From Prevotella sp. (GTDB lineage: Bacteria; Bacteroidota; Bacteroidia; Bacteroidales; Bacteroidaceae), in NCBI GenBank assembly GCA_017651265.1, contig JAGCDO010000044.1:1-44281 (forward strand): a DNA stretch of 44,281 bases. The letters are read 5' to 3'. The notes beneath the pieces are model-generated. The model had not been told where the DNA came from, did no database searches, and saw only the letters and a program-made list of their open reading frames with translations. Positions 1 through 44,281 of this stretch are shown here, piece after piece; the stretch's first letter is position 1; every line of letters starts with the position of its first letter. The position numbers and the translations under genes were made by a program.

Positions 1-64
1 CAGTGTTTCATAAGGAATCCATTGTTTTTTCTTCATTCCTTTCTTTTATCTGAAAGGAAAATAC

Positions 65-72
65 TACCTTTG
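65..72 (+). promoter_or_regulatory. Bacteroidetes -7 promoter element
   Basis: TACCTTTG matches the Bacteroidetes -7 consensus TAnnTTTG. It lies 25 bp before the ATG of the gamma-carbonic-anhydrase-like gene, leaving a short A-rich leader. No convincing -33 TTG is visible. Confidence 0.6.
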
Positions 73-97
73 CAAGAAAGAAATAAAAGAAAAAGAT

Positions 98-604
98 ATG
101 GCACTGATCAAGGAAGTGAATGGTCTTGCACCCAAATGGGGCAAGAACTGCTATTTTAGTGAGAATGCCACGATTGTGGGCGAAGTAGTAATGGGCGATG
201 AGTGTTCGGTATGGTTTAATGCCGTAGTGCGCGGTGATGTATGCCATATCCATATCGGTGACCGCACGAATGTGCAAGACGGTGCTGTGCTGCATACTAC
301 TTATCAAATCGGTCCACTGCATATCGGCAGTGACGTGACCATCGGGCACAATGCCACCATCCATGCCTGCACCATTCATGATCATGCCCTTATTGGTATG
401 GGTAGCACCCTTCTCGACAACTGCGAAGTAGGCGAAGGCTCCATCGTGGCCGCCGGTGCCCTGGTACTTCAGAACACAAAGATTCCTTCAGGGGAGATCT
501 GGGGCGGTGTGCCCGCCAAGTTCATCAAGCAGGTACGTCCAGGACAGACCGATAATGCTGCCCACTATGTGGCCTATATGGACTGGTATAGGGAGAGGGA
601 ATGA
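98..604 (+). CDS. gamma-carbonic anhydrase-like hexapeptide-repeat protein
   Basis: A 168-residue cytosolic protein made almost entirely of left-handed beta-helix hexapeptide repeats (IGDRTNVQDGAVLH, then VTIGHNATIHACTI, then the IGMGS turn). His66, His84 and His89 sit in the H...GHxxxxH spacing used for metal binding in the gamma-carbonic anhydrase/YrdA/PaaY family, so metal binding is likely. Whether it hydrates CO2 cannot be told, since many members of this family have no proven activity. The length is normal for the family. The ATG follows a TACCTTTG promoter and there is no upstream alternative. It stands alone: the next gene, waaA, converges on it across a repeat-filled gap. Confidence 0.88.
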   Translation: MALIKEVNGLAPKWGKNCYFSENATIVGEVVMGDECSVWFNAVVRGDVCHIHIGDRTNVQDGAVLHTTYQIGPLHIGSDVTIGHNATIHACTIHDHALIGMGSTLLDNCEVGEGSIVAAGALVLQNTKIPSGEIWGGVPAKFIKQVRPGQTDNAAHYVAYMDWYRERE

Positions 605-740
605 TTGAGAGTTGACAGTTGATAGTTGACAGTTGACAATTAATAACTGTCCGTTTGGCTTCACCGCTTCACTATGCGAAGAACTATCAACTGTCAACTA
701 TCCGCTCGGCTTTGCCGCTTCGCTACGCGAAGAACTGTCA
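605..740. repeat. simple-sequence repeat plus two copies of a ~34-bp module
   Basis: The gap between the carbonic-anhydrase-like gene and waaA consists of repeats. It opens with alternating GTTGACAGTT/GTTGATAGTT units and then has two related modules at 651-684 and 702-735. Both modules end in GCGAAGAAC and are followed by TCAACTGTCAACTA-type units. The second copy closely matches, in reverse complement, a segment inside the carboxylesterase gene near 41000-41036. The waaA stop codon (694-696) lies inside this repeat block. Confidence 0.75.
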
Positions 741-1986
741 ACTGCCGAAGGATGATTTCTGTTGCACCGGCATTTCCTTTGACATAACCACCTGCGGCCT
801 CACCGCGTTTGAGGAGTGAGGCAGGATCAGCCGTCAGCTCATCCATTCGTGCAGCGAACTCTTCATAGTTATGTATCTCCAAGCCGCCACCGTTTTTCTT
901 CAGTTCCTGGGCTTCCTGGAAGCGTTCGTTATTAGGACCGAAGAATACGGGGATGCCCCAAACAGCTGCCTCGGGGAGGTTATGGATACCCACACCAAAG
1001 CCGCCACCTACATAAGCTATCTGACCATAACGGTAGATACTGCTGAGCAGACCGAAGCAGTCGATGATAAGGACATCACTAGAGGTTAGAGGTGAGAGGT
1101 GAGAGGTGAGAGATGTATCACTGGCGTTGAGGGATTTCTCTGCCTCTGTATAACGGATTACCTTACGACCTTCAAGTAAGTTCTCTATTTGTTGCAGATG
1201 ATCCTCGCCAATGACATGCGGGGCAATAATCAGTTTCCAATCACGATGTTCGTTGAAATACTTGATGAATATCTCTTCATCAGGTAACCATGAAGAACCT
1301 GCCACAAAGAGCCTACCGGCTGCAAACGCTTCCACAACAGGCAGTTCCTTGGCTGCCTCCTTGATCTGCAGCACACGGTCGAAACGGGTGTCACCCGTAA
1401 TCTCCACCTCAGTAATACCGATACTATTGAGCAGCTCCTTGCTCTGCTCGTTCTGCACGAAGAATTTGGTAAAGCAACGCAGTACCCTTCCGTAGTTCTT
1501 TCCATACCAGCGGAAGAACACCTGGTTGGGACGGAAGATAGAACTGACGCTATAAGTAGGCACATTCCTGTGCTTGAGGATATGCAGGAAGTTGTACCAG
1601 AACTCATACTTAATAAAGAACGCCATGCAGGGACGGACCAGTCGTAGGAACCTCCGCGCATTGGTCACCGTGTCGATCGGCATATAACAGATGATATCCG
1701 CACCCTGGTAGTTCTTCCTCACCTCATAACCAGAGGGTGAGTAGAACGTGAGCAGGATCTTGTACTGAGGGTACTCTTGGCGCAACCGTTCAATAATCGG
1801 TCGCCCCTGCTCAAATTCACCCAAAGAGGCAGCGTGGAACCACACGTACTGGGCGTTTGGATCCACCTGTTCTTTCAAGATACGAAACGCCTCCCGCTCG
1901 CCCCGCCACATCTTCCTCACCTTCTCGTTGAAAAGGCTGGCAATGGCGACGCCCAGCTGGATGGCGTACATGATAATGTTATACAT
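694..1986 (-). CDS. waaA: 3-deoxy-D-manno-octulosonic acid (Kdo) transferase
   Basis: A 430-residue inner-membrane-associated glycosyltransferase that transfers Kdo from CMP-Kdo to lipid A precursor in LPS synthesis. The N-terminal hydrophobic segment, the glycine-rich GEFEQGRPIIERL region, the FYSPSGYE segment, FFIKYEFWYN and the C-terminal YVGGGFGVGIHNLPEAAVWG donor-site motif are characteristic of WaaA/KdtA. It starts 3 nt downstream of the gltX stop, so the two genes are probably cotranscribed. Two oddities: residues encoded at 1078-1122 (Ser/Thr/Leu-rich, from a GAGAGGT-type repeat) look like an in-frame insertion just before the conserved VLIIDCFG, and the last ~15 residues (VLRVAKRQSRADS) are encoded by the intergenic repeat. 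Confidence 0.93.
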   Translation of the reverse strand: MYNIIMYAIQLGVAIASLFNEKVRKMWRGEREAFRILKEQVDPNAQYVWFHAASLGEFEQGRPIIERLRQEYPQYKILLTFYSPSGYEVRKNYQGADIICYMPIDTVTNARRFLRLVRPCMAFFIKYEFWYNFLHILKHRNVPTYSVSSIFRPNQVFFRWYGKNYGRVLRCFTKFFVQNEQSKELLNSIGITEVEITGDTRFDRVLQIKEAAKELPVVEAFAAGRLFVAGSSWLPDEEIFIKYFNEHRDWKLIIAPHVIGEDHLQQIENLLEGRKVIRYTEAEKSLNASDTSLTSHLSPLTSSDVLIIDCFGLLSSIYRYGQIAYVGGGFGVGIHNLPEAAVWGIPVFFGPNNERFQEAQELKKNGGGLEIHNYEEFAARMDELTADPASLLKRGEAAGGYVKGNAGATEIILRQLTVLRVAKRQSRADS

Positions 1987-1989
1987 GAC

Positions 1990-3507
1990 TTACTTTAATA
2001 CATCGATTGCCCGACGCAGACGGCGTAAGGTCTCTTCCTTACCGAGGAAGGCAGAAATATCGAACATGCCCGGTCCTTTGCCGATGCCGACAAGTGCCAG
2101 ACGGAACGCATTCATCACGTCGCCCAACTTATATCCCTTCTGCTCGATCCATGCCATGACGACAGACTCCTGTCCTTCCACGCTGAAGTCGTTGATACCT
2201 TCGAGCACATTAGCCAACTCGGTCATCACCTGAGCCGAATCCTCCTTCCAACGTTTCTTCACGGTCTTCTCATCATACTCTGTAGGAGGAATGAAGAAGA
2301 AGGAGCACAAAGGCCACAGTTCTTTAACGAAACTCACACGATCCTTCATCATGTGCACCACCTGGGTGACACGCTCCAACGACTCCTCTACGCCGTTGCC
2401 TCCCACGATGGGAGCAAAAAGCTGTGCAATCTCATCATCACTCTTCTTGAGGATATATTCGTGGTTGAACCAGATACCTTTCTGGAAATCGAACTTCGCA
2501 CCAGCCTTCGAGCACTTGGAGATATCGAACGCCTTCACCAACTCGTCGAGGGTAAACAGTTCCTGCTCCGTACCGGGGTTCCATCCTAACAGGGCAAGGA
2601 AATTGATCACAGCCTCAGGGAAGTAACCCTGCTCACGGAAACCGTTCGACACCTCACCTGTCTTCGGGTCGTGCCACTCCAACGGGAACACAGGGAATCC
2701 CAGTCGGTCGCCGTCACGCTTCGACAGTTTTCCTTTTCCATCGGGCTTCAGCAGCAGTGGCAGATGTGCGAACTGCGGCATGGTGTCAGTCCAACCAAAA
2801 GCACGATACAACAGCACATGCAACGGTGCACTGGGCAACCACTCCTCACCACGAATCACATGACTGATCTCCATCAGATGGTCATCCACGATATTGGCCA
2901 GATGGTAAGTGGGAAGCTCATCTGCACTCTTGTAAAGCACCTTATCGTCGAGGATATCACTCTTGATGACCACGTCACCGCGAATCAGGTCATGAACATG
3001 TACTTCCTCGCCTGGCTCCACCTTGAAGCGCACCACATACTGCTTACCGTCGGCAATGAGTTGTTCCACTTCCTCCTTGGGAAGTGTCAATGAATTGCGC
3101 ATCATACCACGGGTATGGGCATCGTATTGGAAATTCTTGATCTCATTACGTTTCGCTTCCAGTTCCTCAGGTGTATCGAAAGCGATATAAGCCTTCCCGT
3201 CGGCTAACAGTTGGTCCACATACTTCTTATAGATGGCACGACGCTCGCTCTGACGGTAGGGTCCGTACTTCCCGCCAAAGCTCACGCCCTCGTCAAACGG
3301 AATGCCGAGCCAGCGGAACGACTCGATGATATATTCCTCTGCACCAGGCACAAAACGACTGCTGTCTGTATCCTCAATGCGGAATACCATATCACCATTG
3401 TGTTGCTTGGCGAACAGGTAATTATACAGAGCGGTACGCACACCGCCTATATGTAACGCACCCGTCGGACTGGGTGCAAATCGTACTCTTACTCTTCTTT
3501 CTGACAT
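1990..3507 (-). CDS. gltX: glutamate--tRNA ligase
   Basis: A 505-residue class I aminoacyl-tRNA synthetase that charges tRNA-Glu with glutamate. The class I signature is present as [11 protein letters not shown] (HIGG at residues 19-22), and the KMSKS loop appears as KLSKR near residues 260-264. Rossmann domain, stem-contact fold and the all-helical anticodon-binding C-terminus are of normal length. The ATG at 3507 lies 20 bp downstream of a TAACTTTG promoter. It heads a two-gene unit with waaA. Its promoter overlaps that of the divergent HD-phosphohydrolase gene. Confidence 0.96.
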
Positions 3508-3527
3508 TTTATATAGAATTTTGAGTG

Positions 3528-3558
3528 CAAAGTTAGTTATTTTTATTACTTTTGCAAA
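3528..3558 (-). promoter_or_regulatory. gltX promoter
   Basis: On the minus strand TAACTTTG (3528-3535) fits the -7 consensus, and TTTG at 3555-3558 lies 19 bp upstream as a -33 element. That -33 element overlaps the -7 element of the divergent promoter. Confidence 0.65.
3547..3554 (+). promoter_or_regulatory. promoter of the 7TM-HD gene
   Basis: TACTTTTG matches TAnnTTTG and lies 27 bp before the ATG at 3582. Because this element would be upstream of the transcript start, the in-frame TTG at 3552 cannot be the translation start. Confidence 0.65.
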
Positions 3559-3581
3559 GGAAAGACAAGAAAAAGAGCAAA

Positions 3582-5639
3582 ATGAACAAATTCAAGACCT
3601 CTGAAAACAGCTATTGGCGCAATCTGCTCACTCGTTCGGCACTCGTTATCGTGTCAGTTGTCATCATCGTGTGGTTCCTGCCCCGCAATAGCGGTCCGCA
3701 GTTCCGCTATGATGTAGGCAAGCCATGGATGTACGGATCGCTCATCGCGAAGTTCGACTTCCCCATCTACAAGACCGATGAGGCCATCAAGGCCGAGCAA
3801 GACAGTCTGCTCGTCCAACTGGAGCCTTACTACACCTTCAAGGAGAACGTGGAGAAAGAGCAGATCGCTAAGTTCTACGAGAAATACAAAGACGGTATCC
3901 CCGGATTGTCAAAAGATTATGTCACTACCATTATCGACCGTCTGCACCGTCTGTATCAGGCAGGTATCATGAACCAAGCCGACTACTCGAAGAACTTCAA
4001 GGACTCCACCAGTTTCGTCCGTGTGATCAACGGCAGGACAGCCACCAGTGTGCCCATCAACTGCATCTACTCCACGATGGCCGCCTACGAACAACTGTTC
4101 ATGGATGAGAAACTCGGTGCGCAGCGCCAGATCCTGCAGAAGTGCAACCTGAACGAATATCTCACGCCGAACCTTACCTACGACAAGGAACGCAGCGAGA
4201 CGGAACGAGCCGATGTCATCAGCAGCGTTGCCCTCGCCAGCGGTATGGTGCTCACAGGACAGAAGATTATCGACCGTGGAGAGATTGTGGACGAACATAC
4301 TTTCCGTGTGCTCAGCAGCTTCGAGCGTGAGATGGTACGACGTAGTGCCAACAGCAGCGAGGTATCGTCAACCATCGCAGGCCAGACCCTCTTCGTGGGC
4401 ATCATCATGATTCTCTTCACCTTGTATATTGCCCTCTTCAGGAAAGACTACTTCGATAAACCACGCAGTCTGATGATGCTCTATGCGCTCATCACCATCT
4501 TCCCCATCCTGGTTTCCTTGATGATGGAACATAACGTACTGAGCGTGTATGTGCTGCCCTTCGCCATCGTACCGATTTTCATTCGTGTGTTCATGGATTC
4601 CCGTACTGCTTTTATCTCACATGCGGTGATGACACTGATTTGTGCCGCCGCCGTGAAATACCAGTATGAGTTCATCATCATCCAGTTGGTGGCAGGTTTG
4701 GTAGCCATCTACTCCTTGAGGGAACTGTCGCAACGTGCCCAGCTGTTCAAGACAGCCATTCTTGTTACCCTTGCCAGCTGCGCAGTGTACTTTGCCCTAC
4801 AGCTGATGCAGGACAACAGTATCCTCACCATGGACCATAGCATGTACAAGCATTTCATCGCCAACGGTGTGATGTTGCTCTTCGCCTATCCGCTGATGCT
4901 GGTCGTGGAGAAGATGTTCGGATTCATCTCGAATGTTACTCTTATCGAGTTGTCGAACACCAGCAAGGATCTGCTCCGTAAGATGAGTGAGGTGGCCCCC
5001 GGCACCTTCCAGCACTCCATCATGGTGGGTAACCTCGCAGCCGCCATCTCCGACAAGATCGATGCAAAGACACAGCTTGTCAGGACAGGTGCTCTCTATC
5101 ACGACATCGGCAAGATCCAGAATCCCGCCTTCTACACAGAGAACCAAGCAGGCGTGAACCCCTTGAACAAGATGGATAGAAAGGAGGCTGCCCAGATTAT
5201 CATCAATCACGTAACCGAAGGTCTGAAGCTGGCGGATAAGTACGACCTGCCCACAGAAATCAAGGATTTCATCACTACCCACCACGGACTGGGTAAGACC
5301 AAGTATTTCTATATCTCTTATAAGAATGAGCATCCCAAGGAGAAGATTGACGAGTCGGTCTTTTCCTATGCAGGACCGAATCCCTTCACCCGCGAGCAAG
5401 CCATCCTCATGATGGCCGACACCGTGGAGGCAGCTTCCCGTTCGTTGACCGAATACACCGAAGAGAACATCAGTAATCTGGTGAACACCCTCATCGACGG
5501 ACAAGTGAGCGACGGCTTCTACACCGACTGCCCCATCACCTTCCATGACATCAATGTGGCTAAGCAGGTGTTGACAGAGCGTCTGAAGGTCATTTACCAC
5601 ACACGTATCAGCTATCCGGAGCTAAAGAAAGGCAAATAA
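3582..5639 (+). CDS. 7TM-HD family phosphohydrolase (PgpH-like)
   Basis: A 685-residue membrane protein. It has one N-terminal TM helix (about residues 17-36), a large extracytoplasmic 7TMR-HDED-like domain (about 40-265), a cluster of TM helices (about 270-470), and a cytoplasmic HD domain with His478 ([10 protein letters not shown]), the HDIGK doublet (His507-Asp508) and a later TTHHG motif. Family members such as Listeria PgpH hydrolyse c-di-AMP; that function is inferred here, not shown. The ATG at 3582 is chosen because the upstream in-frame TTG overlaps the promoter. It is monocistronic, with a hairpin after its stop. Confidence 0.88.
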
Positions 5640-5664
5640 TACAACACTTATGAGTAAACAACCG

Positions 5665-5696
5665 TTTCTGCACATTTCTTTGGATTTGTGCAGAAA
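5665..5696 (+). terminator. hairpin terminator candidate
   Basis: TTTCTGCACA (5665-5674) and TGTGCAGAAA (5687-5696) form a perfect 10-bp stem with a 12-nt loop, followed by a T-rich stretch with TTGTTTGTTCTTTT. It sits 25 bp after the HD-phosphohydrolase stop. Confidence 0.6.
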
Positions 5697-5764
5697 TGCT
5701 TGTTTGTTCTTTTAATAAAAGTTAAACATTCTGACCATTTACAGGAAATTCAGAACAATACAGG

Positions 5765-5772
5765 TAACTTTG
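5765..5772 (+). promoter_or_regulatory. promoter of the OmpP1-like gene
   Basis: TAACTTTG fits the -7 consensus and lies 27 bp before the ATG at 5800. The in-frame TTG at 5770 lies inside this element and is not a credible start. Confidence 0.6.
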
Positions 5773-5799
5773 CAGCCAAGTTTTTTAAAGGTATTTAAG

Positions 5800-7332
5800 A
5801 TGAGTAAATTAAAATTTATCAGCATCGTATTCATGATGACAGTCGCCAGCAACGTTTGGGCAGGCGGCATTCTTACAAACACCAACCAGAACCTCGCTTT
5901 CAACCGTAATATGGCACGTGACGGTATTATCGGGATTGACGGTGTATACAGCAACCCCGCAGGTGTGATCTTCATGGACAACGGTTTCCACCTCTCTGTG
6001 AACTGGCAGATGGCTTTCCAGACCCGTTCCATTTTCACCACCAATCCTGATTTCGCGTTGGGCATGGATAATGGCGGTATCACCACCAAGAAATTCAAGG
6101 GCGAAGCCAATGTGCCAGTCATCCCCTCTCTCCAGGCAGCCTACAACACCGGTCGCTGGAGTCTGCAAGCCAACATCGCCATTACCGGTGGCGGTGGAAA
6201 ATGTGAGTTCTCCGATGGTATCGGTTCCTTTGAGAGTGCTGTTGGTGCTATTGCCCACCAGCTTCAGCCGCTGGGATCAACAGGATATGATGCAGAAGGT
6301 TTCATGAGCGGTAAGCAGTATTACATCGGTTTCTCGTTGGGTGCCGCCTACAAGCTCACCGACAACCTCTCCATCTTTGGAGGTGCCCGTTTATTGTACG
6401 GTACTGCCTCATACAAAGCCAAGATGAGCAATATCATGGTGAACACGGCTGCAGGAGCCGTTCCCTTTGGTACCTTCCTCGACAATGCTAATACACGGAT
6501 CGCTGGCGGCATTGCCCAGTATGCAGATGGCATCAGTCAGTTAGAGGCAGGTATCGCTCAATACCAGGCTGCAGGAGCACCTGTACCACAGGAACTCACC
6601 ACCCAGCTGGCAACAGCACAGGCTGCCAAGGCACAGCTGGAAGGTACACAGAAGAGTCTGCAGACCCTCGAGACCTATCGTGAGGGCGTGAGCATGATGT
6701 CTGATCAGAGTGGTCTGGGCATTGCTCCCATCATAGGTGTTGACTATAAGATAGGTGCTTTCAACTTCGGTGCCAAATACGAGTTCAAAACCCGTATGCG
6801 TATGAAGAACAACTCCACGGTGAAAGAAGCCCATCAGATCGAGGCCGTGAACAAGTATCGCGATGGTAGTAGCGTTCCAGAAGACCAGCCAGCACTCTTC
6901 ACCGTTGGTGGTCAGTGGTCGGTAACTCCCTCCGTACGCGTCATGGCTGGCTATCACCTGTTCTTCGACAAGTCGGCACATTGGTATAACCACGACGAGA
7001 AGAAACTCGATGGTAACACATGGGAGTACAATGGCGGTGCCGAATGGGACGTAACCGACAAATTGTTGGTAAGTGCCGGTTTCCAGAAGACCAACTATGG
7101 TCTGTCTGATGAATACATGAACGATATGTCTTTCGTGGTGAGCAGCTACACCTACGGACTTGGTCTGCGTTACAAGATCAGTGACAAGGTGAAGGTGAAC
7201 GTGGCCTATTTCCAGACCAACTACGACACCTACAAGCAGGATGTAACACCTACTGCCACCAATGCCACGACACATAACGACTTCACCCGCACCAACAAAG
7301 TGTTTGGTGTAGGCGTGGATATCGATTTCTAA
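5800..7332 (+). CDS. OmpP1/FadL-type outer membrane transport protein
   Basis: A 510-residue beta-barrel. The signal peptide (MSKLKFISIVFMMTVASNVWA) is followed by the family-typical N-terminal hatch region, in which Asn-Pro-Ala (YSNPAGV) is conserved, then by alternating amphipathic strands up to a C-terminal aromatic (VGVDIDF). FadL-family proteins move hydrophobic substrates across the outer membrane; the substrate here is unknown. A helical, Ala/Gln-rich stretch (about residues 225-300, AGGIAQYADGISQLEAG onward) interrupts the barrel and looks like a coiled-coil insertion in a loop. It converges on priA with only 15 bp between. Confidence 0.82.
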   Translation: MSKLKFISIVFMMTVASNVWAGGILTNTNQNLAFNRNMARDGIIGIDGVYSNPAGVIFMDNGFHLSVNWQMAFQTRSIFTTNPDFALGMDNGGITTKKFKGEANVPVIPSLQAAYNTGRWSLQANIAITGGGGKCEFSDGIGSFESAVGAIAHQLQPLGSTGYDAEGFMSGKQYYIGFSLGAAYKLTDNLSIFGGARLLYGTASYKAKMSNIMVNTAAGAVPFGTFLDNANTRIAGGIAQYADGISQLEAGIAQYQAAGAPVPQELTTQLATAQAAKAQLEGTQKSLQTLETYREGVSMMSDQSGLGIAPIIGVDYKIGAFNFGAKYEFKTRMRMKNNSTVKEAHQIEAVNKYRDGSSVPEDQPALFTVGGQWSVTPSVRVMAGYHLFFDKSAHWYNHDEKKLDGNTWEYNGGAEWDVTDKLLVSAGFQKTNYGLSDEYMNDMSFVVSSYTYGLGLRYKISDKVKVNVAYFQTNYDTYKQDVTPTATNATTHNDFTRTNKVFGVGVDIDF

Positions 7333-7347
7333 TTCGTTGATTCTACA

Positions 7348-9657
7348 TTACAGCGGATCCACATCGAAGTAGATCTGCAACGCGTTATACCGCGAGTCCT
7401 GCATCATCTGACTCTGGATGAGCCGCAGGCACTCGCGGGCTTTTTTGATGTCTATCCCGTTCTCCAATTTGAGAACCAGCTTACGGATATGCATCGACTT
7501 TACCTTAGCAATGGACGGTTTATCCGGACCCAGCACGCGATTACCGAACCATTGTCTCATTCGTGTTCCCATCTCCATGCTGGCGGTGTTAGCCACCTGT
7601 TCATAGCGATGTTTCAGGAACACATACACCAGATGGTTGAATGGCGGATAGCGGAAAGTGCGACGCTCATCCAACTGATCATCAAAGAAAGCGGTATAGT
7701 CGTTGTTCACCACTTGCTGGATAACAGGCAGCTGCTGACTCTTCGTCTGCAGGATTACCAATCCCCGCTTTCCCTTGCGCCCTGCCCTGCCGCTTACCTG
7801 CGCCATCATCGTAAACGCATGCTCGAAGGCACGGAAGTCGGGATAGTTCAGCATCGAATCGGCATTGAGGATTCCCACCACCGACACACGGTCGAAATCC
7901 AGTCCTTTACTGATCATCTGCGTACCTATAAGCATCTGTGTACGTCCTGCGGCGAAATCATTGATCAACCGCTCATACGCATGTCGGGTTCTGGTGGTAT
8001 CAAGATCCATGCGAGCCACTCGCACTTCCGGGAAGATCTCCATGATCTGGTCCTCTATCTTCTCTGTGCCATAGCCCCTACCCGTCAGGTTCGTATTCCC
8101 GCAGTTCGGACACTTATCCGGCACCTGATATGTGTTACCGCAGTAATGACAGGTAAGCTGACCGCTGTTCTTATGGTAAGTAAGCGATACATCGCAATGT
8201 TGACAATGAGGTACCCATCCACACACCTTACACTCGATCATCGGTGCAAAGCCCCTGCGGTTCTGGAAGAGTATCACCTGCTCATTAGCCTCTAAGGCCT
8301 TACGGATGCTCGACAAAAGCAGCGGTGAGAACGGACCGTTCATCATCTTCCTCCGCTGGAGGTCGCGCACATCCACCACCTGTATTTCAGGCAGTTGGAT
8401 ATCCTGGTAACGCTGCTGGAGCGATACGAGTCCGTATTTCCCCACCTTAGTATTATAATAGCTCTCTATCGAAGGAGTAGCAGTACCCAACAATGTTCGT
8501 GTGTTCAGCGTTCCATTTATCTCCGTGCATATCCTGGCCAGCATGATAGCAGCACTTCTTGCGTGATATCGTGGAGCAGGATCCTGTTGTTTGAACGACG
8601 TCTCGTGCTCCTCATCAATAATCACCAATCCTAAGCGTTGGAAAGGCAGGAACACAGCCGAGCGGGCACCAAGGATCACATCGTATGGATTGGCCGACAG
8701 CTGTTTCTTCCATATCTCCACTCGCTCAGCATCGCTGTATTTCGAGTGATAGATACCCAAACGATTGCCAAACACCCGTTGCAGACGGTCGCGCATCTGT
8801 ACCGTCAGGGCAATCTCGGGCAACAGATACAGCACCTGCTGCTTTTTCTCTATGGCCTCTTTGATTAAGTGGATATAGATCTCGGTCTTACCGCTCGAGG
8901 TAACACCGTGTAACAATACGATCTTCTTACTCAGGAACTGAAACAGGATCTGGTTATATGCCTCCTGCTGTGCCGCATTCAATGCCTTGACCTTGTCGAG
9001 GTGCGGCTCACCGCCGTGGTTCAGTCGTCCCACCTCCTTTTCATACAGCACGAGGAATTTCTTATCAATCAACTGCTTCAAGATGGCGGATGTGCAATGC
9101 GAGTAGTTCATCAGCTCATCCTTCGATACCTCTTCGCACACTCCGCACTCCTCACTCCTCCCTTCACGCTCCTCAAGACTATCCCAACGGGACAGCTGCA
9201 GGTAGTCGATGAACACTTTCTGCTGCTTGGGGGCACGTGCCAACATATCCAGTGCGATATGCAGAGCCTGTTCGTTGCGGTATTTCTCGCCCAGTGCTAC
9301 GTACGTCTCCAGTTTCGGCTTATATCCCTCAACGGTTTTCATTCCCAAGGGGAAGGCCGCATTATACACCTCGCCAATGGGTGACAGGTAATAATCGGCG
9401 ATCCATTGCCATAGACGGAACTGCTCCTCGCGCACCACAGGTTCGGCATCCAATACTTCGAGCACCTCCTTGATCTGCGCAAAGTCGGGTTTTCTGTCAT
9501 GCACCTCCACCGCAAGACCTACATACTTCTTACTCTTTCCCAGCGGCACCAGTACACGCACTCCCCTCTTCACCTTCTCCGCTAACCTCTCTGGCACGGC
9601 GTAGGTAAAGAACCCTTCTAAGGGCAGGGGCAATATCACGTCAACGTATCTCTTCAT
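7348..9657 (-). CDS. priA: primosomal replication protein N' (PriA helicase)
   Basis: A 769-residue superfamily 2 helicase that reloads the replisome at stalled forks. Visible are Walker A (GVTSSGKTEIY), the DEEH box (IIDEEHE), the zinc-binding insert with four Cys pairs (CKVC, CQHC, CHYC, CPNC), and motifs V-VI (GTQMISKGLDF, QVSGRAGRKG). The ATG at 9657 is preferred over an upstream in-frame TTG because it follows a TATATTTG promoter at good distance. Residues encoded at 9131-9176 (EEREGRSEECGVCEEV region) come from a CTCACTCCT-type low-complexity repeat and look like an in-frame insertion between the N-terminal DNA-binding region and the helicase core. Confidence 0.95.
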   Translation of the reverse strand: MKRYVDVILPLPLEGFFTYAVPERLAEKVKRGVRVLVPLGKSKKYVGLAVEVHDRKPDFAQIKEVLEVLDAEPVVREEQFRLWQWIADYYLSPIGEVYNAAFPLGMKTVEGYKPKLETYVALGEKYRNEQALHIALDMLARAPKQQKVFIDYLQLSRWDSLEEREGRSEECGVCEEVSKDELMNYSHCTSAILKQLIDKKFLVLYEKEVGRLNHGGEPHLDKVKALNAAQQEAYNQILFQFLSKKIVLLHGVTSSGKTEIYIHLIKEAIEKKQQVLYLLPEIALTVQMRDRLQRVFGNRLGIYHSKYSDAERVEIWKKQLSANPYDVILGARSAVFLPFQRLGLVIIDEEHETSFKQQDPAPRYHARSAAIMLARICTEINGTLNTRTLLGTATPSIESYYNTKVGKYGLVSLQQRYQDIQLPEIQVVDVRDLQRRKMMNGPFSPLLLSSIRKALEANEQVILFQNRRGFAPMIECKVCGWVPHCQHCDVSLTYHKNSGQLTCHYCGNTYQVPDKCPNCGNTNLTGRGYGTEKIEDQIMEIFPEVRVARMDLDTTRTRHAYERLINDFAAGRTQMLIGTQMISKGLDFDRVSVVGILNADSMLNYPDFRAFEHAFTMMAQVSGRAGRKGKRGLVILQTKSQQLPVIQQVVNNDYTAFFDDQLDERRTFRYPPFNHLVYVFLKHRYEQVANTASMEMGTRMRQWFGNRVLGPDKPSIAKVKSMHIRKLVLKLENGIDIKKARECLRLIQSQMMQDSRYNALQIYFDVDPL

Positions 9658-9669
9658 TAAATACCACTG

Positions 9670-9677
9670 CAAATATA
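9670..9677 (-). promoter_or_regulatory. priA promoter
   Basis: TATATTTG on the minus strand matches TAnnTTTG and is 12 bp upstream of the priA ATG, giving a very short leader. Confidence 0.55.
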
Positions 9678-9756
9678 CGGAAATAATTAGGAATAAAATC
9701 GTATTCGATGGATTTTTTATTCATCGACTACAACGGTGTCTTCCATCAGTACTTTC

Positions 9757-11874
9757 TTATTGCTCCACCATCCTATATACTTTCCCTTGATTGGTTCTGC
9801 GCACCTCGAAATTAAACTGGGTGTCGTTCAGGGCATTGCCCATAGCCGTATTACTGATTCCCGGATCAAACGAGGCATAGTAGCAACTCAGAATCTCTTT
9901 GATCTCATCAATGGAGAGCCAGCGGGCCTCTTCCGACGGCTTAGGACTTCGGAAGGTGCCTGCAATCATTTCCTCAAGGGTATAGAGCTGCTGATAGCAT
10001 TCGTTCTCCTTGATCAGTTCGGCAATCTCCACATCATTCAGCCAGAAGCGTTCACCGTTATTGAACAGGTGGAGAGCCTGGGCAAAGAGCTGCTGGTGAT
10101 TCAACGAGTCGTCGTAGTTGATATGTCCTGTCACGCCGATGCAGGCAAAACGGCGGGATCCTGTAGGATCAGTCAGCGGCTTTCGTTTGTTGGTGGTACC
10201 GATGAATGAGGTGTATCTGCGGTATTGCTTGATGGTCTTACCGTAAGGCGGACGGAACTTCACATCAGCCGACGAGAGCAGGTATTTCAGAACCACCTGC
10301 TGACTCTTGGTGGTCTTGTCGAACTCATCGATGTTGATCAGGGCGAATGAGGTAAGCGCGATGTTCAGGTCGAACTCGTTCTTGAAGTTGATCTTGTCGT
10401 TGTAGTAGTCGCGCAGTTCCGGCGGCAGGATGATTTTACAGAAACGCGTCTTTCCGCAGCCCTGTCTGCCAATCAGCAAGGGAACCAATGCATTACCTGT
10501 CAGTTGTTTGTCGCTTTCACGCCACTGGGCCACCATACCCGTGAGCCACATCTTCAGGTACTTTTCCCAATGGGGCTGATCTGTCGGCACACGCCCAGCG
10601 AGTTCCTTGATATAGTCATGACCGTCCCACTGAGGCAGCTTGTCGAGCCAGGTGTTCACAGGATCATACTGTTCGATACGTGTGGAGTCGATGAAACGAT
10701 TCACGTTCTTGTCCCACGCTTTCAGTCCCAGTTCCACAGCCCTGAGCGTCATATCGTTCCTTACTTCTTCGGTCAGCGGCTTGTAGGTCTGGTCATTGCT
10801 GTATCTCTCTCGATATTCGGCCACACCAGTCATGAGGTTCTTACGCATAAAGAAGTTCGCATTGAGGAAAATCTCGGTCCTCATGGCCTGGATGGTCTCT
10901 TCAGGAACACTTTTCAGCGGTTTGAAAGGATGTTTCTCCAGATAGTCTTCCTGCAGGGTAACGGCATATACCGAATCAAAAATGTTCCTTACCAGTATCT
11001 CGTCCCTGCCCAATACTGGATGACTGAGTGTGAGTTGTTGTGCTTGCGCCATGGGGATGCCCTCGTTCAGACAGGCTGTGGCCACTCGCATCAGCAGTTC
11101 CATCTCCCGTTGTTCATCAGGCAATTCAAAATACCGCCCCAGGACATTGTTCACGATGAAGAGCCAATTGAGGTGATAAGTCCTGTCAATCGTTCTTCCG
11201 GGCATCAGACTGTCACTTTCCTCACTGATGCTGACGGGTTCTTGCTGCTCAGGCTTTTTAGTATCTGCCAGGAAGGCTCGCGCCTCAGGGTTGAAGAACA
11301 CCTCCGGGTCGGCACTCAAATAAACCGTGCGATCCAGTCTCGGCTCCAGGTATTCGATGTTCATCTGGAACTGGTTCTGATAGGCCAGCCGCGCCGTCTC
11401 GTACAGATTCTTATGGAACTGCCGAATCTCCTCTTCCTCCTTGGGCAATGATCCTTTTTCATATAGTTCGCCCCTGCACACAATCTTCACACTCTTCCCC
11501 GACCCGCCGAGAAAGGCCATCAGCGTCTCAGGCATCTTACTGGCCTGGTTCCTAAGCGTGACGGCCTGCTCATAGCTATCCAGACCGTTCAGTTCCAGTA
11601 CCACCAGACCGTTGTAGCTTACCATCAGCCGTTCATGATTCTTGTGAGCATATTCTGCAGCGAAACAGATACGGGGCAGATTGATGTCAGTACTGAAATC
11701 CGTCAATACCTGTCCGTCCGCTTGTCTTTCTGTTCTCATCAGATGGTACACTTGACGAATCTGTTTCACTTCCTTGGCCACGCTTCCTTCACGGATAGCC
11801 ATGGCTACATTCGTGAGTTCCTCACGGTTAATCACTTCTTTTCTACGACTAATTTTAAGAATTGTTACCTTCAT
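9757..11874 (-). CDS. VirE/BT4734-type primase-helicase-like protein
   Basis: A 705-residue protein. Residues about 1-190 resemble the BT4734-like/VirE_N domain, which is related to archaeo-eukaryotic primases. The centre and C-terminus resemble the VirE/VapE-type P-loop NTPase with Walker A GRQGCGKT (Lys475) and Walker B FALINIDEFDK, followed by GTTNKRKPLTDPTGSRRF (sensor and arginine region), and then a DUF3874-like tail. Such proteins are common on Bacteroidetes mobile elements and are thought to act in element replication; that role is inference here. A good promoter precedes it, and an iteron-like array begins just beyond that promoter. No integrase or relaxase is seen nearby, so any mobile element would be a remnant. 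Confidence 0.82.
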   Translation of the reverse strand: MKVTILKISRRKEVINREELTNVAMAIREGSVAKEVKQIRQVYHLMRTERQADGQVLTDFSTDINLPRICFAAEYAHKNHERLMVSYNGLVVLELNGLDSYEQAVTLRNQASKMPETLMAFLGGSGKSVKIVCRGELYEKGSLPKEEEEIRQFHKNLYETARLAYQNQFQMNIEYLEPRLDRTVYLSADPEVFFNPEARAFLADTKKPEQQEPVSISEESDSLMPGRTIDRTYHLNWLFIVNNVLGRYFELPDEQREMELLMRVATACLNEGIPMAQAQQLTLSHPVLGRDEILVRNIFDSVYAVTLQEDYLEKHPFKPLKSVPEETIQAMRTEIFLNANFFMRKNLMTGVAEYRERYSNDQTYKPLTEEVRNDMTLRAVELGLKAWDKNVNRFIDSTRIEQYDPVNTWLDKLPQWDGHDYIKELAGRVPTDQPHWEKYLKMWLTGMVAQWRESDKQLTGNALVPLLIGRQGCGKTRFCKIILPPELRDYYNDKINFKNEFDLNIALTSFALINIDEFDKTTKSQQVVLKYLLSSADVKFRPPYGKTIKQYRRYTSFIGTTNKRKPLTDPTGSRRFACIGVTGHINYDDSLNHQQLFAQALHLFNNGERFWLNDVEIAELIKENECYQQLYTLEEMIAGTFRSPKPSEEARWLSIDEIKEILSCYYASFDPGISNTAMGNALNDTQFNFEVRRTNQGKVYRMVEQ

Positions 11875-11900
11875 AATATTACGATTTTTAAAAATTCACG

Positions 11901-11932
11901 CAAAGGTACACAAAAAATCGCGGAAATCCAAA
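11901..11932 (-). promoter_or_regulatory. promoter of the VirE-type gene
   Basis: Minus-strand TACCTTTG (11901-11908) with TTTG (11929-11932) about 20 bp upstream matches the Bacteroidetes -7/-33 pair. The first repeat of the iteron-like array starts 27 bp beyond the -33 element. Confidence 0.65.
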
Positions 11933-11958
11933 TAAACAAAGGGAAATCCATCAATTTT

Positions 11959-12310
11959 AACATACACAAAGGGTACACCAACATACACTATACGGGCTTC
12001 AACATACACGCAACATACACGCGAGATTCACAAACGAGTTTTGTTCCCAACGTGGGAATAAATTGTTCCCAACGTGGGAATGTCGAGTAAGAAGCCTCGT
12101 TGCTATAAGTAAGTGGCCAAGTTTGAGGTGGTAATCAGCCTAGTTACTATGAGAAAGTGCCATAGTTTTTATGCGCAAGTAACCTACTTAGCAGTGTATG
12201 TTGCGTGTATGTTATAGGGGCTATAGTGTATGTTAGTGTATGTTGCGTGTATGTTGAAACAACCATTTTCCTCGTACATATAGGCTTTTCCAGCAAAATC
12301 CGTGTATGTT
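11959..12310. repeat. iteron-like array: ten copies of GTGTATGTT in two opposed blocks
   Basis: AACATACAC starts at 11959, 11980, 12001 and 12012, and its complement GTGTATGTT starts at 12194, 12205, 12226, 12236, 12247 and 12302. The start-to-start steps are 21, 21, 11 and then 11, 21, 10, 11, 55 bp, all close to whole helical turns. The two blocks point in opposite directions around a 170-bp centre that holds two palindromes. This non-coding stretch (11875-12443) contains no plausible gene. The form resembles iterons of plasmid or phage origins bound by an initiator; function is inferred. Confidence 0.8.
12041..12081. repeat. two phased palindromes (operator-like)
   Basis: TTGTTCCCAACGTGGGAAT occurs at 12041-12059 and 12063-12081, an exact copy with a 22-bp period (two helical turns). 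Each holds the inverted repeat TTCCCA-ACG-TGGGAA. They sit between the two opposed iteron blocks and look like paired sites for a dimeric DNA-binding protein. Confidence 0.75.
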
Positions 12311-12358
12311 GCGCCGGTTTTGTGTATTCAAAAATTGGATTGTTAGGTTTTGCATCAC

Positions 12359-12439
12359 GATATCTATGCTTTCAGGCGCCAATACCTATGCTTTCAGGCT
12401 CCAATACCATAGGTTTTAGAACGTAAAAGCATAGATATC
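12359..12439. repeat. 22-bp tandem repeat enclosed by a 14-bp inverted repeat
   Basis: Two 22-bp units lie head to tail at 12364-12385 and 12386-12407 with one mismatch (G at 12378, T at 12400). They are enclosed by the perfect inverted repeat GATATCTATGCTTT (12359-12372) and AAAGCATAGATATC (12426-12439). The DUF1016 relic begins immediately to the right. Confidence 0.75.
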
Positions 12440-12443
12440 ACGT

Positions 12444-12888
12444 ATCAATCGCGAAGTGCTTGGAAATCAGCGTGCAGAGTATGGAAAGCAAATTGTGTCG
12501 ACAGTGTCGACACAAATCACGTGGTCACATATTGTAGAGATATTACCTCTCAAGGATACCCTTCAAAGTGAGTTTTATCTGACTCTCGCTGCATCAGAGA
12601 GATGGAGTGTTCGCCAACTCCGCAAGGAAATCGATGGTATGCTTTATGAACGCACAGCCATCAGCGGCAAGCCCGATCAGTTTATAAAACAAGAATTGTC
12701 GGAACTGCGCGATAATGCCACGCTGACCCCTGATTTGGTCTTCAAGAGTCCATATTTCTTGGAGTTTACAGGCTTGAAGGGTATGTATAGCGAGAAAAGC
12801 CGAATTGCCATCACGCGAAGTGCTACGACTACAGATACAGAAATCCCTAGAGGCAGCTAAGGCGCGCTTTGAGAATCTTATTGAGTAG
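12444..12888 (+). pseudogene. decayed DUF1016 (YhcG/PDDEXK-type) nuclease-family gene
   Basis: The reading frame beginning INREVLGNQRAEYGKQIV continues into TQITWSHIVEILPLK, then ERWSVRQLRKEIDGMLYERTA, and ends LEFTGLKGMYSEK. All of these are characteristic of DUF1016 N-terminal regions. About 30-40 residues normally found between KQIV and TQITWSH are absent, and the junction lies in a tandem GTGTCGACA duplication. After GMYSEK the frame shifts, and the remaining coherent frame reads LPSREVLRLQIQKSLEAAKA to a stop at 12886-12888, so the catalytic C-terminal half is gone. The gene has also lost its start. It is a relic with no expected activity. Confidence 0.75.
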
Positions 12889-12996
12889 AAACATAACGAG
12901 AAGGAGATTGCCGCACTGACAGAATGGTTGGTGCGGTTTTCTTTGCCTCAAAACAAAATTCTTCTCCTGATTATTCCATTGTATTGTTTTTTTTCG

Positions 12997-13004
12997 TATC
13001 TTTG
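12997..13004 (+). promoter_or_regulatory. promoter of the restriction-modification leader
   Basis: TATCTTTG fits the -7 consensus, preceded by a T-rich stretch with TTG at 12979-12981 and 12984-12986. It predicts transcription from about 13010, leaving a leader of roughly 420 nt before the mod gene. No closer promoter is seen. Confidence 0.55.
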
Positions 13005-13009
13005 CCCCT

Positions 13010-13430
13010 GCATCTGCCTGTTGCGGCTGTTATGTCATCCGTGGATGACGAAGCTGGTGGGTGGAGCACTACATTGCGGAATAAGCGACACTGTACGCTT
13101 TGTTTTTGGACATTTGAACGTAGGAAACTCAAATCTCAATCAAAGACAAACGCAGAGGTGACGCCTACGGATGTGTATATCATGCGCAGCCGGAGTGTGC
13201 CGAGGGCTAACAGTATGCCCTCACGCACACTTTTGGGTGCATTGTATATATACCGTCTGAGGGTATCGAATCTGTTCGTTCTATTGAGAAGGCACTTCCT
13301 ACGGCCTAAATGTCGGAACGGGCAGAAGGAGATACCCTCGTTCTTTTCTGGTATGTAGTCAAACAAGACGGGCAATCATATAAAAGTCTGCTTATTGTGG
13401 GTATCTGTAGGCGCATGACATAAGAGATAC
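13010..13430 (+). ncRNA. candidate structured leader RNA of the type III R-M operon
   Basis: No credible gene fills this stretch, but several strong stems do. GTCATCC/GGATGAC pairs at 13034-13049. AAGCG/CGCTT pairs at 13083-13100. A nested arm at 13173-13253 has GTATATCATGC with GCATTGTATATATAC, then GTGTGC/GCACAC, then GAGGGC/GCCCTC. A second arm at 13259-13339 has GAGGGTATC/GATACCCTC enclosing an 11-12-bp helix with two G-U pairs (13271-13282 with 13315-13326). CGCCTAC (13162-13168) can pair with GTAGGCG (13407-13413), closing the two arms into one domain just before the mod ATG. It could be a cis-regulatory leader or a separate RNA; I do not recognise it as a named family. Confidence 0.55.
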
Positions 13431-15431
13431 ATGGACAATCTGCATTTATACCACGTGTTGGAAGGGGCACTTAGAATGGAAGATCAATTCTGTGCCACTG
13501 ATGGGCAATTGATAAAGAACAGCATCGTTGAAGCAGCACTTTCACTTCAACCGAATTTGATAAGACTACTACTGGCTAACGAAGAGCTCGCTGCTTGTTT
13601 TTTTACTGATGTAGAAGGCGTGAAGGTTTTTGACAAAGTGAAGTTCCAACGCTTCGTGATGAACAAGTCTTTCTTGGCTGACAGCTATACCTCATATAAG
13701 AATAAAATTGGGCTTACAGATGAGGATGGTAGATACGTTAGTGAGAGCCGTGAGGTGATTCTTTCCTGGCCATACAAAGATTGCATGCTTGAAGGAGGAC
13801 AGACAAAAGAAGATGCCAGGCGTGACGAAATCTTCTGGAGCGAAATACTTGCACCTGATGCCATCAATCGACTGACTGAGCCTAAGGTTTTTACGGAATT
13901 CAAGAGGTTTGATAAGGATGGAGAGCATGATGTAGAACATTTGCTCTCTACTGACAATCTTATCATCAAAGGGAATAATCTTCTGGCCCTCTATTCTCTC
14001 CGCAAAGAATTTGCTGGTAGAATAAAACTGATATACATAGATCCTCCATATTATTTTGTAGCAAATAAGAAGGAGGATACCTTTAACTACAATTCGAACT
14101 TCAAACTTTCCACTTGGTGTACTTTTATGAAGAACCGATTGGAGATAGCCAGAGAATTACTTAGTGACGATGGGGCCATCTTTGTGCAAATCAGCGATGA
14201 CGGCGTTGGTGAACTGCATCTCATTTTGAAAGATGTATTCAATAATGATGGAGAGAACAATTTCATTAACAAGATAACTGTCAAGACAAAATCGCCTTCA
14301 GGATTTGCCAGTGTGAATCCTGGAGTTTTTGAGACGGCAGAATATATTCTTGCTTTTGCAAAGCACAAGTCTCAATGGAAATTCAATCAGCAGTATGTGA
14401 AATCAGAATATGATGCAAACTATGCATTTTATATAACCAACCCAGACCAGCCTTGCTCTGATTGGGTGTTTGAAAGAGTTGATTCTCTTGTTGCAAAGGA
14501 ACTGGGATATTCTGACAAAAAAGCAGCTCTAAAGAAAGTCAACGAGCATCTTTTCATGCAACTCGTAGGTGATTTTGCCTTGAAGAATAAAGAACGTGTA
14601 TTCCGTTTGACAGCAATTAATGATGATGCAGCAGCTGAAGCCGTAGCTCTAAGAGAACAATCGCGATTAAACCCTGAGGCTATCTATAGCCTTGAAAGGC
14701 CAAACAATTACACCTTGTATGTAACGAAAGCGCAAGAAATCGCATTCTACTCAAAGAAAGTTAGAGGAATAGACGGTGAGACAACTCCTAGCATGCAATT
14801 AACGAACATGTGGACGGATATTTCATATGAAGGTATTGCAAAAGAAGGGGGTGTGAAGTTAAAAGGTGGCAAGAAGCCAGAAAGGTTGATTAGAAGAATC
14901 ATAAACATGGCATCCAATCCTGGCGATATTGTTTTGGATTTCTTTTCTGGTAGCGGGACTACAGCTTCTGTAGCATACAAAATGGGGCGTCAGTTTATAA
15001 CTTGCGATCAGCTTGACTCTCAAATAAAAATGTCCATGAAACGCCTAAAGAATGTTTCTGTTGGCGAACAATCGGGAATCAGCAAACTTGTCAACTGGCA
15101 AGGTGGCGGTTCTTTCATTTATTGTGAGTTAGCCAAAGCAAATGATATATTTGTGGACATGATACAGACTGCAACTACTACTGATGAGTTGAAGACAATT
15201 TGGACGCAAATGAAGGAAACCGGATATCTCAGTTACAAGATAAATATTGCTACAATCGATGCTAATGCTTCTGACTTTGAAGCTCTATCTATTGAAGACC
15301 AGAAGCGTTTCCTTATAGAGTGCCTTGACAAGAACATGCTCTACGTACCCTTCAGCGATATTGATAGTGAGGAATATGCTATCAGCGAAGAGGACAAGCG
15401 TTTAACTCGTGAATTCTACAAAAAGGCATAA
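13431..15431 (+). CDS. type III restriction-modification methyltransferase subunit (Mod)
   Basis: A 666-residue DNA adenine N6-methyltransferase. The catalytic motif DPPY (residues 204-207, preceded by IKLIYI) comes before the SAM-binding FSGSG (505-509), the order of beta-class enzymes including EcoP-type Mod. The roughly 250-residue stretch between the motifs would hold the target recognition domain, so the site recognised cannot be read from sequence. The N-terminal region (FWSEILAPDAINRLTEPK, then LIIKGNNLLALYSLRKEF) is typical of Mod. The res gene starts 2 nt after its stop, so the pair is an operon. Base composition is more A+T-rich than the housekeeping genes, which fits acquisition by transfer. 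Confidence 0.93.
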   Translation: MDNLHLYHVLEGALRMEDQFCATDGQLIKNSIVEAALSLQPNLIRLLLANEELAACFFTDVEGVKVFDKVKFQRFVMNKSFLADSYTSYKNKIGLTDEDGRYVSESREVILSWPYKDCMLEGGQTKEDARRDEIFWSEILAPDAINRLTEPKVFTEFKRFDKDGEHDVEHLLSTDNLIIKGNNLLALYSLRKEFAGRIKLIYIDPPYYFVANKKEDTFNYNSNFKLSTWCTFMKNRLEIARELLSDDGAIFVQISDDGVGELHLILKDVFNNDGENNFINKITVKTKSPSGFASVNPGVFETAEYILAFAKHKSQWKFNQQYVKSEYDANYAFYITNPDQPCSDWVFERVDSLVAKELGYSDKKAALKKVNEHLFMQLVGDFALKNKERVFRLTAINDDAAAEAVALREQSRLNPEAIYSLERPNNYTLYVTKAQEIAFYSKKVRGIDGETTPSMQLTNMWTDISYEGIAKEGGVKLKGGKKPERLIRRIINMASNPGDIVLDFFSGSGTTASVAYKMGRQFITCDQLDSQIKMSMKRLKNVSVGEQSGISKLVNWQGGGSFIYCELAKANDIFVDMIQTATTTDELKTIWTQMKETGYLSYKINIATIDANASDFEALSIEDQKRFLIECLDKNMLYVPFSDIDSEEYAISEEDKRLTREFYKKA

Positions 15432-15433
15432 CG

Positions 15434-18400
15434 ATGGCAATAAAGGAATTGTTCTACAATGGGCTGATGAATGGTACGATAAATCGCGTACCACTGCCTG
15501 ACTATTTTGAAACGAGTCTTTCAAGAAAACTCAGGCCATATCAAGTAGAGTGTTTTCGGAACTTCTTGATGTATATTGCTAACGACTTCGATGGCAAGCA
15601 GGCTCGCCCTCATCTGCTGTTTCACATGGCAACAGGTTCTGGCAAAACATTGATAATGGCTGGTGCAATGCTTTATCTCTACGAACAGGGTTACCGCAAC
15701 TTTCTGTTCTTTGTAGATAGCACTAATATCGTAGAGAAAACAAAGGATAACTTTCTCAACGCTGCATCAAGTAAATATCTCTTTGCACCACAGATAGCAA
15801 TCAATGGGAATCGGGTGGAAATCAGGAATGTTGACAACTTCCAGGGTGCGGCAACAGACTGTATAAACCTCTGTCTTTGCACTATTCAAGGGCTTCACTC
15901 AGACTTGAACTCTGAAAAGGAGAATGCGCTGACTTATGATGATTTCACAGACCAGCCTGTTGTCTTGATTTCAGATGAAGCTCACCACATGAATGCCTGG
16001 ACCAAACGCGGTTCTAAGACGAAAGAAGAGGAACAGCACATCAAGAACTGGGAGCAGACTATAACGAACATTTTCAACAAGGATAACGGTGCTTTGCCCA
16101 ACATCTTGCTGGAGTTTACTGCTACTGCTGATCTTTCAGATTCTGCCATTGCCCAGAAATACGAAGATAAAATCATCTTTGACTACCAACTTAAGAAGTT
16201 TCGCGAGGACCGATACTCGAAAGATGTGGAGGTGGTAGAGACCGACCTCGCCCCACTTGACAGAGCGCTTCAGGCAATGATTCTAAGTCAGTATAAGCGT
16301 AAATTGTTTGCTAGCATAAGGCTGAACATCAAGCCCGTTGTGCTATTGAAATCCAAGACCATCCCAGACAACAAAGAAATATATACTGTTTTCATAAGTG
16401 CCGTTTCAAGGCTTGACATAAACGGAGTGAATAGGATACGGGAAAGGGCCAAGGATGATTTGAAGGCAGCTTTTGACTACTTTGACGCACATGCCATCTC
16501 TGCTGAGAATTTGATACTTGAGCTAAAAGAGGAATTCGCAGAAGAACGTCTCCTACTTGTAGATGGGAATAACATTTCTGCGGAAAAGCAACAATTGCTC
16601 AATACGCTTGAAGACCCATCGAATGGTATCCGTGCTATCTTTGCCGTAGATATGCTCAACGAAGGCTGGGATGTGCTGAACCTGTATGATATTGTCAGAC
16701 TATATGATTCACGTGTAGTGGAGAACGGAAAACCGGGCAAAACGACTATTCAGGAAGCCCAGTTGATAGGGCGTGGAGCACGATATATGCCTTTCGCCGA
16801 CCCTAGCCATCCTGAGTTTGAAACCGACAAACGAAAATACGACGGCGACGCATCGAATCCGCTTCGCGTGATAGAGAAACTGCATTATCATAGTGCCCAC
16901 AATCCACGTTATATTCAGGAACTCAAGACTGTACTCAGAGAGAAAGGAATCATACCCGAATCAAGAGTGCAACTCGACCTTTTCCTGAAAAACGATTTCA
17001 AGGGAAGTCGCCTTTACCAAAAAGGTATCGTGTTTACCAACGAACGAAAACCGCTCGCACAATTGGAAGACGATGGAACCATAGGCTGTGCCATACTGAA
17101 AAAGACATTCAAGGTAGTTATGCCTACAGGTAAGATGCGTTCTGGTCTTATCTTTGGCGATGCTGCCCCCAGTGAAGTACTGACGAGTGTCATCATTAGC
17201 ATAAAACTAGAAGAATTGGGCAAGCATATTATACGAACGGCTCTAAACAGTTTTTCAACATACAATTTCAATTCGCTGAAACAACTCTATCCGCAACTCA
17301 AGTCGTGTAAGGAGTTTATCGAGAGCGACAACTATTTGGCAAAACTTGCAGTCAAAGTGAACGGTAGCCAAACATCGCTTGCAGGCTACACACAGGAAGA
17401 CAAGCTGTATATTGCCAGAATGGTGCTGAAAGAGTTGGAACCCATGCTACGGACCAGAGGCAGAAGTTATCGGGGAACAAAAGAATTCAAGCCATCAGAG
17501 TTCTACACGATATTCAGAGACAAGATATCGCTGAACATCTCGATACCGGCCAATGGAAATCAAGAGTTCGGAAAATCGATGAAGACACCGAGCAATCCAG
17601 AATATGCACTCGACCTGCTGAAAGTCAAATGGTATGCCTATAATGACAACTACGGCACATCCGAGGAGAAGGCTCTTGTCAAATATATCGAGAGCAAGAT
17701 GGAGAAGTTCGAAGAGAAGTACGACGAGATATATCTTGTGCGCAATGAAAAGGACTTGAGGATATATGACTTCGCAGAAGGCCGTCCTTTTGAGCCAGAC
17801 TTTGTCCTGTTCCTCCGCGTAAAAGGTTCGAAAGACAAGTATGACAACCTTCAACTCTTCATAGAACCCAAGGGAGATCATCTGCTTGTAACTGACAAAT
17901 GGAAAAATGATTTCTTGAAGCAGATAAAGGCGATGGCAGAAATATCCTGGTGTACCCAAAACGATGATTTCTGTGTTTGGGGTGTTCCTTTCTTCAATGA
18001 AAAGACGAACACAGATTTCGTGGCGACTATGGATGATGAAGTTTTAGGATATATAGACCAAGAATCCGAGGCCCAAGAAGACAAGCCCCAAGAAGACAAG
18101 GGGACGCTGACCATACCAATCTACAACGAATATCACGATGGTTGCTTACCGCTTTATTCGTTCCATGTAGCCTGCGGAATCAATGAAGAGCAGACTAATC
18201 CCAAGGAAGATGCAGGCAGATGGGTAGACGTGTCCGGGAATGGATTTACCCCCGACCCTCAGAAGTATTTTGTAGTCTATGCCAAGGGCAACTCAATGGT
18301 TCCCAAAATTCACGATGGCGACTTGTGTGTTTTTGAATGGGGCAGATATTATGGTGGGTCTCGTAACGGGGAGATTGTCTTAGCCAGAACACCTGCAGAC

Positions 18401-18607
18401 GACAATGACTATCAAGGCAAGTTTACCATCAAGGAATATACCAGTGAATGGGCATATAATGAGGATGGAGAGAAGGAACATAGTAAGATAGAGTTGCTAC
18501 CTCTAAATACTGACGGGTACGAACCGATACTATTGGACAAGGATGAGCCTGAACGTCATTATATCGTTGGCATATTCAAAACTGTCATTAAGAAAGAAAG
18601 ACAATAA
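15434..18607 (+). CDS. type III restriction subunit (Res) with C-terminal UmuD/LexA-like S24 domain
   Basis: A 1057-residue protein. Residues about 25-480 are an SF2 translocase with Walker A ATGSGKT (Lys71), DEAH box (181-184), TATAD and motif VI QLIGRGARY. A PD-(D/E)xK nuclease core follows, with Pro788-Asp789 and Glu811-Pro-Lys813. An acidic repeat linker (AQEDKPQEDKG, from about 880) leads to an extra ~165-residue domain resembling UmuD. LPLYSFHVACG aligns with the UmuD cleavage region, giving a Cys914-Gly915 counterpart. GNSM supplies Ser954 and FTIKEY supplies Lys1000. All residues needed for S24-type self-cleavage therefore appear present. Whether it cleaves itself is not known. A standard EcoP-type Res has no such tail. 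Confidence 0.9.
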   Translation: MAIKELFYNGLMNGTINRVPLPDYFETSLSRKLRPYQVECFRNFLMYIANDFDGKQARPHLLFHMATGSGKTLIMAGAMLYLYEQGYRNFLFFVDSTNIVEKTKDNFLNAASSKYLFAPQIAINGNRVEIRNVDNFQGAATDCINLCLCTIQGLHSDLNSEKENALTYDDFTDQPVVLISDEAHHMNAWTKRGSKTKEEEQHIKNWEQTITNIFNKDNGALPNILLEFTATADLSDSAIAQKYEDKIIFDYQLKKFREDRYSKDVEVVETDLAPLDRALQAMILSQYKRKLFASIRLNIKPVVLLKSKTIPDNKEIYTVFISAVSRLDINGVNRIRERAKDDLKAAFDYFDAHAISAENLILELKEEFAEERLLLVDGNNISAEKQQLLNTLEDPSNGIRAIFAVDMLNEGWDVLNLYDIVRLYDSRVVENGKPGKTTIQEAQLIGRGARYMPFADPSHPEFETDKRKYDGDASNPLRVIEKLHYHSAHNPRYIQELKTVLREKGIIPESRVQLDLFLKNDFKGSRLYQKGIVFTNERKPLAQLEDDGTIGCAILKKTFKVVMPTGKMRSGLIFGDAAPSEVLTSVIISIKLEELGKHIIRTALNSFSTYNFNSLKQLYPQLKSCKEFIESDNYLAKLAVKVNGSQTSLAGYTQEDKLYIARMVLKELEPMLRTRGRSYRGTKEFKPSEFYTIFRDKISLNISIPANGNQEFGKSMKTPSNPEYALDLLKVKWYAYNDNYGTSEEKALVKYIESKMEKFEEKYDEIYLVRNEKDLRIYDFAEGRPFEPDFVLFLRVKGSKDKYDNLQLFIEPKGDHLLVTDKWKNDFLKQIKAMAEISWCTQNDDFCVWGVPFFNEKTNTDFVATMDDEVLGYIDQESEAQEDKPQEDKGTLTIPIYNEYHDGCLPLYSFHVACGINEEQTNPKEDAGRWVDVSGNGFTPDPQKYFVVYAKGNSMVPKIHDGDLCVFEWGRYYGGSRNGEIVLARTPADDNDYQGKFTIKEYTSEWAYNEDGEKEHSKIELLPLNTDGYEPILLDKDEPERHYIVGIFKTVIKKERQ

Positions 18608-18709
18608 CGGCAGAGGCATAACTCAGGCAAGCCCTTGGCAAATTCTACCCAAAGAGCAGCCATACTCAAATAGGCTGTAGGGGTATGCCAACACCTTGCC
18701 AACACTATC

Positions 18710-18803
18710 GATGTCACGGGACAGGTCAATGACATCTGGGGTACCAAAACATTGGCATCCAATTTTTATGATCCTACAATCCTTAGACTATGTTTCCTCC
18801 TCT
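18710..18803. repeat. dispersed repeat, copy A
   Basis: A stretch of about 85 bp (18719-18803) is roughly 75% identical to 20699-20784 in the same orientation. Its first 27 bp (18710-18736) recur exactly at 19048-19074. It overlaps the end of the ORF6N-protein remnant, whose stop codon is inside the repeat. The 100 bp between the res stop (18607) and this repeat hold nothing I recognise. Confidence 0.7.
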
Positions 18804-19051
18804 TCTGTTTGTATGAAACCGATTGGGCGGCGGGGTTTGTCCGCAGGACGTTTCGCCTGTAGTTCTGCCAAGGCGGTGCTAATGGCATCAAGTTGGGCAC
18901 GAGTGCTCTCGTTAATGTCGTTCTGGTCTGCAAGAATATCGTTCATCTCGTTTCTGATATCTTCAATTTGCTTTCTCAGGTCGAGATATGTAGCAGCTAA
19001 AGGCAATTCTGCCAAGTGACGATAGGCGACAAAAGCATAGGGAAGTTGATG
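18788..19051 (-). pseudogene. C-terminal remnant of an ORF6N-domain protein
   Basis: Read on the minus strand, the frame gives LPYAFVAYRHLAELP, then a predicted coiled coil (TYLDLRKQIEDIRNEMNDI) and the basic tail KPRRPIGFIQTEEEET. This pattern is familiar from the C-termini of Bacteroidetes ORF6N (phage-type DNA-binding) proteins. A stop codon closes the frame upstream at 19052-19054, at the junction with a copy of the dispersed repeat. The N-terminal DNA-binding domain is missing. A 75-residue protein could be made from the TTG at 19015, but there is no promoter and it is best read as a remnant. Confidence 0.6.
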
Positions 19052-19076
19052 TCACGGGACAGGTCAATGACATCAA
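19046..19076. repeat. inverted repeat; short copy of the dispersed repeat
   Basis: TTGATGTCA (19046-19054) and TGACATCAA (19068-19076) form a perfect 9-bp inverted repeat around 13 bp. The core matches 18710-18736 exactly. It spans both the stop codon of the ATPase gene and the broken start of the ORF6N remnant. Confidence 0.7.
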
Positions 19077-20515
19077 AAGGCTTTGAACCTATTATAGCCA
19101 ACAGTATATGCATAAATCGCAGACGGAATGAACTCTAATCTTACCGATCTCAGTTGCTTTACACCACGTTTTGTTAACGATGTTACCAACGCTCTTTCCA
19201 CATGATTATTTTCCATGAAATACAGGAGTGACTTTAACTCTGCCGGTTTATCGAAATAACGGTCTGACCATTTTACCTCTACCGCCCAATCGGCTTTTTG
19301 TTTTGCAATATCGATGCCTACAATATCGACTTCCCCAGGTGCTGTCCCTTTATTCCAATTGGCGTATTTTATTATAGATGTACGCGTTTGTAACCATTGT
19401 GCAAAGATTGCCGTTTCCACCATTCCTCCAATCGCTGGGTCGGTCTCTGTAAGTGGTGAAAAGAGAGCACAACGAAGTGATGGATTAGTAAGATATATCT
19501 TAAACGATGTTATGCGTTGCATCGTTTTTGCATTAGCATCTACCTTATAAACTATGTTAATGAGGAATGCCGCTTCAAGATACATCAAATACTTCTTTAG
19601 CACCTCCTTCCTGATTTCCGATTCTCTGGATATGACTTCATATGAAAACTCTTCTCCGGAATGATATGCGATATAAATAAAAAGGCGGTTTAACTCTTGC
19701 GTATCCTGGATACCGTACAAACTTGGAAGATCTCGGAGTAATACCTTATCTACAATGTCGTGTCGGATATATTGACCTGGATCCTGCCTCATCTTTTCTG
19801 AAAAGACGATTTCCGGATAACCGCCATAATTGATGTAGTCAATGAAATAACTGTTTAGTTTACCGATATCCAACGTATCAACATAAGAAGTCAACGGGTC
19901 ATCAACATCTTTAGCCTTCTTCGTTATGATACTGTTAAGATTGAGCAAATGTATGTATTCATTGAAAGTCAATGGAGGTAGCATAAAGTCGGTAAAACGT
20001 CCAGCTCCACTTTCATTGCTTTTCATCTTCAATGCTGCAGCTGCGGAACCTGAAGCGATAAACTTGGCGCTTCGGAATGTGTCTATCATTGACTTTAAAT
20101 GGACTTCCCAGTCTTTCAGATATTGAATTTCATCATAGAACACATAATAGTCGTCTTGGGTATTGGAGCTATTCAATGCTTCTTTTGCCAAAGAAAAGAG
20201 TTCTTCTAATGAAATATTATTGTAGATCGGAGTATCAATAGACAGATATATAATATGCTGTGCAGACACGCCCTCATTAATTAGTCTTTCAATGACATGA
20301 TATATCATGACTGTTTTTCCTATGCGTCTCGGTCCCATCAATATGACTCCACGATGAATGTCTCTATTGGTTACTTCATCATAAAAACTATCCAAATAGA
20401 GTCTATGTCGCATCTCATGGAAAACTTGAGGAATGGCATTTGTTTCCCACCACGGATTGTCATTCCTCATCCTTTTTATGATCTGTTCATTCAAATACGG
20501 TGCCCTATTATTCAT
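19073..20515 (-). CDS. AAA ATPase with DUF4143 C-terminal domain
   Basis: A 480-residue protein. The N-terminal AAA_14-type P-loop domain has Walker A MGPRRIGKTVMIYHV and Walker B DYYVFYDEIQYL. The C-terminal DUF4143 region has GEVDIVGIDIAKQKADWAVEVKWSD, which resembles a PD-(D/E)xK nuclease core (Asp...Glu-x-Lys). The biochemical role of this widespread family is not established; it is patchily distributed and often sits near mobile or defence genes. The ATG at 20515 is preferred to a TTG six bases upstream. A TACATTTG promoter lies 23 bp upstream. The stop codon falls in the dispersed repeat, so the true C-terminus might have been altered by its arrival. Confidence 0.85.
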   Translation of the reverse strand: MNNRAPYLNEQIIKRMRNDNPWWETNAIPQVFHEMRHRLYLDSFYDEVTNRDIHRGVILMGPRRIGKTVMIYHVIERLINEGVSAQHIIYLSIDTPIYNNISLEELFSLAKEALNSSNTQDDYYVFYDEIQYLKDWEVHLKSMIDTFRSAKFIASGSAAAALKMKSNESGAGRFTDFMLPPLTFNEYIHLLNLNSIITKKAKDVDDPLTSYVDTLDIGKLNSYFIDYINYGGYPEIVFSEKMRQDPGQYIRHDIVDKVLLRDLPSLYGIQDTQELNRLFIYIAYHSGEEFSYEVISRESEIRKEVLKKYLMYLEAAFLINIVYKVDANAKTMQRITSFKIYLTNPSLRCALFSPLTETDPAIGGMVETAIFAQWLQTRTSIIKYANWNKGTAPGEVDIVGIDIAKQKADWAVEVKWSDRYFDKPAELKSLLYFMENNHVERALVTSLTKRGVKQLRSVRLEFIPSAIYAYTVGYNRFKAF

Positions 20516-20537
20516 ACGCAATGATGTTTATTGGCCA

Positions 20538-20545
20538 CAAATGTA
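20538..20545 (-). promoter_or_regulatory. promoter of the AAA/DUF4143 ATPase
   Basis: TACATTTG on the minus strand matches TAnnTTTG, 23 bp upstream of the ATG at 20515. Confidence 0.6.
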
Positions 20546-20609
20546 CACAAAATAATCAGGAAATAAAAATAAAAATCGAACAAATCGCACTTAATTTCTC
20601 AAATTTAAC

Positions 20610-20693
20610 AGAAATAAGCATGGATTCACGAACTTATTTCTTCAAAACTGCAGAAATAAGCATGAAATCGCTTAAAGAACCATCTTATTTCTT
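20610..20693. repeat. two successive inverted repeats AGAAATAAG...CTTATTTCT
   Basis: AGAAATAAGCATG at 20610-20622 pairs with CTTATTTCTT at 20633-20642, and an exact second AGAAATAAGCATG at 20652-20664 pairs with CTTATTTCTT at 20684-20693. They lie 65-150 bp upstream of the ATPase promoter and could be operator sites or small hairpins. The whole 20516-21086 gap has no intact gene, only the repeats, promoter elements and the gene stub listed here. Confidence 0.6.
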
Positions 20694-20696
20694 GGC

Positions 20697-20784
20697 ATGA
20701 CAGGTCAATGACATGAGGTACCAAAACACTGGTACCCCTATCTTTTTGATTCCCCAATCCATAGACTATGTTTCTCCCTCTTTG
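20697..20784. repeat. dispersed repeat, copy B
   Basis: Similar over about 85 bp to copy A (18719-18803). It contains GGTACC twice (GGTACC-aaaacact-GGTACC). As in copy A, its right end carries the stop codon of a truncated minus-strand reading frame. Confidence 0.65.
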
Positions 20785-20820
20785 ATTAGTGTCCTGATTG
20801 TCTCTTTTGTGATTGCCATG
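20767..20820 (-). pseudogene. 17-codon 5' stub of a broken gene
   Basis: MAITKETIRTLIKEGET runs from an ATG at 20820 to a stop at 20767 and has its own well-placed promoter (20839-20846). The sequence resembles the extreme N-terminus of AlbA_2/Schlafen-type ATP-binding proteins, which often begin with a helix ending in I-x-x-GE. The rest of that gene appears replaced by dispersed repeat copy B. The family guess is weak because only 17 residues remain. Confidence 0.4.
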
Positions 20821-20838
20821 TTTTTACCTTTTTGCGGG

Positions 20839-20846
20839 CAAAATTA
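20839..20846 (-). promoter_or_regulatory. orphan promoter of the 17-codon stub
   Basis: TAATTTTG on the minus strand fits the -7 consensus, 18 bp upstream of the stub ATG. Further upstream lies a 13-bp direct repeat, TATTCAATGCCAC and TATTCAATGGCAC (about 20853-20898). Confidence 0.45.
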
Positions 20847-20906
20847 CTAATTGTATTCAATGCCACCAAATAAAAACGAATAATTTTATTCAATGGCACT
20901 GAAATA

Positions 20907-20932
20907 GGTGACAAGGGACAGATACTGTCACG
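20907..20932. repeat. 26-bp interspersed repeat, copy 1
   Basis: This 26-bp sequence recurs exactly at 23311-23336. It contains GTGACA...TGTCAC as an inverted repeat. With the following CTTGTCCC it can also pair GGGACA with TGTCCC. It looks like a small REP-like intergenic repeat. Confidence 0.65.
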
Positions 20933-21042
20933 CTTGTCCCTGATTTGTTAATAGTCTTTAATTATTGGCAGCATTTTTTAAAATGTAATTAAATAAAATG
21001 AGGCTGGTATAATATAATTCATGTGTTTTGTTGTTTTTTTAT

Positions 21043-21050
21043 TACTTTTG
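21043..21050 (+). promoter_or_regulatory. promoter upstream of the small ORF and the Gly-rich protein
   Basis: TACTTTTG matches TAnnTTTG after a T-rich tract with TTG. It would start a transcript at about 21056 covering the 31-residue ORF and the large secreted protein. Confidence 0.6.
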
Positions 21051-21086
21051 CATGATGATAATGAAACTAGTTATCTGAAACCTGAT

Positions 21087-21182
21087 ATGCAGGTAGAAAC
21101 AATTCAACCACTGTCGATACTTGCAACTGACTACATGACAGACGATATCTGGGACGAAGAGGACTCAAGGATTAAAGATTAG
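21087..21182 (+). CDS. small ORF, 31 residues, acidic
   Basis: MQVETIQPLSILATDYM followed by an acidic tail (TDDIWDEEDSRIKD). The same frame is open upstream and reads SYLKPDMQVE, which looks like the typical start of short Prevotella peptides found before surface-protein genes. However, the nearest upstream ATGs (21052, 21055, 21061) are in another frame that stops at 21076-21078. Either translation starts at 21087 or a one-base indel has broken a slightly longer peptide. The role is unknown. It lies between the promoter and the Gly-rich secreted protein. Confidence 0.45.
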   Translation: MQVETIQPLSILATDYMTDDIWDEEDSRIKD

Positions 21183-21224
21183 AAATTGTAAATATACTTC
21201 TTTAGAAATAAAAATCATCCGAAT

Positions 21225-23255
21225 ATGAAAAAATTAATAGTATTTTTTCTCCTTTGTGTCATCACACAGGGGGCATTGGCACAAACAAAATATCAATATG
21301 CGGAGGGTAGGTGGAATGGAACTGAGGTTGTTTACACCAATAATTCCACAGATTATGACGATTACGATGTGCTCAGCCATGATAAGTATGGTTCTGGTGG
21401 AGGTCTTGCAGGCATTGGCAGTGGAGCCAGCACAGAATACAAATTCTTTGTTGTAACAAATAATTATACCATCAAAAATGGTCTGACCGTAAGTGGTACC
21501 TGCAAGGTGATTCTTTGTGATGGTGCCACACTTACCGTCAAGGGCAATGGCATCGAGGTGCTCGAAGATTCCAAGCTGATCATCTACAGCCAGACCGTGA
21601 ATGGTAATGGAAAACTCATCGTGATAGGCGAGAACGACGATAATGCTGGCATCGGTAGTAAAATAGATAATAACCCTGGTGCAATAGAAATCCATGGAGG
21701 CTATGTAGAAGCCCATGCAGGAAAAAGCGGTGCCGGCATTGGTGGTGGCAACCGTGGCGATGGTTCCAATGTTACTATCTATGGTGGTACCGTGAAGGCT
21801 TATGGTGGAGAAAATGCTGCTGGTATTGGTGCTGGACGTAACGGCGCTAATTGGTCGAATCGTAAAACAAATACAGGCCATCTCATAGTCTATGGTGGTG
21901 ATGTCTATGCCGAGGGAGGCAGGTATGGCGCCGGTATCGGTACGGGTATAAATGAAGGTCGTACAACAGTGAATGGCATCGCAGAATTCTTTGGAGGAAA
22001 AGTAGAAGCCAAAGGCGGTCACAGTGGTGCCGGCATTGGTGGTGGTCGTGGGCATAACTGTATGCATGTAAAAATCCATGGTGGTGAAATCATAGCTCGT
22101 GGAGGCATGTATGGCGCTGGCATTGGCGGTGGAATAAATGGTAACGGCGGTGATGCCAGTATAGAATCAATAATCATCATTCGTGAAGGTATCGTCAAGG
22201 CCTATGGCGGTGAATACGGCGCTGGCATCGGCGGCGGACAAAATGGCAGCGGAGGTACGGTGCAGGTCTATGGAGGCGATGTCTTTGCTGATGGTGGTTT
22301 GGACGCTGCCGGCATCGGAAGTGGCGAAGAAGGTAGTGAGCCCACCAACGGTGGTTCATTATTGGTTGAAGGCGGCAAGGTCTTTGCCGACGGCACAGGC
22401 TGGGGAGCTGGCATCGGAGGCGGAGAGGACTCTGACGGTGCCGATGTCACCATCAAAGGAGGTGTCGTAGAGGCTTATGCCGGTAGCGATGCTGGCGAGA
22501 AGAACGGCTCTGCCATAGGTAGCGAGGATGGTGACGATCATCGTGGTTCGCTCCGCCTCGACGATAAGTTGATGGTGCATGCCGGTCAGACACCAGAAGA
22601 TGGGAAACAGCACCTCTTCCCATACGATACCCGTGTGTCAGCATGCTATTTCCGTCCATACTGTAAGATAGAAGTTTGTAACCATGAAGGCCATACCTAT
22701 ACCATCAACGGCACGGACTGGGGTGGTACGCACACTATGCACTGTCCGCATTGTCTATACCGACCAGAAGAACTGCACGATTATGTCGGTGGTGTATGCA
22801 AGATATGCGGAGCACAAGGTACAACCTTCGGTGTATATATATATATGCCAAATACAAGTGGCTCTGAATATGTGCATACACAAACATTTCAAATCGGAGC
22901 CAACAAGGAACTCATGTTGCCAAATCCTCCTGTTGATAGGATTCCTGATGGTATGGCCTTTGTAGGATGGGTGAAGAGTGAGACAGACAATGTGCTTAGG
23001 GATAATTTTTTCCCTCATGAAGGCGAAACGCTCCTTCCGGCTGAAACGGAAATCACAATAACAAATACTACCTATCTCGTAGCTCGTTATGATCTCGTCT
23101 TTGGTGAGGTTGCAACGGGAATCGGCAGCATTCAACAGTCAACACCCATCTTGCAGCAGACAGGCTGGTACACACTTGATGGCCGGCGACTCGATGGAAG
23201 CCCGACAACAAAGGGCATCTATATACATGATGGCAAAAAGATAGTGATAAAGTAG
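21225..23255 (+). CDS. secreted Gly-rich beta-helix-like repeat protein with T9SS-type C-terminus
   Basis: A 676-residue protein with signal peptide MKKLIVFFLLCVITQGALA. Residues about 140-420 hold eight or nine repeats of about 30-45 residues built on (V/I)x(I/V)xGGxVxAxGGxxGAGIGGG, suggesting a right-handed parallel beta-helix or stacked beta roll. Then come two CxxC pairs (CPHC, CKIC) with His, a region like an InlB B-repeat (FQIGANKELMLP...FVGWVKSE), and a C-terminal tail GWYTLDGRRLDG...KGIYIHDGKKIVIK that fits a type IX secretion signal. The likely fate is export and surface anchoring by the T9SS encoded at 31-37 kb. The target is unknown; a carbohydrate or adhesive role is only a guess. 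Confidence 0.75.
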   Translation: MKKLIVFFLLCVITQGALAQTKYQYAEGRWNGTEVVYTNNSTDYDDYDVLSHDKYGSGGGLAGIGSGASTEYKFFVVTNNYTIKNGLTVSGTCKVILCDGATLTVKGNGIEVLEDSKLIIYSQTVNGNGKLIVIGENDDNAGIGSKIDNNPGAIEIHGGYVEAHAGKSGAGIGGGNRGDGSNVTIYGGTVKAYGGENAAGIGAGRNGANWSNRKTNTGHLIVYGGDVYAEGGRYGAGIGTGINEGRTTVNGIAEFFGGKVEAKGGHSGAGIGGGRGHNCMHVKIHGGEIIARGGMYGAGIGGGINGNGGDASIESIIIIREGIVKAYGGEYGAGIGGGQNGSGGTVQVYGGDVFADGGLDAAGIGSGEEGSEPTNGGSLLVEGGKVFADGTGWGAGIGGGEDSDGADVTIKGGVVEAYAGSDAGEKNGSAIGSEDGDDHRGSLRLDDKLMVHAGQTPEDGKQHLFPYDTRVSACYFRPYCKIEVCNHEGHTYTINGTDWGGTHTMHCPHCLYRPEELHDYVGGVCKICGAQGTTFGVYIYMPNTSGSEYVHTQTFQIGANKELMLPNPPVDRIPDGMAFVGWVKSETDNVLRDNFFPHEGETLLPAETEITITNTTYLVARYDLVFGEVATGIGSIQQSTPILQQTGWYTLDGRRLDGSPTTKGIYIHDGKKIVIK

Positions 23256-23310
23256 GGAATCACCGAAGATCGCATAGATCGCAGTGATGCCAAGGGACAG
23301 ATGATGCCAA

Positions 23311-23336
23311 GGTGACAAGGGACAGATACTGTCACG
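23311..23336. repeat. 26-bp interspersed repeat, copy 2
   Basis: Exact copy of 20907-20932. It lies in the gap after the Gly-rich protein and is followed by a TTGGTTCTTTGG-type simple repeat to about 23391. Confidence 0.65.
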
Positions 23337-23431
23337 TTGGTTCTTTGGTTCTTTGGTCTTAAATAATCCCTTGGCTCTTTGGTTCTTTAGATAAAAACGT
23401 TCTGATATTTGGAAATTTGCCCAATAAAGTA

Positions 23432-23439
23432 TATCTTTG
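23432..23439 (+). promoter_or_regulatory. promoter of the LolA-like gene
   Basis: TATCTTTG fits the -7 consensus, with TTTG at 23409-23412 about 19 bp upstream as a possible -33. It lies 21 bp before the ATG at 23461. Confidence 0.6.
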
Positions 23440-23460
23440 CAGCGTACAAGAAATAGAATT

Positions 23461-24141
23461 ATGGCAAAAATGAAAAGGATTCTACTGATGGTAGTAACCG
23501 CCGTGATGACTACAAGCGCCTTGGCACAGATTCCCGACAAGGTGAAGGAAGTGCTGAGAAAAAGTGATGAGAAGATGGCCTCCTACAATACTGCTGCAGG
23601 CACCGTGATAGAAGGGACTGTGAAGATGAAGGTCTCAATTATCTCTTTCAATGGACCGTTGAAGATGTATGCCAAAAACAAGAAGTTCTTTGCCACTCTG
23701 TCAATGAATGCGATGAAGGAGATTGGAATCAATGTGGACGTGGGATTCGACGGTGAGCAGAAATGGGAATATCGCACTGTAACCGGTGATGAATCGAAGA
23801 AGAAGGATACCCTGAGGATTACCAAGACACGGGATGCAAAGAATACCTTTGGTCCTAAAACCCATTACGACAAAGATTATAAGAAGGCCACGATGAAAGA
23901 GGTCGGCCGCTATTACGAGATTACTTTCTCAGGGCCTTTGAAAAAGGGCACCCCCAAAAAGTCCTCCATTAAGATTGACAAGGAAAACTATCTGGTGCGA
24001 GAATACTCGGTTGATGAGAACGTGGGGCCGTATACAGCCAAGATGACCGTTACCCTTACCAAGATAACGAAGGGCTGCAGCGACAACTGGCTGAAACTCG
24101 ACATGAACCGGTATAAGAATGCCGTAGTTGTTAGGAAATAA
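23461..24141 (+). CDS. LolA-like periplasmic lipoprotein-carrier-family protein
   Basis: A 226-residue protein with signal peptide (MKRILLMVVTAVMTTSALAQ from the second Met). The mature part begins with an amphipathic helix (VKEVLRKSDEKMASYNTAAG) and then alternating beta strands (FNGPLKMYAKNKKFFATL, FDGEQKWEYRTV, YYEITFSGPL) that fit the LolA/LolB half-barrel, which binds lipid acyl chains. It may carry lipoproteins or simply bind lipid. The assignment rests on pattern and length, not on a decisive motif. An upstream in-frame TTG (23437) overlaps the promoter, so ATG 23461 was chosen. It probably heads a unit with the next genes. Confidence 0.65.
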   Translation: MAKMKRILLMVVTAVMTTSALAQIPDKVKEVLRKSDEKMASYNTAAGTVIEGTVKMKVSIISFNGPLKMYAKNKKFFATLSMNAMKEIGINVDVGFDGEQKWEYRTVTGDESKKKDTLRITKTRDAKNTFGPKTHYDKDYKKATMKEVGRYYEITFSGPLKKGTPKKSSIKIDKENYLVREYSVDENVGPYTAKMTVTLTKITKGCSDNWLKLDMNRYKNAVVVRK

Positions 24142-24147
24142 TACAGG

Positions 24148-24234
24148 ATGCGCACCCTTGGCTACCGCTATGCCGAGCAGATGCTGAAGCTGCATAAGTA
24201 TAAAAAGAATAAAAGCAAAAAGATAGAAAGATGA
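24148..24234 (+). CDS. candidate small basic ORF, 28 residues
   Basis: MRTLGYRYAEQMLKLHKYKK followed by a Lys-rich end. It starts 6 bp after the LolA-like stop. Its TGA overlaps the ATG of the following lipoprotein gene (ATGA), the arrangement expected for translational coupling. It could instead be a spacer or the remnant of a larger gene. No family is recognised. Confidence 0.35.
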   Translation: MRTLGYRYAEQMLKLHKYKKNKSKKIER

Positions 24235-24521
24235 AAAAAGTATTGGTTTCAATGGTTGTGGCATTCGCTGCATTGGTGATGCTGAACGGATGCATCGTGT
24301 CGGACACGAAGTTGAACGACAAGGTTATACAGAGTATCGTGGAGTATGAGCAGCAGCAGGGAAACACCCTGGAGGTAACCGACCTGCAGCTGGAGAAGGC
24401 TGAAGGGAAGAACTACAAGGGTGTGCTCACAGGCAAGTACAACGGCGAAGATGCCACCTTCGATGTCACCGTGGATGATTCCGGTAAGGAATTCGATATT
24501 GACTGGGAGCAGAGAAAGTAA
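24231..24521 (+). CDS. small lipoprotein, unknown function
   Basis: A 96-residue protein with a lipoprotein signal (lipobox LNGC, Cys21). The mature part is one small alpha/beta unit: a helix (NDKVIQSIVEYEQQQG) followed by strands (VTDLQLEKAEGKNYKGVL, DATFDVTVDDSGKEFDIDW). This resembles PepSY-like or BLIP-like small folds, but no family can be named with confidence. It is likely anchored in the inner or outer membrane facing the periplasm. It lies between the LolA-like gene and the Nudix gene, 2 bp from the latter. Confidence 0.7.
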   Translation: MKKVLVSMVVAFAALVMLNGCIVSDTKLNDKVIQSIVEYEQQQGNTLEVTDLQLEKAEGKNYKGVLTGKYNGEDATFDVTVDDSGKEFDIDWEQRK

Positions 24522-24523
24522 TT

Positions 24524-25021
24524 ATGGACAATATGGAAGAACGGTTCCCTCTCGTTGATGAGGAGGGAACGGTGGTGGGTGTGGCTACTCGTGGCGCTTG
24601 TCATAACGGTTCACGACTGCTGCACCCTGTGGTACACCTTCATGTTTTCAATGCAAAAGGGGAGTTGTATCTGCAGAAACGACCGGAATGGAAGGATATC
24701 CAGCCAGGGAAATGGGACACGGCCGTGGGTGGTCACATGGACTATGGTGAAACGCCCGAGGATGCTTTGACTCGCGAGGTGCGCGAGGAACTGGGCATCA
24801 CAGACTTCACCCCGGAGTTTATGGGGAAATATGTGTTCGACAGTAAGCGCGAACGGGAACTGGTGTATGTGAACCGCACCACTTACAACGGTCCTATACG
24901 ACCTTCTTCCGAGGAACTCGACGGAGGTAGGTTCTGGACTATCCAGGAGATTCACGAGGCGATAGGGAAAGGGGTGCTGACGCCAAACTTCGAAATGGAA
25001 TTCCAACAGTTCTTCGGTTAA
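24524..25021 (+). CDS. Nudix hydrolase
   Basis: A 165-residue cytosolic protein with a complete Nudix box from Gly70 (Gly70, Glu76, Arg84-Glu85, Glu88-Glu89, Gly91), so metal-dependent cleavage of a nucleoside-diphosphate-linked or related pyrophosphate is expected. The N-terminal ERFPLVDEEGTVVGVATRG and the HVFNAKGELYLQKR segment resemble the Idi-like/YfcD subgroup. The substrate cannot be told from sequence. It starts 2 bp after the lipoprotein stop, so it ends that transcription unit, and is followed by a long inverted repeat. Confidence 0.88.
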   Translation: MDNMEERFPLVDEEGTVVGVATRGACHNGSRLLHPVVHLHVFNAKGELYLQKRPEWKDIQPGKWDTAVGGHMDYGETPEDALTREVREELGITDFTPEFMGKYVFDSKRERELVYVNRTTYNGPIRPSSEELDGGRFWTIQEIHEAIGKGVLTPNFEMEFQQFFG

Positions 25022-25027
25022 TTACTA

Positions 25028-25157
25028 ACAACGGAAGAAACGGAAATAAACGGAAAATCGGAAACCCCTCATCAAGATAAGCGGAGGTTTCAGCAATAGT
25101 TCACAGGAAGAATCAGTATATTTCTGTTTTTCCGTTTATTTCCGTTTCTTCCGTTGT
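25028..25157. repeat. 130-bp element with 30-bp perfect terminal inverted repeats
   Basis: 25028-25057 and 25128-25157 are perfect reverse complements over 30 bp and enclose 70 bp. Each arm carries CGGAA at about 9-10-bp steps (ACGGAAGAAACGGAAATAAA). The enclosed sequence also has GAAACC/GGTTTC. It could be a miniature mobile element (MITE-like) or a very long hairpin ending the Nudix transcript. Confidence 0.75.
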
Positions 25158-25204
25158 AATATTAATAAATCACTAGTTTTCTTTGATAATCAAAAACTTT
25201 GTTG

Positions 25205-25212
25205 TACTTTTG
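25205..25212 (+). promoter_or_regulatory. promoter of the B12 uptake operon
   Basis: TACTTTTG matches TAnnTTTG immediately upstream of the cobalamin riboswitch. Confidence 0.6.
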
Positions 25213-25214
25213 CA

Positions 25215-25375
25215 AATGCAACGGTGTCACTTTCAAGTGATGAAAAGGGAAGCAGGTGAGAATCCTGCACTGTCCCGCAGCTGTATGCTGCCGTTATGTC
25301 GGCGAACAAAATGCCACTGGTCATCCCGGGAAGGCGTTCGCCCTCTGAAGCAGTAAGTCAGAAGACCTGCCGTGG
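25215..25375 (+). promoter_or_regulatory. cobalamin riboswitch
   Basis: The core elements of the adenosylcobalamin-type riboswitch are present in order: GGGAAGCAGGTGAGAATCC, then CTGCACTGTCCCGCAGCTGT, and the B12 box AGTCAGAAGACCTGCC at 25356-25371. It ends about 50 nt before the receptor ATG, so control of translation start (or a short expression platform) is likely. It should lower expression of the downstream uptake genes when cobalamin is plentiful. It is the clearest reason to assign the downstream operon to B12. Confidence 0.92.
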
Positions 25376-25422
25376 TAGTGTTGATCATACCTCTCGAGGA
25401 AAGGGGTAGTAAATGGTTTCCT

Positions 25423-27450
25423 ATGGATATGTTTCCCAGACGACTGTCTGTTGCTTTACGAATTCTTGTTGTTGCATGCGCTTTAGTGACATGCACCGAT
25501 GTCATAGCCCAGAATGATTCGATTTCCGGGAAGACACACGACTTGGATGAAGTGATTGTGAGCAGTCACCGTTTGGAACGAAATGTTCTCACAACGAAAC
25601 CCATCCAGCAGATGCAACGCACGGAACTGGAGATGCTAGGACTGCAGAATTTGGCAGATGCCGTGAAGAAGTTCGCTGGTACGAGTGTGAAGGACTATGG
25701 GGGCATCGGTGGTATGAAGACGGTGAGCGTAAGAAATCTTGGGGCACACCATACCGCAGTAAGCTACGACGGGGTAACCATCAGTAATACGCAAGCAGGA
25801 CAAATAGATATCGGTCGTTTCACACTCGATAATGTGGAGACACTCTCGCTGGCCATCGGTGATGAAGAAGAATGGCTGCTCTCAGCTAGACACTATGCCT
25901 CAGCAGGTGTACTCTCGATCCTTACCGACCGTGGCACTGACGGCTCGAAACATTTCGAGGCGAAAGTGAAGGGAGGTTCGTTCGGTATGGTATCACCTTC
26001 CATCCGTTGGTGGCAACCACTGGGAGAACGCACCATGCTCAACCTGAACGGTTCGTTCATGCGAGCAGACGGAGTTTATCCTTTCGTACTGAAAAACGGC
26101 AGGGAGAAATCGAACGAGAAACGCTACAACTCGGATATCCAATCATGGCAAGGCGAAGCGAACTTGTTCCATACTTGGGCTGATAGCAGTAAGCTGGATG
26201 TAAAGACCTGCTGGTACTACTCGAAGCGAGGACTGCCAGGAGCGGTAGTGCTCTATAACGACAAAAGCGATGAGCAACTCTGGGATGAAGATTTCTTTAC
26301 GCAAGCTGTCTATTCCAGAATGCTGGGCAAGGCTTGGAGCATGAAGGCCCGCATGAAATATGCCCATAGCTGGAATCGCTACGAAGACACCGATACGAAA
26401 TATGTGAACAATATACAGATTGACGTAGCACGCCAAAACGAATACTATGGTTCGGTGGCTTTGGGATGGCACCCTGTTGGTAACCTGTGGCTATCAGTAA
26501 CAGAAGACATTTTCTACAACGATCTGCGAAGTAATATCACCATATCGGATAACCTTACCGATCCTCCCTACCCTACCCGTTTCACCTCTCTCACTGCTCT
26601 CACTGCACGTTATATATGGAAACGCCTGCAAATGAATGCCAACGTGGTAGGTACATTCGCCACAGAGGAGGTAAAGGCAGGACGTAAGCCGGATGACCGC
26701 CATCGACTGTCGCCATCGATATCTTTATCATACCGTCTGCTTCCACAGGAATCTCTGTTCTTGCGGGCGATGTATAAAGATACTTATCGAATGCCTACCT
26801 TCAATGATCTCTATTACCTGCGTATGGGGAATACCGGACTTCGCCCTGAGATTGCCAAGGAACTGAATCTGGGCATAACGTGGAACGGTCGGCCAATAAG
26901 ATGGATGAAATACCTGACCATGACCGTTGACGGCTATTTGAACCGTGTGACCGACAAGATCGTAGCGTTCCCTTCTACGTATGTGTGGAAAATGGCGAAC
27001 TTCGGAAAGGTAAGGATTACAGGACTGGATGTTACCATGGGCACTGAGATACCCGTAGTGCATCGAGTCAGTGTGGTGATGATGGGGGCTTATACCTACC
27101 AAAAGGCTATCGACAAAGAGGAAAGATCTGCATCATACAACATGCAGTTACCCTACACACCAAAGCACAGCGGCAATGGATCGGTAATGGTTCGCATGCC
27201 CTGGGTGAACATTGGCTATAGTGTTCTCGCACAAGGGAAACGTTGGAGCAGTATGCAAACCACCCAACCCTATGCCCTGAAAGCCTACTGGGAACATACA
27301 CTCACATTGTCTCGCGAGTTCCAGCTAAATTCCTGCAAGGTTACGCTCTCTGGTTCTGTCAATAACTTTACAGATGAGCAATATGAGATTATCAAGTACT
27401 ACCCCATGCCAGGAAGATCATTTACTGTTTCGGGGAAAGTAAGTTTTTAA
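25423..27450 (+). CDS. btuB: TonB-dependent cobalamin receptor (BtuB-like)
   Basis: A 675-residue outer-membrane receptor. The signal peptide ends near CTDVIAQN. A TonB-box-like segment (LDEVIVSSHR) is followed by the plug domain (LADAVKKFAGTSVKDYGGIGGMKTVSVR) and a 22-strand-type barrel ending in Phe (GKVSF). ATG 25423 was chosen because in-frame starts upstream lie in the riboswitch. It imports B12 across the outer membrane with TonB energy; this specificity rests on the riboswitch and neighbours. It is the first gene of a four-gene operon. Confidence 0.88.
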   Translation: MDMFPRRLSVALRILVVACALVTCTDVIAQNDSISGKTHDLDEVIVSSHRLERNVLTTKPIQQMQRTELEMLGLQNLADAVKKFAGTSVKDYGGIGGMKTVSVRNLGAHHTAVSYDGVTISNTQAGQIDIGRFTLDNVETLSLAIGDEEEWLLSARHYASAGVLSILTDRGTDGSKHFEAKVKGGSFGMVSPSIRWWQPLGERTMLNLNGSFMRADGVYPFVLKNGREKSNEKRYNSDIQSWQGEANLFHTWADSSKLDVKTCWYYSKRGLPGAVVLYNDKSDEQLWDEDFFTQAVYSRMLGKAWSMKARMKYAHSWNRYEDTDTKYVNNIQIDVARQNEYYGSVALGWHPVGNLWLSVTEDIFYNDLRSNITISDNLTDPPYPTRFTSLTALTARYIWKRLQMNANVVGTFATEEVKAGRKPDDRHRLSPSISLSYRLLPQESLFLRAMYKDTYRMPTFNDLYYLRMGNTGLRPEIAKELNLGITWNGRPIRWMKYLTMTVDGYLNRVTDKIVAFPSTYVWKMANFGKVRITGLDVTMGTEIPVVHRVSVVMMGAYTYQKAIDKEERSASYNMQLPYTPKHSGNGSVMVRMPWVNIGYSVLAQGKRWSSMQTTQPYALKAYWEHTLTLSREFQLNSCKVTLSGSVNNFTDEQYEIIKYYPMPGRSFTVSGKVSF

Positions 27451-27502
27451 TTGAGAATGGAGAATAAGTATTTATATCGTACAATTTTTAAAACTAAATG
27501 AC

Positions 27503-28579
27503 ATGAAATTGAGAAGTTTATTTTTAGCAGTATTGAGTGGACTGGCTATTACTGCCGGTTTTACCTCATGTAGTGACGATGATGATTGGGACTGGAGTAA
27601 GGAAGGTTCTAAAGTGGAGATGAGCGAGAATCGCGCATTCATCATCAACGAAGGATCTATGAACAAGAACAACGCAACCATGACCTACTTTGACTGGACA
27701 ACTGATCAGACCTACAAGAACGATCTGTTCATCACTCAGAACGGTACGTTGATGGGTGATGTTGCTCAGGACATTATTGTTGACGGAAAGAACATGTATG
27801 TGATTATGTCTGGTTCCAAGTGTATCTACAAAATGAATACCGTGGGTGTTGCTGAGACTCGCATGAGCATTCCAAACGAACTGAGTGATCCGCGCTATGG
27901 TGTCATCGATGGAAACTACCTCTATGTTTCCTGCTATGGTGGCTATGTAGCAAAGATCAACAAGAAGACCATGACTGTTGAAGGAAAAGTTGAGATTGGT
28001 AAGAACCCCGAGTACATCATCAAGTACAACGGTAAGCTGTATTGCACCTGCTCTGGCTGGGGTGCTGACAAGCGCGTGGCAGTGATCGACCTGAAGAGTT
28101 TCGACAAGGCAACCTATTTCGATGTAATGGACAACCCTGATAGAATCATTGAAGTTGACGGTCACGTGTTCGTACAGGGCTATGGTGCCTATTACGACTA
28201 TCCGTGGGGTGAGCTTAATGTAAAAACTGGCGAGTTCAAGGAACTGGGTAACTGCTCTTCATGGGCAGCTTACAAGAACAACCTGTATCTGGCCTATTCT
28301 GCTACCGACTGGTCAACATACGAGACCAATACTACACTGAGTGCTTATAATGTGAACACGGGTTCTACGAATAATGCATTCTTCAAGAATGCTCCTGCTG
28401 AACTCGCCACAAGTTCTGTATATGGTATCAGTGTGAACGACGAGACAGGTGATATCTATGTAATGACTACCGATTTCGTTAACAACGGTCAGGTTTATCA
28501 CTTCAAGAGCGACGGTTCCTTTGCTGGTCAGTTCGCCACAACTGGTGTAAACCCGAGAAAGATCGTGTTCCTCGACTAA
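27503..28579 (+). CDS. surface lipoprotein with YncE-like beta-propeller (BtuG-like)
   Basis: A 358-residue lipoprotein (lipobox FTSC, Cys23, followed by an acidic SDDDDWDW stretch typical of Bacteroidetes lipoprotein export to the cell surface). The remainder is a repeated four-strand blade pattern (for example VDGKNMYVIMSGSKCIYKMN, then IDGNYLYVSCYGGYVAKIN) giving about seven blades. It directly follows the riboswitch-controlled receptor. This is the gene order and fold of BtuG, a Bacteroides surface protein that captures B12 with very high affinity and sits on BtuB. The function is inferred from fold and context. Confidence 0.78.
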   Translation: MKLRSLFLAVLSGLAITAGFTSCSDDDDWDWSKEGSKVEMSENRAFIINEGSMNKNNATMTYFDWTTDQTYKNDLFITQNGTLMGDVAQDIIVDGKNMYVIMSGSKCIYKMNTVGVAETRMSIPNELSDPRYGVIDGNYLYVSCYGGYVAKINKKTMTVEGKVEIGKNPEYIIKYNGKLYCTCSGWGADKRVAVIDLKSFDKATYFDVMDNPDRIIEVDGHVFVQGYGAYYDYPWGELNVKTGEFKELGNCSSWAAYKNNLYLAYSATDWSTYETNTTLSAYNVNTGSTNNAFFKNAPAELATSSVYGISVNDETGDIYVMTTDFVNNGQVYHFKSDGSFAGQFATTGVNPRKIVFLD

Positions 28580-28588
28580 TCCACTCTT

Positions 28589-29707
28589 ATGAAGAAAAGT
28601 CTTTTCCTTGTCATACTCACCATCCTCTGCTCGTGTCATTCACGTCATCAGAGGGTGGTGAGCGATGACTGCGACACGGTGGCCTTGAAATATGCCACGC
28701 ACATCTCCATCGTGAAACATCACGACTTCACGGTGGTGAAGCTGGCTGATCCTTGGAATACAGGAAAAACCTTGCACACCTATGTGCTGGTGCCTGCCGA
28801 CAAGGAGTTGCCGGCACATCTGCCTGATGGGGCCGTAGTGAGGACACCGCTCAAAAGGGCCGTGGTAGCCACCAGCGTACACTGCAGTCTGGTTATCGAC
28901 ATGGGAAAAGGAACGAGCATTGGTGGTATCTGTGAACCGCAGTACATCCATATCCCTTATATCCTGGATCAACTGCAAAAAGGAAGAATAGCCGACTGCG
29001 GTAGCGGTATGGCTCCCACCGTGGAGAAGATCATCGACATGCAGGCTGATGCCATCTTCCTTTCTCCCTTCCAGAACAGCGGTGGTTACGGAAAGGTGGA
29101 AGAACTGAAAATCCCGATTATCGAGACAGCCGACTATATGGAAACATCGGCTTTAGGACGGGCGGAATGGATGCGGTTCTACGGCATGCTGTTCGGTTGT
29201 GAACAGAAGGCCGACAGTATGTTCGCAGAGGTGGAAAAAGGCTACATGGAACTGAAGGCATTGGCAAAGACATCTGCCGACAAGCGGTCGATCATGATGG
29301 ATAAGCAGACAGGGGCCGTGTGGTATGTTCCTGGTGGACAGAGCACTCTTGGTGGCATCTTTGCTGATGCTGTTATCGACTACCCATGGAAAGATGATGA
29401 CCACAGCGGCAGTCTGGCACTCCCCTTCGAGAGTGTCTTGGAGAAAGCCGAGCATGCAGACATCTGGCTCTTCCGCTACAATTCACCGCACGATATCACT
29501 TTTAAAGAGTTGTTGTCTGACAATGCAGGATACAAGCAGTTCAAGGCGTTCACCGACAAAGAGGTATATGGCTGTAATACAGCCAGCAGCACCTTCTATG
29601 AAGAAACGCCTTTTCATCCTAATCTGCTGTTGCGCGACTTTATCTGCATTGCGCACCCTGACCTGCAGTTAGGGGAACCGAAATACTTTAAGAAACTACA
29701 TGAGTAA
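28589..29707 (+). CDS. btuF: cobalamin-type ABC transporter substrate-binding lipoprotein (BtuF-like)
   Basis: A 372-residue lipoprotein (signal MKKSLFLVILTILCSC) of the class III metal-chelate binding-protein family. The two alpha/beta lobes are visible as GVVRTPLKRAVV-like and IDMQADAIFLSPFQNSGG segments joined by a long helix (around residues 190-235). It would hold cobalamin in the periplasm for delivery to the permease. Its last 8 bp overlap the start of the permease gene, so the two are translationally coupled. B12 specificity is from context; related proteins bind haem or siderophores. Confidence 0.82.
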   Translation: MKKSLFLVILTILCSCHSRHQRVVSDDCDTVALKYATHISIVKHHDFTVVKLADPWNTGKTLHTYVLVPADKELPAHLPDGAVVRTPLKRAVVATSVHCSLVIDMGKGTSIGGICEPQYIHIPYILDQLQKGRIADCGSGMAPTVEKIIDMQADAIFLSPFQNSGGYGKVEELKIPIIETADYMETSALGRAEWMRFYGMLFGCEQKADSMFAEVEKGYMELKALAKTSADKRSIMMDKQTGAVWYVPGGQSTLGGIFADAVIDYPWKDDDHSGSLALPFESVLEKAEHADIWLFRYNSPHDITFKELLSDNAGYKQFKAFTDKEVYGCNTASSTFYEETPFHPNLLLRDFICIAHPDLQLGEPKYFKKLHE

Positions 29708-30737
29708 GTTCTCACGATTCGCCGTAGGGATGGTACTCATCATCGCAGTACTCTTTGCACTGAGCCTCTTCGTTGGCGCAGTGCACATTCCCGTGGAACA
29801 GGTAGTACGTATTCTGTTCCTGCCCTCGGCGGATATTCAAGCCGATCCCGCCATCAAGTCATCATGGATATACATCGTCCTGCAAAACCGTTTGCCACAG
29901 GCCATCACCGCCATGTTGTGCGGCGCTTCGCTGGCGGTGTGCGGACTGATGTTGCAGACCGCCTTCAGGAACCCGTTGGCTGGTCCGAGCATCTTCGGTA
30001 TCAACAGCGGTGCCTCATTAGGTGTGGCACTGGTGATGTTGCTCCTTGGCGGGAGCATCACGGCAGGAAGCTTCTCATTAACTGGTTTCGTGGCTGTGCT
30101 CTTCGCTGCCTTTGTAGGCGCCATGGCGGTTATGGCCCTGATCTTGCTTTTCTCCACGATGGTAAGGAACAACGTCATGCTACTGATCATCGGTATCATG
30201 ATCGGCTATATCTCCTCGTCGGCCATCTCCCTACTGAACTTCTTTGCTACGGAGCAAGGAGTACAGTCATATATGGTCTGGGGACTGGGGAACTTCGGAG
30301 GCGTATCGATGGAGCAGATGCCTTCCTTCGCCTTGATCACATTGGCAGGACTGCTCGGTGCCCTGATGCTGATCAAACCGCTGAACGCCTTATTGCTGGG
30401 AGAACAATATGCTGAGAACTTGGGTATCAACACGCAAAGGGTAAGGAACTACCTGCTGTTTGTAACAGGAATCCTTACCGCTATCACTACTGCGTTCTGC
30501 GGACCCATCGCGTTTATCGGACTGGCAGTGCCGCATATTGCCCGCATGCTGCTGACTACTGACAACCATCAGTACCTCATGCCAGCAACAATCCTGACAG
30601 GTGCAGCCATCGCGCTGTTGTGCAATGTCATCTGCGTACTGCCAGGATCACAAGGAATCATTCCCCTGAATGCCGTCACACCCATCATGGGTGCCCCGGT
30701 CATTATCTATGTTATTCTGAAACAGAGGGGGAAATAA
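29700..30737 (+). CDS. btuC: BtuC/FecCD-type ABC permease
   Basis: A 345-residue inner-membrane permease with about ten TM helices. Family signatures are LPQAITAMLCGASLAVCGLM near residue 65, NPLAGPSIFGINSGASLG, and GPIAFIGLAVPHIARML, which includes the cytoplasmic coupling helix that contacts the ATPase. It forms the membrane part of the B12 importer together with the BtuF-like protein. No ATP-binding partner gene (BtuD) follows: the next gene converges and their stop codons abut at 30737/30738. The ATPase must be encoded elsewhere. Confidence 0.9.
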   Translation: MSKFSRFAVGMVLIIAVLFALSLFVGAVHIPVEQVVRILFLPSADIQADPAIKSSWIYIVLQNRLPQAITAMLCGASLAVCGLMLQTAFRNPLAGPSIFGINSGASLGVALVMLLLGGSITAGSFSLTGFVAVLFAAFVGAMAVMALILLFSTMVRNNVMLLIIGIMIGYISSSAISLLNFFATEQGVQSYMVWGLGNFGGVSMEQMPSFALITLAGLLGALMLIKPLNALLLGEQYAENLGINTQRVRNYLLFVTGILTAITTAFCGPIAFIGLAVPHIARMLLTTDNHQYLMPATILTGAAIALLCNVICVLPGSQGIIPLNAVTPIMGAPVIIYVILKQRGK

Positions 30738-31364
30738 TCAGAAGTAGATGGTGCCGTGAATCTGCCAAGTATTGGTCTTGGCCTTGCGCTTGTCATAGGC
30801 CGTGTCGGTCACGTCCTTGAAACTCTTCACGTCAGCCGTATTACTTACACCTATATTATAATTAACACCAATCTCATAACGTCCGAGGTTCACGCCGCCA
30901 CCGAGGTTCACGCTGAACACGGAGTTATTCAACCGGAAGGTGTTGTCAACCTGCTCTTTGTTTGCATCCCAGTCTTTCCATGTGTATTTATCATCACCTA
31001 TGTTGAAACTGATCTGCGGACCGGCTGCAAGATAGATACCGGCAACATCGCTGAAACCGATATTCAGACGGAGGTTGGCGGGAACAATAATGCTCTTCTG
31101 TGTGATGGTCTCGTCGTCGATCTTCATGTCACGCTGATCGTAGTATCCTGCAATATCCAATCCCAGATTGGGGAAAGGAAGAGAGAACTTCAGAACCGGA
31201 CCTACAAAGAAGCCCAAACGGTTCGACGTATCGAACACTTCTTCGTTGAACGACATCTCGGTGATATTGAAACCACCTCTCACACCTAAGTTTACCTGGG
31301 CCTTTGCCGATGTTAATCCTAACATGGCGATGGCCATTGTCAAAACAATCTTTTTCATCTTCAT
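30738..31364 (-). CDS. outer membrane beta-barrel protein (PorT/opacity-type)
   Basis: A 208-residue protein with signal peptide (MKKIVLTMAIAMLGLTSAKAQ) and an eight-strand-type barrel (VNLGVRGGFNITEMSF, LGFFVGPVLKFSL, LGLDIAGYYDQRDM, ending WQIHGTIYF). It belongs to the outer-membrane beta-barrel families abundant in Bacteroidetes; no specific role can be read. It lies 79 bp downstream of gldN in the same direction and no -7 element is visible in the gap, so it may be read from the T9SS operon. The gap is filled with a simple repeat that may have displaced an original promoter. Confidence 0.75.
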   Translation of the reverse strand: MKMKKIVLTMAIAMLGLTSAKAQVNLGVRGGFNITEMSFNEEVFDTSNRLGFFVGPVLKFSLPFPNLGLDIAGYYDQRDMKIDDETITQKSIIVPANLRLNIGFSDVAGIYLAAGPQISFNIGDDKYTWKDWDANKEQVDNTFRLNNSVFSVNLGGGVNLGRYEIGVNYNIGVSNTADVKSFKDVTDTAYDKRKAKTNTWQIHGTIYF

Positions 31365-31385
31365 AGCTATTTTAAGTTAGTTAAT

Positions 31386-31446
31386 TCTCAATTTTCAACT
31401 GTCAACTATCAACTGTCAACTATCAACTGTCAACTGTCAACTATCA
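31386..31446. repeat. simple repeat of TCAACTGTCAACTA units
   Basis: Alternating TCAACTGTCAAC/TCAACTATCAAC units fill the gap between the barrel gene and gldN and run up to the gldN stop codon. The same units occur at 605-740. Confidence 0.8.
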
Positions 31447-32538
31447 ATGTCTTTGTCTTCTTACCGTTACTCGTGCAGAAGAACTACCAGAAGAAGAGGA
31501 TGAAGAAGAGGAAGCGCGCTTGGTCTTCACCTTCTCCGACTTACCAGAAGAGGCACGACGGTTTGAGCTGCTGGCGGCAGCCTTCTTGGCCTTGAGCTTG
31601 ACTTTAGGATCCAGATTGGCGATGCTGTCCAGACTATCCTTACGAGCTTGATTGCCCCAGATATTCTTCTCAAAAGCCAACAGTTCCTGCTCGATACGTT
31701 TCTGCTCCTTACTCATGGAAAGGGAGTCAGGACAATATTGAGCGAGTGTCTGTCCCAGCATGTTCGTAGTCTTGTAGATAGATCCGCGATACATATTCTT
31801 CGTGAAGAAGTCGTCAATGCTCATCGTAGCGGCATTGTTCATATTACTCGTCATAATGGTCTGCTTAGCCAGGAACGGAGCCACATCATCATATTTCACC
31901 CAGAACAGCGGGTATCTGACGGTTCCATCACCGAAATCATCCTCACGACTCATAATCGGACAAAGGGCGATTACCTTGGTGTGGAACGTGGCAGAAGCCT
32001 GATCATAGTAGGCACTCTCTTTCAGATAGTAACCCTTCACCTCTCGAGAGGGAATATCACTGTCGTCAATGCGGATTCGTCCGTTATCGGTACGCTCATA
32101 ATAAATATGGTAGTTATCGATGAACGACTTGGGTTTGACACGGGCAGAATCGGTGAATACCTCGTTGCCATCTGTGCGATACTCATAGGCACGAACCTGT
32201 CCTGTAAGCATCAGCTTGAACAGATAGGTGAAGAGGTTCATCTGTGTGCCGACGGGCTCTACAGGATAATAGAGACCGGCATTGGCATCCTGGGTAAGAT
32301 CAATCTCCCGGTAGATGTCACGCCGCCAAACCACGTCCTCCGACATGCTCTGTGCCGTTGGGAACGATATCTGGGCACGTGTGGTAAGCGTCTGCGCATT
32401 TGACTTCTGCTGCTGGGCTTGCTGACGACGTGCAGCAGGCTGCGCCTGCACCTCACTGATGAAGAAGGAACAAACCATGAAGAACAGCATGAGCATCATT
32501 CCTCTGCATCCTGTTTGAATATTATCTGTACGCATCAT
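31444..32538 (-). CDS. gldN: type IX secretion system protein GldN/PorN
   Basis: A 364-residue periplasmic protein (signal peptide ending SEVQAQ) that works with GldK as the outer-membrane-associated ring of the T9SS. Conserved features visible are VVWRRDIYREIDL, NAGLYYPVEP, the FTYLFKLMLTGQVRAYEY segment and the WVKYDDV region. The last about 55 residues are a low-complexity basic/Ser tail (KKAAASSSNRRASSGKSEK, then a run of Ser), longer than I would expect for the family. Its stop codon lies at the edge of a simple repeat. It is the last T9SS gene of the operon. Confidence 0.9.
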   Translation of the reverse strand: MMRTDNIQTGCRGMMLMLFFMVCSFFISEVQAQPAARRQQAQQQKSNAQTLTTRAQISFPTAQSMSEDVVWRRDIYREIDLTQDANAGLYYPVEPVGTQMNLFTYLFKLMLTGQVRAYEYRTDGNEVFTDSARVKPKSFIDNYHIYYERTDNGRIRIDDSDIPSREVKGYYLKESAYYDQASATFHTKVIALCPIMSREDDFGDGTVRYPLFWVKYDDVAPFLAKQTIMTSNMNNAATMSIDDFFTKNMYRGSIYKTTNMLGQTLAQYCPDSLSMSKEQKRIEQELLAFEKNIWGNQARKDSLDSIANLDPKVKLKAKKAAASSSNRRASSGKSEKVKTKRASSSSSSSSGSSSARVTVRRQRH

Positions 32539-32567
32539 ATTCTATGTTATTATCTTTCTGTTTTCCT

Positions 32568-34124
32568 TTATCTTACTATCACTTCCATGGCTCCGGGTAA
32601 GGTTCGCGAGATACCGTCAGGACCTACAGCCGTTACATGTGTAATATAGAACCGTCGACTGCGGGAGAGCTTACGGAACTCCTCGCGCTGCCGTTCAGAG
32701 AAGGATGAACCGTTACCTACGATAGGTACGGCATTACCCATATTATCAAAGAACACGGTCTCGAAGCCTGTAACCTTAAATTCGATGTCGAGCAGACCGT
32801 CATCAATGGCAGCCTTGATACCGCCCGTGCCCATCAGCGAAGCCTTGGCAAGTCCGCCACCACGGAAACGGTTGTCACCAACCACCATATACGGTGTAGG
32901 ATCGGGCAACTTACGCACCTTGAAGGTCACCTGTGCCATCTGACGGGTCTGACCCTTGTCGTGGGCTGTTACCGTGAATGTGACATCCTTGCCCACAGCG
33001 GCTGGCGTAGCCACGTAGTGTCCATCACCCTTCGCTGTCAACGAGCCACCGCTCATCGTCACGGATACGGCATTCTGCGGTACACCCGGTACGCTGACAC
33101 TCATCGGGTTCGGATAACCCGCATAGAGCACGTTCATCAGGTCGGCAGCCACTGTAGCACCGCTGGGAGCAGGAATCACGCTGTACTTCTGCAGGAAGTC
33201 GCGACGCAGAGTCTCACCTGCCGCATTACGGGTGAGCAGATAACCGCTGAAGGAATGCTCGCCCACGCCACCTGCTGAGAAGGAGTACTTGTTGTTGCGG
33301 AGGTTCACCTTGGAACCGTTGATATAGATCTCCGGCTGCATCGTCGTATCCACGGCAGCCATGACGATATTCGCCGCGAAGGTCTCACCAGGATAAAGGG
33401 TGGTCTTCTCAGGAATGACAAACGCATCAAGCTTGTTCACACGGATATCCTTCACGTCGATATTCGACACGAGGGTATGGAGCACCTCACCTTCTGCGTA
33501 GCGCACATCACTCTGGAGCTTGGAGAGCAGCGTAATGGCAGCAGCCACGGGCATGTCCTCAAACATGTACTCCTGCCAGTTCTTTCCCATGGCATGAGCA
33601 TTGGCCGGCAGTTCGGTGGTCATATTACTGCTGATCATACTCCGCTGACGCTCGTCACCCACCATCTTCAGGATGCGTTCACGGAAAGAGTTGATGGCAT
33701 TGTATAGTTCCTTGCCACGACCCTTACCCGGTGCCAGCATCACCTGTGTGGCAGCTTCCAGGTCTTCCTTGTTACGGATATTCAACACATCACCGTCGCT
33801 GCCGTCAGCCTCCTTCACGATGGCTTCCTTCAGTTCCTGCGCCAAGTTATAAAGCGAATCACTCATTTGTTTCACCTGCGTGGCCTTGTCGAACCACTGG
33901 CGCACCTTCTCGGGATTCGCTTTCATCTGCGACTCGAAGTCGCCGTATATAGAAAGGTTCTCCTTCGCTGAGTTTGCCGTCGTGCGGTTCAGACTCTCCT
34001 CTACCAAGGAGAAACCGTCGAGCACTTCCGATGAAACATTCAGCGCAAGCATTGCCATCAAGACGACATACATCAGGTTGATCATCTTCTGGCGTGGAGA
34101 TACCGGTCTTTTCTTAATTGCCAT
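32568..34124 (-). CDS. gldM: type IX secretion system motor protein GldM/PorM
   Basis: A 518-residue protein with one N-terminal TM helix (MINLMYVVLMAMLALNVSSE) and a large periplasmic part of about four domains. It includes the Ig-like region around YPGETFAANIVMAAVDTTMQ and a C-terminal domain beginning near PTPYMVVGDNRFRGGGL. GldM dimers with the GldL TM bundle form the proton-driven motor and reach across the periplasm to the GldKN ring. The TM segment with conserved Glu33 region and the overall length agree with the family. The spacing to gldL (45 bp) and gldN (29 bp) supports cotranscription. Confidence 0.93.
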   Translation of the reverse strand: MAIKKRPVSPRQKMINLMYVVLMAMLALNVSSEVLDGFSLVEESLNRTTANSAKENLSIYGDFESQMKANPEKVRQWFDKATQVKQMSDSLYNLAQELKEAIVKEADGSDGDVLNIRNKEDLEAATQVMLAPGKGRGKELYNAINSFRERILKMVGDERQRSMISSNMTTELPANAHAMGKNWQEYMFEDMPVAAAITLLSKLQSDVRYAEGEVLHTLVSNIDVKDIRVNKLDAFVIPEKTTLYPGETFAANIVMAAVDTTMQPEIYINGSKVNLRNNKYSFSAGGVGEHSFSGYLLTRNAAGETLRRDFLQKYSVIPAPSGATVAADLMNVLYAGYPNPMSVSVPGVPQNAVSVTMSGGSLTAKGDGHYVATPAAVGKDVTFTVTAHDKGQTRQMAQVTFKVRKLPDPTPYMVVGDNRFRGGGLAKASLMGTGGIKAAIDDGLLDIEFKVTGFETVFFDNMGNAVPIVGNGSSFSERQREEFRKLSRSRRFYITHVTAVGPDGISRTLPGAMEVIVR

Positions 34125-34169
34125 TGTATTCTTTTTTATAACCCCTGGGGGAACAACAGTACCTAAAGA

Positions 34170-35018
34170 TTATGGAACCAACGGAGCCTTTGGCATATTC
34201 ACCGTCATGGCATCGATCATACGCTGGTAGATCTTGTTCAGCTCAGCTATCTGATCAGCCATCTTCTTGGTCTGCTCATTGATCTCGTCGATGGTACCGA
34301 TCTGTGAGCTGGCACTCTTGAGCTGCAGCTCGTAAACCTTACAGATACCGGTCAACGTACGGTTCAGGTTCTCCATCTCTTCCGAGTCGGTAGCCAGACG
34401 CTCACTCTGACGCGATACGTTCGACAGCATCTCCGTCAGACGCTTCAGCTCTTCCACATAATTCGTGGTGGCCTCCTCGAGTTCAGGATTCATCGACGGC
34501 AATACAGCCTCGCCAGAAACGCCCGACATCTTCGATACGGAAGAAGATACGGCGGCAATGGCCTCTGTGTCAACGGTAGTTTGACTAGTTCCACTAGTTC
34601 TACTAGTATCACTAGCATCACTAGTATGACCAGAACCGCCTACTGCACCACCACCAATGATAATCGTTCCACCACCTGTAACAACAGGCTGTGCGGCAGC
34701 TGCTACACGCGCCGGTTCCTCATCGCCTTCCGCAACCTCTTCATTGTCGAGATTCAGGTGTGTAGGCAGATCCATACCGTCGGCAGTCTTGTCAAACGGA
34801 CGGTCGAAGGCTGAGAGGAAGAACACGAACACCTCAGTGCCCATACCGAGGAAGAGCCAGAAGTTGGCACCGGGGATATGGGTCAGCTTAAACAGTGTAC
34901 CCAAGATCACGATGGCTGCACCCCAGCTGTAGGCATAATTCAGGAACGTCTGTCCTGGCACGCTATCCATCCACTTTTGCAGACGGTAGACAATATTGAG
35001 TTTGCTATAGTGTGTCAT
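34170..35018 (-). CDS. gldL: type IX secretion system motor protein GldL/PorL
   Basis: A 282-residue inner-membrane protein with two N-terminal TM helices (about residues 20-45 and 50-70; TFLNYAYSWGAAIVILGTLF, then FWLFLGMGTEVFVFFLSAFD). Glu in the second helix is at the position known to be essential for proton use in GldL. A cytoplasmic coiled-coil region follows. Between them lies a low-complexity stretch (GGSGHTSDASDTSRTSGTSQ) encoded by ACTAGT-type repeats at about 34580-34630, which looks like an in-frame insertion. The partner GldM is encoded next. Confidence 0.92.
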   Translation of the reverse strand: MTHYSKLNIVYRLQKWMDSVPGQTFLNYAYSWGAAIVILGTLFKLTHIPGANFWLFLGMGTEVFVFFLSAFDRPFDKTADGMDLPTHLNLDNEEVAEGDEEPARVAAAAQPVVTGGGTIIIGGGAVGGSGHTSDASDTSRTSGTSQTTVDTEAIAAVSSSVSKMSGVSGEAVLPSMNPELEEATTNYVEELKRLTEMLSNVSRQSERLATDSEEMENLNRTLTGICKVYELQLKSASSQIGTIDEINEQTKKMADQIAELNKIYQRMIDAMTVNMPKAPLVP

Positions 35019-35067
35019 TTTCTATTCTTTTCGTTATGACGTTATTACGGTATATCGTTATCTCGAA

Positions 35068-36558
35068 TTAGTTCTTGGATTTCTTCCCTTTCATCTTCAC
35101 GCTTTGTGAACTGGCCACGGAACGAACACAACGGAATCCTATATAGGATCGCGGCTGGTTCTGGTACTCCCATGTACGCCAAGCAGAGCGGATATAGCTC
35201 TCGGGATCCTTCCAGGAACCACCGCGCACACTCTTTTTCTTCAAGCGGTACGGGTCTTCCTTTGCTGCATTATACTTCAGCGTAGGATTCAGGTCGTTCA
35301 TCGCATCCACACCTGCTTCCGTATAGATGGTACTGGTCCACTCTGCCACATTACCGGCCATATCGAACAAGCCATTAGAGTTGGCGCCATAGATACCCAC
35401 CTTACTGGTTATCAAGTTTCCGTCCTTCGTGTAGTTACCGCGGTCGGGCTTGAAATTGGCATAGAAACAACCACGGTCGTTCATCATATCCTCATTTTCC
35501 CAAGGGAACTCATTACCATCCTTTCCACGGGCAGCATACTCCCATTCGGCCTCAGTCGGCAGACGGTAGCGTTGCACATACCTGGCCTCGGCACCCAGTC
35601 CTTTCAGCAGATAGTCGGTACGCCAAGCACAGAAAGCGTTAGCCTGCTCCCAAGTAACTCCCACCACGGGGTAGTCGTTATAGGTAGGATTACTGAAATA
35701 GTAACGCAGATAGGTCTCGTTGTCGGAGTTCTGGAAATCGTTCACCCAACAAGTCGTGTCGGGATAGATATTCACGATATAGGTATTGAGGAAATCCCAC
35801 GGACCACTCAACGGACGGTCGATGGTCTCACGCACGATTTTACCCTCGTCATCGATATACGCAGTATCTTTCGAGATCATCACCACCTCGTTCGGGTCAA
35901 CGACGATATCTGTATTAAACGTACGTTCCTCCGGATTCAGACGGTTACGGCGCAGGGCAGCGGCGGTATAGTCATATACCTCATAGCGGTAGTTCATCTG
36001 ACGCCAGTCGAGCATCTTCTCGCCTGTAACAGGATTGGTCTCGTACAGACTCTCGATGGCACGCTGCTCATCCTCGTTGGGTTTGCGCGGCAACGCCTTC
36101 TTCCAGTTTACATGGGGAGGAACGGGATCACCGTTCTTGTCCTCAGTAATCATGTACGACTCATCACCGCCATACGACGGATCAGCCAAGCGGGTGCGCA
36201 GAATCGAGTCGCGAACCCAATACACGAACTGCTTATATTCCGAGTTGGTCACTTCTGTCTCATCAATCCAGAAACCGTCAACAGAGATATCCTTCACAGG
36301 TGTCTGCTTACCCCACAGACTGTCTTCCTGCTCGATACCCATCTTCAGGTAACCACGTTTGATCAGTGTCATTCCAAACGGCGTAGGCTCTGTAAAACCT
36401 TTACCGCCGCCAACACCGGTAACCTCACCGCCGCGACTGGCCGAATTGGCTATCTTACTGCCAGCACAACCGGAGAATACGAGTAAAAGGGTGAATAGAC
36501 AAAGGGGAATCATCCTCTTCATCTGTCCGCTAACCTTATTATATACTTTCTTTTCCAT
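35068..36558 (-). CDS. gldK: type IX secretion system lipoprotein GldK/PorK
   Basis: A 496-residue lipoprotein (lipobox VFSGC) with a formylglycine-generating-enzyme-like (FGE/SUMF1) fold. Visible are FWIDETEVTNSEYKQFVYWV, YRLPTEAEWEYAARG, FDMAGNVAEWTS and the C-terminal SVRGGSWKDPESYIRSAWRT with IGFRCVRS. In T9SS it forms the outer-membrane-linked ring with GldN and is not known to act as an enzyme. It could start at the first Met (36558) or at a downstream Met (36522) that gives a more standard signal peptide. Confidence 0.93.
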   Translation of the reverse strand: MEKKVYNKVSGQMKRMIPLCLFTLLLVFSGCAGSKIANSASRGGEVTGVGGGKGFTEPTPFGMTLIKRGYLKMGIEQEDSLWGKQTPVKDISVDGFWIDETEVTNSEYKQFVYWVRDSILRTRLADPSYGGDESYMITEDKNGDPVPPHVNWKKALPRKPNEDEQRAIESLYETNPVTGEKMLDWRQMNYRYEVYDYTAAALRRNRLNPEERTFNTDIVVDPNEVVMISKDTAYIDDEGKIVRETIDRPLSGPWDFLNTYIVNIYPDTTCWVNDFQNSDNETYLRYYFSNPTYNDYPVVGVTWEQANAFCAWRTDYLLKGLGAEARYVQRYRLPTEAEWEYAARGKDGNEFPWENEDMMNDRGCFYANFKPDRGNYTKDGNLITSKVGIYGANSNGLFDMAGNVAEWTSTIYTEAGVDAMNDLNPTLKYNAAKEDPYRLKKKSVRGGSWKDPESYIRSAWRTWEYQNQPRSYIGFRCVRSVASSQSVKMKGKKSKN

Positions 36559-36585
36559 ATCTTGTTTTAATTCAATTTCATCTTA

Positions 36586-37524
36586 CTATAGCAGTCGTAC
36601 GCTCTTGTGTTTGTTCCGCCCTTTTTTAAATAGGTTCAAATTGGTCTGATAGCCCACGAACAGTTCATGACTGCCATTGCCGGGATTGATGGCCGAGGTG
36701 TAGAACTCGTAACTATAACCGACGTTGATACCGTGCAACCTGCCGCCAATGAGCAGGGTGATAGAGTTTGTCGGACTATAGGAAGCGCCTGCATACATCA
36801 CCTTTTCGTCGTTGGTGTATACCACTCGGGCCGTCACATCCGCCCGATAAGCCACCCCGTCATAACGCGCCAACACAGAGGTCGGTATTGTAACAAACGG
36901 ATTTCTGAGCTTAATATTGTATCCACCTGTCAAATAATACGTCCGATCGATCTGTAACTCATTGGTTTCACCCAGTTCCACCAGAGGGGCATTGAGGTGC
37001 TGAACGGATGCTCCGGCGTACCATCTTTTGTGCATATAATAAACACCAAAGCCCAGATCCAAGGCGTTCCCGTTCACTTCTGAAGTAATGAAGGCAGGGT
37101 CGTTCGGCGTTTCCAGGTCGAGACCCGAGCCATCGAAGTTCTCGCTGATAACTCCCGCCTGCACACCTGCACTGATTGTACCGCCAAACAGTTTCTGCTT
37201 ATAAGCATACTGAACGGCAATACGCTGATGCTGGAAGAGTCCGATCTGATCGTTCATCAACTGTGCTCCCACGCCATGATAAGATTTAATCATATAGAAA
37301 GGCATGTCGCCTGCTATATACATGGTGCGCGGATTATGCTTGAATCCTGCCAGATCCATGGCGTAAGCACCTACAACGTTCAACTTGGATTCCTTTCCTA
37401 CGGACGCAGGATTGAACGACGGCTCCATGTCGAAGTAATGACTGAAGCTGACATCATACTGTGCCTCTGCTCTCGAAACGACAAGCAAAAGCACTACGAA
37501 AATCATGCAGAAACGTCTAAGCAC
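36586..37524 (-). CDS. porP: PorP/SprF-family type IX secretion membrane protein
   Basis: A 312-residue outer-membrane barrel with signal peptide (ending SRAEAQ) and the family opening QYDVSFSHYFDMEPSFNPAS. Later segments such as FGGTISAGVQAGVI and YMHKRWYAGASVQHLN match the PorP/SprF pattern. It is the first gene of the operon, 27 bp before gldK, and is needed in related bacteria for secretion or anchoring of some T9SS cargo. Confidence 0.92.
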   Translation of the reverse strand: MLRRFCMIFVVLLLVVSRAEAQYDVSFSHYFDMEPSFNPASVGKESKLNVVGAYAMDLAGFKHNPRTMYIAGDMPFYMIKSYHGVGAQLMNDQIGLFQHQRIAVQYAYKQKLFGGTISAGVQAGVISENFDGSGLDLETPNDPAFITSEVNGNALDLGFGVYYMHKRWYAGASVQHLNAPLVELGETNELQIDRTYYLTGGYNIKLRNPFVTIPTSVLARYDGVAYRADVTARVVYTNDEKVMYAGASYSPTNSITLLIGGRLHGINVGYSYEFYTSAINPGNGSHELFVGYQTNLNLFKKGRNKHKSVRLL

Positions 37525-37602
37525 GATATCATAACGTCAGTTTCTATGATTTATTGTGTAGAAAAACCATCGTAATTCTTTTGCACTATACGTGTTTTTT
37601 TG

Positions 37603-37618
37603 TACTTTTGCAAAATTA
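37603..37618. promoter_or_regulatory. abutting divergent promoter elements
   Basis: TACTTTTG on the plus strand (37603-37610) is directly followed by CAAAATTA (37611-37618), which reads TAATTTTG on the minus strand. Both fit TAnnTTTG. The first would serve the M6 protease gene and the second the porP-gldKLMN operon. The minus-strand element lacks a clear -33. Confidence 0.5.
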
Positions 37619-37640
37619 TTAACCACTGGAATTCATAAGA

Positions 37641-40586
37641 ATGAAGAAAAATAACAAGACACAACAGACAAAACGCTGTCTGTTAGTAATCATCATGGTG
37701 CTTATCACCATCGTATGTAATGCTATTCCAGCCAAGCCTGGACAGTACCGTACACTGAAGCTGACCAATGGCCAAACCGTCGCTGCTCGTCTTGTAGGTG
37801 ACGAGCACGGACATTTCTGGCTGGGAAACGATGGTAATGCCTATCAGGAAGATGAAACAGGTCTTTTCCAGATGATCGACCGCAAGGAAATGATGAATGC
37901 TGCCAAAGAACGTCGTCAGAGTGCTAATGCAGATCGTGCCAAGCGAATGGCAAAACGTCGGGCACAAAAGGGTTCGAGCAACAGTATCGAGGGAAAGAAG
38001 AAGGGTATCATTATCCTCGTCAACTTCAAGGATGTGAAACTAGAGGATACCAATAACAAAGAATATTTCGAGCGCGTGGCCAACGAAGAGCATTTTAGAG
38101 ATGGCGACTTCGTAGGCTCCGTTCACGACTATTTCTACGACCAGAGCGGTGGAAAGTTTGATCTCGAATTCGATGTCGTGGGACCCTACGATATGCCCTA
38201 CGACATGTCGTACTATGGCAGGAACAAGAATGGCAAACAAGGCAACGACCAACATCCCGCCTCCATGGTCATAGAAGCTTGTAAGGCTGCCAACAATGAA
38301 GTGGACTTCGCCGACTACGACTGGGACGGTGACCAAGAAGTGGATCAGGTATATGTCATCTATGCAGGGAAAGGAGAGGCCGATGGAGGTGTAGCCAACA
38401 CGATATGGCCGCATGAATGGACACTCGCTTCTGCTCAATACTATGGTGACGGTTCTGGACCGCTCTTTCTTGACGGTGTGACCATCAACACCTATGCCTG
38501 TGGATCAGAACTGAACGGCTATGGTGATATCTGCGGCATCGGAACCATGTGCCATGAGTTCAGTCACTGTCTGGGCTTCCCCGACTTCTACGACACCAGT
38601 GACACTGGTTATGGCGTGGGAATGCTTTGGTGGGATCTGATGGACAGCGGCTCATACAACGGAGACGGCTATCAGCCCGCTGGCTATTCCAGCTATGAGC
38701 GCTGGGTGGCAGGATGGCTTAACCCCATCGAACTCACCACGACAAAGAGTGTAAGTGACATGAAATCCTTAATGGATGGTGGTGACGCGTACATTATATA
38801 TAATAATGGGAACCGCGACGAGTATTTCCTCTTGGAGAACCGTCAACCTGAGAAGTGGGATGCAGGACTGCCTGGTAAAGGTATGCTCATCCTGCATGTT
38901 GATTACAATGCTTCTGCCTGGGCAAGCAACAGCGTTAACAACGATTACACCCACCAACGCATGACTTGGATTACGGCTGATGGTGAGATTGACACAGAAC
39001 CTTATATTGATGAAAATGGGGAAGAATATTTAATATATTCGTGGGATGGATTTGCCACCGACACCTATCCCAGCGGTAATTACAACAGCTTCAGTAAGGA
39101 CTCCAAGGCACCTGCCAAATTCTATAACAAGAATAGCAATGGCACCTACTACATGGATGGGGCTGTGAAGGATATTACACAAAATGAAGACGGTACGATC
39201 TCGTTCCTTTACAAAGGGGTGGTCAACATTGCTGCTCCCACCTTCTCACCCAAAGCGGGTACTTATAGTGAGGCTCAGACTGTGTCCATCAGCTGCGAGA
39301 CAGAGGGCATTACCATCTATTACACCACCGATGGAACAACACCAACTGCCGAGAGCAGTATCTATGATGGCCCCATTACCATCGACAAAACAACCACACT
39401 GAAAGCTATTGCCATCTCTGAAGAAGGTGATGAGAGTCAGGTAAGCGTGGCAAGGTATGTCATCCGTAGTGGCACTGCAACCGAGGTAAAGACCTTTAAA
39501 CGTGTTTCTTCAATGGATGAGGTTGTCAGCGGACTCCGTTATATCATCGCCTGCGGATCGAAAGATGTGGCAGCAGGAGAATTAAGCAATAATCATCTGA
39601 ACTCAGAAGAGATCATCCTTACTGACGATGTTATAACCATCACCGATTTTGTGGAGGTATTTACCCTTGAAGAAAACAATGGGAAATATGCATTCATGAA
39701 CAGAGAAGGAGAATATCTGAATGCCCCATCCACTAAGAAACTGGCATACCAAACAAATGCTGCCTATTCATGGAAACTGCAGAAAAGAAACGATGGCGTG
39801 GAAATGGTTCATACCTATTATGGTACCATGACCTACAATGCCAATAGCGGATCGGATTTCTTTGCTACTTACACCAGCAGTGCCTCTAACACCATGATTC
39901 GTGCCAACCTCTATGTGGAATGTGATGAAGAACCGACACAACCGCAGGAAATCATTATCGGTAACAACAATTACAAGCTCATCGCAAGCGAAGAGGAACT
40001 GGAAGGCAACTACAGATACCTCATCGTATCGAATGTGGAAGATCAGTACATTGCTTACAACGGATTCGATTCCGATAAGGGAAAAGCTGGTTTAGTAACT
40101 CCTGTTGATGATGTGATTACGCTGACTGAGGGAAGTGGAAACACTGCCGTGCCCGTTGTACTACAGAAGCAGAATCAGAAATGGACCATTTTTGAAACCG
40201 AAAAAGAACAGTATATGGGTACGACTAAAGGAACAAATAGTAATAACAAAGCTTATTTGATACTTAATGGCAATGTTTCCAGTGATTATTTCCGTTGGAC
40301 GATTTCCATTGTTGACGGGGAAGCCACGGTGAAGAACTGTGGCAAGGCCTTCTATCTACAATACAATAGTAGCGCCAACTGTTTCCGCGTCTATGCTTCT
40401 GGACAGAATGCCATCTCGCTGTATAAAGAAGAGCAGGAACAGCAGAACCACGGTATTACTACGGCTATTGATGCAGTCCGTTCACAGCAGAAACCTTCTG
40501 CCCTCTTCGACCTGCAAGGACGTCGCGTTATCAACCCGCAAAAGGGTATCTATATCGTGAATGGTTCAAAGGTTGTGATTAAGTGA
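37641..40586 (+). CDS. secreted M6-family metalloprotease with T9SS C-terminal signal
   Basis: A 981-residue protein with an N-terminal signal anchor (LLVIIMVLITIVCNAIPA). A propeptide-like basic region (about residues 80-115) is followed by the M6/immune-inhibitor-A-type catalytic domain with zinc motif HEFSH (His305, Glu306, His309). A beta-hexosaminidase-C-like/FN3-like module (PTFSPKAGTYSEAQTVSI...TIYYTTDGTTPT, about 535-610) and two further beta-rich repeats come next. The tail (ALFDLQGRRVINPQKGIYIV, then NGSKVVIK) matches a type IX signal. It is divergent from the T9SS operon that probably exports it. Its substrate is unknown. Confidence 0.87.
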   Translation: MKKNNKTQQTKRCLLVIIMVLITIVCNAIPAKPGQYRTLKLTNGQTVAARLVGDEHGHFWLGNDGNAYQEDETGLFQMIDRKEMMNAAKERRQSANADRAKRMAKRRAQKGSSNSIEGKKKGIIILVNFKDVKLEDTNNKEYFERVANEEHFRDGDFVGSVHDYFYDQSGGKFDLEFDVVGPYDMPYDMSYYGRNKNGKQGNDQHPASMVIEACKAANNEVDFADYDWDGDQEVDQVYVIYAGKGEADGGVANTIWPHEWTLASAQYYGDGSGPLFLDGVTINTYACGSELNGYGDICGIGTMCHEFSHCLGFPDFYDTSDTGYGVGMLWWDLMDSGSYNGDGYQPAGYSSYERWVAGWLNPIELTTTKSVSDMKSLMDGGDAYIIYNNGNRDEYFLLENRQPEKWDAGLPGKGMLILHVDYNASAWASNSVNNDYTHQRMTWITADGEIDTEPYIDENGEEYLIYSWDGFATDTYPSGNYNSFSKDSKAPAKFYNKNSNGTYYMDGAVKDITQNEDGTISFLYKGVVNIAAPTFSPKAGTYSEAQTVSISCETEGITIYYTTDGTTPTAESSIYDGPITIDKTTTLKAIAISEEGDESQVSVARYVIRSGTATEVKTFKRVSSMDEVVSGLRYIIACGSKDVAAGELSNNHLNSEEIILTDDVITITDFVEVFTLEENNGKYAFMNREGEYLNAPSTKKLAYQTNAAYSWKLQKRNDGVEMVHTYYGTMTYNANSGSDFFATYTSSASNTMIRANLYVECDEEPTQPQEIIIGNNNYKLIASEEELEGNYRYLIVSNVEDQYIAYNGFDSDKGKAGLVTPVDDVITLTEGSGNTAVPVVLQKQNQKWTIFETEKEQYMGTTKGTNSNNKAYLILNGNVSSDYFRWTISIVDGEATVKNCGKAFYLQYNSSANCFRVYASGQNAISLYKEEQEQQNHGITTAIDAVRSQQKPSALFDLQGRRVINPQKGIYIVNGSKVVIK

Positions 40587-40656
40587 GTAAAAAAAAGCTT
40601 GCTTACTTTTTCGAACGTGAACAAGCTCGAACGTAGTTCAAAGATTGTGATTAAGT
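40564..40656 (+). repeat. direct duplication of the protease gene 3' end
   Basis: GTTCAAAGGTTGTGATTAAG (40564-40583) recurs with one change at 40636-40655. Both copies encode or mimic the SKVVIK-stop end and run into an A-rich tract. Between them lies a hairpin, AGCTTG (40596-40601) with CAAGCT (40622-40627), and CGAACG occurs twice. Confidence 0.7.
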
Positions 40657-40672
40657 AAAAAACAACCATACA

Positions 40673-42316
40673 ATGAACAACATGAGAACATGGCTGCTGG
40701 CACTTTGCCTCACAGCAACGACAATCACAATGGCGCAAAGCAACGACCCGATGGTGGTCAAGACGCACTCAGGATTAGTGAAGGGAATTGATCAGGAAGG
40801 ATCCATGGCCTTCCTCGGTATTCCGTATGCTACAGTGGAACGATTCATGCCGCCCCAGCCGGTGAAGAAATGGAAAGGGGTAAGGGTGTGCGACCATTGG
40901 GGTCCTATGACCATGCAGCAACAAAACCGTCCTATGACCGAAGAACAGATGTCGGAGAACTGCTGTGTGCTGAACGTATGGACCACCGATCTCCCTAAAA
41001 GTTCTTTGCAAAGCAAAGCGGCAAAGCCGAGCGCAAAGTTCAAAGTTCAAAGTTCAAAGTTGAAGCCCGTGATGTTCTGGCTCCATGGCGGCGGTTTCGA
41101 TTCAGGAACCTCTGAATGGGATCCGGGTATGTGCCTGGCCAAGAAGGATGTGGTAGTGGTGAGCATCAACCACCGACTGAATATCCTCGGCTTCCTGGAT
41201 CTCTCTACGGTATCCAAGAAGTACAAGTATTCAGGTAATGTAGGTATGCTCGATGCTGTACAGGCCTTGGAATGGGTGCGCGACAATATCGCTCAGTTCG
41301 GAGGCGACCCCAATAATGTCACCATCTTTGGCGAATCGGGTGGCGGCGGTAAGGTGGGAACACTGATGTGTATGCCCAAGGCCAAAGGACTCTTCCACAA
41401 GGCCATCATCATGAGTGGTACCATTCTCAATGTGAATACGAAGAAGATGACCGAGGAATTGGGCGAGGCTGTGCTGAAGGAACTGGGTATCGATAAGAAG
41501 CATATCGATAAGATCAAGGATGTGCCCTATAAGGATCTCTACGCAGCTGGTCAGCGGGCCATGGCTGCCAGCATCGGAACCCGTAGGCCAGGTACTCCTA
41601 TGATGTGGGGCTTCGGTCCTACACCCGATGGCGAGGTTCTCCTACAACAGCCCTTCCAACCTGCTTTTGCCAGCTTCAGCGACGATATTCCCCTGATGAT
41701 CGGCACTACGTTCAATGAGTTGCAGCGAAGTCGCTATGGACAGAAGATTACCTTTGAAGAAGCACGTAAGGAACTGGAGCGCACCTTCGGTGACGAGACC
41801 GATGCTTATATCAGTGCATTTATGGAATCGTACCCAGATAAAACGTTAGAACGGTTGCCACAGGACCTGCTGAGCATCGATTGGCTCTTCCGTCCCAAGA
41901 CCATCATCACGGCAGATGCCATTGGTGGTAAACGCAAAGCCGACACCTATGTATATATGTACACTGTTGGAGAGAGCGACAACCGTGGCTATAAAGGTTC
42001 TGCCCACGGCGCCGAACTGAAATACTGTTTCGACGTGTTGCACCACTATAGCAACCAACTGTCGCAGTCAACCCTTGATGCCAATCAGATCTGGGCTACA
42101 AGGATAAGCGATGTATGGGCACAGTTTGCCCATACAGGCAACCCCGACAGCAACGGGCTTTACGGATGGCATCCATACACCAAGGAGAACGGCGAACTGC
42201 TGGAATTCGGTGGCTCAGATGTCCGCATTCACAACAACCACGACCGCAAGTTGGAGGAGATCATCAACCGCCATTGCTTCAAACAACTGGACGAGTTCAG
42301 AGCAACACATCAATAA
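40673..42316 (+). CDS. carboxylesterase (type B family), secreted
   Basis: A 547-residue alpha/beta hydrolase with signal peptide (MRTWLLALCLTATTITMAQ). The nucleophile elbow GESGGG places Ser222 as catalytic. The oxyanion-hole motif HGGGFDSGT and the catalytic-His region (SAHGAELKY, His445) are also present. It should cleave carboxylic esters; the natural substrate is unknown. Residues encoded at about 41000-41061 (SSLQSKAAKPSAKFKVQSSK) come from a repeat module shared with the 651-735 gap and appear inserted in frame just before the conserved PVMFWLHGGG. It may be cotranscribed with the protease gene (86 bp upstream). Confidence 0.88.
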   Translation: MNNMRTWLLALCLTATTITMAQSNDPMVVKTHSGLVKGIDQEGSMAFLGIPYATVERFMPPQPVKKWKGVRVCDHWGPMTMQQQNRPMTEEQMSENCCVLNVWTTDLPKSSLQSKAAKPSAKFKVQSSKLKPVMFWLHGGGFDSGTSEWDPGMCLAKKDVVVVSINHRLNILGFLDLSTVSKKYKYSGNVGMLDAVQALEWVRDNIAQFGGDPNNVTIFGESGGGGKVGTLMCMPKAKGLFHKAIIMSGTILNVNTKKMTEELGEAVLKELGIDKKHIDKIKDVPYKDLYAAGQRAMAASIGTRRPGTPMMWGFGPTPDGEVLLQQPFQPAFASFSDDIPLMIGTTFNELQRSRYGQKITFEEARKELERTFGDETDAYISAFMESYPDKTLERLPQDLLSIDWLFRPKTIITADAIGGKRKADTYVYMYTVGESDNRGYKGSAHGAELKYCFDVLHHYSNQLSQSTLDANQIWATRISDVWAQFAHTGNPDSNGLYGWHPYTKENGELLEFGGSDVRIHNNHDRKLEEIINRHCFKQLDEFRATHQ

Positions 42317-42320
42317 AACA

Positions 42321-42353
42321 CCAGCGGGGCAAGCGTAATGCTTGCCCCGCTGG
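42321..42353. terminator. bidirectional hairpin terminator
   Basis: CCAGCGGGGCAAG (42321-42333) and CTTGCCCCGCTGG (42341-42353) form a perfect 13-bp GC-rich stem with a 7-nt loop between two convergent genes. AATAAAACA on the left gives a T-rich run for minus-strand transcripts. The plus-strand side has only a weak T tract. Confidence 0.75.
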
Positions 42354-42381
42354 CATTTCATGGTCAGAAGTCTAAAGAGCC

Positions 42382-42603
42382 TTAATACTCATCCTCGTTG
42401 AACAAAAAGTCTTCTTTAGTAGGATAATCAGGCCATATTTCTTCAATACTTTCATATACATCACCTTCATCCTCAATCTCCTGAAGATTCTCCAATACTT
42501 CAAGCGGTGCGCCTGAACGAATGGCATAGTCAATCAACTCATCTTTTGTTGCCGGCCATGGTGCATCTTCCAGTTTTGATGCTAACTCAAGTGTCCAATA
42601 CAT
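42382..42603 (-). CDS. conserved small protein, DUF2795 family
   Basis: A 73-residue cytosolic, acidic protein with MYWTLELASKLEDAPWPATK, DELIDYAIRSGAPLEVLENL and the acidic tail IWPDYPTKEDFLFNEDEY. This closely fits the DUF2795 pattern (small helical protein beginning with a W-x-x-A-T/K-DELI motif). Its function is not known. It has its own promoter in the short gap behind the adenosyltransferase gene. Confidence 0.78.
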   Translation of the reverse strand: MYWTLELASKLEDAPWPATKDELIDYAIRSGAPLEVLENLQEIEDEGDVYESIEEIWPDYPTKEDFLFNEDEY

Positions 42604-42637
42604 AGTCTATTATTTTTACATGTTAGAAACTTGGGCG

Positions 42638-42645
42638 CAAAAGTA
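42638..42645 (-). promoter_or_regulatory. promoter of the DUF2795 gene
   Basis: TACTTTTG on the minus strand matches TAnnTTTG, 34 bp upstream of the ATG at 42603 and 17 bp beyond the stop of the preceding gene. Confidence 0.55.
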
Positions 42646-42661
42646 CTATTTTTTTTCTTAT

Positions 42662-43222
42662 TTACTTCGGTTTCTTCCAAATTTTTTCACGTACTCCGTC
42701 AATAAAGTTTAATTTTCTGGCCAGAACATACAAATAATCCGACAAGCGGTTGATATAATGGGTTACTTCGGGGTCTAATTCGGTCGATTCTCCCAAGAAA
42801 AAGATGCGACGCTCTGCCCTTCTACATACAGTACGACATACATGTGCCAAGGCTGCTTCATGAGAGCCACCCGGCAAGATAAATGCCGTTTGCGGAGGGA
42901 TATTGGCATTGATTTCATCAATCTGTTCTTCCAGGATCTGCGTCTCTTCCGCAGCCATCGTATAAGAAGGAGCCAAGGGAGTCTTTGATTTGTCAGTAGC
43001 TAAATAGGAGCACACAGTGAACAAGTTCCGCTGTGTGCGGATTATCAGGTCTTTGTCATCACCGTCCTTCATCCAAGAGGCGAGCATTCCCAAATGGGCG
43101 CTCAGTTCATCCACTGTTCCATAAGCCTCGATACGGGCATTGGTTTTCTTTACTTTCACGCCGCCGACCAGACTTGTCACGCCGTCGTCGCCTGTCTTCG
43201 TATAGACTCTTGTTATTGCCAT
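42662..43222 (-). CDS. cob(I)alamin adenosyltransferase, PduO type
   Basis: A 186-residue enzyme that transfers the adenosyl group of ATP to cob(I)alamin. The ATP-binding N-terminus is visible as ITRVYTKTGDDGVTSLVGG and TNARIEAYGTVDELSAHLG. Conserved later segments are FILPGGSHEAALAHVCRTVCRRAER and LNRLSDYLYVLAR-like (YINRLSDYLYVLARKLN). It would activate the B12 imported by the operon at 25-31 kb. It follows the methyltransferase-like gene by 12 bp, suggesting one unit. Confidence 0.93.
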   Translation of the reverse strand: MAITRVYTKTGDDGVTSLVGGVKVKKTNARIEAYGTVDELSAHLGMLASWMKDGDDKDLIIRTQRNLFTVCSYLATDKSKTPLAPSYTMAAEETQILEEQIDEINANIPPQTAFILPGGSHEAALAHVCRTVCRRAERRIFFLGESTELDPEVTHYINRLSDYLYVLARKLNFIDGVREKIWKKPK

Positions 43223-43234
43223 AGTGTCGATGGT

Positions 43235-43837
43235 TTAAAAATTAACTATATAGTTTTCCTTATAACGCTTCTTATCAAAGAAAATGATACCACAATAATA
43301 CAAATCAAAAGTCACACCCGTACGTGCATCGTTGACTATAGATTGCCAGAAATCTTTCGTTTCCCGTCTTTTGTGAATATCCTCCACCACCATCATGCTC
43401 TTTGCGTCCATGTAAGGAAGAGCCTTTTCATATAGTGTTTGATAGTTGCCCTGCGGACTAATCCTAATAAACTCCACAGGCTGGTTGTCAGCACATGTTG
43501 TTTCGAACGATTCCACGTCATCCTCTCCTATCTCTACCACCGAGGTCTTATGGCACCCCTCTTTCATATAGGCCGCATAGGCCGTAGTAGGAGAACAATA
43601 GCTGAAGAGGCGTTGTGCCTGCATGAAGTTCGCCAGTCTGAAATACAATCGGCACATCTTCCTTGTTTGTTCATCAAGATCAGGTAGCTGATCATTCATC
43701 CGTTCATAGGCATAGTAGGGATTGTGTTCATTGACAACATATCGGATAAAGCGATAAGCCCATGGCGACTGTACGCCGAAGCCCCTGCAGTGATTCACCC
43801 TGCGTAACCATACAAGAGCCCTTCCGATCCTACGCAT
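43235..43837 (-). CDS. hypothetical protein, SAM-methyltransferase-like C-terminus
   Basis: A 200-residue basic protein seen in many Bacteroidales. It opens with a basic segment (VNHCRGFGVQSPWAYRFIRY) and ends FDLYYCGIIFFDKKRYKENY before IVNF, a pattern found at the C-terminus of small class I methyltransferases (O-methyltransferase type). The usual glycine-rich SAM loop is poor: only VVEIGEDDVESF is seen at the position expected for a later strand. It may be a degenerate or non-catalytic member. It lies between the rRNA operon and the cobalamin adenosyltransferase. Confidence 0.6.
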   Translation of the reverse strand: MRRIGRALVWLRRVNHCRGFGVQSPWAYRFIRYVVNEHNPYYAYERMNDQLPDLDEQTRKMCRLYFRLANFMQAQRLFSYCSPTTAYAAYMKEGCHKTSVVEIGEDDVESFETTCADNQPVEFIRISPQGNYQTLYEKALPYMDAKSMMVVEDIHKRRETKDFWQSIVNDARTGVTFDLYYCGIIFFDKKRYKENYIVNF

Positions 43838-43864
43838 TCTTTGATTGTTTTACCGATTTAACGG

Positions 43865-43872
43865 CAAATATA
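43865..43872 (-). promoter_or_regulatory. promoter of the methyltransferase-like gene
   Basis: TATATTTG on the minus strand fits TAnnTTTG, with TTG at 43892-43894 about 19 bp upstream as -33. It is 27 bp before the ATG. Confidence 0.6.
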
Positions 43873-43960
43873 CGAAAAGAAAATCAAACCGCAATGCTTT
43901 TTCAAGAAAAAATGCATTTAGAGGAAAAGTAAAGGGGGCAAGAGGGCATGTTGTCAGACA

Positions 43961-43998
43961 TAAAAAAAGGAGAGACTTCCCGTTTGGGAAACCTCTCC
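43961..43998 (-). terminator. rRNA operon terminator
   Basis: Read on the minus strand, GGAGAGGTTTCCC pairs with GGGAAGTCTCTCC around a short AAAC loop and is followed by seven T residues (43962-43968 on the plus strand as A). It directly follows the 5S gene: a classic intrinsic terminator. Confidence 0.88.
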
Positions 43999-44006
43999 AT
44001 AATGAA

Positions 44007-44119
<113 letters not shown>

Positions 44120-44120
44120 T

Positions 44121-44161
44121 AAACGCTTCGCGAAATTGACAATTGAAAATTGAAAATTAAC
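44121..44161. repeat. simple repeat in the 23S-5S spacer
   Basis: CGCTTCGCGAA followed by ATTGACAATTGAAAATTGAA units lies in the spacer between the 23S end and the 5S gene. It resembles the TTCGCGAAG-plus-tandem-unit composition of the repeats at 605-740. Confidence 0.55.
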
Positions 44162-44257
44162 AACCTTACAACGTCCACCCGCGTATAGGTGACATCTTGA
44201 ACAAGCAAGAACAGTAGAGGTCGATAACCATTGTACCAACACCTGAAAATATAAGCA

Positions 44258-44281
44258 CCTGGCGAAAGTCTCGGGCAATTA
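44258..44281 (-). rRNA. rrl: 23S ribosomal RNA, 3' end (partial)
   Basis: The last bases of the window read, on the minus strand, TAATTGCCCGAGACTTTC. This corresponds to the extreme 3' end of bacterial 23S rRNA (after the conserved GTACTAAT). The gene continues beyond the window. The 3' boundary is estimated. Confidence 0.6.

Follow-up and report, generated by a model that had tools for sequence, protein, structure and literature searches.

The type III restriction subunit (Res) encoded in the Prevotella sp. window, the stretch of 44,281 nucleotides analysed here, ends in a tail that our data support as a genuine S24 (UmuD/LexA-type) domain, with all of the residues for self-cleavage present and attached to a complete type III Res. 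This tail is a transferable module that occurs on many restriction and defence enzymes and is not peculiar to type III systems. We tentatively propose that it is a catalytically competent autoprotease that acts as a damage-triggered fuse on Res and switches restriction off. Contig C41, on which the window is located, belongs to a genome of 3.16 Mb that is 94% complete.

The Mod methyltransferase subunit (666 aa; 13431..15431, + strand) matched PF12564 (E 3e-22), PF01555 (E 2e-42), and the PADLOC model MTase_III (E 8e-184), and the motifs DPPYY and DFFSGSGTT were read in its sequence. After an interval of 2 bases, res follows on the same strand at 15434..18607 as a single unbroken ORF with an ATG start, whose product of 1057 aa matched both PF04851 (E 5e-30) and PF00717 (E 6e-10). 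PADLOC REase_III spans residues 16-870 of Res (E 7e-125), the model ending at 870. The ResIII motor domain was placed by Pfam at residues 32-232 (15527..16129, +), including the Walker A and DEAH motifs, and the motor motifs of Res are intact (Walker A ATGSGKT at 66-72, SDEAHH at 180-185, EFTATAD at 227-233, and QLIGRGARY at 443-451). A putative nuclease motif read from the sequence extends over residues 786-814 (17789..17875, +), from FEPDFVLF starting at 786 to LFIEPKG ending at 814, which we take to be of the PD-(D/E)xK type. A Res with SF2 motor and nuclease motifs, adjacent to a Mod with type III methylase domains, places the locus among the type III restriction-modification systems, which cleave between two inverted unmethylated sites.

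Past the point at which tail-less Res relatives end, the protein continues through an acidic linker (about residues 871-895; 18044..18118, +) into the S24 tail (about residues 901-1052; 18134..18589, +). This order of linker and domain agrees with the original prediction, whose limits are revised to those given here. PF00717 (Peptidase_S24) matched residues 906-1045 with 39.3 bits when the whole Res was searched and 44.8 bits when the tail was searched alone (curated cut-off 23.3), bearing out the predicted S24 fusion within one ORF that also matches REase_III. No HTH was found in the Pfam table of Res. The S24 self-cleavage signature has been described as an Ala-Gly bond, or Cys-Gly in UmuD, together with a Ser-Lys dyad (PMC8565304), and it is complete in the Res tail. 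Cys914, Gly915, Ser954, and Lys1000 stand exactly where they had been predicted. The predicted scissile bond Cys914-Gly915 (18173..18178, +) aligns with the Cys-Gly of UmuD in 8gmt and has conserved P1 and P1' positions; Ser954 (18293..18295, +) and Lys1000 (18431..18433, +) are the predicted catalytic residues. As the original prediction anticipated, the tail is predicted to adopt a LexA/UmuD-type fold, its model matching RecA-bound LexA, UmuD, and CI structures. Since the Foldseek TM-scores were modest, this assignment rests mainly on VIA-align and on sequence.

Chance resemblance or a fusion artefact was rejected in view of the Pfam match, the conservation in 66 tails, and the presence of the same fusion in other assemblies. 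The fusion recurs in three further assemblies whose Res bodies are 97.5-99.5% identical to that of the window (L052-L054) and in a fourth whose Res body is 69.5% identical (L081), which makes an assembly artefact very unlikely. The three copies most similar to the tail of the window come from assemblies named as uncultured Prevotella or Prevotellaceae. By blastn, the mod-res-tail cassette extends over 12989..18708 (+), and the matches to L052-L054 stop near both of its ends. Identity was 99.2% over 12993-18708 with L054, 99.4% over 13228-18654 with L053 (the contig of which begins there, so that the left side is cut), and 93-95% over 12989-18708 with L052 except for 14055-14934 inside mod. The flanks outside the cassette had no blastn match to these three loci, and the surroundings of the cassette differ among related genomes. 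The tail differences among the near-identical relatives are too few to show constraint: dN/dS was discarded as proof of it, the window differing from L052-L054 by only 2-3 nonsynonymous and 0-1 synonymous changes and the synonymous sites being saturated in the comparison with L081.

Homologues of Res, for which the original prediction proposed a search, were found both with and without the tail. In the tree of Res bodies, the tailed members (window, L052-L054, and L081) formed one clade with a support of 99/100. Seven tail-less relatives from the family, comprising six members of the tree (52-55% identical in five cases and 42% in one) and the partial L008, end right after the nuclease, 7-10 aa past the body match. 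Res also matched 243 plasmid records; in the 30 of these that were listed, the alignment stops at residues 855-916, and none of the 30 covers the tail. Because the body thus occurs without the tail in the seven family relatives and the 30 listed plasmid relatives, the tail is regarded as an add-on. A single clade of Res tails was marginally rejected in the tail tree (p-AU 0.044), in which the L081 tail does not lie beside those of the window type; this would mean two separate acquisitions by Res, yet the tailed bodies form one clade. A phage or plasmid origin of the window tail was considered and dropped, as tblastn at 1e-5 gave no match among 72,556 plasmid or 50,697 phage records, although absence there is not proof. 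A second tail (L089) matched one Halomonas record in the same plasmid set, and a scan of viral contigs returned 32 pattern matches, none of them a relative.

The module was found on a wide range of enzymes. When the whole Res was searched against 201 genomes from the family of the window, 28 gave matches, which were tail-less Res bodies, proteins of other kinds that carry the tail, and a few weak hits in portions of helicases. With the tail profile at E 1e-20, 18 of the 201 genomes carry the tail, and its hosts in them are 11 SLFN-g3 helicases, two Res of different kinds (that of the window included), one each of HsdM-S, HsdS, HsdR, and LlaJI, and one without a class. At the same threshold, the tail is present in 18 of 395 genomes of a phylum sample; the 17 carriers besides the window were assigned by BLAST to SLFN-GIY-type (9), DUF3427-type (5), and HsdR-type (2) bodies, with one left without a class. 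A scan of GTDB contigs for the tail yielded 68 loci. The module is held by 49 of them (L052-L100), in part only in L084, L085, and L100; among the other 19 (L101-L119), 18 have weak tail-profile matches in frames of 97-247 aa, and L111 has no match to the tail profile. Altogether, the tail was detected at E below 1e-15 in 66 loci, four of them fetched twice, leaving 62 once these duplicates are removed. Over the 4-14.5 kb covered per locus, more than one tail match occurred only in L090, on two different enzymes, and in L084, where one gene is split by a frameshift.

Pfam was run on 18 representative hosts and identified HsdR of several types, HsdS, HsdM-S, Res, LlaJI, DUF4420, SLFN-g3 with or without GIY-YIG, and a PLD-DUF3427 helicase; the remaining hosts were classed according to the representatives with which they clustered by BLAST. 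The DUF4420 host shows a resemblance to MzaD, a protein of the MZA system, at a score far below the cut-off of that model. S24 is the sole Pfam domain of the L032 host, and an HNH-like label for L032 and L080 was dropped since Pfam gave only S24, this host being left without a class. We consider it somewhat probable that a RecA-sensing self-cleavage module has been acquired repeatedly by type I, type III, LlaJI, MZA-like, and SLFN-/DUF3427-helicase systems, providing Bacteroidota with a LexA-independent, post-translational damage control that would probably work through a latent degron.

Closely related tails were found on different enzymes. The tails of an HsdS (L035) and a Res (L036) are 81% identical and are sisters at 100/100, those of an HsdM-S (L056) and an HsdR (L097) are 78% identical, and those of an HsdM-S (L060) and an HsdS (L065), whose S parts may be related, are 90% identical. 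On a tree of 60 tails, the 10 host classes require 16 changes, the minimum possible being 9, while shuffled host classes required a mean of 33.1 and were as low as 16 in 0 of 200 shuffles. Host class clusters strongly in the tail tree, indicating transfer that is repeated rather than free. One clade of HsdS tails was rejected (p-AU 1e-6), and one clade of HsdM-S tails was not (p-AU 0.06). It should be noted that some joins in the tail tree are unsure, with long branches.

The predicted catalytic residues are strictly conserved, in line with the original prediction: all 66 tails have the Ser, in each case directly followed by Met, and all 65 that extend far enough have the Lys, the one from L084 being cut off before it. 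At the cut site, P1 is Cys in 57 tails and Ala in nine; P1' is Gly in 60, His in three, Ser in two, and Thr in one; P2 is Ala in 64 and Val in two, and P3-P2 reads [AVI]-[AV] throughout the 66. The distance from P1 to Ser is 36-44 residues and that from Ser to Lys 44-49 residues (61 non-duplicate tails with Lys). The dyad and the cut site are kept on HsdS, Res, LlaJI, DUF4420, and SLFN-g3 helicase bodies, and therefore belong to the chemistry of the module itself. Self-cleavage of the tail is very likely, and the few tails with a P1' other than Gly (6 of 66) may cut poorly.

The tails differ from UmuD in several respects. UmuD of E. coli (8GMT, 1UMU) is the best PDB sequence match, with the Cys-Gly bond, the GxSM Ser, and the IPMN region aligned; however, it is a stand-alone protein (139 aa in the 8gmt chain), whereas the tail is fused to Res and scores 18.6 bits against NCBIfam PRK10276 (cut-off 110). 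The Ser-Lys spacing in the genome's own UmuD is 37, compared with the 44-49 of the tails. Among UmuD-like proteins from the bacterial family of the window, basic residues predominate at P2 (Lys, Arg, or His in 27 of 31 rows, made up of the query and 30 of its 44 matches, one protein thereby appearing twice); this control may include other S24 proteins, as L171 and L172 have Val at P2 in frames of 222 and 206 aa. Column entropy in 60 tails was lower on the end left on the enzyme (P2-P11, 1.22 bits) than on the released side (P2'-P11', 2.01 bits, raised by a stretch of variable length into which these columns fall). In 30 UmuD-like rows, the P side (one column of which is mostly gaps) had 1.40 bits against 0.85 bits for the conserved P' side. 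The contrast persisted after thinning to 70% or 60% identity. In UmuD, the working product is the other fragment, on the P' side of the cut.

The original prediction tied restriction to the SOS state. The genome of the window has one RecA, a ClpX gene, and a UmuD of 152 aa (with KVHAGFPSP) that is followed by a UmuC-like gene, named from its sequence and position, away from the tail (L141). That the tail is this UmuD joined to Res was rejected, since spacing and cut site differ and UmuD stands elsewhere with its UmuC-like neighbour. Only three S24-type regions were found in the genome, namely UmuD, the Res tail, and a 161-aa protein on contig C8. No LexA DNA-binding domain was found in the genome, of which about 6% may be missing, so LexA could be absent by chance. 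A non-canonical LexA of the kind described for Bacteroidetes in PMC8565304 would be expected to appear as a further S24 match. With RecA, UmuD, and ClpX present and LexA not found, the trigger is better worded as the RecA filament than as the SOS state, and a RecA trigger is likely.

In the proposed mechanism, Res with its intact tail would restrict incoming DNA together with Mod in an undamaged cell. Upon damage, RecA filaments on single-stranded DNA would dock the S24 domain, which would then cut its own polypeptide at Cys914-Gly915 with Ser954 as nucleophile and Lys1000 as base. A tail of 143 residues would be released, leaving a Res that ends in LPLYSFHVAC. This new C-terminus (residues 904-914, CLPLYSFHVAC; 18143..18175, +), the side that is more conserved than P', may serve as a latent degron that ClpXP or a similar protease recognises, like that of the LexA N-terminal fragment. 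Restriction would drop while methylation is restored at the unmodified sites that repair creates in the host chromosome, amounting to a built-in restriction alleviation without the need for LexA. The LexA fragment of E. coli ends in Val-Ala-Ala. The body of the cut enzyme would thus have a terminus closely resembling a known degron, an argument for switching off. In LexA and LexA-like proteins, ClpXP C-degrons are located directly before the autocleavage site (PMC5742171, PMC10584840). Against the degron reading, 57 of the 66 tails would end in Cys, which ClpX may not accept, rather than Ala, and the P side may instead be conserved as a structural strand in the catalytic cleft. Alleviation also fits HsdS and HsdM-S hosts less well, because removal of these subunits would stop modification too.

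The opposite direction, in which the uncut tail holds the enzyme in check and self-cleavage triggered by RecA frees an active nuclease when single-stranded DNA arises from infection or damage, would make the module a late, damage-gated defence. Cleaved Res would then resemble an ordinary tail-less Res, and UmuD itself is switched on by cleavage (PMC8565304). SLFN-g3 helicases, the DUF3427 helicase, and the MzaD-like protein could profit from such restraint. These hosts are presumably not tied to a protecting methylase. However, activation does not predict that the enzyme-side end is conserved over the released tail, and it is difficult to imagine one mode of steric inhibition shared by proteins so dissimilar, the tail being attached at their far ends through a variable linker. 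We regard activation as unlikely; switching off appears the likelier direction, a distinction that is only moderately resolved.

Improbably, the tail could serve for docking or dimerisation, binding RecA filaments, itself, or UmuD to place or assemble the enzyme, with cleavage secondary or absent. Type III and type I restriction enzymes are multimers at work, and the structural match of the tail model is to RecA-bound proteins. The S24 domain of LexA, moreover, doubles as its dimerisation domain (PMC8565304). A pure docking domain, however, need not keep Ser, Lys, and the Cys/Ala-Gly bond across hosts. Constitutive maturation, in which the tail removes itself soon after synthesis whatever the damage and acts as a folding or timing device, e.g., delaying restriction until Mod has methylated a new host, seems the most doubtful account. 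It is compatible with the intact self-cleavage residues, and the differing surroundings of the cassette suggest that establishment in new hosts is a recurrent problem; however, it leaves unexplained both the use of a RecA-response fold in particular and the presence of the module on systems of very different kinds.

The arrangement resembles known systems in part. The mod-res order and the motor and nuclease motifs are those of EcoP15I-type systems, with the difference that the window Res continues into S24 where tail-less relatives stop. In LexA, HdiR, IrvR, and phage CI, the N-terminal part is a DNA-binding repressor, unlike the nuclease-translocase found here. Restriction alleviation through ClpXP acting on HsdR is established for EcoKI (PMC4231737) and, as in the damage-triggered fuse that we propose, a restriction subunit is removed by a Clp protease; unlike in our proposal, targeting depends on translocation, and the relevant passages of that source describe no self-cleaving domain. 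In E. coli, alleviation targets individual translocating complexes, which the same source argues is at odds with a general SOS response. A protease module that unrelated immune systems have acquired repeatedly is likewise described for nuclease-protease pairs of antiviral immunity (PMC12799240), but there it is a trypsin-like protease, and not an S24 self-cutter, that activates a proenzyme nuclease. The original prediction knew of no described type III system under such control. Among the literature matches listed, mostly open-access, we found no description of an S24 domain fused to a restriction enzyme, though an earlier note elsewhere is possible; the claim of a control particular to type III systems gives way to the many kinds of host enzyme. 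Two of the listed papers, PMC11078007 and PMC4524475, contain the terms. In three recent defence-system surveys (PMC12839542, PMC10853773, and PMC12458937), S24, LexA, and UmuD gave no match.

How hosts are protected from their own restriction enzymes during DNA repair has been worked out mainly for EcoKI-type enzymes. If the proposal is true, a self-cutting tail of known chemistry, present on eight or more kinds of host enzyme, would provide a general solution for a phylum with many members in the gut and rumen. Beyond repressors and a polymerase subunit, S24 control would then also reach nucleases and translocases of the immune systems. The module also shows a regulatory domain passing from one immune system to another without the effector parts. 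The occurrence of its close relatives on many other defence enzymes in the phylum suggests that this means of coupling defence to the condition of the host's DNA is shared and transferable.

Within mod, the methyltransferase gene of the type III cassette, positions 14055-14934 of the window have no match in the related cassette (L052), and both flanks match at 93-95%; this segment is possibly a swapped target-recognition region. The cassette lies between a DUF1016_N protein (window 12456-12860; PADLOC PDC-S02) and an AAA_14-DUF4143 ATPase (window 19073-20521; PADLOC PDC-S01), both of candidate defence-associated families. Further upstream, a BT4734-like/VapE-like protein (window 9757-11874) is perhaps part of a mobile element. 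Elsewhere in the same genome (G000), contig C27 encodes a UmuD and UmuC-like pair (L141:1944-3725), in which the UmuD site is Ala-Gly, and LexA was not detected in this genome.

The S24 module, a predicted UmuD/LexA-type self-cleavage domain, is also carried by other proteins. It forms the tail of an MzaD-like (DUF4420) protein in Xylanibacter brevis ATCC 19188 (L076:5999-7465) and lies mid-chain in a 565-aa protein (L032:5293-6987, the same locus as L080:6236-7930) with no other Pfam domain, so that cleavage there would yield two halves. The tail of one HsdR (L084:3794-7382) spans two reading frames, reflecting a frameshift or an assembly error. In Prevotella aff. ruminicola Tc2-24, a tailed HsdM-S adjoins DUF3375 and SbcC-like genes (L059:7482-12905), which resemble a Wadjet system.

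Two unlike tail-bearing enzymes were found 3.6 kb apart on one contig (L090), namely an SLFN-g3 helicase truncated at the contig end (L090:3-2126) and a PLD-DUF3427 helicase (L090:5726-9088). The contig is labelled as a Rhizobium MAG, which may be wrong since the relatives are Bacteroidota. A Halomonas stretch without a listed gene (H31; NZ_CP040452.1, 1652241-1652705) is 39% identical to the tail of L089, a second query, and on this sequence similarity the S24 module may extend beyond Bacteroidota.
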